Origin: Acidobacteriota bacterium
GTDB taxonomy: Bacteria; Acidobacteriota; Vicinamibacteria; Fen-336
Assembly: GCA_022340585.1 (NCBI GenBank)
Contig: JAJDNS010000053.1
Span: 1 to 64,000 of the forward strand
Length of the DNA stretch: 64,000 nt
Reading direction: 5' to 3'
Shown: positions 1-64,000 of the stretch, piece after piece
Numbering within the stretch: position 1 is the stretch's first letter
Layout of the letters: the number at the start of each line of letters is the position of its first letter
Notes under the pieces: model-generated
The model's database searches: none
What the model was told of the DNA's origin: nothing
The model's input: only the letters and a program-made list of their open reading frames with translations
Position numbers and translations under genes: made by a program

Positions 1-1
1 C

Positions 2-1165
2 TACCACCAGCTGGGCGAGGTCCCTCGCAAGCGTCACGTTGCCTTCCGCAAGGAGGACGGCGGGATCCACTACGAGGAGCTCGTGGGCAACAAGGGCTTC
101 ACCGGGCCGTCCTCGCTCCTCTACCACCTGCGCCTCCCCACTGCGGTTAAGAGCGTGGAGGCCCTGCGGGGGCTGGCCTGGGCCGGCGAGCCGGAGCGGG
201 TCCTCCGCCATCGTCACTTCCGGACCGCCACCCTCGCCACCGGGCCCAGCCCGGTTCTCGATCGCGTGCCTCTCCTGTTCAACTCCGACGTCGCGCTGTC
301 GATGGCTCGTCCGGAGAAGGAGGACGAGTTCTTCTACCGCAACGGGCAGGGCGACGAGGTGGTGTTCGTGGCCGAGGGTGAGGGGACGCTGGACTCCTCG
401 TTCGGAGAGGTCGCCTTTCGGGCCGGCGACTACGTGGTGATCCCCCGCGGCGTGCTCCACCGCTGGCGCCTCGCCGCCGGACCGTTCCGCTTTCTCGTCA
501 TCGAGAGCGCCGGGTACGTGCGCACGCCGAAGCGCTACCGCAACGAGCACGGGCAGCTCACCGAGATGGCCCCGTTCTCCGAGCGCGACGTCCGACGCCC
601 CACCCGCCTCGAGACCCGCGACGAGACCGGGGACTTCCCGGTGGTGGTGAAGAGCGGCAACCGGCTGGTGGAGATGGTCATGGCCCACCACCCCTTCGAC
701 GTGGTGGGCTGGGACGGGTACTACTACCCCTGGGCGTTCAGCATCCACGACTTCGAGCCGCGAGTGGGCCGGGTTCACCTGCCGCCCCCGGTGCACCAGA
801 CATTCGAAGGCGACGGCTTCGTGGTGTGCTCGTTCTGCCCGCGGCCCTACGACTTCGGGCCCGAGGCCGTGCCCGCGCCCTACAGCCACCAGAACGTGAT
901 GTCGGACGAGGTCCTGTTCTACGCGAACTCGGAGTTCATGAGCCGCAAGGGCATCGAGTACGGCTCGATCACCCTGCACCCCGACGGGCTGCCCCACGGC
1001 CCCCAGCCCGGGCGGACCGAGGACTCCATCGGGGCGAAGGGCACCGACGAGCTGGCGGTGATGGTGGACACCTTCCGGCCGCTCCTCGTGAGCCGGGAGG
1101 CCCTGCCCCTCGAGGACGAGGGCTACCCGCTCTCCTGGCTCGAGGGATCGGGGGAGGGCCGATGA
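2..1165 (+). CDS. hmgA: homogentisate 1,2-dioxygenase, 5' end cut by window edge
   Basis: It opens the aromatic ring of homogentisate to give maleylacetoacetate, using non-haem Fe(II), in the cytoplasm. The frame is open from the first bases, so the true start lies upstream; 387 codons are visible, close to the full length of short bacterial HmgA proteins. Visible family signatures are the N-terminal block around HVAFRKEDGG and GNKGFTGPSS, the cupin core with HLPPPVHQTFEGDGFVVCSF, and the iron-binding region with YSHQNVMSDE and PDGLPHGPQPG, which carry the His/Glu/His ligands. Its stop overlaps the next start as ATGA, so it is the first visible gene of a tightly coupled homogentisate operon with fahA and hppD. 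Confidence 0.95.
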   Translation, partial: YHQLGEVPRKRHVAFRKEDGGIHYEELVGNKGFTGPSSLLYHLRLPTAVKSVEALRGLAWAGEPERVLRHRHFRTATLATGPSPVLDRVPLLFNSDVALSMARPEKEDEFFYRNGQGDEVVFVAEGEGTLDSSFGEVAFRAGDYVVIPRGVLHRWRLAAGPFRFLVIESAGYVRTPKRYRNEHGQLTEMAPFSERDVRRPTRLETRDETGDFPVVVKSGNRLVEMVMAHHPFDVVGWDGYYYPWAFSIHDFEPRVGRVHLPPPVHQTFEGDGFVVCSFCPRPYDFGPEAVPAPYSHQNVMSDEVLFYANSEFMSRKGIEYGSITLHPDGLPHGPQPGRTEDSIGAKGTDELAVMVDTFRPLLVSREALPLEDEGYPLSWLEGSGEGR

Positions 1166-2073
1166 CCACCGCCGGCGCCCGGGCGCTCCTGTCCAACCTC
1201 GTCGACTACGCGGGTCTGTTTCCCCCGGCCGGGCTCGGCATGGCGGAGGCGGTGGCCGAGCACGCCCGGCAGCGCCTGGGCCCCGAGTCCTGGATGCTCG
1301 GCCGCTTCGTGGTGCCCGCGGCCCGGCTCGACGAGTTCGAGGAGGCCATCCTGTCGGATCGGGCGCCGGCGGCCGGCGCCGAGAGAAAGCCCGGGGCCCC
1401 CTGGTCCCTGAGCGCGCTCGTCGGTCCCGCCTTCACCACCCACGCCGACGAGATCGTGGCCTTCAACGCACGGCTCGGGGACCGGGCGAGGGTGGAGACG
1501 GTGGAGTTCAGGGCGTCGTCCCGGGCCGAGCTGGACGCGGCGCTCGACACGATCCCGGGCGGGCTCGGCATCTTCGTCGAGCTCCCACTGGACAACGCGC
1601 TGGACGACCTCCTGGCCGTGGTGAGGGGACGGGCGGCGAACGCCAAGGTCCGGACCGGCGGGATCGAGGTGGCGGTCATCCCCACCCCGTCCCGGCTCGC
1701 CCGCTTCCTGGAGGCCTGCGCTTCGGCCGGCGTGCCCTTCAAGGCCACCGCCGGGCTCCACCACGTCGTGCGGGCCGAGCACCCGTTGACCTACGAGCCC
1801 GACGCCCCGAGGGCCACGATGCACGGCTTCCTCAACGTGTTCGCCGCCGCCGCCTTCGCGCGGGACGGCATGCCGGCGGGTGAGCTGGAGGCCGTGCTGC
1901 GCGAGACCCGGGCCGTGGCGTTCCGCCTCGACGACGACGGGCTCGCGTGGCGCGATCGGAGCGTCCCGACCGGCGATCTCGGGCTGGCCCGCCGTGACTT
2001 TGCCGTCTCCTTCGGGTCGTGCTCGTTCGCGGAGCCGGTGGTCGAGCTCAGGTCGCTGGGGGTGATCTCGTGA
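1162..2073 (+). CDS. conserved protein of unknown function between hmgA and fahA
   Basis: This 303-aa soluble protein has no signal peptide or membrane segment. I do not recognise a named domain. The ATG overlaps the hmgA stop and its own stop overlaps the fahA GTG start (GTGA), so it is translationally coupled to both neighbours. Likely functional blocks are VDYAGLFPPAG near the N-terminus, the strand-like stretch IEVAVIPTPSRLARFLEA, KATAGLHHVVR (Lys plus paired His) and FGSCSF near the C-terminus. The alternation of strands and helices could be a TIM-barrel-like fold. Its place in the pathway is where maleylacetoacetate isomerase would be expected, but it does not look like the GST-fold MaiA. 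A role as a non-GST isomerase is inference only. Confidence 0.85.
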   Translation: MTTAGARALLSNLVDYAGLFPPAGLGMAEAVAEHARQRLGPESWMLGRFVVPAARLDEFEEAILSDRAPAAGAERKPGAPWSLSALVGPAFTTHADEIVAFNARLGDRARVETVEFRASSRAELDAALDTIPGGLGIFVELPLDNALDDLLAVVRGRAANAKVRTGGIEVAVIPTPSRLARFLEACASAGVPFKATAGLHHVVRAEHPLTYEPDAPRATMHGFLNVFAAAAFARDGMPAGELEAVLRETRAVAFRLDDDGLAWRDRSVPTGDLGLARRDFAVSFGSCSFAEPVVELRSLGVIS

Positions 2074-3416
2074 GCGCGCCGATCGACGGCACCCACGACG
2101 CCGCCCTGCAGAGCTGGGTCGCGTCGGCGAATGCTCCCGGCACCGACTTCCCGGTGCAGAACCTCCCCCTCGGGGTCTTCGCCCGGAGCGGGGACGCGCG
2201 CCCCCGGATCGGCTGCGCGATCGGCGATCAGGTGCTCGACCTGGAGGCCTGCGCCGAGCGGGGGCTTCTCCGCGGTCTGCCCGAGGACGTCGAGGAGGCC
2301 TGCCGCACCGTCACCCTGAACGCCCTGATGGGCCTGGAGCCACGCCTGCGCGGGACGCTGCGTCACCGCCTGAGCCACCTGCTGCGGGCCGAGGGGGCCT
2401 TCGTGACGGCGCGGAACGATCGCGCCGATGTGCTCCTTCCGCAGTCCGAGGCGGAGATGCGCCTGCCGGCGGCGGTGGGTGACTACACCGACTTCTACGC
2501 CTCGATCTTCCACGCCAACAACGTCGGCCGGATGCTGCGTCCGGACAATCCGCTCCTGCCCAACTACCGCTGGGTCCCCATCGGCTACCACGGGCGGGCG
2601 TCCTCGCTTCTCGTCAGCGGAGCCACGGTCCCCCGGCCCCGGGGACAGACCGCTCCCCGGGGGGAAGGCCCCCCGGAGTTCGGGCCCACCCGCTCGCTCG
2701 ACTACGAGCTCGAGGTCGGCGCCTTCCTGGGACCGGGAAACACCCTCGGGAGCCCGATCCCCATCGCCGAGGCCGAGGAGCACGTCTTCGGCCTCTGCCT
2801 CGCCAACGACTGGTCGGCCCGCGATGTGCAGCGCTGGGAGTACCAGCCGCTGGGCCCATTCCTCTCGAAGAGCTTCGCCACGTCGCTGAGCCCGTGGGTG
2901 GTGACCGCCGAGGCCCTGGCCCCCTTTCGGGTCCCCGCATTCGTGCGCCCCGATGGAGACCCGGAGCCACTCCCCCACCTGCGGGGCGAAGACGACGCCG
3001 CGCGGGGAGGGATCGACCTGCGGCTCGAGGTCCTGCTGTCGTCGGAGGCGATGCGCCGGGAGGGAAAGCCCCCGGTGCGAGTGAGCCGGAGCAACCTGCG
3101 AGACCTCTACTGGACCTTGGCCCAGATGGTGACCCACCACAGCTCGAACGGCTGCAACCTGCGGCCCGGTGACCTGATCGCGAGCGGCACGGTGTCGGGC
3201 CCGGAGGAGGAGAGCCGGGGCTGCCTGCTGGAGAGGACGTGGCGCGGAGAGCAGCCCTTCACGCTGCCCACCGGCGAGGAGCGGCGCTTCTTGGAGGACG
3301 GCGACGAGGTGATCCTCCGCGGCCGCTGCGAGCGCGACAGCTTCGTCCCCATCGGTTTCGGCGAATGCCGCGGTGTCATTGAGCGCTTTGACGAAGGGGT
3401 CAGGTCCCAAACGTAG
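2070..3416 (+). CDS. fahA: fumarylacetoacetase
   Basis: It hydrolyses fumarylacetoacetate to fumarate and acetoacetate, the last step of homogentisate catabolism. The GTG start overlaps the preceding stop; the resulting protein is 448 aa, normal for FAH. It has the N-terminal FAH domain (about residues 1-120) and the catalytic domain with TDFYASIFHANNVG, the metal-binding DYELEVG, NDWSARDVQRWEYQPLGPF and SGTVSGP. Recognisable homology ends at GFGECRGVI. The last codons (DEGVRSQT) and the TAG stop lie inside the left arm of a palindromic repeat, so the native C-terminus has probably been replaced by an insertion there. Confidence 0.95.
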   Translation: MSAPIDGTHDAALQSWVASANAPGTDFPVQNLPLGVFARSGDARPRIGCAIGDQVLDLEACAERGLLRGLPEDVEEACRTVTLNALMGLEPRLRGTLRHRLSHLLRAEGAFVTARNDRADVLLPQSEAEMRLPAAVGDYTDFYASIFHANNVGRMLRPDNPLLPNYRWVPIGYHGRASSLLVSGATVPRPRGQTAPRGEGPPEFGPTRSLDYELEVGAFLGPGNTLGSPIPIAEAEEHVFGLCLANDWSARDVQRWEYQPLGPFLSKSFATSLSPWVVTAEALAPFRVPAFVRPDGDPEPLPHLRGEDDAARGGIDLRLEVLLSSEAMRREGKPPVRVSRSNLRDLYWTLAQMVTHHSSNGCNLRPGDLIASGTVSGPEEESRGCLLERTWRGEQPFTLPTGEERRFLEDGDEVILRGRCERDSFVPIGFGECRGVIERFDEGVRSQT

Positions 3417-3478
3417 CATCGGACCTCAGAAACGTCCTCTCCAGAGGACGAGAGGCTACGTTTCGGACCTGACCCCTT
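3394..3478. repeat. REP-like palindromic element
   Basis: Two 24-nt arms (3394-3417 and 3455-3478) are inverted copies with one mismatch. The arms begin with AAGGGGTCAGGTCC, a sequence type I associate with palindromic elements mobilised by REP-associated tyrosine transposases. A second perfect 8-bp hairpin (3433-3440 with 3443-3450) sits between the arms. The element contains the fahA stop codon and ends just before the hppD Shine-Dalgarno sequence. No transposase is present in the window. As RNA it would fold strongly and could act as a processing or termination site between fahA and hppD. Confidence 0.75.
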
Positions 3479-3495
3479 TTGTGAGGAGGAGAGTG

Positions 3496-4644
3496 ATGGC
3501 GAGGGTGGAGTCGCTGGGGATCAAGCGGCTGGAGTCGGTGCACTACTACGTGCGAGATCTCGAGCGGAGCCGGCGCTTCTACACCGAGAAGATGGACTTC
3601 GCGGAGATCGGGGGCAGCGGCGCGGAGCTGACGAGGGCGGGCCGCCAGAAGTCGCTCGCCTTCATGGCCGGTAACTCGGTCGTCGTCTGCATGGAGCCCC
3701 GGGGAGAGGGCGGCCGGGCCGCCCGCTGGCTGAGGAAGCACCCCGACGGCATCGGCACTCTCAACTTCGAGGTCGAGGACGTCGAGAGGACCTTTCGCCT
3801 GCTCGAGAAGCGGGGGGGAACCCCGATCCAGGACATCCAGCGCGTCGACGGCGGCGGCGGCAGTGCCATCGCCTTCTTCTCGATCGCGACGCCCTTCGGA
3901 GACGCAACCTTCCGCTTCATCCAGCGGGATGGATACAGGCCGCTCTACCCGGGGTTCGAGGCGCACGCGACGCCGCAGGGAGGGAGCAACCGCATCGGGT
4001 TCGTCGGCTACGACCACACCACCTCGAACTTCCCCACCCTGGCCCCGGCCATCCTGTGGATGGAGCAGGTCATGGGCTTCGAGCGCTACTGGGAGATCGA
4101 GTTCCACACCGCCGACGTGGCGCCCGACCAGAGCCAAGGCTCGGGGCTGCGCTCGATCGTGATGTGGGACCCCGATTCGGGGGTGAAGTTCGCGAACAAC
4201 GAGCCCTGGCGCCCCTTCTTCCGCAGCTCGCAGATCAACGTCTTCTGCGAGGAGCTGCGCGGGGCCGGAGTCCAGCACCTGGCCCTCAGCGTCAAGGACA
4301 TCATCCACTGCGTGAAGGAGCTGCGGGCGCGGGGCATCGAGTTCATGCCCACCCCGGGGACGTACTACGACGCGCTGCCGGCTCGTCTCGAGAAGATGGG
4401 CGTCGGGTCGATCGACGAGGATCTCTCGGTCCTGAGGGATCTGGAGATCCTGGTCGACGGCGACGGCCCCGGCAAGTACCTGCTGCAGATCTTCCTCAAG
4501 GAGTCCTCGGGCCTCTACGACGAGAGCGAGGCCGGGCCCTTCTTCTACGAGATCATCCAGCGCAAGGGCGACCAGGGATTCGGGGCCGGGAACTTCCGGG
4601 CCCTGTTCGAGTCGATCGAACGCGCCCAGACGGGGCAAACCTGA
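3496..4644 (+). CDS. hppD: 4-hydroxyphenylpyruvate dioxygenase
   Basis: It converts 4-hydroxyphenylpyruvate to homogentisate with Fe(II) and O2, feeding hmgA. The ATG follows a strong GAGGAGGA ribosome site; the product is 382 aa, with two glyoxalase-fold halves (about 15-150 and 165-360). The 2-His-1-Glu triad is visible as His174 (GYDHTTSNF), His261 (GVQHLALSV) and Glu352 (FFYEIIQRKGDQGFGAGNF), and the C-terminal gating helix ends FRALFESIE. An upstream in-frame extension would run through the palindromic repeat and is rejected. It follows fahA in the same direction after that repeat. Confidence 0.96.
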   Translation: MARVESLGIKRLESVHYYVRDLERSRRFYTEKMDFAEIGGSGAELTRAGRQKSLAFMAGNSVVVCMEPRGEGGRAARWLRKHPDGIGTLNFEVEDVERTFRLLEKRGGTPIQDIQRVDGGGGSAIAFFSIATPFGDATFRFIQRDGYRPLYPGFEAHATPQGGSNRIGFVGYDHTTSNFPTLAPAILWMEQVMGFERYWEIEFHTADVAPDQSQGSGLRSIVMWDPDSGVKFANNEPWRPFFRSSQINVFCEELRGAGVQHLALSVKDIIHCVKELRARGIEFMPTPGTYYDALPARLEKMGVGSIDEDLSVLRDLEILVDGDGPGKYLLQIFLKESSGLYDESEAGPFFYEIIQRKGDQGFGAGNFRALFESIERAQTGQT

Positions 4645-4660
4645 ACGGAAGACGGCTAGG

Positions 4661-4694
4661 GGCGCCGCGCCACCGGCGCCGAAGTGCCTTTTTT
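4661..4694 (+). terminator. possible terminator after hppD
   Basis: A perfect 7-bp stem (GGCGCCG / CGGCGCC) with a 6-nt loop lies 16 nt after the hppD stop and is followed, after 8 nt, by a run of six T. The gap between stem and T-run is longer than in a textbook intrinsic terminator. Confidence 0.45.
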
Positions 4695-4733
4695 CTTGAC
4701 GTCGCACGGGGCCGTGAGCGCAGAATCTAGGAC

Positions 4734-5051
4734 ATGCCGTACGAGCCCGAGACGCCGTTCGACAGCATCGAGGGGGCGCTCGAGTACGTGAGCCTGCTCG
4801 TGGAATCGGTGGAGGAGGCACGCGAGGACATCGCGGCCGAGCTGGTCGAGGCCCGCGCCGAGCCCGACGCGCGGCGGCGAGCCGACGCCCTCCAGCTCGT
4901 GGCCTACAAGCTCGAGCGGCTCGCCGAGCACGCCCGCTCCAGCCGGCGGCTCCTGAACGACCTGCGCACTCTCCGGAGGCTGCTCCTCGACGAGCGCCAC
5001 GGAGACGCGATCCCGGACGTCGTCAACGCCGAAACCGAGCTCGACGCCTGA
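4734..5051 (+). CDS. small acidic helical protein, unknown function
   Basis: This 105-aa soluble protein is predicted almost entirely helical, rich in Glu, Ala, Leu and Arg, with heptad-like spacing that suggests a coiled coil or helical bundle. No family is recognised. There is no Shine-Dalgarno sequence; a TTGACG (4696-4701) and a CAGAAT hexamer (4721-4726) lie just upstream, and the ATG is 7 nt after the latter, as in a leaderless mRNA, although the 19-nt spacer is long. It sits alone between the hppD terminator and a convergent aldo/keto reductase. Codon usage matches the neighbours, which supports a real gene. Confidence 0.7.
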   Translation: MPYEPETPFDSIEGALEYVSLLVESVEEAREDIAAELVEARAEPDARRRADALQLVAYKLERLAEHARSSRRLLNDLRTLRRLLLDERHGDAIPDVVNAETELDA

Positions 5052-5068
5052 CCCCCCGCGTCCCGGCC

Positions 5069-6055
5069 CTACCAGCTCCCGTGAACGTGCTCGCGGATGC
5101 TCTCGTCGTAGATCCGGCTCACGGCGTCCATGGTCGCCGGATCGATGGGGGGCAGGTCGGCAGCCGCGGCGTTGGCCCGCGCCTGGTCGGGGTTCTTCGC
5201 CCCGGGGATCGCGCAGCTCACCGCGTCGAACATCAGGATCCACCGGAGAGCGAGCTGGGCGAGGCTCGTCGTGGGGGGAACGAGGGGCCGCAGCGCTTCC
5301 ACCGCCTCCAGCCCCGTCTCGAAGGGCACCCCCGAGAACGTCTCGCCCTTGTCGAAGAACTGCCCCTCACGATTGAACTGGCGGTGATCGTCGGCGGCGA
5401 AGGTCGACTCCTTCGACAGCTTGCCGGTGAGCAGTCCGCTGGCCAGCGGCACCCGGGCCAGGATCCCCACCCGCCTGGCCCTCGCCTCGGGGAAGAACCG
5501 CTCGGCGGGCTTGGGGCGGAACATGTTGAAGATGATCTGGACCGTCTGCACCCCGGGGTGAGCGATCCCCCGCAACGCCTCGTCGACGGTCTCGACGCTG
5601 ACGCCGTAGTAGCGAATCTTGCCGGCGTGCACCATCTCGTCGAGGACTCCGAAGACCTCGGGTGTGTCGTAGACGTCGGGGTGCGGGCAGTGGAGCTGCA
5701 GGAGGTCGACGGTGTCCATCTCCAGGTTCCTCAGGCTGCGGTCCACCCAGGCGTTGAGGTTCTTGCGGCTGTAGCCCTCCCGTGTCTGCTCCGGAAGCCG
5801 CCGCCCGGCCTTGGTGGCGACGAAGATCGTCTCGCCCTTCCGCTCGCGCCGGAGCCGGGCCACCAGGCGCTCGCTGCGGCCGTCGCCGTAGACGTCGGCG
5901 GTGTCGACGAAGTTCACCCCGGCGTCGACGGCGGCGTGCAGCGCCTTCATGGAATCCTCGTCCTGCACCGGACCCCAGGTGCCCCCGATAGCCCAGGCCC
6001 CGAAGCTGATGGCCGAGACCTTCATGTCCGTCCGCCCGAGCAGCCGGTACTCCAT
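5069..6055 (-). CDS. aldo/keto reductase
   Basis: This cytoplasmic NAD(P)H-dependent oxidoreductase of the AKR superfamily has 328 aa and no signal peptide. The N-terminus MEYRLLGRTDMKVSAISFG is the typical first strand. The catalytic tetrad is visible as Asp and Tyr in NFVDTADVYGDGRSE, Lys in FVATKAG and His in LLQLHCPHPD. The C-terminal IPGAKNPDQARANAAAADL is the usual cofactor-binding tail. The substrate cannot be read from the sequence. It is divergent from the S9 peptidase gene and convergent with the small helical protein. Confidence 0.9.
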   Translation of the reverse strand: MEYRLLGRTDMKVSAISFGAWAIGGTWGPVQDEDSMKALHAAVDAGVNFVDTADVYGDGRSERLVARLRRERKGETIFVATKAGRRLPEQTREGYSRKNLNAWVDRSLRNLEMDTVDLLQLHCPHPDVYDTPEVFGVLDEMVHAGKIRYYGVSVETVDEALRGIAHPGVQTVQIIFNMFRPKPAERFFPEARARRVGILARVPLASGLLTGKLSKESTFAADDHRQFNREGQFFDKGETFSGVPFETGLEAVEALRPLVPPTTSLAQLALRWILMFDAVSCAIPGAKNPDQARANAAAADLPPIDPATMDAVSRIYDESIREHVHGSW

Positions 6056-6159
6056 GGTGCCCTCCCGCGGCCCCGGGAAAGGGGCCCGCGGGACCCATTC
6101 TAGGGCACTCGGTCGTGGCAGAATCGCCCATGAATCCCCGTTCTTGTTGGGAGGGTGCC

Positions 6160-8301
6160 GTGAGATCCAGATCGACCGTGGCGTGGCTGTGCCCGATGCT
6201 CTCCGTGCTGCTGGCCGCGGCGAGCGCCGGCGCGGAGAACGAGAGGCAGGAAACCCCCAACGGAGGAGCGTCGTTCTCCGGGCCCGATTTCAGGACCGTG
6301 CTGAGCCTGGAGAGCACGGGTGACCCGGAGATCTCGCCCGACGGGACGTCGGTGCTCATCCCGGTCCGGAAGGCGGACTGGGAGGACAACCGGTTCGACA
6401 CCGAGATCTGGCTGGCGCGGGGCGACGAAGAGCCGTTCCAGCTCACCCGAACCGAGGAGAACAGCAGCTCCAGGGCGCGCTGGTCCCCGGATGGGGAGCA
6501 GGTGGCGTTCCTCGCCGATCGGGGCAACGACACCCAGATCTGGCTGATCTCGGCGCGGGGCGGGGAGGCCCGGGTGGTGACCGCGGTGGAGGACGGGGTC
6601 TCGGGCTTCGAGTGGTCCCCGGACGGCACCCGCATGGCCGTCGCGATCACCGACCAGCAGGACCCCGGGCGCAAGAAGCTCGAGGAGACCTACGGCGGGT
6701 TCGCGGTGGAGGACCGGGACTTCAGAAACACCCACCTCTGGCTGCTGGACGTGGAGGCGGTGCTGGCCGCCGACAAGGCCGCCGCGCTCCCCGACGAGGG
6801 GAAGGATGAGGGGGGCGAGCCCGACGACGAGGAAGAAGAGGCCGAGAACAAAAAGGCCGCGGACGAGCCCTCGCCGTTCCGGCGGCTCACCGAGGGCCCC
6901 GACTTCACCGTGAACGGCTTCCGGTGGTCTCCCGACGGGCGGCTGATCGCCTTCGACCACACGCCCGACCCTCGCGTCGAGTCCTTCAGCCACGCCGACA
7001 TCTCGGTGGTCGAGGTCGAGAGCGGCGAGGTGCGGGCACTGGTGGCGCAACCGGGTCCGGACCGCGATCCCCACTGGTCGCCGGACGGGGAATGGGTTGT
7101 GTTCGCCACCGGCGACGGCAACCCCGCCTACTACCTCAACACCGAGCTGGCCCGGGTGCCCGCCAGCGGCGGGGACCCCGAGGTCCTGACGGAGGCCTTC
7201 GACGAGGACGCGAGCGCGGTGGCCTGGCTCGACGACGGCATCCGCTTCCTCGCCCTCGACCGGACCACACGCAAGCTCTACCGCCTCGACCCGGACACCC
7301 GCGAGGTCGAGCCCGTGAGCGTGGAGGGCGCGCCCCGCATCATCGGGTCGGTCGACTTCTCGAAGGACGGGCGGACCATGGCCTTCCGGGGCGAGGGACC
7401 CGACACCCTGCCCGAGGTCTACCGAATCGACCCCGGCGCCGCCCGACCGCAACGTCTCAGCCGCTCCACGGAGCAGACCGATGGGTGGTCGGTCGGAGGC
7501 CGCGAGGTGATCGAGTGGAAGAGCAGGGACGGGGCGAGGGTCGAGGGTGTCCTCCTCACGCCCGAGGGCTTCGACCGGTCCGTGAAGCACCCGCTCCTGG
7601 TCATCATCCACGGCGGGCCGTCGTGGCTGTCGTTCCCGGTCCGGGCCTACACCTATGTCTATCCGGTCCAGCAGTGGCTCGAGAAGGGTGCGGTCGTCCT
7701 GATGCCCAACTACCGGGGGTCGGCGGGCTACGGCGAGGCCTTCCGCTCGCTCAACGTCCGCAATCTCGGGGTGGGCGACGCCTGGGACGTGCTGTCAGGG
7801 GTCGACCACCTGGTGGAGCAGGGCTTCGTCGACCCCGACCGGATGGGGGCCATGGGCTGGAGCCAGGGCGGCTACATCTCGGCCTTCCTGACCACGTCCA
7901 GCGACCGCTTCGCGGCGATCTCGGTGGGCGCGGGGATCTCCGACTGGATGACCTACTACGTCAGCACCGACATCCACCCCTTCACCCGCCACTACCTGAA
8001 AGGCACACCGTGGAGCGACCCCGAGATCTATGCGAAGACGTCACCCATGACCTACGTCAACGAGGCGTCGACGCCGACCCTCATCCAGCACGGCGAGCTC
8101 GACCGGCGCGTGCCCACCCCCAACGCCTACGAGCTCTACCAGGGTTTGCAGGACGTGGGGGTCCCGGTGGAGCTGGTGATCTACAAGGAGTTCGGGCACG
8201 GGATCTCGAAGCCGAAGGAGCTCCTGGGGGCGGTCTGGCACAACTGGCAGTTCTTCGGGAAGTGGATCTGGAGTGAGGAGATAGAGATCCCCGCCCGGTA
8301 G
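6160..8301 (+). CDS. exported S9 family (prolyl oligopeptidase) serine peptidase
   Basis: This is a dipeptidyl-aminopeptidase/acylaminoacyl-peptidase-type enzyme. The GTG start follows a GGGAGGG ribosome site and gives a 713-aa protein with an N-terminal signal peptide ending about ASAGA; upstream starts at 6115 and 6130 are possible. Residues 40-430 form a WD40-like beta-propeller (repeated WSPDG motifs), interrupted at about 211-234 by a highly acidic Asp/Glu insertion. The alpha/beta-hydrolase domain (about 455-713) has the triad Ser568 (GWSQGG), Asp648 (ELDRRVP) and His680 (FGHGI). It probably degrades peptides in the periplasm. Acting outside the cytoplasm is inferred from the signal sequence. 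Confidence 0.93.
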   Translation: MRSRSTVAWLCPMLSVLLAAASAGAENERQETPNGGASFSGPDFRTVLSLESTGDPEISPDGTSVLIPVRKADWEDNRFDTEIWLARGDEEPFQLTRTEENSSSRARWSPDGEQVAFLADRGNDTQIWLISARGGEARVVTAVEDGVSGFEWSPDGTRMAVAITDQQDPGRKKLEETYGGFAVEDRDFRNTHLWLLDVEAVLAADKAAALPDEGKDEGGEPDDEEEEAENKKAADEPSPFRRLTEGPDFTVNGFRWSPDGRLIAFDHTPDPRVESFSHADISVVEVESGEVRALVAQPGPDRDPHWSPDGEWVVFATGDGNPAYYLNTELARVPASGGDPEVLTEAFDEDASAVAWLDDGIRFLALDRTTRKLYRLDPDTREVEPVSVEGAPRIIGSVDFSKDGRTMAFRGEGPDTLPEVYRIDPGAARPQRLSRSTEQTDGWSVGGREVIEWKSRDGARVEGVLLTPEGFDRSVKHPLLVIIHGGPSWLSFPVRAYTYVYPVQQWLEKGAVVLMPNYRGSAGYGEAFRSLNVRNLGVGDAWDVLSGVDHLVEQGFVDPDRMGAMGWSQGGYISAFLTTSSDRFAAISVGAGISDWMTYYVSTDIHPFTRHYLKGTPWSDPEIYAKTSPMTYVNEASTPTLIQHGELDRRVPTPNAYELYQGLQDVGVPVELVIYKEFGHGISKPKELLGAVWHNWQFFGKWIWSEEIEIPAR

Positions 8302-8362
8302 CCGAAGGCGGGGAACACCAGCTCGCCGTCCCCGGGAGCCGGGCCCCCGGGTCGGTCACGAG

Positions 8363-9217
8363 TCAGTCGTACGTGCAGCGGCCGAGGTCGGGCTTCACGT
8401 AGTAGGTCTTGTAGTTCGAGGCCTTCGGGTCGGTGCAGCCGACGAGAGGCAGGAGCTCCACCTTGCGGAACTCCACCGGGTGGCTCTCGGCCTGGAGCGA
8501 GATCGAGCCCTCCTCGATCAGCTGCCCGTCCGTCCACACCGCGGGGTCGAAGCCGGCCACGTTCCCGCCGCCCATCTGCGACATCTCGTAGGCGAGGACC
8601 TCTTCCCCGTTGATGAGGTGACGCACGCTGGCGGCGCCGTGAACGATGGCCTCCGCTGTCACCCACTGGTCACCGGTGAGGATCCTGGAGCTGGAGCTCA
8701 CACAGTGCTCGGTCACCAGCTTGTCGCCCATCACCACGTTCGTGCCCGGAGTGCAGAGGTTCCCGGTGGTCCGGTCGCGCTCGCCTCCCAGGAGCTGCAC
8801 CTCGATGGAGATCGGGAAGTCCTGGTCCTTCTTCATGGTCTCCGCGGGCTGCCCGTGGATCATGATCCCGCTGTTGCGGAACGCCCACTCCGGGCCACCG
8901 GGGGCCTGCTCGCCCACGAAGCGGTACTCGACGCGGATCCGGTAGTACGAGTAGACCTTCTCGGTGAACAGGTGCCCGAACCGTCCATCGAAGTCGCCTT
9001 CGTACTTGTCGTAGGACATCTTCAGAACGCCGCCTTCCACGCGGAAGGTGTCCGCGTGGTTGTCTCCGACCTCGAAGCCGGTGATCTTCGGCACCCACCC
9101 GTCCAGGTTCTTGCCGTTGAAGAGAGGGATCCACTCCTCCGTGTCGGAGTCGCCGGCGATGGCGCCAGCAGGAACGAGCCAGACGACAAGGAGAGCGGCA
9201 ACGCAGGTTCTCATCAT
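8363..9217 (-). CDS. exported DUF1080 (3-keto-disaccharide hydrolase-like) protein
   Basis: This 284-aa protein has a signal peptide (MMRTCVAALLVVWLVPAGAIA) and one DUF1080 concanavalin-like domain, starting EWIPLFNGKNLDGWVPK and including RNSGIMIHGQP and EVQLLGG. Some DUF1080 proteins hydrolyse 3-keto-glycosides; activity here is not proven. After the domain comes an unusual tail, GCTDPKASNYKTYYVKPD followed by a CTYD terminus, resembling the short Asp/Cys repeats (GCTDPxAxNY...CTY) seen at the ends of secreted proteins. It is convergent with the S9 peptidase and lies 60 bp downstream of the metalloprotease on the same strand. Confidence 0.9.
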   Translation of the reverse strand: MMRTCVAALLVVWLVPAGAIAGDSDTEEWIPLFNGKNLDGWVPKITGFEVGDNHADTFRVEGGVLKMSYDKYEGDFDGRFGHLFTEKVYSYYRIRVEYRFVGEQAPGGPEWAFRNSGIMIHGQPAETMKKDQDFPISIEVQLLGGERDRTTGNLCTPGTNVVMGDKLVTEHCVSSSSRILTGDQWVTAEAIVHGAASVRHLINGEEVLAYEMSQMGGGNVAGFDPAVWTDGQLIEEGSISLQAESHPVEFRKVELLPLVGCTDPKASNYKTYYVKPDLGRCTYD

Positions 9218-9277
9218 GGATCCGAGCCTCCTGTCACGGCCGCAAGACTATCTCGTTCGGTGCCCGGGGCGCACCTC

Positions 9278-10147
9278 TCAGTCGATGATCACCGTGTACC
9301 GGGGCGAGCCGGCCGCGGCCGCGCCCAGCTCCGGGGCCCGGTCCGGGGGACGGTTGCCTGCCTCGCGATGGAAGTAGATCAAGTGCAGGGCGATGGCCTC
9401 GTTCCTCTGATACTCGTCGAACGTCGTTCCCCGGCCCTCGGCCGGTGTCATGACATCGCCCACGTCCGGGGAGTGGGCCAGGCCGATGATGTGCCCCATC
9501 TCGTGCAGGAAGGTGTTGTGGTAGCTGGAGCCCGGTCCCCCGGTGATCTCCTGGCGATTGACGAAGGAGATGGTGCCGCCGGTGATCGTCGCCCCCCGGA
9601 ACGAGAGACGGGCCTCGGCGACCGCCTGCAGGTCGGCCACGCTCGGGTCGACTTCGATGTGGACCTCGCCCCCGGCGCCGATCGCGGCCTGGAGCCCGGT
9701 GCGGCGCTGGATCTCGTCGAGGACTTGCCGGGCCCGGGAGCGGACGGCGCCGTCGTTGGCCAGGGCGCCGTCCAGGGTCAGGGTGAAGGAGGGCTGGTCC
9801 CAGCGCACCATGCGGAAGGAGCCGTCTTCGAACTCCCAGTCGTAGACCAGCTCGCGCACGTACGCCGGCTGGGCCGGCCACAGGGCGATGGGCTCGAGCT
9901 CGTAGCGCTGCTCACGGGCCAGAAACCCCGAAGCACGGACGACGACCCCCTGCCCGAGGCCCACGATGGGGGGGGTGGCCTCGGCCGCCACCGGCTGCTC
10001 GTTCCACCCGTTGATCACCTGGGGCGCCTCGGCCGCCGGTGTGGGAGTGGGCGTGGGCTGGGGAGTCGGGTTCGAGGGCGAGCCCCCGCAGCTCCAGCTG
10101 AGGACGAGGGGTCCGGCGACGGCGATCAGCAGCAACACTCGCTTCAT
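9278..10147 (-). CDS. matrixin-like zinc metalloprotease, probable lipoprotein
   Basis: This 289-aa protein begins with a hydrophobic signal ending in SWSCGGS, followed by a Pro/Thr linker (PTPQPTPTPTP). That pattern is typical of a lipid-anchored protein, although the lipobox is not canonical. The catalytic centre is complete: HEMGHIIGLAH gives His215, Glu216, His219 and His225, and VMTP after it is the Met-turn of metzincins. The start is the ATG next to a GGAG-type ribosome site. It lies 120 bp downstream of the DUF2063 gene on the same strand and could be the last gene of the bufferin operon. Its substrate is unknown. Confidence 0.85.
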   Translation of the reverse strand: MKRVLLLIAVAGPLVLSWSCGGSPSNPTPQPTPTPTPAAEAPQVINGWNEQPVAAEATPPIVGLGQGVVVRASGFLAREQRYELEPIALWPAQPAYVRELVYDWEFEDGSFRMVRWDQPSFTLTLDGALANDGAVRSRARQVLDEIQRRTGLQAAIGAGGEVHIEVDPSVADLQAVAEARLSFRGATITGGTISFVNRQEITGGPGSSYHNTFLHEMGHIIGLAHSPDVGDVMTPAEGRGTTFDEYQRNEAIALHLIYFHREAGNRPPDRAPELGAAAAGSPRYTVIID

Positions 10148-10267
10148 GTGACGCTCCGCGTTGATTGTCGACCCGACGGGCGCCGCCTGCAAAGCGCACG
10201 TCGCCGGTACCGGGAATTCGCCGGCACGGCGAGCCGGCCACGCGCGGGCCGCCGTCCTTGCGGGCAG

Positions 10268-11104
10268 CTAGAGCTCGACTCCCCGGAACGCTGCGGCCCG
10301 GGCCCACTCGCGGAACCAGGCGAAGACCTGGTCGCCGGAGGGGCGGGGGCGTGAGCGCCTCAGGCACTCCTCGACGGCCTCGCCGACCGTCAGACCTTCG
10401 GCCAGCCCCGAGAGGAGGCGGAACGCCGGCCGCGTGAGGGGCACGCGGTAGACGGCGTAGTCCCGGCGACACACCGCGACCCACGAGGGGCGGCGGCGCG
10501 GGAGGGGATGGTCGTGGTCGTCGCCCCGAAGCGAGTCGAGGTAGAGCCCGGCGTTGTAGTCGAGGGCCAGGAGCCGGAAGGCGGCGGTCGGAACGAGACG
10601 CGCCCGTTCCCAGGCGTCGGGCGGGACGGCGGCCAGGTTCTCCTCGGTCAGCGTCGGGGTCTCGGGGGCGTCGAAGGCCTCGGTGATCGCCCACTCCAGG
10701 CGGGCCAGGTCGCGGCAGAAGCCGGCGTGCGAGATCCGTGGCGCGCGGGACACGTACTCGGCCAGCTCGCGTCCCAGGACGTTCAGGGTGTAGCTGCGCG
10801 AGGGGTGGGCCTCGACGTAGCCCCGGACGAGCCGACGCCACCGCTGCGGCCCGAGGAAGTGGGCGAGACCGGGGTAGTCGGTCTCCAGGGCCTCCTCCAT
10901 GCGGAGGAGGTACATGTCGTGGTAGATCCCCACCCGCTCCGCCGGGGCCAGGGTCTTCGAGGGCAGGACGACGTCGCCCAGGCGGTCCGGAGCAACCAGG
11001 GAGGCCGCCTCGGAGGACGCCAGGGCCTGGCCGGTGCGTCCGGGATGCACGATCACGCTCTGCATCCAGCGTTGCAGGCCTCCCAGGGCCAGGCTAGGCG
11101 CCAT
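10268..11104 (-). CDS. bufC: DUF2063 protein, BufC/HvfC-type partner of a DUF692 enzyme
   Basis: This 278-aa cytoplasmic protein has an N-terminal DUF2063 domain: LGGLQRWMQSVIVHP, then ERVGIYHDMYLLRMEEAL, DYPGLAHFLG and YVEAHPSRSYTLNVLGREL. In bufferin/Hvf operons this protein recruits the precursor peptide to the DUF692 enzyme. The C-terminal half carries RVPLTRPAFRLLSGLAEG, a winged-helix-like segment common in this family. Its ATG overlaps the end of the DUF692 gene by 11 nt, so translation is coupled. The symbol is given by family and context. Confidence 0.85.
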   Translation of the reverse strand: MAPSLALGGLQRWMQSVIVHPGRTGQALASSEAASLVAPDRLGDVVLPSKTLAPAERVGIYHDMYLLRMEEALETDYPGLAHFLGPQRWRRLVRGYVEAHPSRSYTLNVLGRELAEYVSRAPRISHAGFCRDLARLEWAITEAFDAPETPTLTEENLAAVPPDAWERARLVPTAAFRLLALDYNAGLYLDSLRGDDHDHPLPRRRPSWVAVCRRDYAVYRVPLTRPAFRLLSGLAEGLTVGEAVEECLRRSRPRPSGDQVFAWFREWARAAAFRGVEL

Positions 11105-11942
11105 GGGTCCCCGTCGCGGCGGCAGCCCGCCGATGGAGGTGCGCCCGGCGGGCCTCGAGGACCACCTGGTCGAGGGGCGGGATGTCCGCGTCCCACTCGA
11201 AGAGCGTGGAGACGAGCCCGGTGCGGGCGGTGGCGCGCGCGTAGAGGGCCCAGACCTCCTCGAGGGCCGGCCCGCTGTGGGTGTCGACGATGTGGGTGCC
11301 CTTGTTCGTGTGGCCGGCCAGGTGGTACTGCACGACGCGATCGGCGGGAATCGCGTCGATGTACCCCTCGGCGCTGAAGCCGTGGTTGAACGCGCTCACG
11401 TAGACGTTGTTGACGTCCAGGAGAAGGCCGCAGTCGGCCTCGGCAGCCAGCCGGGCCAGGAAGTCCCACTCCGTGATCGTCGAGGACGCGAAGGCGAGGT
11501 AGGTCGACGGGTTCTCGAGAACCAGGGGCCGCTCGAGAACGTCCTGCACCTCCCGCACCCGTGCGATCACGTGGCGCAGCGTGGCCTCGTCGTAAGGCAG
11601 CGGAAGGAGGTCGTGGGTGTTGCGGCCGAGAACGCCCGTCCAGCAGAGGTGGTCGGACACCCAGTGGGCGTTCGTGCGCTCGGCCAGCCCCTTGAGCTTC
11701 CGGAGGTAGCCGTGGTCGAGGGGATCGGTGCTGCCCACGGACAGCGAGACCCCGTGCAGGGCCACCGGATAGCGCTCGGCCACCTGGTCGAGGATGAAGA
11801 GCGGGCGCCCCCCGGTGTCCATGTAGTTCTCGGACAGGACCTCGAACCAGTCCACCTCGGGCGCGCCCGAGAGGATCTGGCCGAAGTGCACGGGGCGGAG
11901 GCCGATGCCGACCCCGAGGTCAGGTATGCCGAATCGGTTCAT
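11094..11942 (-). CDS. bufB: DUF692 multinuclear iron oxidase, BufB/HvfB type
   Basis: Family knowledge: DUF692 enzymes (MbnB, TglH, BufB/HvfB) use a two- or three-iron centre and O2 to modify cysteines in a precursor peptide. This 282-aa protein has the full-length TIM-barrel features: GVGIGLRPVHFGQIL, WFEVLSENYMDTGG, ALHGVSLSVGSTDPL, WVSDHLCWTG, LENPSTY, LLLDVNNVYVSA and HLAGHTNKGTHIVDTH, which contain the His, Asp and Glu metal ligands. The start is the ATG after GGGAGG. It follows the Cys-rich precursor and overlaps its DUF2063 partner. No MbnC or TglI gene is present, so this is the bufferin branch, not methanobactin. Confidence 0.92.
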   Translation of the reverse strand: MNRFGIPDLGVGIGLRPVHFGQILSGAPEVDWFEVLSENYMDTGGRPLFILDQVAERYPVALHGVSLSVGSTDPLDHGYLRKLKGLAERTNAHWVSDHLCWTGVLGRNTHDLLPLPYDEATLRHVIARVREVQDVLERPLVLENPSTYLAFASSTITEWDFLARLAAEADCGLLLDVNNVYVSAFNHGFSAEGYIDAIPADRVVQYHLAGHTNKGTHIVDTHSGPALEEVWALYARATARTGLVSTLFEWDADIPPLDQVVLEARRAHLHRRAAAATGTHGA

Positions 11943-12005
11943 GAGTGCGCCTCCCGAGGGCCGCGACCCGGCGCGGGCCGCGGCCCCCACGAGAGACCGG
12001 GGCGA

Positions 12006-12362
12006 TCAGGCGTCCTTCAGCGGAACCGCGCAGCCGCCCTTGCCCTTGCAGGAGTTCTTGCCGGCGCAGCCGTTGTCGCCCGACTTGCAGCCACCCTGGC
12101 CCTTGCACTCGTTCTGGCCCTTGCACTCGTGATGCGAGGCGGTGGCACAGCCGCCCTTGCCCTTGCAGGAGTTCTTGCCGGCGCAGCCGTTGTCGCCCGA
12201 CTTGCAGCCCCCCTGCCCCTTGCACTCGTTGTGGCCCTTGCAGGCGTGCTTCGCGCCCCCCTCGGACTCCTCGCCGGCGGCCAGCTTCGTGCTGGCGGCA
12301 AGCCCGGCTCCAAGTCCGGCGACGGCGGCACCCATGACCTTCGTGAAATCTCTGCGCTTCAT
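12006..12362 (-). CDS. bufA: BufA2-type Cys-rich bufferin precursor, internally duplicated
   Basis: This 118-aa precursor has a Tat signal (KRRDFTK then GAAVAGLGAGLAAS), so it should be exported folded after modification. The mature part has 12 cysteines at 41, 47, 53, 60, 66, 72 and 80, 86, 92, 99, 105, 111, forming two 6-Cys modules with identical 6-6-7-6-6 spacing, each built of CKGxNxCKGxGGCK and CAGKNSCKGKGGC. Bufferins bind metal, chiefly copper, after the DUF692 enzyme converts cysteines to thiooxazoles; that chemistry here is inferred from family. The start follows AGGAGG. The next genes on the same strand are the DUF692 enzyme and its partner. The two modules are near-identical at DNA level, so the duplication is recent or under gene conversion. 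Confidence 0.92.
   Translation of the reverse strand: MKRRDFTKVMGAAVAGLGAGLAASTKLAAGEESEGGAKHACKGHNECKGQGGCKSGDNGCAGKNSCKGKGGCATASHHECKGQNECKGQGGCKSGDNGCAGKNSCKGKGGCAVPLKDA
12027..12242 (-). repeat. tandem 99-bp duplication inside bufA
   Basis: The 99-bp segments 12144-12242 and 12027-12125 encode the two 6-Cys modules and differ at only a few bases (for example CCA/CCC and GTTCTGG/GTTGTGG in top-strand reading). They are separated by 18 bp encoding TASHHE. The frame is kept. Confidence 0.9.
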
Positions 12363-12487
12363 CCCGGAAATCCTCCTGTGCTTCTCTCCCCCGGTCGCCG
12401 GATCGCACGGGACGAAGCTCCCCGCGCTCGGGGGCTGCCTCCTGCTTTCCTTAGCTTTCGGGGCTTCCATACTCAGGCTATACGAAT

Positions 12488-12510
12488 TTGAAAACGAGTG
12501 CCAGTTTCAA
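12488..12510. promoter_or_regulatory. Fur-box-like 23-bp palindrome
   Basis: The arms TTGAAA and TTTCAA frame an imperfect palindrome centred at 12499. By eye it matches the well-known TTGAAAATGA.../...TCATTTTCAA type of Fur box at 18 of 23 positions. It lies in an AT-rich island between the divergent bufA (126 bp away) and PQQ dehydrogenase (98 bp away) genes and could control either. Metal-responsive control by a Fur-family protein is inference. Confidence 0.5.
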
Positions 12511-12608
12511 TCTATTCCCTTCTTCCTCGGGTGCTGGCCCGGAGCCGACCGGCTCCGGGACCCGGGGAGCTTGCCCAGGGCCCCCGCGAGCTTCTATCCT
12601 CCCCCGCC

Positions 12609-14753
12609 ATGAGACCCCCCGCCTGGCCACTGGCCGCCGCCGCTGTTGCTGTCTCCGTCGCCTGCGCCGGAGGGGCCCGTCCGCCCGGGCCCTCCCCCGC
12701 CGAGCGCGAGTGGCGGACCCACGGGGGCGACCCGGGGCACACCCAGCACTCGTCCCTCGGCCAGATCGACACAAAGAACGTCTCCCGGCTGCGGGTGGCC
12801 TGGACCTACCGCACGGGTGACGCGCGCGCGGAGGGTCGCTCCCAGATCCAGTGCAACCCCATCGTGGTCGAGGGCGCTCTCTACGCGACCACCACGCGGG
12901 TGGAGACGTTCGCCCTCGACGCCGCCACCGGCCGCGAGCTCTGGAGGTTCAACCCCTACGGCGCCGGGGCCGAGGCCCAGGCCGAGGGCCTCGCGGTCAA
13001 TCGAGGGGTGGTGTACTGGAGCGACGGTGAGGACCGCCGGATCCTGGTCACCGCGGGGCAGCGCCTCTTCGCCCTGGACGCCCGCCGCGGAAAGCCGGTG
13101 CCCGGCTTCGGCCAGAACGGAAGCGTCGACCTGCGGGAGGGGCTCGACCGGGACCCGGCGGACCTCTTCGTGGTCTCCACGACCCCGGGGGCGGTCTACC
13201 GCGACCTGCTGATCCTCGGGACCCGGGTGCACGAGGGCCCCGGGCCCTCCGCGCCGGGCCACGTCCGGGCCTACGACGTCCGCACCGGTGCCATCCGCTG
13301 GACCTTCCGCACCATCCCGCGGCCGGGGGAGTACGGCCACGAGACGTGGCCCGAGGACGCCTGGAGGGACGTGGGGGGGGCCAACGCCTGGAGCGGGATC
13401 AGCGTGGACCACGAGCGCGGGCTCGTGTTCCTTCCCACCGGCTCGCCCGCGTGGGACTTCTGGGGGGGCGACCGACACGGGGCCAACCTCTTCGGGAACT
13501 GCGTTCTCGCCCTGAACGCGGCCACCGGCGAGCGGGCCTGGCACTTCCAGACCGTGCACCACGATCTCTGGGACCGGGACCTGCCGCAGGCCCCGGTGCT
13601 GGTCACGGTGAGGCGCCACGGGCGCGAGATCGACGCCGTGGCCCAGGCCACGAAGTCGGGATACGTCTTCGTGCTCGATCGTGAGACCGGGGAGCCTCTC
13701 TTCCCCGTGGAGGAGCGCCCGTTCCCCGCGTCGGATCTGAAGGGTGAGAAGACGTGGCCCACTCAGCCCCTCCCGGTGAAGCCGCCTCCGTTCGCCCGGC
13801 AGATCCTCACCGAGGAAGGCGTCACGGACCTCTCCCCCGAGGCGAGAGCCGCGGTCCTCGAGCGCCTGCGCCAGGTGCGGAGCGGGGGTCAGTTCGTGCC
13901 CCCGAGCACCCAGGGCACGGTCATCTACCCCGGGTTCGACGGTGGGGCCGAGTGGGGTGGGTCGGCCTGGGACCCCGAGACACGGCTTCTCTACGTGAAC
14001 GCCAACGAGATGGCCTGGATCCTGGAGATGCTCGAGCTGCCTCCGCCGGGAGAGGCCGGGGCCCGCGGCGCACGCGTCTACACCCAGCACTGCACGGTGT
14101 GCCACGGGATCGACAAGAGGGGCGATCCCGAGGGCCAGTTCCCGCCGGTGGACGACCTGAAGGATCGGCTGACTCGCGGGGACGTCGTGGCCCTGATCGA
14201 GAAGGGAAGGGGGGCCATGCCCGCTTTCGCCTTCCTGTCTCCCGCCGAGCGTGACGCGGTGGCGGCGCACCTCCTCGGGGAGGACGAGCCGGACGACACG
14301 AAGGGCGAGGCGGCCGCGGCCGGCCGACCCTACACCCACCTCGGGTACAACCGTTTCCTCGACCCCGACGGGTACCCGGCAGTGAAGCCCCCGTGGGGCA
14401 CGCTCAACGCCATCGACCTCGACGCCGGGGAGATCCGCTGGACGGTGCCCCTCGGGGAGCTGCCGGAGCTGACCGAGAGGGGGATCCCGCCCACCGGCAC
14501 CGAGAACTACGGCGGCCCCATCGTGACCGCGGGCGGGCTGATCTTCATCGGGGCCACCAGGGACGAGAAGTTCCGGGCTTTCGACAAGCGCACGGGGAGG
14601 GTGCTCTGGGAGACCTCGCTCCCCGCCGGGGGATACGCGACCCCCGCGACCTACGAGACGGGCGGGAAGCAGTACGTGGTGATCGCCGCCGGGGGCGGCA
14701 AGATGGGGACGAAGTCGGGAGACGCCTACGTGGCGTTCGCCCTTCCGGACTGA
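12609..14753 (+). CDS. PQQ-dependent dehydrogenase with inserted cytochrome c domain
   Basis: This 714-aa exported quinoprotein oxidises an alcohol or sugar substrate and passes electrons through its own haem. The signal region ends [11 protein letters not shown], possibly a lipoprotein. An eight-bladed PQQ propeller starts at [16 protein letters not shown], with blades such as DAATGRELW and [15 protein letters not shown] class I cytochrome c domain is inserted near 480-560 with CTVCH at 495-499 and a candidate distal Met in [10 protein letters not shown]; the final blades follow ([25 protein letters not shown]). TATCCT sits 8 nt before the ATG and no ribosome site is visible, so the mRNA may be leaderless. 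PQQ synthesis genes are not in the window. Confidence 0.92.
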
Positions 14754-14767
14754 CGTCGGAGGGGTGG

Positions 14768-14797
14768 ATGACATCCCGGGGCCCCTGCCGGTACACT
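14768..14797 (+). promoter_or_regulatory. sigma-70-like promoter of the Tat aldo/keto reductase
   Basis: ATGACA (14768-14773) and TACACT (14792-14797) are separated by 18 bp, close to TTGACA and TATAAT, and lie 84 bp before the start codon. Confidence 0.45.
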
Positions 14798-14881
14798 GGG
14801 GGCCAGGTACCCCGGTCAGAACCAGAGTCGCCGTGCCCGGCTCTCCCTGTCGTGGACGAACAGAGAGATCAAGGAGTGGAC

Positions 14882-15793
14882 ATGAAGAAGCACACGCGTC
14901 GCGCCTTCCTGAGGACCTCGGCCGGCGGCGCCGGCCTCCTCGCCGCCGCCCCCTCCCTGCTGGAGGCTCTCGACGCCGGCCGGACGACGAGCTTCGCCGG
15001 CAGCGACGTGGTGACCCTCGGCAAGACCGGGATCAAGGTGTCCCGACTCGCCCAGGGCACCGGCTTCAACGGAGGCAGCCAGTCCTCGGCTCACACCCGC
15101 CTGGGCCAGGAGGCCTTCAGCCGCCTGCTGCACCACAGCCTCGACGAGGGCGTGACCTTCCTGGACATGGCCGACCTCTACGGCTCGCACCCCTACGTGC
15201 TCAAGACGGTCAAGGACGTGCCCCGGGACAACCTCGTCTACCTCAGCAAGCTCTGGCCACGCAAGGAGGACTGGATCACGCCCTCCGGCGGCGCCAAGCG
15301 CGAGGTGACCCGCTTCCTCAAGGAGCTCGGGACCGACCACCTCGACGTGTGCCTCATTCACTGCATGTTGAACGACCAGTGGCCGACGGAGTACGAGCAC
15401 ATCCGGGACGAGCTGTCCCAGCTCAAGGAGAGCGGTGAGGTCCGTGCCGTCGGCGTCTCCTGCCACGACTTCGGGGCCCTGAAGGTCGCGGCCGAGCATC
15501 CCTGGGTCGACGTGATCTTCGCGCGCATCAACGACAAGGGCGGGCGAGAGTACTCGTGCGACGCCTCGGCCCCCGAGGTGGCGGAAGTTCTCAAGACCGC
15601 CCGGGCCAACGGCAAGGCGGTGGTGGGCATGAAGATCTTCGGCGCCGGCAAGCTGGTCGAGCCCGAGGAGAAGGACGCGTCGCTGAAGTACGTGTTCGGG
15701 AACGACCTCGTGGACGCGGTGACGATCGGGATGCTCAGCACGGACCAGGTGGACGACACGCTCCAGCGGATGGCCCGGGTCCGGGTGTCCTGA
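14882..15793 (+). CDS. Tat-exported aldo/keto reductase
   Basis: This 303-aa AKR-fold protein has a twin-arginine signal (TRRAFLRTS, then a hydrophobic Ala-rich stretch), so it is probably exported folded with its cofactor. The start follows AAGGAG. The reductase domain begins DVVTLGKTGIKVSRLAQGTG; the catalytic set is Asp/Tyr in FLDMADLYGSHPYV, Lys in YLSKLWPRK and His in VCLIHCMLND. The family normally uses NADPH, which is scarce in the periplasm, so the physiological cofactor or role is unclear. It follows the PQQ dehydrogenase by 128 bp but has its own promoter. Confidence 0.9.
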   Translation: MKKHTRRAFLRTSAGGAGLLAAAPSLLEALDAGRTTSFAGSDVVTLGKTGIKVSRLAQGTGFNGGSQSSAHTRLGQEAFSRLLHHSLDEGVTFLDMADLYGSHPYVLKTVKDVPRDNLVYLSKLWPRKEDWITPSGGAKREVTRFLKELGTDHLDVCLIHCMLNDQWPTEYEHIRDELSQLKESGEVRAVGVSCHDFGALKVAAEHPWVDVIFARINDKGGREYSCDASAPEVAEVLKTARANGKAVVGMKIFGAGKLVEPEEKDASLKYVFGNDLVDAVTIGMLSTDQVDDTLQRMARVRVS

Positions 15794-15821
15794 CGGCCGG
15801 CAAGCCGGAGGATGGCTCAGC

Positions 15822-16604
15822 TCACCAGAGCGTGTAGCCGCCGTCGATGACGATGGCGGCGCCGGTCATGTAGGCCGACGCCGGGCTGGCCAGGTAGACG
15901 GCCAGGGGTCCCAGCTCGGCGGGTTCGCCGGCCCGGCCCACCGGAATGCCCTCGACGATGGCGGCAATCACCTCCGGCCTCTTCTCGTTCCACTCCCGGT
16001 TCGTGTCGGTCATGAACAGCCCGGGGCAGATGGCGTTCACCGTGATCCCGTGGGGGGCCCAGTCCGCGGCCGCGGCGCGGGTGAAGTGGATCATGGCGGC
16101 CTTCGTCGTCTCGTAGGAGCGGCCCCCGATCCCCCGGTTGGCGATGAGACCGCTCATGGAGGCGATGTTGATGATGCGGCCGCCCTCGCCGCGCTCCAGC
16201 ATCGCGGTCCCGACCATACGGGTCCCGATGACGCAGGTGTTCAGATTCAGGTCGATGGCCTCCTGCCAGCTGGCCTGGGACTCCTCCTCGATGGGCTCGG
16301 CGGTCACCCGGTTCCCGAGGTTGTTGACCAGGATGTGGATCGGACCGTGATCGTCCAGGAGCTGCCGGAAGGCCTTCTCACACGCCTCGGGCCCGCCCAT
16401 GTCCGCCTCGAGGGTGCCGGCCTTCCGGCCGTGGGCCCGGATGTCGGCGGCGGTCCTGTCAAGGGTGTCCCGGTGGCGCCCGGTGACGACCACGTCGGCG
16501 CCGGCCTCGGCGAAGGCCAGGGCGATCTCCCGGCCCAGCCCGCGGCTGGCCCCGGTCACGAGGGCGGTCTTCCCGTCGAGGCGGAACCGATCGAACACAC
16601 CCAT
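15822..16604 (-). CDS. short-chain dehydrogenase/reductase (SDR)
   Basis: This 260-aa cytoplasmic classical SDR has a Rossmann cofactor site TGASRGLGREIA, the NNLGN turn, the catalytic Ser in INIASMSG and the YETTK active-site Tyr/Lys. It ends with the usual VIDGGYTLW. After the cofactor motif an Arg (VTGRHRD) suggests NADP(H). The start follows GAGGAGG. It lies 11 bp downstream of a Gfo/Idh/MocA oxidoreductase gene in the same direction, so the two are probably one operon for sugar or polyol oxidation. The substrate is not evident. Confidence 0.93.
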   Translation of the reverse strand: MGVFDRFRLDGKTALVTGASRGLGREIALAFAEAGADVVVTGRHRDTLDRTAADIRAHGRKAGTLEADMGGPEACEKAFRQLLDDHGPIHILVNNLGNRVTAEPIEEESQASWQEAIDLNLNTCVIGTRMVGTAMLERGEGGRIINIASMSGLIANRGIGGRSYETTKAAMIHFTRAAAADWAPHGITVNAICPGLFMTDTNREWNEKRPEVIAAIVEGIPVGRAGEPAELGPLAVYLASPASAYMTGAAIVIDGGYTLW

Positions 16605-16615
16605 CTCTCTCCTCC

Positions 16616-17641
16616 TCAGGTCAGAAGCTCGTCCATCCTCACGGGGCGATGCTCGGCGAGCGACTTCAGGCTCGCCTCGATCATGGCGGTGGCCACCAGG
16701 CCGTCGCGCCCGGTGGCCTCCGGGCTGGCGCCACTGGCCACGCAGTCGATGAAGTAGCGGATCGACTCGTACTGGAAGCCCCAGGCCTTGCCGTAGCGGG
16801 TCACCGCCTCCGACGAGAAGGGGGTGTGGAACCGATCGGTGAAGGCCCAGAGGTTCGGCTCGTTCTTGAGCTCGAGCCCACCCTGGCTCCCCACGAGGGA
16901 GAGCCGGTTGTCCACCACGTTGGTGTAGCTGTTGGGCAGGACCCAGGCGGTCTCGAAGGTGCAGATGGCCCCGCTCTCGAACTCGAAGAGGGCCTGGATG
17001 GCGTCCCAGCAGTCCACGCCCCGCTGCGCCAGCACCCCCCGGTGCCCCCGGGCGAAGACCTCCACCGGCTCGGAGTCCAGGATCCAGCGCACGACGTCCA
17101 TGACGTGGGGGAAGAGGAACCACTCGGGACCGGACTGGCCGGCCCAGGGCAGCATCTCCGTGGGCACGTAGATCGTGTCGCTGAGCCGGGCGTAGGCCAG
17201 GACCGGGTCCCCCACCTTCCCGCTCTCGACGTACTCCTTCGCCCCCATGAACAAGGGGTGCCAGCGGGCGTGGAAGTCGACCATGAGCTCGACCCCGGCG
17301 GCCTCGGCTGCTTCCACCATCTCCCGCCCGTCGGCCACGGTCGTGGCCAGGGGCTTCTCCACGAGCACGTGCTTCCCGGCGGCCAGCATCCGGAGCGTGG
17401 GCTCCTTGTGGAGGTGGTCCGGGGTCGCGATGGTGACAGCGGCGACGTCGCTGGCGGCCATCTCGTCCAGGCTCGTGGTCCAGGCGCAGCCATGCTTCTC
17501 GGCAAGCCGCCGGGCCCGGTCCCCGTCGCGGTCGCAGATGAGGGCCACCTCGCCGGGCGGGTGGGTCGAGAGGGCGAGGGCATGGTTGGAGCCCCAGATC
17601 CCCGCGCCCACGATGCCGATCCGGATTGGGGGGCTGCCCAT
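16616..17641 (-). CDS. Gfo/Idh/MocA family oxidoreductase
   Basis: This 341-aa cytoplasmic NAD(P)-dependent dehydrogenase has an N-terminal Rossmann fold with IGIVGAGIWGSNHA. The family EKP motif is in GKHVLVEKPLATT. The C-terminal alpha/beta domain (about 130-330) includes VDFHARWHPLF. Family members oxidise sugars, inositols or related polyols. There is no signal peptide, unlike the Tat-type relative at 28.4 kb. It shares a 96-bp divergent promoter region with a phytanoyl-CoA dioxygenase family gene and is followed by the SDR, suggesting a small metabolic cluster. Confidence 0.93.
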   Translation of the reverse strand: MGSPPIRIGIVGAGIWGSNHALALSTHPPGEVALICDRDGDRARRLAEKHGCAWTTSLDEMAASDVAAVTIATPDHLHKEPTLRMLAAGKHVLVEKPLATTVADGREMVEAAEAAGVELMVDFHARWHPLFMGAKEYVESGKVGDPVLAYARLSDTIYVPTEMLPWAGQSGPEWFLFPHVMDVVRWILDSEPVEVFARGHRGVLAQRGVDCWDAIQALFEFESGAICTFETAWVLPNSYTNVVDNRLSLVGSQGGLELKNEPNLWAFTDRFHTPFSSEAVTRYGKAWGFQYESIRYFIDCVASGASPEATGRDGLVATAMIEASLKSLAEHRPVRMDELLT

Positions 17642-17737
17642 GCAGAGAACTCTCCAGGACGGAAGCGGCGCGAGGCTACCACGCCCTCCTGAGCGACGGC
17701 AACGGGCCGTATCCCGCCACCGTGGTACCGTCGGCCC

Positions 17738-18610
<873 letters not shown>

Positions 18611-18611
18611 G

Positions 18612-20672
18612 TCAGCGCTCGATCCGCTTCAGGGCCTCCCGCAGGGCCTTGCGGTAGTCGTAGTCCTTCATCTCCATGTCCATCTCGGCCTGGGTGGGAT
18701 TCTCGAGGGGAGCGGTGTAGGGCTCCTGGGCCAGGATGCCCCGGATGTTCGGGACCGCCTTCTGCGCCCCCGGGCCCAGCGAGCCCAGGGCCACGGCGGC
18801 GGCAATGCGCACGTCGTAGCTGTCGTCCATCTGCACCAGGTAGGTGAGGGCGTCCACCACGTCGGGATCGGCCCCTCCGTGACGCGCCAGGTCCCGCGCC
18901 CCCAGGGCCCGACGCCCCGGATCCTGAGACCGGGTGGCGCCCAGTGCGGCGGTGAGCTTCTGGGCTCGATCGTTGGCCTTCCTCTGCTCGTCGAGGATCC
19001 GAGCTCGCTGCTCCTGCTGCCGCTGAATGCCCTCCTCGACCTCGACGACGTACTCCTCGAGCTGGCGGCTGCTTCCACCCGAGGCCTGGGCCTTCTCCAG
19101 GAACTCCCGGGCCTTGACCGCGTTCCCCTTGAAGACATAGCTCCAGGTGATCCCCGCATAGGCGGCACCGGCGAGAGCAGGGTCGAGGGCGACCGCCTTC
19201 TCGTACGCGGCGATGGCCTCGTCGGGCGCCTCCTTCTGGAGGTGCGCCCACCCGAGTCCGAGATACGCCTGCGCCTGGTCGGGGTCGATCTCCAGCGCCC
19301 GGGAGTAGGCGATGATGGACTCCTGGGCCTCGCTCCGGTTCCGGTGGATCCACCCGAGGTTGACCCAGGCGTCGGCGTCCTCGTACCCGGGGGTGTCCAC
19401 GACCCTCCGGAGCTGCTCGAGCCCGCCATCGAGGTCGCCGGTCATGCCCAGGAGGAGGCCGTACGTCGTCCGGTACTTGTAGTTCTGTGGCGCGAGCTCC
19501 ACCGCCCTGGCGTAGGCCTTCGCGGCGTCGTCGCCGCGGCCGGTGTTCTGGTAGGCGTGCCCCAGGAGCGCCCAGGCGTCGGCACTGCCGGGAGTTCCCT
19601 CGAGGGCACTCTCGAGGTAGCCCAGGGCTGCCTCGTACTCCTTGTCACGGATGGCACCCTCGGCCAGGAGGATCTGGGTCTCGGGGCTCGTGGTTCCCGG
19701 CGTCGCCTTGTTGGCCTCTTCGATGGCGGCGTCGCGGTTGCCCCGAGCCAGCTCGGCCTTGACCAGGGCCAGACGGGCGGGAGCGAAGCCAGGGTCGGCG
19801 TCGAGGGCGTGCCGGTAGGCGGCCACGGCAAGGTCGGCCCGGCCGTTGGCCTCGAAGATGCGCCCCACCGCGGTCTGGACGATGGGGTTGTCGGGATCGA
19901 GGAAGGCGCCCTGCTGGGCCTCGCCGATGGCTTCGCCCCAGTTGTTCAGGTCTTCCGCGATGAGGGCCAGGCCCAGAATCGCGAAACCCTCGCCGAAGTT
20001 GGCGTCCAGCTCGGTGGCCTTGCGGCCGACCGGCACGGCCTCCGCCGGCCGAGCGAGGGCCATGAGGACCCGGGCCAGGCGGGAGTGGGCGAGCGGCGAG
20101 CTGGGCGCGAGCTGCACCGCCTTGCGCAGTGCGACCTCGGCGTCGTGGTTCTGGCCGAGGGCGAAGAGCGCCTCGCCCCGGGCGAGCTGGGCCATGGCGT
20201 TGGACGCGTCGAGGCCCACGGCCTTGTCCGCGGACTCGAGGGCACCGCGGCCGTCCTCGCTGCGGGCCTGGGCCCGCGCCCGGGCGGCGAGGGTCGTGGC
20301 GTTCGCGCCCGCCTCCACCGCCATGTTGGCGATCCGCAGTGCCTCGCGACCCGTGCCCTTTCGCAGGGTGAAGGTGGACTGCCGCGCCAGGGAAAGAGGC
20401 CGGTAGGCCGGGGTGGCCACGTCGACCGCCTGCTGGTAGGCCGCGGCGGCGGCGTCCAGGCGACCGAGGCGCTCGTTGAGCTCCCCGAGGGCCACGTACC
20501 CCGGGGCGCCCACGTCTTTGGCGGCCGTGGTCAGCTCCTTCACGGCGTCGTCCGGCTTCTCTTCGTCGACCTTCTTGTTGGCCTTCTCGATGGCCTTCTC
20601 GAGTGGCGATTGGGACCAGGTGGGGGTCGTCGCGAAACCCAGAACGAGCACGGCGGCCAGGGTCTTCCTCAT
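18612..20672 (-). CDS. exported tetratricopeptide-repeat protein with C-terminal HEAT-like segment
   Basis: This 686-aa protein has a signal peptide (MRKTLAAVLVLGFATTPTWSQ) and about 14 TPR-like units between residues 25 and 520, for example AYLGLGWAHLQKEAPDEAI and AWALLGHAYQNTGRGDDA. A basic/Gln-rich helical stretch (IQRQQEQRARILDEQRKAN) follows, then an ARM/HEAT-like repeat (VRIAAAVALGSLGPGAQKAV). TPR and HEAT repeats bind proteins; the partner is unknown. The start is the ATG after GGGGAGG. It converges with the PhyH gene, almost touching it (1 bp). Confidence 0.88.
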   Translation of the reverse strand: MRKTLAAVLVLGFATTPTWSQSPLEKAIEKANKKVDEEKPDDAVKELTTAAKDVGAPGYVALGELNERLGRLDAAAAAYQQAVDVATPAYRPLSLARQSTFTLRKGTGREALRIANMAVEAGANATTLAARARAQARSEDGRGALESADKAVGLDASNAMAQLARGEALFALGQNHDAEVALRKAVQLAPSSPLAHSRLARVLMALARPAEAVPVGRKATELDANFGEGFAILGLALIAEDLNNWGEAIGEAQQGAFLDPDNPIVQTAVGRIFEANGRADLAVAAYRHALDADPGFAPARLALVKAELARGNRDAAIEEANKATPGTTSPETQILLAEGAIRDKEYEAALGYLESALEGTPGSADAWALLGHAYQNTGRGDDAAKAYARAVELAPQNYKYRTTYGLLLGMTGDLDGGLEQLRRVVDTPGYEDADAWVNLGWIHRNRSEAQESIIAYSRALEIDPDQAQAYLGLGWAHLQKEAPDEAIAAYEKAVALDPALAGAAYAGITWSYVFKGNAVKAREFLEKAQASGGSSRQLEEYVVEVEEGIQRQQEQRARILDEQRKANDRAQKLTAALGATRSQDPGRRALGARDLARHGGADPDVVDALTYLVQMDDSYDVRIAAAVALGSLGPGAQKAVPNIRGILAQEPYTAPLENPTQAEMDMEMKDYDYRKALREALKRIER

Positions 20673-20931
20673 GGCGAGCCTCCCCTCGTGCGTCGGGATC
20701 ACGAGAAGCAGAGTGTGGCGCTGCGTCTGGCGTCGGCATCCTAGCGCCAAACGCCCGCCGGCGAGCCAGCGAAATGAAGGTGATGGAACGGGTGAGTGGG
20801 GGATGGCTCATCTTCGACCGGAAACCGGACGGCACGGATTCTGCACCGCCCGGATGATGGCCGGTTCCCGGTCCCGGACCAGACGCCGGCCTTGACGGCC
20901 CGCGATGCGGGCGTGTCGGAAAGGAGTGGTC

Positions 20932-21705
20932 ATGGACCCGACAACGGCTCCGAGCCCCGACGAGCTGCCGTTCGACAAGGCCGACGTGAGCGAGGAGAGC
21001 CCGTTGACGTGCCACGCGTGCCAACGACAGCTCTTCGACGTCTACTTCGAGGTCGACTCTCAGCCGAGCTGCGAGATGTGCCGCTACGAGATCGAGAGCG
21101 AGCGCAACCACGGCTCGGGCCCGGGACGCTTCGTCCGGGCGCTGGCCGCGGGCGGGTTTGCCGGCCTCGTCGGCGCGAGCCTCTACTACGCGGTGCTCGC
21201 CCTCACCGGGTACGAGGTCGGTCTGGTCGCCATCGTGGTGGGCTTCCTGGTCGGGTTCGGGGTGCGATGGGGCTCCCGTGGGCGCGGGGGCTGGCCGTAC
21301 CAGGTCCTGGCGGTGACCATCACCTACGTCGCCATCGTGAGCACCTACGTGCCGTTCATCTTCGAGGAGATCCAGAAGGTGGAGGCCACCGAGGTGGCCG
21401 GAGCGTCGGCTCCCGGCACCGTCGCGGAAGCGACGCTGGAGAATCCCACCGAGGCCGTCATGGTCCCGGCGAGCGGGGAGCCGTCGGCGAGCCTCGAGCT
21501 CGAGGAGGAGATCTCCGCGGGTCAGGCCGTGGCCGCGCTGGCTCTCTTCTCGGTCTTCGTTCTCGCGATTCCGTTCCTGGGCGGCTTCGAGAACATCCTC
21601 GGCATCCTCATCATTGGCTTCGGTCTCTACCAGGCGTGGAAGATCAACCAGCGCCAGCCCTTGCGAATCGAGGGGCCGTTCCAGGTCGGGAAGGTGGCGG
21701 CGTAG
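20932..21705 (+). CDS. zinc-ribbon integral membrane protein, unknown function
   Basis: This 257-aa protein has a cytoplasmic-type N-terminal zinc-binding motif, CHAC-x16-CEMC (about residues 25-46), then about five membrane helices: two near 65-115, one near 125-150, and two at the C-terminus (AVAALALFSVFVLAIPF and ILGILIIGFGLYQAW). An acidic, Ala/Glu-rich loop of about 60 residues separates the third and fourth helices. The ATG follows AAGGAG. A GTG/ATG further upstream is in frame but lacks a ribosome site. No named family is recognised. Confidence 0.8.
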   Translation: MDPTTAPSPDELPFDKADVSEESPLTCHACQRQLFDVYFEVDSQPSCEMCRYEIESERNHGSGPGRFVRALAAGGFAGLVGASLYYAVLALTGYEVGLVAIVVGFLVGFGVRWGSRGRGGWPYQVLAVTITYVAIVSTYVPFIFEEIQKVEATEVAGASAPGTVAEATLENPTEAVMVPASGEPSASLELEEEISAGQAVAALALFSVFVLAIPFLGGFENILGILIIGFGLYQAWKINQRQPLRIEGPFQVGKVAA

Positions 21706-22012
21706 TCGGCACCACCTCTCGCGCCCGCGGCCACGTGAGGGCGGGCCCGTCCCGGTCGGGGCGCTCGCCGGCCTCGGCACGATCCCGGTGACGCTCCCGC
21801 AGCACCCTGTTCGTTCCCTCAGCTTGCCGTTTGCTCCCCCAGATTGCTGTCTGTTCCCTCAGATTGTCGTTTGTTCCCTGGAACGACCGTCTGTTCCCGG
21901 TGTCGGGGGCCAGCGGCGCGCGGTCGCGGTGCCGCCACCTCGTTGACGGCGCCGTCCGTCCTCGCATAGCCTCGGCGCCGACCCAGGGCACCGCCTCCCG
22001 AGGACAGCCGCC
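21706..22012. other. intergenic region with tandem repeat array
   Basis: There is no convincing gene here. Most of it is ordinary GC-rich sequence, but 21793-21912 is a tandem array of 20-bp units. The final 100 bp lead into the sugar transporter gene and show no clear promoter. Confidence 0.7.
21793..21912. repeat. six-unit 20-bp tandem repeat array
   Basis: Units start at 21793, 21813, 21833, 21853, 21873 and 21893. The best-conserved are GTTCCCTCAGCTTGCCGTTT and GTTCCCTCAGATTGTCGTTT; the outer ones are diverged. All begin G[T/C]TCCC, and there are no spacers between units. The fifth unit contains the palindrome GTTCCCTGGAAC. The period of exactly 20 bp places each unit on nearly the same face of the helix. 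Confidence 0.75.
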
Positions 22013-23161
22013 ATGACCGTGCGCACGACACCGATCTTCTTCGCCTTCTTCGTCATGGGATTCGTGGACGCGGTGGGGACCCTGGTGGGCTTCGCGAAGG
22101 AGGAGTACCAGCTCTCGGGCTTCATGGCCGGCCTGCTTCCCTTCTTCGGCTTCGTCGCATTCGCACTCTTCTCGGTCCCCGGTGGGGTCCTCATGGACCG
22201 CAAGGGGAAGAAGTGGCTGATGCTGCTGTCCCTCGGGATCGTCCTCGTGGGCGAGGCGGTGCCGGCTCTCACCACGGGATACTTGATGCTCGTGGCCGCG
22301 ATCTTCCTCATCGGGATCGGGATGACGCTGCTGCAGGTCGCGGGAAACCCGATCATGCGCGACGTCTCCGAGGAAGGCCGGTACGCTCGGAACCTCACCT
22401 TCGCCCAGTTCATCAAGGGGCTGGGCTCGATCGCCGGACCCGCGGTGACCATCGCCCTGGTGAGCCGCGGTCTGCCCTGGGACTCGATCTTCACCGTCTT
22501 CGGCCTGTTCGTGGCCGTGACCATCGCGGGGGTGGCGCTCCTGAGGGTGGAGGAGAAGAAGGGCGCCGAGGACAAGCCCCCCGCCTCCATCGGCAGCAGC
22601 TTCGCCCTGCTGAAGAACCCCTACGTCTTCCTGATGATCTTCGGCCTGTTCCTCTACGTGGGGGCCGAGGTCGGGGTGAACTCCTGGATCGCCACCTACC
22701 TGAGCGAGAAGTTCCAGCTCGACCTGGGAAGCCTCGCCACCGGCGGCATCGCCTTCTTCTTCGTGGCCCTCTCCATCGGCCGTCTCCTGGGGTCGGCGAT
22801 CCTCAACTTCGTGTCGGCCCGCCGGTTCCTGGTGATGACCGCGCTCCTGGGCGTGCTGGGGATGCTGGGCATCATCCTGGGCACCAGGGAGGTCGCCGTC
22901 GTCTCGATCTTCGCGGCCGGCCTGGGCTTCGGCAACATCTTCCCTCTCGTCTTCTCCATCCTCATCGATCGCATGCCCGAGCGGAGCGCCGAGCTCTCGG
23001 GTCTCCTCTGCATGGCCATCGCCGGCGGGGCGGTGATGCCGTGGCTGATGGGCGTGGTCGACGACCGCTTCGGGATCACCGCGGCCATGCTCGTGCCTTT
23101 CCTCTCCTGCCTGTATATCCTCGTCCTCGGCCTGGGCTCGAGCCGCGAGGCACGGGCCTGA
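22013..23161 (+). CDS. MFS sugar transporter (FucP/GluP-like)
   Basis: This 382-aa inner-membrane protein has 12 predicted helices. GGVLMDRKGKKWLM between helices 2 and 3 is the MFS loop motif, and LLQVAGNPIMRDV on helix 4 resembles the LQVAxNP motif of the fucose/glucose-galactose proton symporters. It is followed 19 bp later by a ROK-family sugar kinase, so uptake and phosphorylation of a hexose are probably coupled. The ATG follows a weak GAGGACAG ribosome site. The substrate is inferred from family only. Confidence 0.88.
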   Translation: MTVRTTPIFFAFFVMGFVDAVGTLVGFAKEEYQLSGFMAGLLPFFGFVAFALFSVPGGVLMDRKGKKWLMLLSLGIVLVGEAVPALTTGYLMLVAAIFLIGIGMTLLQVAGNPIMRDVSEEGRYARNLTFAQFIKGLGSIAGPAVTIALVSRGLPWDSIFTVFGLFVAVTIAGVALLRVEEKKGAEDKPPASIGSSFALLKNPYVFLMIFGLFLYVGAEVGVNSWIATYLSEKFQLDLGSLATGGIAFFFVALSIGRLLGSAILNFVSARRFLVMTALLGVLGMLGIILGTREVAVVSIFAAGLGFGNIFPLVFSILIDRMPERSAELSGLLCMAIAGGAVMPWLMGVVDDRFGITAAMLVPFLSCLYILVLGLGSSREARA

Positions 23162-23180
23162 GGAGGCCCAGGGAGATGCC

Positions 23181-24290
23181 ATGTCCTACGCCCGAGACCC
23201 CCGCGTCGTCCTGACCCTCGACGCCGGTGGCACCAACTTCGTCTTCTCCGCGGTCCAGTCCGACCGCGAGGTGGTGGAGCCCCTCACCCTCCCGTCGAAC
23301 GCTCACGAGCTCCAGGCCTGTCTCGACACCATCGTCGAAGGCTTCTCGAAGGTGAAGGAGAAGGCACCGGCCGCGCCCGCGGCCATCAGCTTCGCCTTCC
23401 CCGGGCCCGTCGACTACCCCCTGGGCATCGTCGGGGGACAGAACAACCTGCCCGCATTCGCGAGCGGGAGCGTTGCCCTGGGGCCGATGCTCGAGGACGA
23501 GTTCGGCATCCCCGTGTTCATGAACAACGACGGTGACCTCTTCACCCTGGGGGAGGCCATGGCCGGCTTCCTGCCCTGGGTCAATGGACTCCTCGAGGCC
23601 GCCGGGAACCCGAAGCGCTTCCGCAACCTCTTCGGGGCCACCCTCGGCACCGGGTTCGGCGGCGGGATCGTCGGGAACGGCCAGCTCTGGATCGGCGACA
23701 ACTCCGCGGGCGGGGAGATCTGGCTGACCCGAAACAAGCTGGACCCGGGGACGAACATCGAAGAGGCGGTGAGCATCCGGGCGGTCCGGGGGGTGTACGC
23801 CGAGAAGGTGGGCCTCGCCTTCGGCGAGGCCCCGGAGCCGAAGGACATCTTCGCCATCGGCAGGGGGGATCGGCCCGGGAACCGGGAGGCCGCGGTCGAG
23901 GCCTTCCGCTCCATGGGTGAGGCCGCGGGAGACGCCCTCGCCAACGCCATCACCCTCGTCGACGGGCTGGTGGTCATCGGGGGGGGGCTCACCGGCGCCG
24001 CCGAGCTCTTCCTCCCGGCCCTCGTGGCGGAGATGAACGCGCCGTTCCAGGTGGCCGGGGAGCCCCTCATGCGTCTCGAGATGACCGCCTTCAACCTCGA
24101 GGACCCGGAGGAGAGGGCCCGCTTCGTCAAGGGCGAGGTGAAGGAGGTCGTGGTCCCCGGGTCCACGAGGACGGTGACCTACGATCCGCTCGAGCGCGTG
24201 GGCGTGGGGCTGTCGCGCCTCGGGACCAGCAGGGCCGTGGCCCTGGGGGCCTACGCCTACGCCCTCACCGCCCTCGACACGAAGAGCTGA
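23181..24290 (+). CDS. ROK family sugar kinase
   Basis: This 369-aa cytoplasmic ATP-dependent kinase has the phosphate-1 loop LTLDAGGTNFVFSAV, the catalytic Asp in FMNNDGDLFTLGEA, and the second phosphate motif GATLGTGFGGGIV. The usual ROK zinc cluster (CxCGxxGCxE) is absent: the equivalent region reads GGEIWLTRNKLDPGTNIEE. It is longer than glucokinases of about 310 aa, with an extra segment near residues 125-150 (PWVNGLLEAAGNPKR) and another near 305-340. It is co-directional with the sugar transporter and probably phosphorylates the imported sugar. Confidence 0.88.
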   Translation: MSYARDPRVVLTLDAGGTNFVFSAVQSDREVVEPLTLPSNAHELQACLDTIVEGFSKVKEKAPAAPAAISFAFPGPVDYPLGIVGGQNNLPAFASGSVALGPMLEDEFGIPVFMNNDGDLFTLGEAMAGFLPWVNGLLEAAGNPKRFRNLFGATLGTGFGGGIVGNGQLWIGDNSAGGEIWLTRNKLDPGTNIEEAVSIRAVRGVYAEKVGLAFGEAPEPKDIFAIGRGDRPGNREAAVEAFRSMGEAAGDALANAITLVDGLVVIGGGLTGAAELFLPALVAEMNAPFQVAGEPLMRLEMTAFNLEDPEERARFVKGEVKEVVVPGSTRTVTYDPLERVGVGLSRLGTSRAVALGAYAYALTALDTKS

Positions 24291-24332
24291 GCGGCCGGTT
24301 CGCCGGATGACGTCTCCGGCCCCGCCGTCGCG

Positions 24333-24755
24333 TCAGGTCGTGCCGGACAGCCCTGGCCGCGGAAGCAGGACGGCGATGAGAACGGCAACCAGCAGGATCT
24401 GGACCAGGCCACCGACGAGCGTGTAGGCGTGAGTGGACAGGGGCACCGTCGTGGCCACCCAGTCGCTCGCCACCCGCATGACCACCCGCAGGAACCACAC
24501 CATGAGACCGAACGAGAGGCCCTTCACGAGGCGAGTCTCGCCGGGGAGGCCCGACCAGAGGGCGACGAACAGGACGGCCAGGATCGACCCGTACGCGAGG
24601 TCGATCAGTGACCCGGCGAGGGCGTTCACGTTCGATCGGGCGATCGGGCCGTAGGCCGCGTAGAGACGCTGGGCCAGCGGGTTGGCGTTCAGGAGGGCAT
24701 CGGTGATGAGAAGGGCCACGCCGGCCGCCAGGCCCACGGCGATGACACGCAGCAT
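24333..24755 (-). CDS. small four-helix membrane protein, unknown function
   Basis: This 140-aa protein has four predicted membrane helices (starting near residues 3, 48, 78 and 112). It contains RVASDWVATTV and YGPIARSNVNALAG in the loops. The ATG is used because GGGAGGA precedes it by about five bases; a GTG one codon earlier is possible. It is convergent with the ROK kinase. No named family is recognised. Confidence 0.75.
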   Translation of the reverse strand: MLRVIAVGLAAGVALLITDALLNANPLAQRLYAAYGPIARSNVNALAGSLIDLAYGSILAVLFVALWSGLPGETRLVKGLSFGLMVWFLRVVMRVASDWVATTVPLSTHAYTLVGGLVQILLVAVLIAVLLPRPGLSGTT

Positions 24756-24932
24756 CACAGTCCTCCCTTCGCGGGCGTCGATGTGGTTCGCCGTCGCCGA
24801 GGTCGAACGTTCGACTCAGCTCCCGTAGTCTACAGCGCACCGGCGGAGAGGTGAGCCCTGGAGATCGGCACCCTCCGCATCGGGACCCGGCAGGGGACAA
24901 GGTATACTCCGCCGGTTTCGAACGAGGTGATC

Positions 24933-27686
24933 ATGCACTCCTTCCTGCGCCGCTTCCTTCTTTCCCTCAGCGTGGTCCTGCTCACGGCTCCGCTCGCGCC
25001 CGCCGGCGTCGATGCGACCCCGATACCGGGAGGCGGCGTCTGGACCATCGACGACATCCTCCTCGCGGAGCGGGCCGGGAGCTTCGAGGTGTCTCCGGAC
25101 GGGGCCTGGGCCGTCTGGGTGAAGACCCGCATGGACAAGAAGAAGGGCGAGCAGGTCTCGAACCTGATGCTGAGCCGCCTGGACCGCTCCAAGGACGAGA
25201 TCACGTTGTCCCGGGGCCGCCAACGCGACTCCAGCCCCCGGTGGTCGCCGGACGGCACGAAGATCGCCTTCCTGAGCACTCGTCCCCGGCCCGGCAAGGA
25301 CGAGGACGACGACAACGACGAGCCTTCGAAGACCCAGCTCTGGCTCATCGACGCGCGGGGCGGGGACCCCTGGCCCCTGACGAAGCTGGACCGGCCCATC
25401 CGCAGCTTCGACTGGCGAGACGACGAGACGATCGTCTACGCGGCCGCGGAGGCCAGGAGCCTCCGCGAGCAGCAGGCCGACGAGGACAAGGACACGTCAC
25501 AGGTCGTGGAGGTCGCGGAGGAGACGGCCCCGGCCCGGCTCTTCTCGGTGGCCGTGGCCGACGGAGCGGTGACGCGCCTCACCCGGAACGACGACTGGGT
25601 CGGGTCGGTGAAGATCTCACCGGACGGGCGCTGGGCGGTGGCGCTGCACGAGCGGTCCTTGAGCTTCAAGTACGACCACCGGACCCTCCCGGTGGTGAAG
25701 CTCCACGACCTTTCGAGCGGCGAGAGCCGCGCGCTGTTCGAGGAACAGCGCGTCCTCATCTCGGGGATCGAGTGGTCGCCGGACTCGAAGGGCTTCTACC
25801 TCGTTCAGAACTACTCCTCCGATCCGGTCTACTTCACCGCCACCATCCAACGCCTCCACTACGCCGACGTCGAGAGCGCGACGCCGGTGGCGGTGGACCT
25901 GGACTGGGCCAACGGCCTCGGGACCGCCCGGATCCTGCCCACGGCCGACGGCTTCCTGGCCCTGCTCGCCGACGGGGTGCGCTACCGTCCCGCGCGCTAC
26001 ACAAGGTCCGGCTCGGCCTGGACGCGGCAGGACCTCTCCGGCCCCCACGTGCGGAACCTGTTCGACTGGGCTTTGGGCGCGGACGGGACGACCCTCGTCT
26101 ACGAGCACTCGACGGCGACCACGCCTCCCCAGTGGTACCAGGCCGTCCTCGACGGTGGCGCCATCGAGAACGCAGCGGAGCTGACCAACCTCAATCCTGG
26201 CTTCCGGGGCAAGCCGGTCCACGCGACCCGGGTCGAGCGCTGGAAGGGGGCCCGAGACGAGGAGGTGGAAGGGATCCTCTACTTCCCGCTGGACTACGAG
26301 GAGGGGCGTCATTACCCGCTCTTCCTCTCCATCCACGGTGGGCCCACCGGCTACGACATGGACCAGTGGGACCAGAGCTATGGCTACCCCAAGCTGCTGA
26401 TCGCCCAGAAGGGGGCCTTCCTCCTGGAGGTCAACTACCACGGCAGCGGCAACTACGGTCTGGAGTGGGTGGAGTCGATCTGCTGCGGCAACTACTACGA
26501 CCTCGAGCGCGTCGACCTGGAGAATGGGGTCGACCACGTGGTCGGGCTCGGCCTCGCCGACCCGGAGAAGCTCGCGAGCATGGGCTGGTCCAACGGGGCC
26601 ATTCTCACCTCCGAGCTCGTCAGCCGATCGACACGCTACAAGGTGGCCTCGGCAGGGGCCGGGGACGTGGAGTGGATCAGCGACTGGGCCAACGTGGACT
26701 TCGGGGCCTCCTTCGACAACTACTACTTCGGCGCCGCGCCCTACGAGGACCCCGAGCTCTATGTCCGCAAGTCGCCCTACTTCCGCCTGAAGGACGTGGT
26801 CACGCCGACGATCCTCTACACCGGCACCGCGGACCGCAACGTGCCCCCCAGCCAGAGCTGGTCCCACTTCCGGGTCATGCAGCAGGTCGGCAAGACCCCG
26901 GTGCGCTTCGTCCTCTTCCCGGGAGAACCCCACGGCCTGCGCAAGTACGTCCACCAGAAGCGGAAGGTCGTGGAGGACCTGGCCTGGTTCGACCGGCACC
27001 TCTTCGGCTCCGAGGTCTCGGCGCCGGTGGTCAAGGAAGGCTCGCCTCTCGAGGCCGCCCTGGCGCGGGCGGGCTTCGCCGAAGCCGCCGGCCTCTACGG
27101 CCGACAGGTGAACGGCACCCTGGCCCCCGAGTCCGTGTCACACGCAGACCTCCGGGTGAGCCGCTTCGAGGTGACCCGGGCCCAGTACGCGGCCTTCGAC
27201 TCGAAGTACGAGTTCCCCGCCGGGACCGGGAACTACCCGGCCAGCGGCATCACGTTCGAGCAGGCGCAGGCCTACGCCGCCTGGCTCGCCGAGCGGACCG
27301 GGGAGCCGTGGAGGCTGCCCACCGCCGCCGAGGCAAAGACCCTCTACGGGAGGGGGAAGGGCGAGGCGCACAGCGAGTCCACGGGCGGCGAGAACACCCT
27401 CGACCTCTGGGCCGGCTACAGCCCCAACCCCGAGGACGCCGCGCGGCTGCAGGAGAAGGCCGCGGCCCTGGGGGGCGAGTCGCCCCTCCTGAAGGAGGTG
27501 GGGTGGTTCCGCAGCCGAGGGACCCAGGTGTTCGACCTCGGCGGCAACGTGGCGGAGTGGACGGTGGGGGAGGACGGCGCCGGCACCCTGGCCGGCGGAA
27601 GCGCCGATCTCCCGTCCGGCGTCGCGAGCGCGAAGGAGGTCGCCGGCGAGCCCTACCGGGGCTTCCGGGTGGTGGCCACACCGTAG
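24933..27686 (+). CDS. exported S9 peptidase fused to an FGE/SUMF-like domain
   Basis: This 917-aa protein has a signal peptide (FLLSLSVVLLTAPLAPAG), a WD40-like propeller (about 40-430), and a prolyl-oligopeptidase catalytic domain with Ser553 (GWSNGA), Asp634 (GTADRNVPP) and His667 (EPHGL). After about residue 700 comes a second domain typical of the FGE-sulfatase/SUMF family: RVSRFEVTRAQYAAFD, ITFEQAQAYAAWLAERTG, WRLPTAAEAKTL, FDLGGNVAEWT and GEPYRGFRVVATP. The two active Cys of true FGE are not seen, so the C-terminal part is more likely a binding or structural module. The ATG follows GAGG, and a TATACT box lies 25 bp upstream. A frameshift or fusion artefact is unlikely, as the linker is continuous and in frame. 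Confidence 0.9.
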   Translation: MHSFLRRFLLSLSVVLLTAPLAPAGVDATPIPGGGVWTIDDILLAERAGSFEVSPDGAWAVWVKTRMDKKKGEQVSNLMLSRLDRSKDEITLSRGRQRDSSPRWSPDGTKIAFLSTRPRPGKDEDDDNDEPSKTQLWLIDARGGDPWPLTKLDRPIRSFDWRDDETIVYAAAEARSLREQQADEDKDTSQVVEVAEETAPARLFSVAVADGAVTRLTRNDDWVGSVKISPDGRWAVALHERSLSFKYDHRTLPVVKLHDLSSGESRALFEEQRVLISGIEWSPDSKGFYLVQNYSSDPVYFTATIQRLHYADVESATPVAVDLDWANGLGTARILPTADGFLALLADGVRYRPARYTRSGSAWTRQDLSGPHVRNLFDWALGADGTTLVYEHSTATTPPQWYQAVLDGGAIENAAELTNLNPGFRGKPVHATRVERWKGARDEEVEGILYFPLDYEEGRHYPLFLSIHGGPTGYDMDQWDQSYGYPKLLIAQKGAFLLEVNYHGSGNYGLEWVESICCGNYYDLERVDLENGVDHVVGLGLADPEKLASMGWSNGAILTSELVSRSTRYKVASAGAGDVEWISDWANVDFGASFDNYYFGAAPYEDPELYVRKSPYFRLKDVVTPTILYTGTADRNVPPSQSWSHFRVMQQVGKTPVRFVLFPGEPHGLRKYVHQKRKVVEDLAWFDRHLFGSEVSAPVVKEGSPLEAALARAGFAEAAGLYGRQVNGTLAPESVSHADLRVSRFEVTRAQYAAFDSKYEFPAGTGNYPASGITFEQAQAYAAWLAERTGEPWRLPTAAEAKTLYGRGKGEAHSESTGGENTLDLWAGYSPNPEDAARLQEKAAALGGESPLLKEVGWFRSRGTQVFDLGGNVAEWTVGEDGAGTLAGGSADLPSGVASAKEVAGEPYRGFRVVATP

Positions 27687-27946
27687 CGTCCTGTCGTTCC
27701 GAGCCCGACGTCCAGGACGGCGGGCGAGGAATCTGCTGCGAGGATCCCGGGCAGAAGATCCCTGGCGCGCCGGCCCAACGGACGCCGCACTGCCAAGCCC
27801 GAATCCACATCCCGCTTCGTGCTGAGCCTTCTTCCGTCGCATGGGCTCCTCCTTGCTTCGCTGAAGGAGACCGTCGGGCCGAGGCTGGCCGGCGGCGCGT
27901 GGAACTCCTCAGCCCGAGCAGGGCAGGCGGAGCTCCACCCGGAAGG

Positions 27947-28027
27947 AGTCCTTCTCGGTCACCAGGTGTCCTTCTCCGTCATGGAGTGTCGTCCTCGGTG
28001 ACTGAGATGTCGCTCTGCGTCATGGAC
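27947..28027. repeat. four-unit 20/21-bp tandem repeat array
   Basis: Units start at 27947, 27967, 27987 and 28008; the clearest is TGTCCTTCTCCGTCATGGAG. The third unit carries one extra base. Units alternate between CGTCATGGA and GGTSACYRA endings, so pairs 2 and 4 are most alike. The period matches the array at 21.8 kb although the unit sequence differs. Confidence 0.65.
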
Positions 28028-28350
28028 GGGCGCGGACCGAGGGCCGGGGCGTCCCCCACCGGGTTCGAGATGCGCCGATCCAGAACCACACCCCCCCCGA
28101 GGACAGCCTCTCCACCATCGCCCCCGCGGGGTCCCCGAGACCGTCCCGAGCAATGATCGCGCCGAGAAGGGGGCGCACCTCGGGGACAAGGCCGAGCCGC
28201 TTCGCCCTCAAGAAGATCCCGGCCGTACCCACCGCTGGAAAGCCCAGATCGCAGGCGCGCCGGCGTGCCGGACGGGCAGCAAGCACCATTTCGCCTGCGG
28301 TCCACTTCCCGACGCCCTCCGAAGGCGCAGCTTGGAGGAGCCCCGTTTCT

Positions 28351-28380
28351 CTGCCAAGGCACCCGGCCGCAGGCCGGTTC
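28351..28380. repeat. dispersed palindromic repeat, copy 1
   Basis: It contains CCGGCCGCAGGCCGG, a 6-bp perfect stem with a GCA loop, preceded by CTGCCAAGGCA. It is 29/30 identical to 42401-42430. Confidence 0.75.
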
Positions 28381-28436
28381 CTCGCTCGGGATGACAGACC
28401 GAAGGGGGTAAGATCCCGGGGACCGGAGGTGTAGGC

Positions 28437-29705
28437 ATGGATCGTCGAGTCTTCCTGGGCACGCTGGCCGCGGGCACGGCTCTCGCGGGACGCACGCGCG
28501 GGGCGGGCGCGGAGGCGCCGTTGAAGGTCGGCCTCATCGGCTGCGGCTGGTACGGCGGAGTGGTGCTGAAGGCAGCCTTCGAGACCGGGGGCGTCGAGGT
28601 CGTGGCCCTGTGCGACGTGGACAGCGCGCACCTGGACGAGATGGGCACGATGCTCGCAGAGCGGCAGTCGAAGACGCCGGCCCGGTACAAGGACTGGCGC
28701 GAGGCCCTCGACCACGAGGGGCTGCAGGCGGTGGTCATCGCCACCCCGCCCCACTGGCACGCCCTGCCCTTCATCGAGGCCTGCCGGCGGGGGCTCGACA
28801 TCTACTGCGAGAAGCCCCTGGCCTACGACATCCGCGAGGGACAGGCCATGGTGGAAGCGGCCAGGGCCAGCGACGCCGTCATCCAGGTGGGCTTCCAGCG
28901 ACGGCACAGCCCCGCCATCGGTCAGGCCGCCCGGTACATCCAGGACGGAGGGCCGGGCCGGGTCGTGACCGCCGCCGCCCAGATCCACTACCCCGCGGAG
29001 CTGAGGGACCCGACTCCCAAGGCCCCACCGGCCTCGCTGGACTGGGACTTCTGGTGTGGTCCGGCCCCGAAGCTGCCCTACAGCGAGCAGGTCGGCCACT
29101 TCGCCTGGCGGCTGGAGAAGGCCTACGGCAACGGGCACCTGGTGGACTGGGGCATCCACTGGATCGACGCGATCCGGATGGCCCTCGGCCTGGGAATGCC
29201 CCGGGCCGTCACCGCCGCCGGGGGTCTCTACGCGCTGAAGGGCCGCATCACGACCCCGGACGTCCTTCAGGTCTGCTTCGAGTTCGAGGAGTGCCCGGTC
29301 ACCTGGAACCACCGGATCTTCCCCACCGCCGAGTTCACCCCCGAGACCAACATCGGCATGTCGTTCTTCGGGGAGAAGGAGTCGGTCTTCCTGAACGATC
29401 GGCGCTACGTAGTGGCCCCGGTCGAGAAGGGCGCCGAGCGCAGGACGGTGGAGCCCAAGGGCAACGCCCAGGTCGCTCACGTCAAGGACTGGCTCGACGC
29501 CGTCCGGACTCGCGGGAAGGTCTCCTGCCCTCCGGAGGATGCCTTCCTGTCCACCGCGACCGTGCAGCTCGCCATGATCGCTCTCGAGACCGGTGGTCGA
29601 GTGGAGTGGGACGCCGGTACCGGCGGCGTGGCCGGCAACCCGGAGGCCGCCGCGCTCCTGAAGCGTGACTACCGGGGCCCCTGGACCCATCCCTGGAAGG
29701 GCTGA
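28437..29705 (+). CDS. Tat-exported Gfo/Idh/MocA family oxidoreductase
   Basis: This 422-aa protein has a twin-arginine signal (DRRVFLGTLAAGTALAG), then a Rossmann domain (KVGLIGCGWYGGVV), the CEKPLAYD motif and a C-terminal alpha/beta domain with WGIHWIDAIRMALG. The family oxidises or interconverts sugars; Tat-exported members are common in bacteria that degrade glycans in the periplasm and keep a tightly bound NAD(P). The start follows CGGAGGTG. It is followed by the DUF885 gene after 47 bp. The neighbouring S9-SUMF protein lies 750 bp away and need not be related. Confidence 0.92.
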   Translation: MDRRVFLGTLAAGTALAGRTRGAGAEAPLKVGLIGCGWYGGVVLKAAFETGGVEVVALCDVDSAHLDEMGTMLAERQSKTPARYKDWREALDHEGLQAVVIATPPHWHALPFIEACRRGLDIYCEKPLAYDIREGQAMVEAARASDAVIQVGFQRRHSPAIGQAARYIQDGGPGRVVTAAAQIHYPAELRDPTPKAPPASLDWDFWCGPAPKLPYSEQVGHFAWRLEKAYGNGHLVDWGIHWIDAIRMALGLGMPRAVTAAGGLYALKGRITTPDVLQVCFEFEECPVTWNHRIFPTAEFTPETNIGMSFFGEKESVFLNDRRYVVAPVEKGAERRTVEPKGNAQVAHVKDWLDAVRTRGKVSCPPEDAFLSTATVQLAMIALETGGRVEWDAGTGGVAGNPEAAALLKRDYRGPWTHPWKG

Positions 29706-29752
29706 GCGTCCGAACCGGACCTCGGACGCACGGGAAAGAAGTGGAGGCAGGA

Positions 29753-31507
29753 GTGCGACTGAACGGAATCCTCGTGGCCGTCGTCCTGGCGGCCTCCACC
29801 GTGGGCGCGCAGCCGCCCGCTCCGGACTGGGTCGAGACGAGCAACGGGCACGCGCAGGTCCTGCTGGGAGTCATGGCCGAGACCAGCCCGGAGACCGCGG
29901 CGCGCTACGGGGTTGAGGGGGTCGACGAGGAGATCCTCGACCTCTCCGCTGGCTACCGAGAACGACGACGGGAAGCCCTGCGGGCGGCCCTGCGTGAGCT
30001 GGAGACGCGCCTGGAGAACGCCGAGCACCCGAAGGTGCGACAGGACCTCGAGATCATGATCGGCGAGGTCGAGCTCGACCTCGCCGGTCAGGAGCTCTCG
30101 GACGAGCTGGAGCTTCCCTACTACGACCTGAACCGGCTCGTCTTCCACAGCCTGCACGGTCTGCTCGACGAGCGGGTGGCCGCCGAGAGGCGGCCGGCGG
30201 CGTTCGAGCGGCTGAAGCGCTACGCGGGACTCGCGGCCGGCTACGAGCCCATCGCGCTCCTGGCCACCCAGAGGACGCGGGAGAAGCTGGACCAGGCGGG
30301 GCTCCAGGCCCCCTATCGGGGCGAGCTGGAGAAGAGTCTGGCCGACGGGCCGCAGATGCGGGCCGGTCTGGCTCCCCTGTTCGAGGAATTCGGGATCGAC
30401 GGGTACGAGGGCGCCCTGGAGGTGCTCGAGGATCAGCTCGCCGTCTACGACGACTTCGTGAGAAAGGAGCTGCTGCCCCGGGCCCGGGAGGACTTCCGTC
30501 AGCGGCCCGAGATCTACGCCCACTCGCTCCGTCAGCTCGGGATAGACGTCGCGCCCGAGGAGCTCGCCTGGCAGGCCCGCGCCTCCTTCCGGGAGATCCA
30601 GCTCCAGATGCAGGAGGTCGCCGCCCACGTTGCCGAGCTTCGCACGATGCCCTCCAGCGACTACCGCGATGTGATCCGCCAGCTGAAGGCCGAACAGCTC
30701 GTGGGCGACGCCATCCTCCCCCACTACCAGCAGCGTCTGCGGCAGATCGAGGAGATCGTGCGCCGCGAGGACCTGGTCACCCTGCCCGCTCGCGCCGCCC
30801 GCATCCGCCTGGCCACCGAGGCCGAGAGCGCCGCCATCCCCGCCCCCCACATGAGCATGCCCCGCCTCGTCGGCAACAGCGGCGAGCTGGGCGAGTTCGT
30901 GCTCCCGCTGCGGATCCCCGGCGGGGAGGGGACGCAGAAGCAGTTCGACGACTTCACCTTCGCCGCCGCCTCGTGGACCCTGACCGTGCACGAGGCCCGG
31001 CCCGGCCACGAGATGCAGTTCGCCTCCATGATCGAGGGCGGGGTCTCCATGGCCCGGGCCATCTTCGCGGCCAACAGCACGAACGTCGAGGGCTGGGCGC
31101 TCTACGCCGAGTCCTTCGTCAAGCCCTGGATGCCCCCGGAGGGACAGCTCGTCTCGCTCCAGCACCGGCTCGTTCGGGCGGCCCGGGCATTCCTGGACCC
31201 CGAGCTGCAGCTCGGGAAGATCTCCCCGGAGGAGGCCCGACGGCTCCTGAGGGAGGACGTGGTGCTCTCCGACGCCGCGGCCACGAGCGAGATCGACCGC
31301 TACACGTTCCGAATGCCGGGCCAGGCCTGCTCCTACTACTACGGGTACAGCCGGATGATCACCCTGCGCAGCGACGTGCAGAAGGCCCTGGGGGCGAGCT
31401 TCGATCCCCGCGCGTTTCACGACTTCGTCCTGGCCCAGGGACTCCTGACCCCGGGCCTGCTCCGCCAGGCCGTCTTCGAGGACTTCGTCCCCGCCGCGAC
31501 GCGCTAG
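29753..31507 (+). CDS. exported DUF885 family protein (M3-like metallopeptidase fold)
   Basis: This 584-aa protein has a signal peptide (GILVAVVLAASTVGAQ). The GTG start is chosen because GGAGG lies five bases before it. The body is mostly helical, and the conserved HEARPGHEMQF motif with a downstream EGWALYAE is the hallmark of DUF885, whose fold resembles M3/M32 gluzincin peptidases. A zinc-peptidase activity is therefore plausible but unproven for the family. It is co-directional with the Tat oxidoreductase. Confidence 0.88.
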   Translation: MRLNGILVAVVLAASTVGAQPPAPDWVETSNGHAQVLLGVMAETSPETAARYGVEGVDEEILDLSAGYRERRREALRAALRELETRLENAEHPKVRQDLEIMIGEVELDLAGQELSDELELPYYDLNRLVFHSLHGLLDERVAAERRPAAFERLKRYAGLAAGYEPIALLATQRTREKLDQAGLQAPYRGELEKSLADGPQMRAGLAPLFEEFGIDGYEGALEVLEDQLAVYDDFVRKELLPRAREDFRQRPEIYAHSLRQLGIDVAPEELAWQARASFREIQLQMQEVAAHVAELRTMPSSDYRDVIRQLKAEQLVGDAILPHYQQRLRQIEEIVRREDLVTLPARAARIRLATEAESAAIPAPHMSMPRLVGNSGELGEFVLPLRIPGGEGTQKQFDDFTFAAASWTLTVHEARPGHEMQFASMIEGGVSMARAIFAANSTNVEGWALYAESFVKPWMPPEGQLVSLQHRLVRAARAFLDPELQLGKISPEEARRLLREDVVLSDAAATSEIDRYTFRMPGQACSYYYGYSRMITLRSDVQKALGASFDPRAFHDFVLAQGLLTPGLLRQAVFEDFVPAATR

Positions 31508-31571
31508 TGCCCGGATCCGGGATTACGCTGGCATTCGAGCGCCGATGCATCCCGCCTGGTGGCGTTGCTCG

Positions 31572-32537
31572 CTAGGCGTCCTCGCTCGGGTAGCGGAAGA
31601 GCGGCGTCCCGGCCGCGGCCTTCGCCTTCAGCACCTTCTCCTCGTCGGGGGTGATGGGCCGGAAGTCCCTGGCGAGCTTTACCGCCATCTCGAACAGCAC
31701 CGGCTCGCCGGGCGGGACCGCCGCGGTCACGGGGTGCGAGAGCGTGAAGCGCAGGGCGAGAGCGGCTTCGTCCTCGTCGTCCACGGGCTCGTACCAGCAC
31801 TTCTCGTAGCGCCGCTTCGCCCCCTCCGGCAACGGGCCCCTGGCCATCGCCTTCAGGCAGAGGATGCCCATCCCCTTCTCCCTCGCCTTCGCCATCACCT
31901 GAGGTCCGAAGTCCCCGGCGTTCCACGTCGCGTAGTTGAAGGGGAAGAGGATCGTGTCGAAATCGTAGCCGTCCATCAGCGCCGTGGCCGCCTCGACCGA
32001 GTGAGCGGAGAACCCCAGGAAGCGCACCTTTCCCGCCTTCTTGGCGGCCTCGAAGCCCTCCATGGCCCCGCCCGGGGCGAAGATCGTCTCCACGTCGGCC
32101 CTCTTCGTCACCGCGTGGTGCTGGTAGAGGTCGAAGTGATCGGTCCGGAGCTTCTTCAGGGACCCTTCGAGCTCGGCGAGGGCGCCGTCCTTCGTCCTCT
32201 CCTGGGTCTTGCAGGCGAGGAAGACGTCCTTGCGGTACGGCTCCAGGGCCGGGCCCAGCATGTCCTCGGCGTTTCCATAGGTCGGCGCCACGTCGAAGTA
32301 GTTGATGCCGGCGTCGATCGCCAGGCGCACGGACCTCGACGCCTCCTCGGCGGTCACCTTCGAGACCACGATCCCCCCGAAGCCGATGCACGAGAGCTTC
32401 TCCCCGGTCTTCCCGAGGGCCCGTCGTTCCAGACCGCCGGACGGCCTGTCCCTCTCCAGCCCGGCCAGATCAGCAGGAAACAGCGACAGGGCCGCCCCGG
32501 CTCCCGCCGCGCCCGCCACGAACTCGCGCCTCTTCAT
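31572..32537 (-). CDS. Tat-exported aldo/keto reductase
   Basis: This 321-aa protein has a Tat signal (KRREFVAGAAGAGAALSLF). The AKR domain starts RRALGKTGEKLSCIGFGG. The catalytic residues are Asp/Tyr in NYFDVAPTYGNAEDML, Lys in FLACKTQERTK and His in DLYQHHAV. The start follows AGGGAAG. It is the second Tat-type AKR in the window (the other is at 14.9 kb), but the two are not close copies. It is divergent from the receiver/HATPase gene. Confidence 0.9.
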   Translation of the reverse strand: MKRREFVAGAAGAGAALSLFPADLAGLERDRPSGGLERRALGKTGEKLSCIGFGGIVVSKVTAEEASRSVRLAIDAGINYFDVAPTYGNAEDMLGPALEPYRKDVFLACKTQERTKDGALAELEGSLKKLRTDHFDLYQHHAVTKRADVETIFAPGGAMEGFEAAKKAGKVRFLGFSAHSVEAATALMDGYDFDTILFPFNYATWNAGDFGPQVMAKAREKGMGILCLKAMARGPLPEGAKRRYEKCWYEPVDDEDEAALALRFTLSHPVTAAVPPGEPVLFEMAVKLARDFRPITPDEEKVLKAKAAAGTPLFRYPSEDA

Positions 32538-32620
32538 CGCTTCCCTCCCTGGCCCGGATTCTGGTCGACTTCGCGGTCGCATTACAATACCGGGGCCCAT
32601 CCGGCAGCGAGGTACGCGGC

Positions 32621-33454
32621 ATGACACGGCTCCTACTCATCAACCCTCCCGAGGGCCTGGGCCCGGCCCTGAGCTCCTCACCGCTCCTCGAAGGCACCGG
32701 CATCGACACCGCGATCGGCGAGGCCGACGCCTTGCGGCGGCTTCGCATTCGCTCCTACGACGTGGTCTTCACCGACCCCTCGACGCCGGTGGAGGAGGAT
32801 CTCGTCTTCCTCGCGGAGGCCCGACTCGCCCGCCCCGGGGTCCGGCCCATGGTTCTGACCACCCAGGCCGCTCCGGAGGAGGTCATCGCCGCGCTGCGCT
32901 CCCGCGTCTTCGCCTTCTTCTCCGCGCCCTGGGACCTTCCGGAGATCACGGACATGGCGAAACGGGCGGTCGCGGCCACGGAGTGGCACGAGGGAATCGA
33001 GGTCGTCTCGGCCAAGCCCGACTGGATCGCGCTGCGCGTCAACTGCGGCCTGCTCACGGTGGAGCGACTCGTCCGCTTTCTTTCGGAGCTCGGGAAGGAC
33101 CTGCCGGAGAGCGACCGCGAGGAGACGATGCTGGCCTTCCGCGAGATCCTGGTGAACGCCATGGAGCACGGCGGCGAGTTCAACCCCGAGCAGGTGGTCG
33201 AGGTCGCGGCGATCCGGACGCGGCGCACCGTGGTCTACTACGTCAAGGATCCGGGGCCCGGGTTCGACCCCGCTGGCATCCCGCACGCGCTGCCGGACGA
33301 CGCGGAGAGCGACCTGCTCGCCCACGCCGAGCGGCGGTCGGAGATGGGGTTGAGGCCCGGAGGCTTCGGCTTGCTCCTCGCCCGCAAGATCGTCGACGAG
33401 ATGATCCACAGCGAGCGGGGCAACGAGGTCCTGCTGATCAAGTACATCGTCTAG
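32621..33454 (+). CDS. degenerate receiver fused to SpoIIAB/RsbW-type ATPase
   Basis: This 277-aa cytoplasmic protein has residues 1-125 with a receiver-like fold, but the acidic pocket is replaced (LLLINPPEG) and the phospho-acceptor position reads VVFTDPST, so normal phosphorylation is uncertain. Residues 150-277 form an HATPase_c_2 domain of the anti-sigma type with REILVNAMEHGGEF (N-box), VKDPGPGFDP (G1) and GLRPGGFGLLLARKIVDEM (G2). It probably binds a sigma or anti-sigma-factor antagonist. TACAAT lies at 32583-32588. The next gene follows after 14 bp. A related single-domain protein is at 56.9 kb. Confidence 0.85.
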   Translation: MTRLLLINPPEGLGPALSSSPLLEGTGIDTAIGEADALRRLRIRSYDVVFTDPSTPVEEDLVFLAEARLARPGVRPMVLTTQAAPEEVIAALRSRVFAFFSAPWDLPEITDMAKRAVAATEWHEGIEVVSAKPDWIALRVNCGLLTVERLVRFLSELGKDLPESDREETMLAFREILVNAMEHGGEFNPEQVVEVAAIRTRRTVVYYVKDPGPGFDPAGIPHALPDDAESDLLAHAERRSEMGLRPGGFGLLLARKIVDEMIHSERGNEVLLIKYIV

Positions 33455-33468
33455 AGAGGCCAACGATC

Positions 33469-34467
33469 ATGCCGACTCGAGTGTTGCTCATGGGGCTCGG
33501 GCCCATCGGGGCGGGCGTGGCCCGCCAGATCATCGCCCGCCGCAACTTCAAGCTCGTCGCGGCGGTCGACGTGGACCCCGCCAAGGTCGGGAAGAGGCTG
33601 GGCGACGTGGTGGACCTGGAGAAGAACGTTCGACTCAAGGTCACGGACGACCCCGTTGCCGCCATCCGGCTGACCAAGCCGGATGTCGCCGTCCTCTGCA
33701 CGGGCTCGTCCCTCAGGAAGGTCCGGCCCCAGATCGAGACCGTCCTCAAGCACAAGGTGCCCATCGTCTCGACGACCGAGGAGCTCGCATACCCCCACCT
33801 GTCGAACCGGGCGCTGGCCCGCAAGATCGACGCCGCCGCGAGGAAGGCCAAGGTGGCGGTCGTCGGGACCGGCGTGAACCCCGGCTTCGCCATGGACGCG
33901 CTGCCCATCACCCTCACCGCGGTGTGCGAGCGGGTGGACGCGATCCGGGTCGAGCGCGTCCAGGACGCTCGCATCCGCCGCCTGCCCTTCCAGCAGAAGA
34001 TCGGCTCGGGGCTCAGCCTCGAGGAGTTCGGCGAGGGCGTGCGGGACGGAACCGTCCGGCACGTCGGCCTCGCCGAGTCGGTGGCGATGATCGCCGATGC
34101 CCTGGGCTGGAAGCTCGACCGGGTGACCGACGAGATCCAGCCGATGATTGCCAAGGCTCCCATCGAGGGTCCCCTGCGGGTCGAGGCGGGGCAGGTCTGC
34201 GGCATCACCCAGGACGGGGTCGGCTACCGCGACGGCCGGGCGGCCATCGTCCTCCACATGGAGGCCTATCTCGGGGCCCCGGAGACGTACGACTCGGTCC
34301 AGATCGCCGGCTCTCCCCCGCTCCACGTCAAGGCGATCGGCGGCTTCCACGGCGACGTCGCCACCACGTCGATCACCGTCAACATGATCCCGAAGGTGCT
34401 GCAGGCGGCGCCGGGCCTCCACACCATGCGAAGCCTGGCCCTCCCCTCATTCGCGGGCGGAAGGTAG
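33469..34467 (+). CDS. DapB-like NAD(P)-dependent dehydrogenase
   Basis: This 332-aa protein has an N-terminal Rossmann domain (VLLMGLGPIGAGVARQI, AAVDVDPAKVG) and the dihydrodipicolinate-reductase-type core with TTEELAYP and GTGVNPGFAMDALP. That combination is typical of 2,4-diaminopentanoate dehydrogenase and its relatives, not of DapB itself, which is shorter. It could act on an amino acid or amine. It follows the HATPase protein by 14 bp; no other amino-acid fermentation gene is adjacent. Confidence 0.82.
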   Translation: MPTRVLLMGLGPIGAGVARQIIARRNFKLVAAVDVDPAKVGKRLGDVVDLEKNVRLKVTDDPVAAIRLTKPDVAVLCTGSSLRKVRPQIETVLKHKVPIVSTTEELAYPHLSNRALARKIDAAARKAKVAVVGTGVNPGFAMDALPITLTAVCERVDAIRVERVQDARIRRLPFQQKIGSGLSLEEFGEGVRDGTVRHVGLAESVAMIADALGWKLDRVTDEIQPMIAKAPIEGPLRVEAGQVCGITQDGVGYRDGRAAIVLHMEAYLGAPETYDSVQIAGSPPLHVKAIGGFHGDVATTSITVNMIPKVLQAAPGLHTMRSLALPSFAGGR

Positions 34468-34654
34468 CCCCGCACTGTCAAGACGAGTCGCGGCCCGGCC
34501 ATCCGACTTGATGGTCCCGAGCCGGCCAGGGCGTCCGAAAGTGAGACGACCGGCGCGACCAGAGCGGGGATCCCACCCGGGTCGCCGAGGGAGGCGTTGC
34601 CCCAACTTTTTTCCGATCAATGAGTTCACGACGACGGCAAAGAAACAGGCCCGG

Positions 34655-34680
34655 GCCGGGCCGGGGGCCCGCGGCCCGGC
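34655..34680. other. strong hairpin before the zinc-ribbon gene
   Basis: GCCGGGCC and GGCCCGGC form a perfect 8-bp stem around a 10-nt loop that itself contains GGGCCC. It lies 28 bp before the next start codon and just downstream of a T-run (ACTTTTTT, 34605-34612). It may be an attenuator-like or mRNA-stabilising structure; no U-tract follows. Confidence 0.4.
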
Positions 34681-34708
34681 ACGGAGCTTGCTTTTCGAAT
34701 CCGCCAGG

Positions 34709-34936
34709 ATGACCGACACGACCCAGGATCGCCACCGCTGCCACAATCCGGGTTGCCGGAGACCGTTTGCGGTGCTCTACCGCCGTTCCTGGCACGACGT
34801 TCCGATCCCTCTGGCCGTGGCCTGTCCGCGCTGCGGGAGCTGGGACGTGGTCATGGTGCCCACGGGGGCCGTGCTCGAGAACCACGGCACCTGGGTCCTG
34901 CCCCTGGACTACGGGGTGGCCTGCCTCGAGGCCTGA
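34709..34936 (+). CDS. small zinc-ribbon protein
   Basis: This 75-aa cytoplasmic protein has a C-x4-C ... C-x2-C pattern (RCHNPGC and ACPRCGSWDV), which would bind one zinc ion. The C-terminal half carries VMVPTGAVLENHGTWVLP. Upstream in-frame starts run through GC-rich sequence without protein-like composition, so the short form is preferred; the ribosome site is weak. No family is recognised. The 56-bp gap to the nucleotidyltransferase gene makes co-transcription possible. Confidence 0.65.
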   Translation: MTDTTQDRHRCHNPGCRRPFAVLYRRSWHDVPIPLAVACPRCGSWDVVMVPTGAVLENHGTWVLPLDYGVACLEA

Positions 34937-34991
34937 GGCGAGCGCTCCCCCGACCCGCTCGGTCCCGCGCCTGCGCTAAGATGCGGCTTCG

Positions 34992-35891
34992 ATGAGCCCC
35001 ACCCTCGTTCTTCTCGCCGCCGGCATGGGCAGCCGCTACGGCGGCCCGAAGCAGATCGATCCGGTCGGGCCCGGCGGCGCCACCCTCATCGACTACGCGG
35101 CCTTCGACGCCCGACGGGTGGGCTTCGACCGCCTCGTCCTCGTGGTTCGCTCCGAGAACGAGGCCGCCGTGCGCGAGGTGGTGGCGCGCGGTCTCGACCG
35201 CCACCTGCAGGTCGACTACGCCGTGCAGGACGCTGCCCTGCCGGCCGGGTTCCGGCCGCCGGCGGGGCGGACGAAGCCGTGGGGCACCGGTCACGCCCTC
35301 CTGGCGGCGGCGCCGTACCTCGACGGTCCCTGCGCGGTGCTCAACGCCGACGACTTCTACGGCGCTGGCACCTATCGCATCCTGGCCGACTGGCTCGGCA
35401 CGCCGCGCCCCGCGTCGGAGCACGCGCTGGTCAGCTTTGCCCTCCGGACGACTCTCAGCCCCGCGGGGCCCGTGAACCGGGGAATCTGCGAGGTGGGCGG
35501 GCAGGGTCTTCTTCGGCGGATTCGCGAGGTCCTCGAGATCGAGGGGGACGGCAGGGACGCGCGCTATCCCGGCCCATCCGGCGACCCCGTGGGGGTGGCG
35601 GGCGAGACCCCCGTCTCGTTGAACTTCTGGGGCTTCGGCCCCGCCATCGTTCCCGCCCTCGAGACGTCGTTCGACTCGTTTCTCGCCGAGCACGGGGACA
35701 GCACGACGGCCGAGCTCTTCCTGCCCGAGATCGTCCAGGACCTCATCGATCGGGATGAGGCTCGCGTGCACCTCCTCTCCGGGGGCGGGCCCTGGGCCGG
35801 GCTCACCTACCCCGAGGATCGGCCGCACCTCGTGACCGTCCTCGAGGAGCGGACCGCCAGTGGCGCCTACCCGCGCGATCTCTGGCCGTGA
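34992..35891 (+). CDS. sugar-phosphate nucleotidyltransferase
   Basis: This 299-aa GT-A-fold protein activates a sugar-1-phosphate to an NDP-sugar. The nucleotide-binding motif LAAGMGSRYGGPKQ is at the N-terminus, and VLNADDFYG gives the metal-binding Asp. FLPEIVQDLIDR is near the C-terminus. TAAGAT lies 9 nt before the ATG and there is no ribosome site. The next gene, a NahK-like anomeric kinase, starts 49 bp after it; together they would turn a free N-acetylhexosamine or hexose into an NDP-sugar. The sugar is not identifiable. Confidence 0.88.
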   Translation: MSPTLVLLAAGMGSRYGGPKQIDPVGPGGATLIDYAAFDARRVGFDRLVLVVRSENEAAVREVVARGLDRHLQVDYAVQDAALPAGFRPPAGRTKPWGTGHALLAAAPYLDGPCAVLNADDFYGAGTYRILADWLGTPRPASEHALVSFALRTTLSPAGPVNRGICEVGGQGLLRRIREVLEIEGDGRDARYPGPSGDPVGVAGETPVSLNFWGFGPAIVPALETSFDSFLAEHGDSTTAELFLPEIVQDLIDRDEARVHLLSGGGPWAGLTYPEDRPHLVTVLEERTASGAYPRDLWP

Positions 35892-35940
35892 GGACGAAGG
35901 GGCGAGGGCGGTGGGGAAGCTCAGGCCCGGGAGTCGCCTC

Positions 35941-37044
35941 GTGACCTCCCCGGCCACCGCGGTCGCCGGGCGCTTCGCCACCGAAGGTCGCCTCGTCTCC
36001 CTCGAGCCTCAGCCCGGCGGCCACATCAACGACTCGTGGATGGCGGTGTGGGACGGCCCCGGGGGACGGCGTCGCTTCCTGCTCCAGCACATCAATCGTT
36101 TCGTCTTCCGGAAGCCGGAAGAGGTGATGGAGAACCTGGTGCGCCTGACCAGCCAGGTGACCGCTCAGCTCGTCCGCGAGTCGGTGCCGGAGCCCGAGCG
36201 CCGCGTCCTGCAGCTCGTCCCCACCCGTGACGGCGCCACCCACCACCTCGAGCCGGACGGCGAGGTGTGGCGGCTCCTCGTCTGGATCGAGGGCACTCGC
36301 TCGACGGAGCGCGCGGAGACTCCGGCGCAGGCGCGGGCGGCAGCGGGAGCCTTCGGGAGCTTCCTCCGACAGATCGCCGGGCTTCCGGGGCCTCCGCTCC
36401 ACGAGACGATCCCCCACTTCCACGACACCCCCGCCCGGCTGGCCGCTCTCGAGCGCGCGGTCGCCGAGGACACGGCCGGCCGGGTCGCGGACACGCGCCC
36501 CGAGATCGAGGCGATCCTGGACCGTCGCGCCCTCGGGCACGCCCTCGACGACCGGGTGGCCGGGGGTGAGCTGGCCCTGCGGCCCACGCACAACGACGCG
36601 AAGATCGCCAACGTGCTCTTCGACACCGCGACCGGGGAGCCCCTGTGTGTCGTGGACCTGGACACCGTCATGCCCGGCCTCGCGCTTCACGACTTCGGGG
36701 ACATGGTGCGATCGATGGTCAGCGACGCGGCCGAGGACGAGCCCGATTGCTCCCGGGTGGAGGCGCGGGTGCCGGTCTTCGAGGCGCTGGCCCGGGGGTT
36801 CACCGAAGCCGCGGGCGAGGCCCTCTCTCCCCTCGAGCGGTCGCTGCTGCCCACCGGGGCTCTCGTGATCACCCTGGAGCAGGCGGCCCGCTTCCTCGCG
36901 GACCACCTCGAGGGCGATCCCTACTACCGGACGAGCCGGCCCGGCCACAACCTGGACCGGGCCCGCACGCAGATCCGCCTCGTGGAGTCGCTCGAGGACC
37001 ACGGCGCCGAGCTGCAGCGCATCGTGAACGCCCTCCCGGCCTGA
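35941..37044 (+). CDS. NahK-like anomeric sugar kinase (aminoglycoside phosphotransferase fold)
   Basis: This 367-aa protein resembles N-acetylhexosamine 1-kinase. Residues near the N-terminus read EPQPGGHINDSWM, followed by FLLQHINRFVFRKPEEVM. The catalytic loop is LRPTHNDAKIANVLFD, the metal site CVVDLDTVMPG, and FGDMVRSM follows. A GTG at 35911 and an ATG at 35860 are in frame, but the chosen GTG has a GGGAG site and fits family length. Paired with the nucleotidyltransferase, it suggests a two-step salvage route of the type known from lacto-N-biose metabolism. It ends at a hairpin shared with the convergent c-di-GMP gene. Confidence 0.82.
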   Translation: MTSPATAVAGRFATEGRLVSLEPQPGGHINDSWMAVWDGPGGRRRFLLQHINRFVFRKPEEVMENLVRLTSQVTAQLVRESVPEPERRVLQLVPTRDGATHHLEPDGEVWRLLVWIEGTRSTERAETPAQARAAAGAFGSFLRQIAGLPGPPLHETIPHFHDTPARLAALERAVAEDTAGRVADTRPEIEAILDRRALGHALDDRVAGGELALRPTHNDAKIANVLFDTATGEPLCVVDLDTVMPGLALHDFGDMVRSMVSDAAEDEPDCSRVEARVPVFEALARGFTEAAGEALSPLERSLLPTGALVITLEQAARFLADHLEGDPYYRTSRPGHNLDRARTQIRLVESLEDHGAELQRIVNALPA

Positions 37045-37060
37045 GTCGTCCCCGCCTGCC

Positions 37061-37129
37061 AGGACACGATCGCCACGGCGGGATCGTGTCCTTGGCCAAG
37101 GCATCCGGCCGCAGGCCGGCGCGGTCCTC
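37061..37129. repeat. dispersed palindromic repeat, copy 2 (full form)
   Basis: This is the longest copy. It combines the 10-bp hairpin with CCGGCCGCAGGCCGG (37104-37118) and an AAGGCAT lead, and ends in GCGGTCCTC. The first half reappears, diverged, at 45581-45620, and the second half at 28351 and 42401. Confidence 0.7.
37062..37091. terminator. perfect hairpin between convergent genes
   Basis: GGACACGATC and GATCGTGTCC form a perfect 10-bp stem with a 10-nt loop. It lies 18 bp after the kinase stop and 37 bp after the stop of the opposite gene. There is no T-run, so termination may be Rho-assisted. It is part of a larger dispersed repeat. Confidence 0.5.
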
Positions 37130-40025
37130 AGGAGCGCGGGTGGGTCTCGATGAACGCCTTCGCCTTCGCGGGCTCCAGCGGCGGGCTGACGAGGAAGCCC
37201 TGCAGGGACGAGCACCCGCGCTCGGCCAGGAAGGCCCGCTCCGCCCCGGTCTCCACCCCCTCGGCGACGGCCTCGATCCCCAGGCTGCGAGCGAGGACGA
37301 GGATGGCCTCGACCTGGGCCGCGTGTTCCGGGTGGTCGGGCACGCCGGACACGAGGGAGCGGTCGATCTTGATCTGCTGGAAGCCCAGCTCCCGGATGAG
37401 CGCGATGGAGAAGAAGCCTGTCCCGAAATCGTCGAGGGCCGGCTCCACGCCCAGGTCGCGGAGCCGCCGCAGCCGGCCCCTCACGTCTTCGCTGCGGGTC
37501 ATGACCGTTGCCTCGGACACGTCGATCACCAGGCGCGAGGCGGGCAGGCCGCTCCCCTGCAGGGCCGCCTCCATCTCCCCGACGAGCCCCGGCTGCAGGA
37601 GCTGCCGGGCGGAGAGGTTGACGACCAGGCGGACGTCCTCGGGCAGCGACGTCGCGAAGGCGGTCGCCGCCTTGAGGACGCGAGTCCCGATGGGCAGGAT
37701 CAACCCGCTCTCCTCGGCCTGGGAGATGAAGCCCTCCGGTGCCACCACGCCGAGCTTCGGGTGCCGCCAGCGCAGGAGCGCCTCGAGGCTCGGAGGGCCG
37801 TCGCGGCGGACGATGGGCTGGTACATGAGCTCGAACTCGTCCCGCTCGAGGGCGACACGGAGCCCGTCGAGCAGGGCCATCCGCTCGGCCGCCCGGTCGC
37901 TCATCTCCGAGATGAAGAAGCGGTAGTTGTTCTTGCCCTCCTGCTTGGCGCGATACATGGCGAGATCGGCGTGGCGGAGAAGGGTCAGGGCGTCCCCGCC
38001 GTCCTCGGGAAACACGCTGATTCCGGCGCTGGCGGTCAGCGAGACCTCCTCGTCGACCACGGCCAGGGGCCGCACCAGCCGCTCGAGGAGGCCGCGGGCC
38101 ACGAGCGCGGCGTCGTCGGGGCGGGCGAGGTCCTGGACGAGCACCGTGAACTCGTCGCCGCCCATCCGGGCCACGAGATCCGAGCTCCGGGTCCCCGCTC
38201 GAAGCCGGTCCGCCGTGGCCTGGAGCACCGTGTCTCCCGCCGGGTGTCCCAGGCGATCGTTGACATCCTTGAACCCGTCGAGATCCAGGAAGACGAGGGC
38301 GGCCAGGGTGTTCCGGTGAGCGGCCCGGGAAAGGGTGCGCTCCAGGGTGTCGAGGAAGAAGGTCCGGTTGGGGAGACCGGTCAGGCTGTCGTAGCGGGCC
38401 AGGCGCTGGAGGTCGGCCTCGGCGCGCTGCCGCTTGAGGAACAGACCCAGCTGGCTGGCGATGTCGCCCAGCGCCGCCAGCCACTCTGCCGAGCACGGAC
38501 GGGACTCCCCATAGCGGGCCTCGAGCACGCCGAGGAGCTGTCCGCCTCCCCGCACGGGAACGGCGACCGCGGAGCCGGCCGAGGGCCTATCCAGGTTCTC
38601 GACCCACACGGGCTCACCCTGCTCGACGGCGTCCCGGGCCACGGATTCGTCCGGCCGCTCGCCGCGGGAGCCACTCGCCGTGGCCGAGGTTCCCGCCAGG
38701 ACGAGGCTCGGGGGCTCGCCCTCGCTCAGCCAGAGCCGGGTCTCCTCGCACTCCATTCCCTCCACGAGCACGCCAAGGAGCACCGGACCCGCCTCCGCCA
38801 GCGAGAGTGCCTCGGTGAGCAGGTGAGTCGCCCGGTGCCGGACCTCACCGAGGCGCCGGGCCCGGTCACGGTCGGTCAGGTCCTTGACGTAGGCGGTCAG
38901 AAGAAGCCGACCCTTCACGTAGGCCGGGACCACCGTCACCTCGACCGGGAAGGTCGACCCGTCGGCCCGCATCGCCGTCGCCTCGCGACGACGCCCGACG
39001 TCCGCGCTCTCGCCGGTGGTGACGAAGTCGCGCAGGCGACGGCGGAGCTCGTCGCGCAGGGCCGGGGGGACGACGACCTCCGTCGCCACCCGGCCGAGGA
39101 CCTCGGAGCGGCTGTAGCCGAAGGTCCGTCGGGCGGCGGTGTTGAACTCGAGGATCCGCCCTTCGTGGTCCACGGTGAGGATGCAGTCGCTCGCGGAGTC
39201 GAGGATGAGGGCCTTGCGGAGCTCGCTGGCCCTCAGCTCCTCCTCCCACTCCCGCGCCTCCTCGAACGGTCTCACGGTGAGCGGAAGCTCCGGCGTCGTC
39301 GCCCCGGGACGGTCCGGCTCGGAGTTGTCCTCCACGAAAGAGACGATGTGGTCGCGGGCGTCGCCGCGAAAGATGAGGAACTCGACCCCCACCCGGCGGA
39401 GCCCCTGCTCGCCCTCGGCGATGCGCACCACCTGGCCGACCGACGCGAGGTCCGTGGACTCCCCGGGAAGTCGGAAGGTCATCCCGATCTTGCCCCCCAG
39501 CTCGAGGGACCGTGAGGTCTCGAGGAGCACGCCCCGCGCGCCGATGTTGAGGATCGTCCCGTCGGCCTCGTCCGTTCCCTTCATGAAGTGGGACCAGTCG
39601 CGGAGACGGACCTGGATCCGGCTGATGCGGCGGGGCGGCACGCTCAGCAGCTCCTCGAGACGCCGGTCCCACAGCAGGGGGTCGACGGGGACGGGAACCA
39701 CGGCGTTCACCCCCCCCGAGACGAGCTCGCTCTCGACGTCCGGGGGGTCGGAGCGATTCAGCCACACGATGGCCGCCGGCCGCGTGACGGGGTTGTCGCG
39801 CAGGCGCCGCACCACCCCGACCGCATCGTTGCGGGGCAGGTCGAGGATCACCATGTTGGGCCGGGCCTGCTCGGCGGTCTGGACGGCCTGGGACGCGTCG
39901 GCCAGGTGCAGGCGGTCGATGTCCGGTCGGCCGAGAACGGTGGGGCCGAGCTCACCGGAGAGGCTTTCCGGACCGATCACCAGGACTCTCAGCACGACCG
40001 CAGAGTCTAGCAGGTTGCCGGACAT
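37128..40025 (-). CDS. REC-PilZ-PAS-GAF-GGDEF-EAL cyclic-di-GMP signalling protein
   Basis: This 965-aa cytoplasmic protein has a receiver-like domain (about 12-125; LRVLVIGPES, Asp62 in VILDLPRND), a PilZ-like c-di-GMP-binding domain (about 135-235; NIGARG), a PAS domain (about 275-395; FGYSRSEVLGR), a GAF domain (about 400-545), GGDEF at 622-626 within RMGGDEFTVL, and an EAL domain with EALLRW at 748 and DDFGTGFFS at 865. Both catalytic signatures look intact, so it may make and break c-di-GMP. The ATG has no clear ribosome site; a GTG at 39995 would also fit. It is divergent from the DUF547 gene and close to a c-di-GMP riboswitch. Confidence 0.9.
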   Translation of the reverse strand: MSGNLLDSAVVLRVLVIGPESLSGELGPTVLGRPDIDRLHLADASQAVQTAEQARPNMVILDLPRNDAVGVVRRLRDNPVTRPAAIVWLNRSDPPDVESELVSGGVNAVVPVPVDPLLWDRRLEELLSVPPRRISRIQVRLRDWSHFMKGTDEADGTILNIGARGVLLETSRSLELGGKIGMTFRLPGESTDLASVGQVVRIAEGEQGLRRVGVEFLIFRGDARDHIVSFVEDNSEPDRPGATTPELPLTVRPFEEAREWEEELRASELRKALILDSASDCILTVDHEGRILEFNTAARRTFGYSRSEVLGRVATEVVVPPALRDELRRRLRDFVTTGESADVGRRREATAMRADGSTFPVEVTVVPAYVKGRLLLTAYVKDLTDRDRARRLGEVRHRATHLLTEALSLAEAGPVLLGVLVEGMECEETRLWLSEGEPPSLVLAGTSATASGSRGERPDESVARDAVEQGEPVWVENLDRPSAGSAVAVPVRGGGQLLGVLEARYGESRPCSAEWLAALGDIASQLGLFLKRQRAEADLQRLARYDSLTGLPNRTFFLDTLERTLSRAAHRNTLAALVFLDLDGFKDVNDRLGHPAGDTVLQATADRLRAGTRSSDLVARMGGDEFTVLVQDLARPDDAALVARGLLERLVRPLAVVDEEVSLTASAGISVFPEDGGDALTLLRHADLAMYRAKQEGKNNYRFFISEMSDRAAERMALLDGLRVALERDEFELMYQPIVRRDGPPSLEALLRWRHPKLGVVAPEGFISQAEESGLILPIGTRVLKAATAFATSLPEDVRLVVNLSARQLLQPGLVGEMEAALQGSGLPASRLVIDVSEATVMTRSEDVRGRLRRLRDLGVEPALDDFGTGFFSIALIRELGFQQIKIDRSLVSGVPDHPEHAAQVEAILVLARSLGIEAVAEGVETGAERAFLAERGCSSLQGFLVSPPLEPAKAKAFIETHPRS

Positions 40026-40086
40026 CGTTCAGCGGGCGCCGGGGCCGGATCGCCGGTGGCCTTCTGCCACAATGGAGGAGCGAACC

Positions 40087-40866
40087 ATGCCCGCCTCCGC
40101 AATCGTCGCGTCCGTCCTCGCCGTGGCCGTGGCGGCCTCTCCGGGCTTCGACCACTCGCCCTTCGACGAGCTCCTGCGACGCCATGTGACCGACGGCCTC
40201 GTCGACTACGATGCCTTCGCTCGCTCGCCGGAGTTCCGCGCCTATCTCGAGGCTCTGGCCTCGGCGCGCCTGGAAGGCCTCTCCGAGCTCGAGCGCCTCG
40301 CCTTCTGGATCAACGCCTACAACGCCTGGACCATCGAGCAGGTCAATGCCCACGAGGAGCGTGAGTCGATCCGGAAGATCAACAAGACGCTGGGCGTGCT
40401 ACCGCTCAAGGGTCCGTGGTCCGAGAGGATGGTGCGCGCCGCCGGCCGGACACTGTCCCTGGACGAGGTCGAGCACCTGACCATCCGCAAGCAGTTCGAC
40501 GAGCCGAGGATTCACTTCGCCCTGGTCTGTGCGGCCCTCGGCTGCCCGCCCCTGCGGAGCGAGGCCTACACCGGGAGACGGCTCGAGGAGCAGCTCGAAG
40601 AGCAGGCCCGGACGTTCCTGCGACACTCTCCGCTCAAGAACCGCGTGGACGTGGCGGAGAGGACGGTCTGGGCGAGCCCCATCCTCACCTGGTACATGGA
40701 AGACTTCGGAGGCACAAACGAGTCCCTCGGCCGATTCCTCGCCCGCTACTGGTCGGAGGGCCCGGAGCAGGAGCTGCTCCTCTCCGGGACGTTTCGGCTG
40801 CGCAAGACGGATTACGACTGGACGCTGAACAGCGTCGAGAAGGGCCTCTCGCGTTCTCCAGAGTAG
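40087..40866 (+). CDS. exported DUF547 family protein
   Basis: This 259-aa protein has a short signal peptide (ASAIVASVLAVAVAASPG) and one DUF547 domain: AFWINAYNAWTIEQV, RIHFALVCAALGCPPLRSEAY and VWASPILTWYMEDF. The Cys and His/Asn residues of these blocks are conserved in the family, which is thought to be papain-like, but its biochemical role is unknown. The ATG is chosen over one five codons upstream because GGAGGAG lies six bases before it. Confidence 0.88.
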   Translation: MPASAIVASVLAVAVAASPGFDHSPFDELLRRHVTDGLVDYDAFARSPEFRAYLEALASARLEGLSELERLAFWINAYNAWTIEQVNAHEERESIRKINKTLGVLPLKGPWSERMVRAAGRTLSLDEVEHLTIRKQFDEPRIHFALVCAALGCPPLRSEAYTGRRLEEQLEEQARTFLRHSPLKNRVDVAERTVWASPILTWYMEDFGGTNESLGRFLARYWSEGPEQELLLSGTFRLRKTDYDWTLNSVEKGLSRSPE

Positions 40867-40999
40867 GCCGCTACCCGTCTTCCGTTCAGGTGGTGAGCGC
40901 GCATGATCACACTCCCCCGGGGAGCGTGACGCGCCTCACGGAAGGCCCCACCAGCGCTCGCCTAGTCTGGGGCCAATCGGGCATCGACCCGAGACGACC

Positions 41000-41083
41000 T
41001 CCTGCTCAGAGCAAACCCGAGGCAACTCGGGGACGCAGAGCCACGGGGCCTGGATCCCTCAGGGCCAGCCGAGCCGCCAGGAA
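41000..41083 (+). ncRNA. c-di-GMP-I (GEMM-I) riboswitch
   Basis: The class consensus is easy to follow: GCAAACC, a short hairpin capped by a GCAA GNRA tetraloop (CCGAG-GCAA-CTCGG), the invariant GGACGCAGAGCCACGGG, then a second arm GGGCCT...AGGGCC and closing strand GCCAGCCGAGCCGCC. The outer stem pairs TCCTG (41000-41004) with CAGGA (41078-41082). The ligand-contacting G and the tetraloop receptor segment appear intact. It lies about 60 nt before the DUF5666 lipoprotein start. Downstream, GGCC repeats flank the GGAAGGAGG ribosome site, so control is probably translational. Confidence 0.88.
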
Positions 41084-41145
41084 TTGAAAGGTACGGGCCT
41101 GGCGCCGGCGAATGACTCCGGGCCCCCTGGAAGGAGGCCAACCTC

Positions 41146-42117
41146 ATGCGTCGCACACGCTTCTCATCGCTTTCACTGGCAGTTCTGACCGTCGCGCTGG
41201 TCGCGGCCGGCTGTGGAGGATCCAGCTCCGTGACCGGACCCGACGAGGCGTCCGGGGCCCTCGGGGCCTCGGTGGTCCAGGGAACCGTTCTGGGCGGCGG
41301 CTTCGCCGCACCGAGCGGCGAGGTCACCGCTCTGTCCCGCGGCAGTGGCCTGACCGTCACCGTCGAGGGCACGTCGCTCTCCACCAACGTCGACGAGGAG
41401 GGGCAGTTCATCCTCACCCAGGTCCCCGCGGGAACCGTCACCCTGATCTTCGAGGGCCCGGGCATCAGCGCTCGCCTCACGATCTCGGGCCTGGTCGACG
41501 GACAGGTCCTGAGCCTCGAGTGCCTGGTCAATGGCTCGAGCATCGAGATCACGACGCCGGCCCACACCACTCCCACGAAGAGAACGAAGATCACCGGGTA
41601 CCTCGAGTCGAAATCCGGGACCCAGCTCGTCGTTGACGGCCACCTGGTCGATGCGAGCCAGGTCAGCAAGGTCTGGCGCGGCGACCGCCGCACCGAGCTG
41701 GAGCACATCAGGGTAGGCGAGAAGATCAAGGTCTGGGGCACCCTGAGGGGTGACGGTGTTCTCGTCGCCCAGGAGATCCAGGCTCGGTCCAACGGGCAGA
41801 GCGAGTGGGTCGTTCTCGACGGCCGGGTCACCGCCGTGCTCGGGTCCGGCGCCGACATTCACGCGAACCCCAACACCGGCACCGGGTCGTGCGGCACGGC
41901 CTCGATCGGTGACGTCCACGCCAACCCCAATACCAGCTCGTGCCCCACCTTCTACGTCGACAACGTCAAGGTCACCACGAACAACCAGACCAGGTTCGTG
42001 AGGGCCGATGGCAGTCCGCTCGATCCGGGGTCGATCCAGGTGGGCCAGCACGCCTACGTCGAAGGCTGGCGGGAGCCGGGCAAGGTCCTCCTCGCCACCA
42101 CCGTCAGGATCGGGTAG
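41146..42117 (+). CDS. DUF5666-type lipoprotein under c-di-GMP riboswitch control
   Basis: This 323-aa protein has a clear lipoprotein signal (LVAAGCGG). A carboxypeptidase-like beta-sandwich segment (about 65-120) is followed by two DUF5666-like OB-type repeats (KITGYLESKSGTQLVVDG ... KVWGTLRGDGVLVAQEI and VLDGRVTAVLG ... VGQHAYVEGW), separated by a Gly/Asn/Cys-rich patch with DIHANPNT and DVHANPNT. The ATG follows GGAAGGAGG. It is probably a surface or periplasmic envelope protein switched with the biofilm/motility state, the role being inferred from the riboswitch. Confidence 0.85.
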   Translation: MRRTRFSSLSLAVLTVALVAAGCGGSSSVTGPDEASGALGASVVQGTVLGGGFAAPSGEVTALSRGSGLTVTVEGTSLSTNVDEEGQFILTQVPAGTVTLIFEGPGISARLTISGLVDGQVLSLECLVNGSSIEITTPAHTTPTKRTKITGYLESKSGTQLVVDGHLVDASQVSKVWRGDRRTELEHIRVGEKIKVWGTLRGDGVLVAQEIQARSNGQSEWVVLDGRVTAVLGSGADIHANPNTGTGSCGTASIGDVHANPNTSSCPTFYVDNVKVTTNNQTRFVRADGSPLDPGSIQVGQHAYVEGWREPGKVLLATTVRIG

Positions 42118-42334
42118 CGAGAGAAGGACGGACGAGTCGTCGGAAAGCGGTCGCGTCCGCGGCGGAGTGGTCTCCACCCCGAGCGGGCGCGGCCGCTGGG
42201 CCTCCGACGGAGCGTCTCGCCGACCCCGAGCCCGGACAGGGTCCAGACTCGGGTTCTCGAGGAGCGGGATCTCCGACCGGGCGACCCCCGGGAGCGCCGG
42301 GGCGAGGTTCGCCGGGCCACGCTTGCGCTTCTCG

Positions 42335-42357
42335 ACGCGAGGCTGCTAGCCTCGCGT
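42335..42357 (+). terminator. perfect 10-bp hairpin, possible terminator
   Basis: ACGCGAGGCT and AGCCTCGCGT pair perfectly across a 3-nt loop. It is 217 bp after the DUF5666 stop. A T-run is missing, so it may stabilise the 3' end rather than terminate. Confidence 0.4.
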
Positions 42358-42400
42358 TGTCCCCCCGGGTTTCCCCCGGGTCTCAACCGATCGGCCGAGT

Positions 42401-42430
42401 CTGCCAAGGCATCCGGCCGCAGGCCGGTTC
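42401..42430. repeat. dispersed palindromic repeat, copy 3
   Basis: CTGCCAAGGCATCCGGCCGC and the following CAGGCCGG are almost identical to copy 1. The adjoining TCGGTCCTCGGAGG supplies the sulfatase Shine-Dalgarno sequence. Confidence 0.75.
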
Positions 42431-42446
42431 GGTCCTCGGAGGCACG

Positions 42447-43916
42447 ATGAGAACTCCCACGTCGCTTGCCGCAGCCGCCCTCGTCGGCCTGGCCGCGACG
42501 GCCCCCACCGCGTGCGTGACGGAGGGGCCGGCAGGCGTGGAGCCTCAACGCCGACCGAACATCATCTGGCTCATCGCCGAGGACCTCGGTCCCGAGCTCG
42601 GCAGCTACGGCCACCCCGAGGCGTACACCCCGAACCTGGATCGCCTGGCCTCGGAGGGCGTCCGCTACACGAGGGCCTACACCGTGGCCCCCGTGTGCTC
42701 GGTGAGCCGGTCCGCCTTCATGACCGGGATGCACGCCCTCGCGATCGACGCCCAGAACCATCGGTCCCACCGCGACCCGGGCGACGAGAACCCGCTCCCC
42801 GAGGGCGTGAGGCTGCTGACACACTGGCTGCGCGACGCCGGGTACTACAGCGTCAACCTGAAGGACCAGGAGAGCGGGATCGGGGGCAGCGGCAAGGACG
42901 ACTTCAACTTCAGCGTTGCCGGCCGGAAGTGGGACTCCTCGCGCTGGGCCGACCTCGCCACCCACCAGCCCTTCTATGCCCAGATCAGCTACAACACGAC
43001 CCACCGCATGGGGCGACGCCCGGACATCGCCTCCCGCATCGCCCGGCCCGCCGACCCGGCGAAGGTGCAGATCCCCCCCTACTACCCCGACCACGAGGTC
43101 ACCCGACGCGACTGGGCGACCTACCTCGACTCGATCCAGGAGATGGACGGGGAGGTGGGCGTCCTCCTCGATCGCCTGGAGGCCGACGGCCTGGCCGACA
43201 GCACGATCGTGGTCTTCATCGGGGACCACGGCCGGACGATGCTGCGGGGCAAGCAGTGGCCCTACGATTCCGGCCTGCACATCCCCATGCTGATCCGCTG
43301 GCCCCGGGGCTTTCCCGCTCCGGAGCAGATCGCCCCGGGCCGGGTCGACGACCGGCTGATCAGCGCCCTGGACCTGACCGCCACCACGCTCTGGGCGGCG
43401 GGGATCGAGCGCCCCGAGAAGATGCAGGGCCACACCTTCCTGGGCCCGGATGCGAGGGAGAACGAGTACATCTTCGCCTCGCGGGACCGGTGCGACGCCA
43501 CCGTCATGCGCGTCCGGTCGGTGCGCTCCCGTCGCTACCGGTACATCCGAAACCTCATGCCGCACGTGCCCTTCACCGCGCCCAACCTGTACAAGGAGAC
43601 GATGTACCCGGTCCTCGGGCTGATGAAGGAGCTCCACGCTGCGGGCCAGCTCACCCCGGCCCAGGAGGCGCTCATGGCCCCTCGCCGACCCGACGAGGAG
43701 CTCTACGACCTGGAGACCGACCCGTGGGAGATCCACAACCTCGCGGACTCCACCGACCCCGAGCACCAGCGGGTGAAGAAGGAGCTGGGTGTCGCCCTCG
43801 AGCGCTGGATGGAGCTTGTGGGTGACCACGACCGCGCCCCCGAGCCCGAGGCGCTGGTCGAGGAGATCCGCAGGAAGGACGAGGCCTTCTGGGCCACGTG
43901 GAGGCCGGCGTCGTAG
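42447..43916 (+). CDS. exported type I sulfatase
   Basis: This 489-aa protein has a signal peptide, possibly a lipoprotein (LAATAPTACVTEG). The alkaline-phosphatase-like sulfatase fold starts RPNIIWLIAEDLGPELGSYG, which holds the calcium-binding Asp residues. The formylglycine site is Cys84 in CSVSRSAFMTG, so a Cys-type enzyme needing FGE, with Val in place of the usual Pro of CxPSR. IGDHGR and GKQWPYDSGLHIPMLIRWP are also present. The arrangement resembles N-sulfoglucosamine-sulfohydrolase-like sulfatases. The ATG follows CGGAGG. The substrate is not identifiable. Confidence 0.92.
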   Translation: MRTPTSLAAAALVGLAATAPTACVTEGPAGVEPQRRPNIIWLIAEDLGPELGSYGHPEAYTPNLDRLASEGVRYTRAYTVAPVCSVSRSAFMTGMHALAIDAQNHRSHRDPGDENPLPEGVRLLTHWLRDAGYYSVNLKDQESGIGGSGKDDFNFSVAGRKWDSSRWADLATHQPFYAQISYNTTHRMGRRPDIASRIARPADPAKVQIPPYYPDHEVTRRDWATYLDSIQEMDGEVGVLLDRLEADGLADSTIVVFIGDHGRTMLRGKQWPYDSGLHIPMLIRWPRGFPAPEQIAPGRVDDRLISALDLTATTLWAAGIERPEKMQGHTFLGPDARENEYIFASRDRCDATVMRVRSVRSRRYRYIRNLMPHVPFTAPNLYKETMYPVLGLMKELHAAGQLTPAQEALMAPRRPDEELYDLETDPWEIHNLADSTDPEHQRVKKELGVALERWMELVGDHDRAPEPEALVEEIRRKDEAFWATWRPAS

Positions 43917-43978
43917 CATCCCCGAGCCGACACACTACCGGGAATCCCTGATATCGTTCCGCGACTGGAGGACTCACG

Positions 43979-44752
43979 ATGGTTCGACTGAAGCCTACCT
44001 GCCGTATCCTTCCGGCCGGCCTGCTCCTCACCGGCGGCCTCTGCCTCCTGCTCGCGGCCCCGGCCGGCGCCGGCGATCTGCCCGCGGCGGAGGACCTGTT
44101 CGCGAAGCATGCCGCCGCCATCGGCGGAGACGCGCTGGGCAAGGTGAAGAACATGGCGGCGGAGTTCACGTTCTCCATGCCCACCATGGGCGTCGAGACG
44201 AACGGGGAGGCCTACCTGGAGGTCCCCGACAAGACGTACTCGATGATCAGCCTGGCGGCGATGGGAAGCCCCGACTTCGAGTCCGGGGTCAACGGCGACA
44301 CCGCCTGGCAGAACAACCCCCAGATGGGCCTGCGTCTCCTCGACGGCAACGAGAGACGGATGGCGGTCCGGGGTGGATGGCTCGATCCCTTCTCCGGGTG
44401 GAAGGGGCTCTGGGAGAAGGCGGAGACCGTGGCCGAGGAGACACTGGGAGAGGCGGCCTGCTACAAGGTCGTCCTGACGCCGTCTGACGGTGAGCCCCTG
44501 ACCGCCTGGTTCGACAAGGACACCGGCCTCCTCGCCCAGGAGGAGCTCGCCATTCCCCAGATGGGCACGAGCATCGTGACGAAGTTCAGCGACTACCGCG
44601 AGGTCGACGGGGTGAAGACCGCTCACCTGATCGAGCAGGAGGGGCCGATGCCCTTCACCGTCGAGTACACCGTCGTGCGGTACAACGTCAACGACATCCC
44701 GGAGGGCACCTTCGACGTCCCCCCGGGGATCAAGGACATGGCCGCCAAGTAG
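43979..44752 (+). CDS. LolA-like outer-membrane-lipoprotein-sorting family protein, paralogue 1
   Basis: This 257-aa exported protein has a signal peptide (LLLTGGLCLLLAAPAGAG). The mature part starts LPAAEDLFAKHAAAIGGDAL and has the incomplete beta-barrel pattern of LolA/LppX-type lipid carriers, with NGDTAWQNNPQMGLRLLDG, ACYKVVLTPSDGEP and KFSDYREVDGVKTAHLIEQEG. The family carries lipids or lipoproteins across the periplasm; this subfamily is otherwise uncharacterised. GGAGGA precedes the start. A close tandem paralogue follows after 42 bp. Confidence 0.85.
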   Translation: MVRLKPTCRILPAGLLLTGGLCLLLAAPAGAGDLPAAEDLFAKHAAAIGGDALGKVKNMAAEFTFSMPTMGVETNGEAYLEVPDKTYSMISLAAMGSPDFESGVNGDTAWQNNPQMGLRLLDGNERRMAVRGGWLDPFSGWKGLWEKAETVAEETLGEAACYKVVLTPSDGEPLTAWFDKDTGLLAQEELAIPQMGTSIVTKFSDYREVDGVKTAHLIEQEGPMPFTVEYTVVRYNVNDIPEGTFDVPPGIKDMAAK

Positions 44753-44794
44753 ACCGTCGGCGCTGACGGCGTCGCTTCGCCTGGAGGATCTGTG

Positions 44795-45562
44795 ATGATT
44801 CGACTGAAGCCCACCCCCGGTCATTCCCGTGCCGGTCTGCTCCTCGGCCTCGGCCTCACCCTCGCCGTCCCGGCCACGGGCGGCGACCTGCCGCCGGCCG
44901 AGGAGATCTTCGCGAAGTACACCGCGGCGGTCGGGGGAGATGCTCTCGACAAGGTCAAGAACGTCGCGGCGGAGTACACGTTCTCAATGCCGACCATGGG
45001 CGTCGAGACGACGGGCAAGACCTGGATCGAGGCCCCCGACAAGAGCTACACCCGGATCAGCCTGGCGGCCATGGGCGGCGCCGACTGGGAGGACGGGGTC
45101 AACGGCGACATCGCCTGGCAGAACAACCCCCAGATGGGCTTCCGGCTCCTCGACGGCATCGAGAAGACGATGGCCCTGCAGAAGACACGCCTCGACGCCT
45201 TCGCCAACTGGAAGGACCTCTGGGAGGCCGCCGAGACCGTCGGCGAGGAGACCATCGGCGAGGCGGCCTGCTACAAGGTCGCCCTGACCTCTCCGGGCGG
45301 TGAGACCGTGACCGCCTACTTCGACGTGGAGACGGGGCTGCTTCTCCAGCAGGAGGTCCCGGTGCCGCAGATGGGAGCGACCGTCGTGGCCAAGCTCAGC
45401 GACTTCCGGGAGGTCGATGGAGTGACGATTCCCCACTTCATCGAACAGGAGGGGCCGATGCCGATCATCATCGAGTACACCAGCCTGCGGATCAACGTCG
45501 ACGACATCCCGGGGGGAACGTTCGAGGTCCCCCAGGCGATCAAGGACATGGCGGCCGAGTAG
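44795..45562 (+). CDS. LolA-like family protein, paralogue 2
   Basis: This 255-aa protein matches its upstream neighbour along its whole length (for example TFSMPTMGVET, NGDxAWQNNPQMG, GEAACYKV and IEQEGPMP are shared), the result of a tandem gene duplication. It has a signal peptide ending LAVPATGG. The ATG after GGAGGATCTGTG is preferred over the GTG one codon earlier. Differences cluster in the hydrophobic-pocket strands, which may change the ligand. It has no other obvious operon partner. Confidence 0.85.
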   Translation: MIRLKPTPGHSRAGLLLGLGLTLAVPATGGDLPPAEEIFAKYTAAVGGDALDKVKNVAAEYTFSMPTMGVETTGKTWIEAPDKSYTRISLAAMGGADWEDGVNGDIAWQNNPQMGFRLLDGIEKTMALQKTRLDAFANWKDLWEAAETVGEETIGEAACYKVALTSPGGETVTAYFDVETGLLLQQEVPVPQMGATVVAKLSDFREVDGVTIPHFIEQEGPMPIIIEYTSLRINVDDIPGGTFEVPQAIKDMAAE

Positions 45563-45580
45563 GGCTCCGCAATCCGGCCA

Positions 45581-45643
45581 GGGACCAGATCGCCATGGCG
45601 GGATCGTGTCGCTGGCGAAGGCCGCCAGCCAGTTCGGTTCTTC
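45581..45643. repeat. dispersed palindromic repeat, copy 4 (diverged)
   Basis: AGATCGCCATGGCGGGATCG and the following TGTC match copy 2 closely, but the hairpin arm has decayed (GGACCAGATC), and the GC palindrome is replaced by AGGCCGCCAGCCAG before TTCGGTTCTTC. It lies between two convergent genes, like copy 2. Confidence 0.5.
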
Positions 45644-45744
45644 GTGTGTGACGATCGTCTGCTCCTGCGTTTCTCGGGGATTCAGGTCGTCGCCCAACCT
45701 TACCGGGTGCTCAGGGCATGCTTTCAGGCGCGCGGCTGGCTGCG

Positions 45745-46821
45745 TCAGACGATTCGAATCGAGTGGCTCTTCACCGCGAGCCACACATCGCGGCCCGGCG
45801 CAAGATCGAGGGCAGCCACGGCGGCGGGAGTGACGCGGGCCATCAGCTCACCGCCGCCGTTCCCGAGGGCGCCGCGGAGGACGACGTCGGGACCGGTGCG
45901 CTCGAGGGCGACGATCCGGGCCGGGTAGACGTTTCGGGCGGAGAGCCCTTCGACCGGCGCCCTGCAGACGAGGATGTCCTCCGAGCGGACGGCGAGTGTG
46001 ACCGCCGCCCCCACCCCTCGATCCGCGGCCAGGGTGATGGAGACATCGAAGCCCGCGTTGGTCCGGACGCGGGTGATGCCGCCGGCGGTGTCGTGGGTGA
46101 CCACGTGTCCGGGCAGGAGGTTCTCGATGCCGGCTTCGGCCTCCCCCACGACCGCGGGGGACGAGAGCAGCGCGCGCGGCTCGCCTTCCGCCTCCACTCG
46201 GCCGCCGTGGAGCACGACCAGGTGGGAGGCCACGGCCAGGGCCTCGCCCACGTTGTGGGTGACGTAGAGACACGGCAGCGTCCACTCGTCGCGGACTCGC
46301 AGGAGCCAGGGCAGGATCCGCTCGCGCAACCCGGGATCGAGCGCGGCCAGCGGCTCGTCCAGCAGAAGGAGCCGGGGACGGATGGCGAGGGCGCGGGCCA
46401 GGGCCACCCGCTGCCTCTCGCCTCCCGAGAGTAGCCGGGGGCTCCGGGACAGAAGCGGACGGATCTCCAGGGTGTCGATCGCGGCCTCCACGGCTTCGGC
46501 GTCCGACCGCGATCCGAAGCGCACGTTCTCGACCACCGAGAGGTGGGGGAACAGACCGGCATCCTGCGGCACGTAGCCCACCCGCCGTCGCTCGGGAGGC
46601 AGTGCGACTCCGCCCGCGCTGTCGAGCAGGACGTCGGGCCCGACCACCACCCGTCCGCGAGCCCGGCGCCGCAGGCCCGCGATGGCCTCGAGGAGGGACG
46701 TCTTGCCGGCTCCGGAGGGTCCCATGACCGCAGTCACACCGCCCGGGAGCTGCGTCTTCACTCGCAGGGTGAACCCGGGCAGGTCGATGGCGAGGTCGAC
46801 GTCGAGGGCGCGCGTGCTCAT
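45745..46821 (-). CDS. modC: molybdate ABC transporter ATP-binding protein
   Basis: This 358-aa protein energises molybdate import at the inner membrane. It has Walker A GPSGAGKTS, signature LSGGERQRVALARAL, Walker B LLLLDEPLAALD and the switch His in YVTHN. The C-terminal third carries a TOBE-type molybdate-sensing domain ending LAVKSHSIRIV. Its ATG overlaps the modB stop (ATGA). It is the last gene of modABC. ATPases for sulfate or thiosulfate look similar, but the modA and modB neighbours decide the assignment. Confidence 0.92.
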   Translation of the reverse strand: MSTRALDVDLAIDLPGFTLRVKTQLPGGVTAVMGPSGAGKTSLLEAIAGLRRRARGRVVVGPDVLLDSAGGVALPPERRRVGYVPQDAGLFPHLSVVENVRFGSRSDAEAVEAAIDTLEIRPLLSRSPRLLSGGERQRVALARALAIRPRLLLLDEPLAALDPGLRERILPWLLRVRDEWTLPCLYVTHNVGEALAVASHLVVLHGGRVEAEGEPRALLSSPAVVGEAEAGIENLLPGHVVTHDTAGGITRVRTNAGFDVSITLAADRGVGAAVTLAVRSEDILVCRAPVEGLSARNVYPARIVALERTGPDVVLRGALGNGGGELMARVTPAAVAALDLAPGRDVWLAVKSHSIRIV

Positions 46822-47495
46822 GTCTCGTCCCCGCGCACCCGGCGGCGGACGATCCACTCCGTCGTCCAGAGGGCCACGAAGGACAGGCCCACCGTCACCG
46901 CGGCGAGACCCAACGCTCGATCGTCTCGGCCGATCTGCACGTCGTGAAAGATGGCGAGGGCCAGGGTCTGGGTGCGGCCGGGGATGTTCCCCGCGACCAT
47001 GATCGTCGCCCCGAACTCGCCGAGGGCCCGCGAGAACGCCAGGACGGTTCCGGCCAGAACGCCGCGCCGGGCGAGGGGAAGGGTGATGCGGAAGAAGGCG
47101 GCGACCGGTCCCGCTCCGAGGGTGCGGGCCAGTCCGACGAGGCGGGGGTCGACCTCCTCGAACGCGGTCCGGGCCGAGCGGACGAGAAGCGGGAACGCCA
47201 TGACCGCGGTGGCGAGCACGACCGCCTTCCAGGTGAAGACGATCTCGATGCCCCGCTCCGCCAGCCAGACGCCGAACGGACGGTTCCGGGCGAGAAGCTC
47301 GAGGAGAAGAAAGCCGACCACCGTCGGCGGAAGGACGAGGGGCAACGAGAGGAAGGTGTCGAGGGCGCCCTTTCCCGGTCCCTGGTAGCGCGCGAGGAGG
47401 AATGCTGCCGCCACCCCGGGAATGAGAATGACGGCGGTGGCGAGGGCCGCCATCTCGACGGTGAAGACGACGATCCGCAGCTCCTCCGCGCCCAA
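46818..47495 (-). CDS. modB: molybdate ABC transporter permease
   Basis: This 225-aa inner-membrane permease has five to six helices and the EAA-type loop ARTLGAGPVAAFFRITLPLARRG. ALDTFLSLPLVLPPTVVGF is the ModB family block. The TTG start, 5 bp after the modA stop, gives the usual ModB length; the next ATG (residue 16) would cut into the first helix. The ribosome site is weak. It lies between modA and modC in the usual order. Confidence 0.9.
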   Translation of the reverse strand: MGAEELRIVVFTVEMAALATAVILIPGVAAAFLLARYQGPGKGALDTFLSLPLVLPPTVVGFLLLELLARNRPFGVWLAERGIEIVFTWKAVVLATAVMAFPLLVRSARTAFEEVDPRLVGLARTLGAGPVAAFFRITLPLARRGVLAGTVLAFSRALGEFGATIMVAGNIPGRTQTLALAIFHDVQIGRDDRALGLAAVTVGLSFVALWTTEWIVRRRVRGDET

Positions 47496-47500
47496 GATCG

Positions 47501-48280
47501 CTACCGTCCGTCGAGGGGCTCGAAGCCGAGCCGGGTGAAGACGGCCCGCGCGTCCGGGGATTGCAGGTATTCGAGGAAGGGGAGCGCCGAGGAGGATCTC
47601 GAGGAGGCGATCACGGCGGCCGGATAGACGATGCGCGGGGCCTGTTCGGCGGGGACCTCGAAGGCAACACGAGCGCGCTGGGCGATGGCCACGTCGCTGC
47701 GATAGACAATCCCCGCCTCGGCCGCCCCTGACTCCACCGCGGCCAGGGCCGCCCGCACGTCGAGGGTGGGAACCACGCGGTCGCGCAGGCGCTCCCACAG
47801 CCCGCGGCCCTCGAGCCACTGGCGGGCGTATATGCCGGCGGGGACCGCTTCGGGGTCTCCGAGGGCGAGGCGACGCGCGCGCTCCAGGTCCCGGGGTTGC
47901 GTCACGACGAGGTCCGAGGCGGCGCCCACGACGACGACGAGGCGGTTCGACAGCAGGCTCAGCCGGTCGGCCGACCGGACCAGGCCCACCTGCTCGAGCT
48001 CGTCCATCCGGGCGATGTTGGCGGAGACGAAGACGTCGGCCGGCGCCCCGGCCCGGATCTGGCGGGCGAGGGCGTTGGACCCCGCGAAGCTGAAGAGGAC
48101 TCGCACTCCGGTGCGCGCCTCGAAGCCGGCTCCGATCTCACCCAGGGCGTCGGTGAGGCTGGCCGCCGCGAACACCAGCAGCTCCGGGCGGGAATGGGTC
48201 GCAGGTCCCGGGCTCTCCGCCGCCGTCGCCGCGGTGAGGGCCGTGACCGCGAGGGTGACGATCGGCGCGATTGCTCGCAT
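47501..48280 (-). CDS. modA: molybdate-binding periplasmic protein
   Basis: This 259-aa substrate-binding protein has a signal peptide (IAPIVTLAVTALTAATAA). The family blocks are VFAAASLTDALGEI, FSFAGSNALARQIRAGAPADVFVSA and AAVESGAAEAGIVYRSD; the Ser residues in the first two contact molybdate. It delivers molybdate to ModBC. It starts 3 bp after the homoserine dehydrogenase stop, so it is probably transcribed from that gene's promoter. Confidence 0.93.
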   Translation of the reverse strand: MRAIAPIVTLAVTALTAATAAESPGPATHSRPELLVFAAASLTDALGEIGAGFEARTGVRVLFSFAGSNALARQIRAGAPADVFVSANIARMDELEQVGLVRSADRLSLLSNRLVVVVGAASDLVVTQPRDLERARRLALGDPEAVPAGIYARQWLEGRGLWERLRDRVVPTLDVRAALAAVESGAAEAGIVYRSDVAIAQRARVAFEVPAEQAPRIVYPAAVIASSRSSSALPFLEYLQSPDARAVFTRLGFEPLDGR

Positions 48281-48283
48281 GTC

Positions 48284-49312
48284 TCAGGGCTCTCGGACGA
48301 TCCGCAGGAGGTCGGAGAGGAGGCCGTAGGCGGTCTGGTCGACGGTCGACCCGCGCTCCACGATGCCGATCTCGCCCATGAGATCGGTCTCGACCATGAG
48401 GACGTTGTCGGCGCCAGCGCCGACCAGCGGATCGCCCAGCGGCACACGTTCGGGACGGACTCTCACCCGCACCATCCCCCCCCTGCGCTCGCCGCGGACG
48501 ACGAGCCTGACCCGCGCGCCCTCGCGGAGGGCGCGACGCACCTCTCCGGCGGTCAGCCTCCCCATGCCTCGACGGCTCACGGCGCGGGGCGCCACCGTCG
48601 CCCCCATGAGAGCGGCGGCGAGGGCGCACCCCTTGACCGCGGCGTCCCAGCCGTCCACATCGTTCCGGGGATCCGCCTCGGCGATGCCGAGGGCCTGGGC
48701 CTCGGCCAGCGCCGCGTCGGCGCTCAGCCCCTCCTCCATCCGGGAGAGGATGAGGTTGGTGGTGCTGTTGAGCGTTCCCCGGAACCCGATCACCTGGCAA
48801 CCGGCGAGACAGCGCTCGACCAGGTTGAACACCGGCGTCCCGTCCATGACCGCGCTCTCGTGCAGGAAGAACCGGCCCTTCCTCCGGGCCAGGGCCACGA
48901 GGGCTCCGCGGGCGAACGCGACCGGCCCCTTGTTCGCGGTGACGACGTGCAGGCCGCGGTTGAGGGCCTGGCGCACGTGGGAGATCGCAGGCTCGCCGTG
49001 CCGGGGGTCGAGGGTGCTGATCTCGACCAGCACGTCGGCTGGCACCCGGGCAATGAGCTGGCGCACGCTGCCCGGCTGCCGACCGCGGCCGAGACCCTCG
49101 AGAGATCGGCCGGACTCGACGAGGCGCCGCGCCCGGTAGAGGGCGAGCCCGTTCGGATCGATGGCGAGGCCGTGCCGCGCAGTGGCGATTCCGGTGACCC
49201 GCACCTTCACGCCGGCCGCGCGAAGGGCTCGGGCGTACGAGCCCCGCAGCTCCTGCGCGAAGCAGCGCCCCACGTTGCCGAAGCCCACCAGGGCGAGACG
49301 GATATCCTTCAT
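48284..49312 (-). CDS. hom: homoserine dehydrogenase
   Basis: This 342-aa enzyme reduces aspartate semialdehyde to homoserine. It has the Rossmann motif LVGFGNVGRCFA, the NADP-binding VTANKGPVA, and the catalytic region LNSTTNLILSRMEEG with EADPRNDVDGWDAAVK. There is no C-terminal ACT domain, so no classical threonine feedback site. TAGAAT lies 10 nt before the ATG, with no clear ribosome site. Its pairing with modABC 3 bp downstream is unusual, as no other threonine/methionine gene is present. Confidence 0.93.
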   Translation of the reverse strand: MKDIRLALVGFGNVGRCFAQELRGSYARALRAAGVKVRVTGIATARHGLAIDPNGLALYRARRLVESGRSLEGLGRGRQPGSVRQLIARVPADVLVEISTLDPRHGEPAISHVRQALNRGLHVVTANKGPVAFARGALVALARRKGRFFLHESAVMDGTPVFNLVERCLAGCQVIGFRGTLNSTTNLILSRMEEGLSADAALAEAQALGIAEADPRNDVDGWDAAVKGCALAAALMGATVAPRAVSRRGMGRLTAGEVRRALREGARVRLVVRGERRGGMVRVRVRPERVPLGDPLVGAGADNVLMVETDLMGEIGIVERGSTVDQTAYGLLSDLLRIVREP

Positions 49313-49372
49313 GGTGGGCTCGATTCTATTCGGTCCCGGGGGACGAGGCGGGGTCCAGCTGCGTTCTCGGCG

Positions 49373-49999
49373 CTATCGGCCCCAGAGCTCCTTCAGCCGG
49401 CGGTCGCGACCACAGCCGGTGCGGTACGAGTGGTAGCGTAGGAAGTTCTTCTTGTAGAAGTTCTGGTGGTACTCCTCGGCCGGATAGAACGCGTCGAGGG
49501 GCGTGATCTGGGTGACGACCTTCCCGGGCAGCAAACCTGATTCCTCGAGGCGCTGCTTCGAGGCCTCGGCGGCGGCCTTTTGCTCCGTCCCCTCGTAGAA
49601 GATGCCCGTCCGGTACTGGCTTCCCCGGTCGCAGAACTGTCCTCCCCCGTCGAGGGGGTCGACGTTGCGCCAGAACACCTCGAGAAGCTGCTCGTACGTG
49701 ACCTTCCCGGGGTCGTAGACGACCTGGATGGCCTCGGCGTGCCCGGTCACCCCGGACGACACCTGCTGGTAGCTCGGGTTCTTCACGCTTCCGCCAGCGT
49801 AGCCCGAGGTCGTCGAGATCACCCCGGGGACCTCGTCGAAGGGCGCCTCCATGCACCAGAAGCACCCCCCGGCGAAGGTGGCGCGGGCGGTCTGCTCGGG
49901 CGGCGCCTCCACGGGTTCCGCCCCCGAATTCGGGTCGGCCAGGAGTGAGAGGGCGCCGAGTCCCAGGCCCACGGCGAGAAACAGCAGTCGCAGCTTCAT
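49373..49999 (-). CDS. msrA: exported peptide-methionine (S)-S-oxide reductase
   Basis: This 208-aa enzyme repairs oxidised methionine. A signal peptide (LLFLAVGLGLGALSLLA) places it outside the cytoplasm, unlike most MsrA. The catalytic Cys46 is in GGCFWCMEAPF; GYAGG, GHAEAIQVVYDP and GSQYRTGIFY complete the family pattern. Extra cysteines (Cys49, GQFCDRG and RTGCG near the C-terminus) are candidates for resolving disulfides, which would need a periplasmic reductant. GGAG lies before the start. It is downstream of the Rrf2 regulator after 72 bp. Confidence 0.93.
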   Translation of the reverse strand: MKLRLLFLAVGLGLGALSLLADPNSGAEPVEAPPEQTARATFAGGCFWCMEAPFDEVPGVISTTSGYAGGSVKNPSYQQVSSGVTGHAEAIQVVYDPGKVTYEQLLEVFWRNVDPLDGGGQFCDRGSQYRTGIFYEGTEQKAAAEASKQRLEESGLLPGKVVTQITPLDAFYPAEEYHQNFYKKNFLRYHSYRTGCGRDRRLKELWGR

Positions 50000-50071
50000 G
50001 TTCGGCTCCGTTTTCGAGTCCTCAATTCACAACGGCCAGTGGGTCCGAAATATTCCCACGGGGGGACCGGG

Positions 50072-50551
50072 CTACGAGAGCCGTCGGGTGACGGGGAGAG
50101 GCACCGCACGGGGATGGATGGAGCCGGCCACGTCGTGCTCGCTGGCGAGGAGGCTCTGCAGGGTGAGCTCCCCGAGAGCGGCATCCACCGCGGCCTGAAG
50201 GTGTCGAAGGACCGGACGAATCGAGCAGTCGGAGGTATTGAGGCAGGAGCTCTCGAGTCCGGCGTGCCGATCGCAGAAGCTGGCGTCGAACAGCTTCCCC
50301 CCGAGGGCATTCACCACGTCGAGCACCCGTACCTCGGAGGCCGGCCGCGCCAGGCTGTAGCCCCCGGCCTTGCCCCGGGTGGAGCGCACGAGCTCCGCCC
50401 GCCGGAGCAGCCGCATGATCTTGGCCACGTTGGGCGCGGAGATCCCCTCGCGGTCGCTCACCTCCGCGATCGTGAGGCTCGCCCCGTCGCCGACGCGGGC
50501 GATCTGCAGCAGACAGCGCAGGCCGTACTCCTCCTGTGAGCTCAGCTTCAT
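50072..50551 (-). CDS. Rrf2-family Fe-S-type regulator at the end of the suf operon
   Basis: This 159-aa protein has a winged-helix DNA-binding domain (residues 1-70: YGLRCLLQIARVG, NVAKIMRLLRRAELVRSTRGKAGGYSLAR). Three cysteines in CDRHAGLESSCLNTSDC (C-x9-C-x5-C) correspond to the Fe-S ligands of IscR/SufR-like members. It probably senses cluster status and represses suf. It begins 2 bp after sufT and is the last gene of sufCDSUT. The C-terminal tail extends beyond the typical length of about 140 aa. Confidence 0.88.
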   Translation of the reverse strand: MKLSSQEEYGLRCLLQIARVGDGASLTIAEVSDREGISAPNVAKIMRLLRRAELVRSTRGKAGGYSLARPASEVRVLDVVNALGGKLFDASFCDRHAGLESSCLNTSDCSIRPVLRHLQAAVDAALGELTLQSLLASEHDVAGSIHPRAVPLPVTRRLS

Positions 50552-50553
50552 CT

Positions 50554-51099
50554 CTACATCAGCCCCAGCTGGAGCCGCGCCCCGTCGGACATCATGCTCT
50601 GGTCCCAGGGTGGGTCGAGGACGACCTCGACCTCGGCCTCGGCGACGGAGGGGATGGACAGCAGCTTCTGGCGGACGTCCTCCCGCAGGAAGTCGCCCAT
50701 CCCGCACCCCGGCGCGGTCAGGGTGAACGCGACGTTGACCTTCTCCTTCCCGTCCTCGAGGGCCTCGACCGCGCACCTGTACACGAGCCCCAGGTCCACG
50801 ATGTTCACCGGGATCTCCGGGTCGAAGACGGTCTTGAGCTGCTCCCAGGCCACCTCCTCGGTGCTGCGCCCGGCCACGTCCTCGGCGGTCATCGGCTTCG
50901 TCGGCTGCTCGCCGATGGCGTCGGCGTCGGTGCCCTCGATCCGGACCAGATAGCCGTGGTCGGTCATGGCGGTGTACGATCCGCCGAGGGCCTGGGTCAC
51001 GTAGACCGTCGTCCCCATGGTCAGGGTGAGACGATCGCCGTAGGGGATCGCCGCCACCTCGACGTCGCGGGAAAGGGTCCGGGGCTCGCGGGCAACCAT
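50554..51099 (-). CDS. sufT: SufT, MIP18/DUF59-type Fe-S assembly factor
   Basis: This 181-aa protein has an N-terminal domain of about 80 residues typical of the long SufT subfamily (VYVTQALGGSYTAMTDHGYLVRI), then the DUF59/MIP18 domain with TVFDPEIPVNIVDLGLVY, TLTAPGCGMGDF (conserved Cys) and VVLDPPWDQSMMS. SufT helps Fe-S cluster maturation or transfer. It lies between sufU (6 bp) and the Rrf2 regulator (2 bp). Confidence 0.92.
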   Translation of the reverse strand: MVAREPRTLSRDVEVAAIPYGDRLTLTMGTTVYVTQALGGSYTAMTDHGYLVRIEGTDADAIGEQPTKPMTAEDVAGRSTEEVAWEQLKTVFDPEIPVNIVDLGLVYRCAVEALEDGKEKVNVAFTLTAPGCGMGDFLREDVRQKLLSIPSVAEAEVEVVLDPPWDQSMMSDGARLQLGLM

Positions 51100-51105
51100 G
51101 CCGGG

Positions 51106-51567
51106 CTACTCCGTGCTCGCCCCGGCCTCGCCCTCGAGCGCTGCCTTCATGGTGTGCCAGGACAACGAGGCGCACTTGACTCTCATCGGGAACTCGCACA
51201 CTCCGGAGAAGACCGCGAGCTTGCCCAGCTCGGAGCCGGCGGGGGCGTTCTCCGCGGCGTGGCTCGGGTCGGACGTGACGAGGCGGTGGAACCGGTCGAA
51301 GAGGTCCTTCGCCTCGTCGACGGTCTTGCCCCGGAGGGCGTCGGTCATCATCGAGGCCGAGGCCGTCGAGATCGAGCAGCCCGCCCCCTGGAAGCTGACG
51401 TCCTCGATGACGTCTCCCTCCACCTTCAGGTACACGGTGATCCGATCGCCACACAGTGGGTTGTGCCCGTCCGCCTGGTGACTGGCCCCGGGCATCTCGC
51501 TGAAGTGGCGGGGACGCTTCGAGTGGTCGAGGATGACCTCCTGGTAGAGCTCGCGGAGATCTTCCAT
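51106..51567 (-). CDS. sufU: SufU, zinc-dependent sulfur acceptor
   Basis: This 153-aa protein accepts persulfide sulfur from SufS and passes it to SufBCD. It has the SufU-type zinc site: HNPLCGDRI, GAGCSISTASASM and SGVCEFPMRVKCASLSWH. The insert between the second and third Cys (about 60 residues with LFDRFHRLV) separates SufU from IscU. It follows sufS by 36 bp, the usual SufSU pairing, which removes the need for SufE. Confidence 0.94.
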   Translation of the reverse strand: MEDLRELYQEVILDHSKRPRHFSEMPGASHQADGHNPLCGDRITVYLKVEGDVIEDVSFQGAGCSISTASASMMTDALRGKTVDEAKDLFDRFHRLVTSDPSHAAENAPAGSELGKLAVFSGVCEFPMRVKCASLSWHTMKAALEGEAGASTE

Positions 51568-51603
51568 TTCAGCGGCTCCCTCCCCGCTCCCGGTCTTTCG
51601 TCG

Positions 51604-52857
51604 TCACTTGAACATCTCCTGGACCTTGCGGATTCCCCGGGCGAGCACGTCGAGGTCCTCCCGGTTGTTGAAGCAGGCGAGGGAGGCGCGCGCGGTGGCC
51701 GGAACGCCGTAGCGGTCCATGACCGGCTGGGCGCAGTGGTGCCCGGTACGGATCGCCACGCCCTCGTAGTCGAGGATCGTCCCGATGTCGTGGGGGTGGA
51801 TGTCGTCGAGGACGAACGACAGGATCCCCGCCTTCCGGGGGGCCGTGCCGATCAGCCTGAGCCCGGGGATGGCGGAGAGGAGGTCGGTGCCGTAGCGCAG
51901 CATCTCGTCCTCGTGAGCCGCGACGGCCTCGAGACCCACATCCTCCAGCCACTCGAGCGCCGCTCCCAGGGCGATGGCCCCGGCGATGTTGGGCGTTCCC
52001 GCCTCGAACTTGGCCGGGATCTCCGCCCAGGTCGACTTCTCGAAGGTGACGGTGGTGATCATGTCTCCGCCGCCCTGCCAGGGTGGCATGGCCTCGAGCA
52101 CTTCGGCCCGCCCGTAGAGCGCGCCGACACCGGAGGGGCCGTACACCTTGTGGCCGGAGAAGGCGTAGAAGTCGCAGCCGATCTTCCGCACGTCCACCGG
52201 GGTGTGGGGCACGGCCTGGGCCCCGTCGATCATCACCACCGCGCCGGCGGCGTGGGCCAGCTCCGTCATCCGCTTCACGGGGTTGACGGTCCCGAGGGCG
52301 TTGGAGACATGCGAGAGGGAGACGATCCGCGTCTTCGGGCCGAGCAGGCGCTCGAAGGCCCCCATGTCCACCACGCCCGCGTCGTCGATGGGGGCCACCC
52401 GCAGGACCGCGCCCTTCTCCTCGCACAGCATCTGCCAGGGGACGATGTTGGAGTGGTGCTCGAGGCCGGTGATGAGAACCTCGTCCCCGGCGGCCACGTG
52501 CTTCCGGCCGTAGGTCTGGGCCACGAGGTTGATGGCCTCGGTGGCCCCACGCAGGAGGATGATCTCCCGCACCTCGGGGGCCCCGAGGAAGCGCTGCACC
52601 CGGGCCCGCGCCTTCTCGTAGGCGTCGGTGGCCATCACCGACAGCTTGTGCACACCCCGGTGGATGTTCGAGTAGTAGCGCTCGTAGACCTCGCGCTCGG
52701 CGTCGATCACCGCCTGCGGCTTCTGGGCGCTGGCGGCGCTGTCGAGGTAGACGAGAGGCTTGTCGTGGACCCTGGTCCGCAACCCCGGGAACTGCCGTCG
52801 CACGGCCTCCACGTCCAGGGCCGCGGGGGCCGGAGCGGGACTGGCTGAAGCGTTCAT
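51604..52857 (-). CDS. sufS: cysteine desulfurase SufS
   Basis: This 417-aa PLP enzyme takes sulfur from cysteine. The PLP Lys is in DFYAFSGHKVYGPSG, the active Cys in RTGHHCAQPVMDRYG. GATEAINLVAQTYG and ITGLEHHSNIVPWQ are the other family blocks. It has an N-terminal Ala/Pro-rich extension of about 12 residues. The ATG overlaps the sufD stop, so synthesis is coupled. Confidence 0.95.
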   Translation of the reverse strand: MNASASPAPAPAALDVEAVRRQFPGLRTRVHDKPLVYLDSAASAQKPQAVIDAEREVYERYYSNIHRGVHKLSVMATDAYEKARARVQRFLGAPEVREIILLRGATEAINLVAQTYGRKHVAAGDEVLITGLEHHSNIVPWQMLCEEKGAVLRVAPIDDAGVVDMGAFERLLGPKTRIVSLSHVSNALGTVNPVKRMTELAHAAGAVVMIDGAQAVPHTPVDVRKIGCDFYAFSGHKVYGPSGVGALYGRAEVLEAMPPWQGGGDMITTVTFEKSTWAEIPAKFEAGTPNIAGAIALGAALEWLEDVGLEAVAAHEDEMLRYGTDLLSAIPGLRLIGTAPRKAGILSFVLDDIHPHDIGTILDYEGVAIRTGHHCAQPVMDRYGVPATARASLACFNNREDLDVLARGIRKVQEMFK

Positions 52858-54178
52858 GCGATCGCCTCCTCGACCAGGGCCGCCCCCTTCAGGCGCGTCT
52901 GCAGGTGTCGCTGCACGGCCCGGCGCAGCGACGGCACCGGGAGATCGTGGACGAGGTCGCTGGCGAAGGCCCACGTGAGCAGGCCCCGCGCCTCGTCCTC
53001 CCCGATGCCGCGGGAGCGCAGGTAGAAGAGCGCTCTGGGGTCGAGCTGGCCGGTGGTCGAGCCGTGGCGGCACTTGACGTCGTCGGCGAGGATCTCGAGC
53101 TGGGGCACGGAGTGGACGAGGGCCTCCGGCGAGAGCAGCAGGTTCCGGTTCATCTGCTCGGCATCGGTCCGCTGGGCCCCGGGCCGCACCAGCACGAGCC
53201 CGTTGAAGACGCCGCGAGCCCTCTCGCTCAGGACGCCCTTGTAGAGCTCACGGCTCGAGCAGTGTGGCCGGGCATGATCGACTCGCGAGTGCGTGTCAGC
53301 GAGGCGGGTCCCGTCGACCAGGAACAGGCCGTCCAGGACACACTCACCCCCCTCCGCCGCGAAACGCACGTCGATGTCGTTGCGGCTGATCGCGGCCCCG
53401 AAGGTGAAGGAGTGGTCGGCGAAGCGGGCGTCCCGGCCGAGCCGCGCGGCCAGGGTGGCGACGTGAAACCCCTGCTCGCCTTCCTGCTGCAGCTTGTAGT
53501 GATCCACGAAGGCGTTGTCTTCCACCGCCACCTCGGTCACCGCGTTGACGAGGTAGGCGGGGCCCTCGGGACCGGCGAAGGTCTCCAGGATCCGGCCCTC
53601 GCTGCCCCGACCGGCCACCACGAGCACACGGGAGTAGGAGACCGGCGCCGAGCCGGTCCCGGTGGCGACGTGGGCCAGGTGCAGCGGCTCCTCCAGGATG
53701 GTCCCGGGGGTGAGGAAGACGACCACCCCGTCGGCCGCAAAGGCAGCGTTCAGATCGGCGAAGACGCTCGCGTGCACCCCCTGGACCTCGCCCAGGAGTG
53801 GCTCGAGGCGCTCGGGTCGGGAGCCCAGAAGCTCGCGCAGGCTGTGGACCTCCACCGCGGGGTCGTCGGGATCGAGGCTCGACAGCTCCGGCGAGTAGCG
53901 ACCGTCCACGAGCACGACCTGTCCCGATCCAGACAGGGGCGGGGCCACATCGTCCGGCACGGCCGCGGGGGGCTCGACCGGCTCCCAGAGTGTGCGGGTG
54001 ATCGGGGCGATCGGTGTCTGGCGCCAGGCCTCGTCCCGGGGGCCGGGGAGGCCCTTCTCGACGAAGCGAGCGAAGGCGGCGGCCCGGCGCTCGCGTTGCC
54101 AGTCGGGCTCGGCCACGCTCGCCCCGACGAAACGCTCGAAGCTCTGCCGGTAGGCCTCCTTCTCTTCGACAACTGCGG

Positions 54179-54182
<4 letters not shown>
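52854..54182 (-). CDS. sufD: SufD, Fe-S scaffold complex subunit
   Basis: This 442-aa protein is part of the SufBC2D scaffold. The C-terminal beta-helix is typical: LDGLFLVDGTRLADTHSRVDHARPHCSSRELYKGVL, in which the His/Cys pair near HARPHCSSRE is the conserved scaffold site, then VKCRHGSTTGQLDPRALFYLRSRG. The GTG start overlaps the sufC stop (GTGA) and the gene's own stop overlaps sufS. An upstream start is unlikely since sufC occupies that DNA in another frame. Confidence 0.93.
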
Positions 54183-54946
<764 letters not shown>

Positions 54947-55014
54947 CGCTCCGTCTGCCTTCCTGGTGGTGGAGGAGGGTGAGTGACGACCCCTCCGGCG
55001 TTGACCTCAACCCG

Positions 55015-55043
55015 AGAATAGTCAATCAATACGAAAAAGTCAA
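55015..55043 (-). promoter_or_regulatory. promoter of sufCDSUT-rrf2
   Basis: Read on the minus strand: TTGACT, 17 bp, TATTCT, in an AT-rich island. The spacer contains a direct repeat ATTGATTGAC that may be the operator. The -35 and following bases (TTGACTTTTT, then C/T, GT) are shared with the sufB promoter. A CGTATACG palindrome lies 9 bp upstream. Confidence 0.65.
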
Positions 55044-55144
55044 TGTTTCTAACGTATACGGCCGCAAGGAATTAGCCTCCAGTCGGTCTATCAGGGTTTC
55101 CGGCGCCTGACCGCGGCCGAGATCGAGGGGAAGGAGCCGGCCCC

Positions 55145-56740
55145 TCAGGCCGAGGGCGAGACCTGGCGAACGGCGCGCTCGTAGAACTCCTGCAGCCGCT
55201 GGAGCTGATCCGGCGTGAGGCCGAGCTCGCCGGCCTTCATGAGCTCGGCCATCTCCCGGTCGAGGGAGGGATCCGTCGTGGCGCTGCGACGCACCTGCTC
55301 GATGTAGCGAGCCAGGCGGCCGCGGCTCCGGCGCGGCACGCCCTGATAGGTCGCCCGGGTCAATGCCGAGAGCTCCCGGGACTCGGCGGCCGACAGCGAC
55401 GGCACCAGCTCGGCCAGCGCCACCACCGAGCGGCGGAAGGCCTGATCGGGCTCGAGGAGGCGCGCCTCGGTCTGGGCCATCAGCAGCTCGGCGACGGGAG
55501 GGCTCAGGTGAGGCACCTGCTCCACCGCCGCCTGCACCGCTGCGCTCAGGCGCGGAGCCAGGAGGCCCCGCGCCTTGAGGGCGCCGGCCAGCGGGGTGAG
55601 ACCGGCCGGCCGGGAGGCGGTGGCCTCCGGCATCCAGGCCACGAGGGCGAAGCTCATCCAGCCGTCCTGGCCGGCGACGGTGAGGTCGCGCTGGCGGTCT
55701 CCGGCCTGGGTCCAGACGGCGTCCAGACGTCGCCCGGCGAGGTTGCCGAGGATGGCGTTGGAGCGCCCCTGCTCCTCGATCGACGGTTGCTCGAGCCGGC
55801 GCCGGGCCATCAGGTAGTCCAGGTACTGGTCGGAGGTGGCGACTCCCCAGGGCGCGGGCTCCGCCACCACGTAGCCGTACCCGCCGAGACGTGGCTGGGC
55901 GATCGTGACCAGCGCCCTTTCGGGGGCGGTCACGAGCGGGTTCCCGGGGCGCAGGGCGACCCAGCCGTCTGGCAGATCCAGGGCCAGGCCGATCGTGTCG
56001 TCGGTGAAGCGCCGCTCGGGACTGCTCCACGAGCGCACCAGTTGTGCCGTTTCGCTCTCCGGGGCGCGACCGAAGTACATCATGCCGAAGGCGCCGGCAA
56101 CCACCGGGAGGGCGGCAAGGACGAGGCCGAGCCACCCGAGAGAGGGCGCGAGCAGGGCCACGAGACCCGAGAGGAGGACCCAGGCCGAGGCCAGAGCGAG
56201 GAGCGCGGCGCCGCGCTCCCCCTGGGCCACCAGGATCCCGGCCAGCGGGAAGAGGGCAAAGGCCGCGAGGAGCAGGAGGGCGCGCACGAGCCGCCGCCCC
56301 AGCTGCCGGCCGGGCAGGAGAGCGAGGGCCAGCGCCAGCACCCCCAGCGCGATCTGGAGCCAGGGCGCCCCGTCGAAGGCCGGCAGAACGACGTCGGGAC
56401 GCCAGGCCAGCAGGCCCAGCCCCACGGCCAGGATCCCCAGCAGGCCGCCCGTGACCCGGCTGCGCCAGGGGTCGAGGGCCGTGGGACCGTCACCCCCGGG
56501 GGTGGTCTTCGGGCTCTCCGGTCTCGAGACACCCCTCCGTGGCCGGGAGGAGGGGCGTCCGCCACGCTTTGCGCCTTTGAACTCGGGGAGACTGGCCAGG
56601 GGGACCCACTTGCGGGAGCCCGGACGCATGACCGGGCTGTCGCCGTCGATGAGGCCCTGAAGCTTCCAGGTCTTCAGCGCCGAGAGGTCCATCGGGCCGA
56701 TCTCGCTGCCGTCCCCGAGTCGAACCTTGTAGCCCGCCAC
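55145..56740 (-). CDS. GYF_2-domain membrane protein, unknown function
   Basis: This 531-aa protein starts at a GTG preceded by GGAGGTGAG. Residues 1-55 form a GYF_2/DUF4339 domain (YKVRLGDGSEIGPMDLSALKTWKLQGLI ... GSRKWVPLASL). A basic linker leads to six predicted membrane helices (about 100-250), then a soluble domain (about 260-410: DTIGLALDLPDGWVALRPG) resembling exported protein modules with a sensor-like beta fold, and a helical C-terminal third. GYF_2 usually binds proline-rich partners. It sits in the gap that divides the suf cluster, on the same strand as sufC. Confidence 0.82.
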   Translation of the reverse strand: MAGYKVRLGDGSEIGPMDLSALKTWKLQGLIDGDSPVMRPGSRKWVPLASLPEFKGAKRGGRPSSRPRRGVSRPESPKTTPGGDGPTALDPWRSRVTGGLLGILAVGLGLLAWRPDVVLPAFDGAPWLQIALGVLALALALLPGRQLGRRLVRALLLLAAFALFPLAGILVAQGERGAALLALASAWVLLSGLVALLAPSLGWLGLVLAALPVVAGAFGMMYFGRAPESETAQLVRSWSSPERRFTDDTIGLALDLPDGWVALRPGNPLVTAPERALVTIAQPRLGGYGYVVAEPAPWGVATSDQYLDYLMARRRLEQPSIEEQGRSNAILGNLAGRRLDAVWTQAGDRQRDLTVAGQDGWMSFALVAWMPEATASRPAGLTPLAGALKARGLLAPRLSAAVQAAVEQVPHLSPPVAELLMAQTEARLLEPDQAFRRSVVALAELVPSLSAAESRELSALTRATYQGVPRRSRGRLARYIEQVRRSATTDPSLDREMAELMKAGELGLTPDQLQRLQEFYERAVRQVSPSA

Positions 56741-56855
56741 CTCACCTCCACCCGCCCGGTCGACTCCTCGTGGGCACCGGGGAACGGGGAGTATAGCGCC
56801 GATTGCCATGGAACTCCCGGCGACGGCAGTCGTCACATATCATGTGGTACCTGCC

Positions 56856-57338
56856 ATGAGCCAGATCGACTCGGAGGCCCTCCGCCTCGGTCGCTTCCGC
56901 CGCCACCCGCGGAAGGGGACCTGGTCCGCCCGGTTCGTCCTCGACGCGGGGCCCAGCGGCGAGGCCGCCCTGGACCACGTCGAGGACCTGGCGGTCGCCA
57001 TGGGGCGGGCCGGGGGCCTGGAGGGCGACGAGGCCACCTTCGTCGGCGTCGCCTTGCGCGAGGCCGTGGTGAACGCCTTTCGGCACGGGCGGAGCCCCGA
57101 CGGCGCGCCGTGTCGCATCGGGCTGCACCTGACCCCGGAGGCCCTGGTGATCAACGTGCGGGATCGCGGGCCCGGCTTCGACCCGTCCGATGTCCCGGAT
57201 CCCTGCGCCGCCGCGAACCTCTCCCGCGGGAGCGGCCGGGGGCTCTTCTACATGAAGTGCTTCACCGACCACCTGGCGTTCGTGTTCCCGCGCACCGGCG
57301 GCTCCGTCGTGCGTCTGGCCAAGAGGACCCGGAGCTGA
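56856..57338 (+). CDS. RsbW/SpoIIAB-like anti-sigma ATPase
   Basis: This 160-aa cytoplasmic protein is a single HATPase_c_2 domain: VALREAVVNAFRHG (N-box), VINVRDRGPGFDPSD (G1), SRGSGRGLFYMKCFTDHLAF (G2). It should bind ATP and either hold a sigma factor or act on an anti-anti-sigma protein. TATCAT lies 12 nt before the ATG, and there is no ribosome site; an ATG at 56808 is in frame. A related domain is fused to a receiver in the protein at 32.6 kb. No sigma factor or STAS antagonist is adjacent. Confidence 0.75.
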   Translation: MSQIDSEALRLGRFRRHPRKGTWSARFVLDAGPSGEAALDHVEDLAVAMGRAGGLEGDEATFVGVALREAVVNAFRHGRSPDGAPCRIGLHLTPEALVINVRDRGPGFDPSDVPDPCAAANLSRGSGRGLFYMKCFTDHLAFVFPRTGGSVVRLAKRTRS

Positions 57339-57353
57339 GCCCGGGACGCTGCG

Positions 57354-57623
57354 TCAGGGAGTCCAGGTCGGGTCGATCGGCTTGCCGCGGTCGGAGAGCA
57401 GCTGACGGATGTTGAAGGCCACGCTCTCGGGGCTGTTGGCCATGACCGCGTCTTCCCGAGGGTTCTCCTCGGGCCGGTGGTCGAGGGCGAAGCGCCATCC
57501 TGCCTCGGCCTGGAAGAAACGGACGCGGTAGGAGCCCAGCTCTCCGGACAGAGCTTCGCGCAGGACCTCCACCCACTCCGCCTTGTCCTCGGGTCCTCCC
57601 CCTTCCCACTTCACGATGAACAC
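57354..57623 (-). CDS. small acidic protein, unknown function
   Basis: This 89-aa soluble protein has no recognised domain. The GTG start is preceded by a GAGGTG site. A strand-rich N-terminus (MFIVKWEGGG, then SYRVRFFQAEAGWRFALDH) and a helical C-terminus (SPESVAFNIRQLLSD) suggest a small alpha/beta fold. It overlaps no other gene and has the same codon bias as its neighbours. It converges with the RsbW-like gene, 15 bp away. Confidence 0.6.
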   Translation of the reverse strand: MFIVKWEGGGPEDKAEWVEVLREALSGELGSYRVRFFQAEAGWRFALDHRPEENPREDAVMANSPESVAFNIRQLLSDRGKPIDPTWTP

Positions 57624-57746
57624 CGGTCACCTCGCTGCTGGAGATTGTAGGCTACCGGGGGCCCGAGCGTTGACACCAGAGTGCCCTCCTGCCATGATTT
57701 GCTATTCCCTCCCGAAAGGCAGCGGTCGTATGGTCACTGGTAGCCC

Positions 57747-58928
57747 ATGAGAACCAGTCGGATCGTCATCGCTGACGATGACCCCAGGGTCAGACGCCTC
57801 CTCGAGCACGCGCTGCACGCTCCGGAGTTCGAGGTCCATGCGTTCGCGACCGGAGCCGCGGCGCTGGAGGCGCTTCCCGACATCCGCCCGCACTGCGTCG
57901 TCAGCGACATGCTCATGCCGGACATGGACGGCGAAGGACTCCTGCGCTCCCTGCGAGCCATCCCCGGCCTGGAGGACGTGCCGTTTCTCGTCGTCTCGGC
58001 CATCCGCTCGGAGGCCCGCATCGAGTCGGTTCTCGGTGCCGGCGCCACTGCCTTTCTCCTCAAGCCCTTCCCGGTGAAGGAGCTGGTCGGCAGGATCCGC
58101 TCGCTCGTCGACCACGGGGACGAGAACGAGGGGGAGACGGCTTCCGAGGAGGCAGACGCGGAGCCTTCGGAACCGACGGAGAACGAGCCCGCCCTCGCCG
58201 CCCTCCTGGATCAGCCGGCGGATCCGGCCTCGGTGCCTCGCCGGACCGAGCTGCGGACGGGAAGCTCCTCGAACGGCTTCGGGCGCTTCACGAAGGTCGA
58301 GCAGAGCGGACGCTCGTTCATCGTGCTCACCGAGATCGAGAACGCGCCGCAGTTCACCGTCACCACGACCATCACCGAGAAGGGCCTGGGCCGGCGCAAG
58401 ATCGAGAGTTCGCTCCTGCACCCCCTGACCCGCCAGGAGGATCGGGACACCGTCCGGCGCCAGGTCGACCTCCAGCACGAGAATGCCCTCGATCTCCTCT
58501 CCCGCCTCGTGCTGGACGGGGCCTCGCGTCGGATCGTGTGGTCGGATCAGAGCCGCAGCGTGAGCCCGAGCCTGTTGGCCTGGGCCATGTCGGCCCTCGC
58601 CCAGGTGGCGGAGGCCGAGGCGGGTGAGGACGAGGTGAAGCGCGCGCTGCGGCGCACGCTGGAGCGTGGGGCGTTGCGCGAGGAGGACCTGCGCGTCTTC
58701 GAGGTCACCGACCGGGGGCGGGTCGTGGTGGCGATGGGCCAGGACGAGAGTCTCCCGGTGCGCGCCATCGCGGCGGTGGCCAGCTGGGGATTGACCTTTG
58801 CCGCCGAGGTGCTGGAGCTCGACGAGGAGGCCGCGCGGGGGCGTATCCGCCAGGCAACACGGTCCCGGGGTCGTGAGCTGGAGCGCCTCGGCTTCTACGA
58901 TCGGGTGAGCCATGTCGCGGCATCCTGA
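57747..58928 (+). CDS. response regulator with novel C-terminal region
   Basis: This 393-aa protein has a complete receiver domain at 1-120 with the acidic triplet DDD (10-12), the phospho-acceptor Asp54 in VVSDMLMPDMDG and the Lys of FLLKPFP. An acidic linker (about 125-165) leads to a region (about 170-390) without a recognised output domain, containing GFGRFTKVEQSGRSFIVLTE, then a mostly helical part. It overlaps the next gene by 17 bp. No histidine kinase is present nearby. Confidence 0.88.
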   Translation: MRTSRIVIADDDPRVRRLLEHALHAPEFEVHAFATGAAALEALPDIRPHCVVSDMLMPDMDGEGLLRSLRAIPGLEDVPFLVVSAIRSEARIESVLGAGATAFLLKPFPVKELVGRIRSLVDHGDENEGETASEEADAEPSEPTENEPALAALLDQPADPASVPRRTELRTGSSSNGFGRFTKVEQSGRSFIVLTEIENAPQFTVTTTITEKGLGRRKIESSLLHPLTRQEDRDTVRRQVDLQHENALDLLSRLVLDGASRRIVWSDQSRSVSPSLLAWAMSALAQVAEAEAGEDEVKRALRRTLERGALREEDLRVFEVTDRGRVVVAMGQDESLPVRAIAAVASWGLTFAAEVLELDEEAARGRIRQATRSRGRELERLGFYDRVSHVAAS

Positions 58929-59748
58929 AGGGGACAAGACCGAGGCGTCCGGCCGGGAGTTCCACCTGGTCAAGGGCGCTCCGGCCAGCACCGAAGAGTC
59001 GGTCATTCCCGTCTTCGAGGAGCTCCCGGTCTTCGAAGAAGAGGACCTCGTCCCGGCTCCCCCGACTCCCGTCACCGAGACGGTCCTGGACGAGAGCTCC
59101 CTGCCCGGTGAGCAGTTCCGACTCCTGGGGGCTCGCGTGCGGGCGCTGGGGCGGGATCGACGCCTCCGCCGCATCGGTGTGGTGGCCGCCGCCCAGGGAG
59201 AAGGCAAGACCACCGTTGCCCTGGGCCTGGCCCGCTCCCTCGCCGTCGACGGCCAGCACCGCGTGCTCCTGGTCGAGCTCGACCTGCGCCGCCCGGCGAT
59301 CGACCGGGCCCTGAGGCTACCTGTTCCCGAGGTCGGCCTCCGGCAGTACCTCGAGGGTCAGGCCGGAGCGACGGTGACCGTGCGGCGTCCCGGGGCCGGC
59401 GGCTTCTGGGTCCTGTCGGCGGGGGAGGGAACGCTGAGCCGTCCCGAAGTGCTCACGTCACCGCGCATGGTGGCGCTCCTGAAATCCGCCGAGCGCGTCT
59501 TCGACTACACGGTGGTCGACTGCCCGCCCCTCATGCCGGTGGCGGACGCGGTCGTCTTCCAGGACCACATCGACGGCTTCGTCTTCGTGGTGCGAGCCCG
59601 GCACAGCCCGCGGGAGACGGTCGAACGGGCGGCCGCTCTGCTCAAGCCGGAGCGCATCTGCGGGGTGGTCATGAACGGCCACCGCGACATCCTGCCGTCC
59701 TACCGGGAGTACGCCGGGCGCCGGTACGGCGCCGATCGGAAGCGCTGA
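58912..59748 (+). CDS. CpsD/BY-kinase-like P-loop ATPase
   Basis: This 278-aa protein has an acidic N-terminal extension (about 1-65), then a CpsD/CapB-type domain: Walker A AAAQGEGKTT (92-101), Walker A' LLVELDLRRPAID and Walker B YTVVDCPPL. The terminal Tyr cluster is small (YREYAGRRYG). Such proteins phosphorylate tyrosine and control polysaccharide export. The partner membrane activator (Wzz type) is not adjacent. The 17-bp overlap with the response regulator suggests that both are made together. Confidence 0.82.
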   Translation: MSRHPEGDKTEASGREFHLVKGAPASTEESVIPVFEELPVFEEEDLVPAPPTPVTETVLDESSLPGEQFRLLGARVRALGRDRRLRRIGVVAAAQGEGKTTVALGLARSLAVDGQHRVLLVELDLRRPAIDRALRLPVPEVGLRQYLEGQAGATVTVRRPGAGGFWVLSAGEGTLSRPEVLTSPRMVALLKSAERVFDYTVVDCPPLMPVADAVVFQDHIDGFVFVVRARHSPRETVERAAALLKPERICGVVMNGHRDILPSYREYAGRRYGADRKR

Positions 59749-59772
59749 GGGCCGGAACCGGATCTCCGAGCA

Positions 59773-61218
<1,446 letters not shown>

Positions 61219-61281
61219 GGGACATTCCCCGGGGCGCGGACTCGGGCGGAATTGCCGCGTGCCAACCGGCCCCCTACGTAC

Positions 61282-61310
61282 ACGCTATGTAATCTTCACA
61301 AAAAAGTCAA
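61282..61310 (-). promoter_or_regulatory. promoter of sufB
   Basis: On the minus strand TTGACT is followed by 17 bp and TAGCGT (or 16 bp and ATAGCG), 64 bp before the start. The -35 region TTGACTTTTTTGT matches the sufC promoter in 12 of 13 bases, suggesting one shared regulator. The -10 element is weak, compatible with activated or derepressed expression. Confidence 0.5.
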
Positions 61311-61437
61311 CATTCAATCTCGAAGCCCGAGAAGGAAGTCCGGCAACCCAGACCCGTGGGCACTCCCGGTGTCGAGGGTGCGACGAGAAGGAAATCCCCC
61401 GGCCCCGGGGGCAGTTCCCCGGACCGGCAGCCGGGCA

Positions 61438-62166
61438 CTAGAAACGCAGACCCACCGTCGCGACGACGGGCGCCGACCACCTTTCGCCCTCGTCGTTGAT
61501 CCCGGTGAGGCCGGGCGCCGTGTTCGAGGCAGAAGGCTTCGTCTGGTAGCGCAGCTCGGCCTCGAGGCCGATGTAGAAGGTGGACCCCAGGTCATAGGTG
61601 AAGCCGATGTCGAGGCCGAACACCGCCACCGTCGAGGCGTCGTAGAGCGGGACGTTGTAGATGGCCGATCCGCGGTCGGGGGCGGAGAGGGCGAAGAGCA
61701 TGCGATCGAGAAGCCGCACCCCGCCCACCGGGGCGATGTACGACTTGAGGCTCGTGCGGGAGGCCAGGTAGAAGCGGTAGCCGACCTCCACTCCCCACTC
61801 CTCGTAGGGGTCCACGAAGGCGAACAGCGGATCGTCGGCCACCGTACCCACCGACACGCCCCCGGGCGACTCCAGCCGGTAGTGGGACGCCCGGGCGAAG
61901 ATCTCGCCACTCGGCGTGACCCCGTAGCCGATGAACCCCTGAAGGCGGACGTCTGCGTTGAAGATGTCGCGGTACTTCCTCGATTCGACGACCACGGGCA
62001 GCTCGAAGAGCTGGCCGCTCACGCCGGCGAGGACATTCCCGGAGACCTCTGAGTCGGTGCCCCCCTGGAAGGCCACCGTAAAGCGACCCTCGAGGTCCTG
62101 GGCCGTGGCCGGAGCGACGACCGCGACCGCGAGGGCGACCATCATCAATGAGCGTCGAGCCTTCAT
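61438..62166 (-). CDS. predicted outer-membrane beta-barrel protein
   Basis: This 242-aa protein has a signal peptide (SLMMVALAVAVVAPATAQ). The rest shows alternating amphipathic strands typical of an eight-stranded barrel (for example FTVAFQGG, FIGYGVTPSGEIFA, WGVEVGYRFYL, FYIGLEAELRYQT) and ends with a C-terminal Phe (VVATVGLRF), the signal recognised by BamA. GGAG lies before the ATG. It is divergent from the HAD gene. The function is unknown. Confidence 0.82.
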   Translation of the reverse strand: MKARRSLMMVALAVAVVAPATAQDLEGRFTVAFQGGTDSEVSGNVLAGVSGQLFELPVVVESRKYRDIFNADVRLQGFIGYGVTPSGEIFARASHYRLESPGGVSVGTVADDPLFAFVDPYEEWGVEVGYRFYLASRTSLKSYIAPVGGVRLLDRMLFALSAPDRGSAIYNVPLYDASTVAVFGLDIGFTYDLGSTFYIGLEAELRYQTKPSASNTAPGLTGINDEGERWSAPVVATVGLRF

Positions 62167-62297
62167 CGTTGGACTCCTCCCGGCCCCGCGGGGCGCCAAG
62201 CGTGCGCCCCGAGTTTAGCGCACTCGGCCACTCGCCGCGTCGGTTCACGGGCTTTTCCTCCACCGGCGGTGGTTGGGATCTGCTAACCTGCCCCGCC

Positions 62298-62972
62298 GTG
62301 ACCTCGAAAGCTCCGGAGAGCGGACCCCGCGGGGTCCTCTGGGATCTCGACGGAACGCTCATCGACTCGGCGGCGCAGCACTACGCCGCCTGGCGCGACA
62401 CCCTGGCCGAGCGGGGCCGCGAGCACTCCCGGGAGGAGTTCGCACGCTTCTTCGGGCGACGGAACGACGTGATCCTCCGCGAGATGTTCGGCGACGAGCT
62501 GTCGTCCGGGGAGGCCGCACGCATCGCCGAGGACAAGGAGGAGCGTTACCGCCGGCTGGTGCGAACCGGAGGCCTGGACCCACTGCCCGGAGTGATGGAC
62601 TGGCTGAGTCGGCTCAGGGAGCAGGGCTTCCGCCAGGCCCTCGCCACCATGGCTCCCGCCGCGAACGTGGAGGTCGTGGTCGAGGTCCTCGGGCTCCACT
62701 CGCTTCTCGACGCCACCGCCGCGGCCGAGGACGTCGCGTGCGGGAAGCCCGCCCCCGACATCTTCCTCGAGGCGGCGCGACGCATTGGCGTGCCCCCGCG
62801 ACGGTGCGTCGTCGTGGAGGACGCCCCCGCCGGCCTCGAGGGAGCCCGGCGGGCCGGGATGCGGTCGGTGGGGCTTCTCTCGGACCATCACCCCCGACTC
62901 GACGCCGATGCCGTCGTGGCGTCGCTGGACACCCTCCCCCCGGACACGTTCCAGCGGCTCGTCGAGTCGTAG
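62298..62972 (+). CDS. HAD-superfamily hydrolase, beta-phosphoglucomutase-like
   Basis: This 224-aa cytoplasmic protein has the HAD motifs in order: nucleophile DLDGTLIDSAAQHYAAW, a helical cap (about 25-90), TMAP in motif II, GKPAPDIFLEAARRIG with the motif III Lys, and VVVEDAPAGLEGARRAGM in motif IV. The cap and length fit sugar-phosphate phosphatases or beta-phosphoglucomutase. The GTG start has TAACCT 8 nt upstream and no ribosome site. It is followed after 69 bp by the sigma-54 activator gene. Confidence 0.9.
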   Translation: MTSKAPESGPRGVLWDLDGTLIDSAAQHYAAWRDTLAERGREHSREEFARFFGRRNDVILREMFGDELSSGEAARIAEDKEERYRRLVRTGGLDPLPGVMDWLSRLREQGFRQALATMAPAANVEVVVEVLGLHSLLDATAAAEDVACGKPAPDIFLEAARRIGVPPRRCVVVEDAPAGLEGARRAGMRSVGLLSDHHPRLDADAVVASLDTLPPDTFQRLVES

Positions 62973-63041
62973 TCGTCGAGGGGCGGGTCCGCCTCCAACC
63001 TGGCACGGTGTTCGCAGGGTGCTGGCGTGAAGGAGTCGCTC

Positions 63042-64000
63042 ATGAGCACGCCCGAACCCGCTTTCTCCCGCCTGCAGCCCGGTCCCGGAGAGGACAGCGA
63101 GGCGTTGAAGGCCGCCCTCGCCGGGGTGTCGTCGGCCTTTGCCTCCCTGGGACGGGTGTTCTTCTGCGTGGACTCGTCCTTCCACGTGCTGCACGCCTCC
63201 TCGGAGCTCGACCGGATCGTCGGGGAAGGCGCCGCCCGGCAGGCCGAGGGCCACCCCCTGGGCAACCTGCTCGGGACGGATCTGTTCGGCCCCGAAGGAA
63301 CGCTGCGACGGCTGCTCCTCGCCGGCGAGAGGCGAGAGGGGTGGCGCTCGACGCTCGAGGTTCCCGGGTCTGCTCCCCGGGCCGTCTCCGTCACCGCGGC
63401 TCCCTTCTGCCCGGAGCCGGGAGCGGTCTGCGACCCCCGCGTGGCCTTCGTGGTGGTGCTCCGCCCGGCCGAAGAGGACCAGCACATCGTGGGCTCGCCC
63501 TTCCCCGGGCTCATCGGGCGTTCCCCGGCCATGGAGCGCATCTTCCGTCTCATCGAGAACCTCGAGCACAGCGAGGCCACCGTTCTCCTCACCGGTGAGA
63601 GCGGTACCGGCAAGGAGGTGGTGGCCCGGGCCATTCACAACCGCTCGCCTCGCCGGGGGGGGCCGCTCGTCGCCGTCAACTGCGGCGCCCTGCCCGGCGA
63701 GCTGCTCGAGAGCGAGCTGTTCGGGCACGTCCGGGGCGCCTTCAGTGGCGCTGTCCGTGACCGCGGAGGGCGCTTCGAAGCAGCGGGGGGAGGGACCCTC
63801 TTCCTCGACGAGGTCGCTGACCTGCCCCTGCCCCTTCAGGTCAAGCTGCTCCGGGTTCTGCAGGAGAGAACGTTCGAGCGTGTGGGCGAGAGCCGGACGC
63901 GCAGGACCGACGCCCGGATCATCGCCGCCACGAACGTCGACATCAGACGGGCGGTCGAGCAGGGCCATTTCCGCGAGGACCTCTACTACCGGCTGCGCGT
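63042..64000 (+). CDS. sigma-54-dependent transcriptional activator, 3' end cut by window edge
   Basis: The visible 319 residues hold an N-terminal PAS-like sensor (about 20-150; [19 protein letters not shown]) and most of the AAA+ domain that remodels RpoN-RNA polymerase: [11 protein letters not shown], Walker A GESGTGKE (185-192), [19 protein letters not shown], the sigma-contacting loop GAFSGA (232-237), Walker [18 protein letters not shown], and AATNVDI. Ser replaces the Thr of GAFTGA. The start follows AAGGAG. The C-terminal DNA-binding helix-turn-helix lies outside the window, so the target genes cannot be guessed. Confidence 0.93.

Follow-up and report, generated by a model that had tools for sequence, protein, structure and literature searches.

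A Buf2-type bufferin operon with a twelve-cysteine, double-module precursor and a predicted ECF-type promoter in an Acidobacteriota genome

Bufferins of the Buf2 class (BufA2, NF050166) have a cysteine-rich core and an exported precursor and are encoded in the gene order bufABC. Six cysteines are present in 90% of Buf2 precursors and twelve in the rest, the 12-Cys form having duplicated 6-Cys domains (PMC12452194). In captophorins, which are thiooxazole metallophores, the Cys-Lys group combines an MNIO enzyme, a DUF2063 partner and Cys-Lys motifs (PMC13097082). In Caulobacter, the ECF factor sigma-F controls MNIO-DUF2063 operons (Buf1) and the gene for a YedY-type protein (PMC3511200). Ecf of Neisseria controls msrAB and a DUF692-DUF2063-DoxX operon (PMC2954202), as does RpoE2 of Haemophilus in a hypochlorite-inducible system (PMC7907618).

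The locus described here lies in a window of 64,000 nucleotides, the whole stretch of DNA that was analysed, from a Vicinamibacteria-type Acidobacteriota genome. Among named genomes, its closest relatives are MAGs of Acidobacteriota, several of which carry the label Vicinamibacteria. As judged from family models and gene order, it is a Buf2 bufferin operon, bufABC, and it shares with the described Buf2 systems the cysteine-rich core, the exported precursor, the gene order and the two 6-Cys domains. The following features were assigned:

12006..12362 (-): bufA, BufA2-type (Buf2, Buf_6/12Cys) bufferin precursor, 118 aa, 12 Cys; assigned by NF050166 and sequence
12270..12362 (-): Tat-type signal peptide of BufA (MKRRDFTKVMGAAVAGLGAG...), approximate extent, with a conserved GxxxG in the hydrophobic stretch
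12144..12242 (-): bufA module 1 (CKGHNECKGQGGCKSGDNGCAGKNSCKGKGGCA)
12027..12125 (-): bufA module 2 (CKGQNECKGQGGCKSGDNGCAGKNSCKGKGGCA)
11094..11945 (-): bufB, MNIO (DUF692) bufferin maturase; NF050167, 361.3 bits, cut-off 310; PF05114
10268..11104 (-): bufC, DUF2063 partner protein (putative PME type 1); PF09836, 67.2 bits, cut-off 27.2

BufA matched NF050166 (NCBIfam BufA2) with 68.7 bits against a cut-off of 60, and the same model was matched by all 38 aligned relatives. With NF050167 and PF09836 also above cut-off, the preliminary description of a bufferin accompanied by a DUF692/DUF2063 pair was upheld. Partners of PME type 1 combine DUF2063 with an RRE-type C-terminal domain; BufC additionally gave a weak match to NF050145 (residues 53-268, below cut-off), and a sequence search of BufC against the PDB returned no match. 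Alignment of BufB to PDB 3bww showed that the motifs HGxSLS, SDHL, LDVNN, HxAGH and DTH were kept, together with the catalytic Asp in EWD, a residue whose role in MNIO enzymes has been described (PMC13097082). This Asp was found in an EWD motif in 72 of the 76 collected BufB proteins and in an ERD motif in three, which form a separate branch; one was unread. The residue that follows it is uniformly Asp in the Cys-Lys group of captophorins (PMC13097082), whereas it is Ala in the window BufB and Ala, Glu, Gln or Asp among relatives. Ala at this position was considered as an oddity of the window protein and rejected, being common in relatives.

The bufC and bufB genes overlap by 11 nt. In the window, as in most relatives, bufA, bufB and bufC adjoin one another, and the start of bufB lies approximately 50-280 bp after bufA. 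This contiguity argues against export of BufA as an unmodified, metallothionein-like thiol protein with BufB and BufC acting on something else, a reading we hold to be quite unlikely even though certain bufferin precursors elsewhere are encoded without a linked MNIO gene (PMC12452194) and several relatives were without BufB within the retrieved stretch. Beyond bufABC, the only conserved neighbour found was a 3-keto-disaccharide hydrolase gene, in the sister species. A predicted exported, matrixin-like protein (PF00413) is encoded at 9278-10192 (-), directly downstream of bufC, and was not found near bufABC in relatives.

The start codon of bufA (ATG, 12362) is preceded by the ribosome-binding site AGGAGG. 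The cysteines of BufA are located at positions 41, 47, 53, 60, 66 and 72 and at positions 80, 86, 92, 99, 105 and 111, giving the spacing 6-6-7-6-6 twice with 8 between the two modules. The two equally spaced modules noticed at the outset are thus present in the 118-aa, 12-Cys reading frame 12362-12006 (-), and their designation as exactly duplicated holds for the cysteine spacing and fails for the DNA, the 99-nt modules being identical at 94/99 nt and 32/33 aa. At the DNA level, the repeat extends over 12028-12136 and 12145-12253 (109 nt, 93%). Each 6-Cys module is composed of two 3-Cys half-modules, C-x-G-x-N-x-C-K-G-x-G-G-C, and the core can therefore be described as a four-fold repeat of the half-module; four half-modules were found in 66 of the distinct relatives examined. 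In the window precursor, the last Cys of each module directly follows KGKGG, unlike in published Buf2 precursors. Only eight of the twelve cysteines stand in the Cys-Lys context described for this class, which bears on the doubling of potential modified-cysteine sites proposed at the outset. AlphaFold modelling of the precursor core gave no usable fold (mean pLDDT 43), and a sequence search of the precursor against the PDB returned no match.

Relatives were gathered from related genomes and, in addition, from named genomes. When module number was compared among them, the two-module layout proved widespread, with at least two perfect modules in 77 of 90 distinct precursors. Two-module precursors, in most cases directly followed by bufB and bufC, were found in Acidobacteriota, Planctomycetota, Pseudomonadota, Vulcanimicrobiota and one Actinomycetota record, and the position-specific flanks (CAT-x-x-H between the modules and CAVPxK at the end) are common to the genus, family, order and other phyla. 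The 12-Cys double-module form is already known, since duplicated 6-Cys Buf2 precursors have been published (PMC12452194), and a double module is ordinary for Buf2. Other relatives carry degraded modules, or additional half-modules at the N- or C-terminus. Three-module precursors with 18 core Cys occur in one Planctomycetota MAG and one unclassified MAG (L106:4995-5483 and L131:4815-5414). In five relatives (L034:5866-6276, L040:5992-6399, L108, L116 and L125), at least two Cys have been lost from one or both modules with the rest kept; these constitute natural variants for asking which cysteines matter.

The preliminary description attributed the near-identical DNA to recent duplication or gene conversion. 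A tree was built from 148 modules. Of its 45 cherries, 36 joined modules of the same position across genes, five joined both modules of one gene and four were mixed; position labels required 31 changes compared with 50 in shuffles, few forks being well supported. Dozens of relatives, belonging to several phyla, have the two-module layout, and modules cluster by position; the duplication of the bufA module is therefore old, with occasional homogenisation. A recent tandem duplication in the window lineage as the source of the second module would be in keeping with the 94/99 nt identity and with the use of the same codon at 28 of the 32 residues common to the modules, where local codon usage would give 20.2 (P ~7e-4). 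We nevertheless regard it as very improbable: the layout and flanks extend to other phyla, modules cluster by position, and the distance between modules within bufA (5 nt) is only slightly under that to the sister species (10-12 nt). Of the earlier proposal, recent duplication was hence abandoned, and gene conversion, weakly shown, was retained as possible.

The codon identity exceeds expectation, and the similarity of the modules is accordingly greater than protein constraint and codon bias would give. An old duplication followed by recent gene conversion between the bufA modules in the window lineage would account for this excess, and is in line with the more frequent agreement of module residues 6, 18 and 25 within genes than between random genes and with the five same-gene cherries, which include the sister species. 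Against such an event, module residue 4 still differs (His/Gln) between the modules as it does across the family, the synonymous mismatch within the gene (4/32) is only a little smaller than that to the sister species (6-8/31), and 99 nt resolves few forks; we give it slightly less than an even chance. An assembly artefact, conceivable in a draft genome of 231 contigs, was rejected as the origin of the doubled module and is considered practically negligible, because the layout recurs in dozens of independent assemblies and the copies differ at 5/99 bases. The preferred reading remains an old duplication common to several phyla, in which near-identity would be kept by selection, perhaps with occasional gene conversion.

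The N-terminus of BufA, MKRRDFTK, contains a Tat-like RRxF. With one exception (L050, MKRRDAGVLM), the 12-Cys-type precursors from this family and order whose N-terminus is complete begin with a Met-proximal RRxF, and RRxF was found near the Met in 9/10 Pseudomonadota loci. Planctomycetota precursors mostly carry a lipobox or a lipobox together with RRxF, and other relatives carry neither. TatC is encoded in the genome (235 bits); TIGR01409 gave no match to BufA. The Tat export signal proposed initially is thus backed by a Tat-like N-terminus conserved in the clade. In this the window precursor would differ from published Buf2 precursors, for which Sec and lipoprotein signals are described and Tat is unmentioned (PMC12452194). 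In the hydrophobic stretch (window about 12303-12317), G16 is invariant and G20 more than 90% conserved among the 38 relatives, and the resulting GxxxG persists whether the signal is of the Tat, the lipoprotein or another type. The signal peptide has been suggested to be part of BufB-BufC recognition (PMC12452194), and retention of GxxxG despite differing signal types suggests that it may be recognised by the BufB-BufC maturation complex.

When aligned with the sister species, the DNA upstream of bufA is diverged apart from a conserved block. This block matches the ECF-type promoter GGGAATR-N15/16-CGTT, in contrast to published Buf2 clusters, in which no sigma genes were found (PMC12452194). 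The corresponding features are as follows:

12493..12519 (-): predicted ECF-type promoter GGGAATAG-N15-CTCGTT region, approximately 130 bp upstream of bufA
50031..50057 (-): same predicted ECF-type promoter, upstream of msrA
49373..49999 (-): msrA, exported peptide methionine sulfoxide reductase A, predicted to be co-regulated; TIGR00401, 196.9 bits, cut-off 108.1

In the 6.26-Mb genome, GGGAATR-N15/16-CGTT occurred at nine sites and in the reversed control at none. Three of the nine precede bufA, msrA and an ECF sigma gene, respectively, and the other six are inside long reading frames. The sigma gene, on contig C109 of the source genome (G000; L172:5127-6451), has a zf-HC2 anti-sigma gene behind it. 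In nine of 11 family genomes (G000, G001, G003, G004, G007, G009, G011, G012 and G013), a correctly oriented promoter site precedes bufA, reading TGGAAT in G009 and ending 229 bp before the start in G003; it was absent in G006 and G008. Upstream of the sigma/anti-sigma pair, GGAAT-N17-CGT was located at nearly the same place for orthologues in 9/9 genomes. A site upstream of msrA was present in five genomes (G000, G001, G007, G012 and G013), and the MsrA orthologues of G003, G004 and G010 were without one. A DoxX gene in G004 also carries the promoter site; in the source genome, no DoxX gene adjoins the window operon and none of its six DoxX genes has the promoter just upstream.

Two other candidate elements were rejected. 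The canonical ECF -35 element GGAAC showed no enrichment, and a palindromic operator upstream of bufA, TTGAAAC...GTTTTCAA, was limited to the window and the sister species and overlaps the ECF-type site. Directly upstream of msrA, genes for SUF-type Fe-S assembly (SufS-like, SufU-like and DUF59/FeS_assembly_P) and an Rrf2-like regulator are located at 50554-53073 (-). Molybdate ABC transporter-like genes (ModA/ModB-like) at 46818-48280 (-) were identified by eye only.

The promoter sequence of bufABC is the same as that upstream of the putatively autoregulated sigma gene, placing the operon in the ECF regulon at the sequence level. We infer that the ECF factor controls its own gene, bufABC and msrA; this pairing is drawn only from the sequence they have in common, and other ECF promoters are similar to GGAAT/CGT. 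Because its promoter is shared with the ECF pair and with an exported MsrA, damage to the envelope by oxidation or metals probably triggers production of the bufferin. YedY (MsrP) is a methionine sulfoxide reductase. Msr and MNIO genes are coupled in Caulobacter, Neisseria and Haemophilus by other ECF factors, and the match with the arrangement here supports a function in oxidative or metal stress of the envelope. The parts differ: sigma-F of Caulobacter uses the promoter GTAACC-N16-CGAA and the anti-sigma factor NrsF, compared with GGGAATR-N15/16-CGTT and a zf-HC2 anti-sigma factor here, and a search for NrsF in 15 genomes of this group gave none, the Caulobacter control being positive. Neisseria and Haemophilus, from a different phylum, have EGKCG/oxazolin-type precursors and a fused MsrAB, in contrast to the Buf2-type precursor and stand-alone exported MsrA encoded here.

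For the operon as a whole, the following sequence of events is proposed. Transcription of bufABC would start from the ECF-type promoter that also precedes the genes of the putatively autoregulated ECF sigma factor with its zinc-finger anti-sigma factor and of the exported MsrA. BufC (DUF2063) would present the BufA precursor to BufB (MNIO), which would oxidise some of its cysteines to 5-thiooxazoles in the cytoplasm, most likely at the eight Cys-Lys sites. The modified bufferin would leave via Tat and act as a periplasmic metal buffer of the copper type, the duplicated module providing more ligand per exported chain. This explanation in its entirety, a bufABC operon encoding a 12-Cys Buf2 bufferin that would serve as a Tat-exported metal buffer within an ECF stress regulon, is proposed with considerable confidence. 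Its observed parts are the sequence, the family assignments, the operon, its distribution and the conservation of the promoter, whereas the chemistry of modification, the metal, export by Tat and the match of sigma factor to promoter are inferred.

The evidence for a regulon joining bufABC and MsrA is new; an earlier report of a Tat-type or ECF-controlled Buf2 system may exist beyond open-licence texts. The promoter common to bufABC, the ECF factor and MsrA gives a concrete prediction of when the peptide is made. The natural series of precursors with degraded modules, two modules plus additional half-modules, two modules or three modules offers a set for relating Cys number to metal capacity, and is equally suited for asking how far the processing of one BufBC pair reaches. 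In Acidobacteriota, the predicted regulon would repeat with different parts the coupling seen in Caulobacter, Neisseria and Haemophilus. We lean, with somewhat better than even expectation, to the view that in Acidobacteriota a fourth ECF sigma regulon, differing in promoter and in type of anti-sigma factor, links a bufferin operon with the repair of methionine sulfoxide in the envelope, and that Tat exports an already modified, possibly metal-loaded RiPP. If true, MNIO metallophores would form a general branch of the defence against oxidative or metal stress of the envelope.
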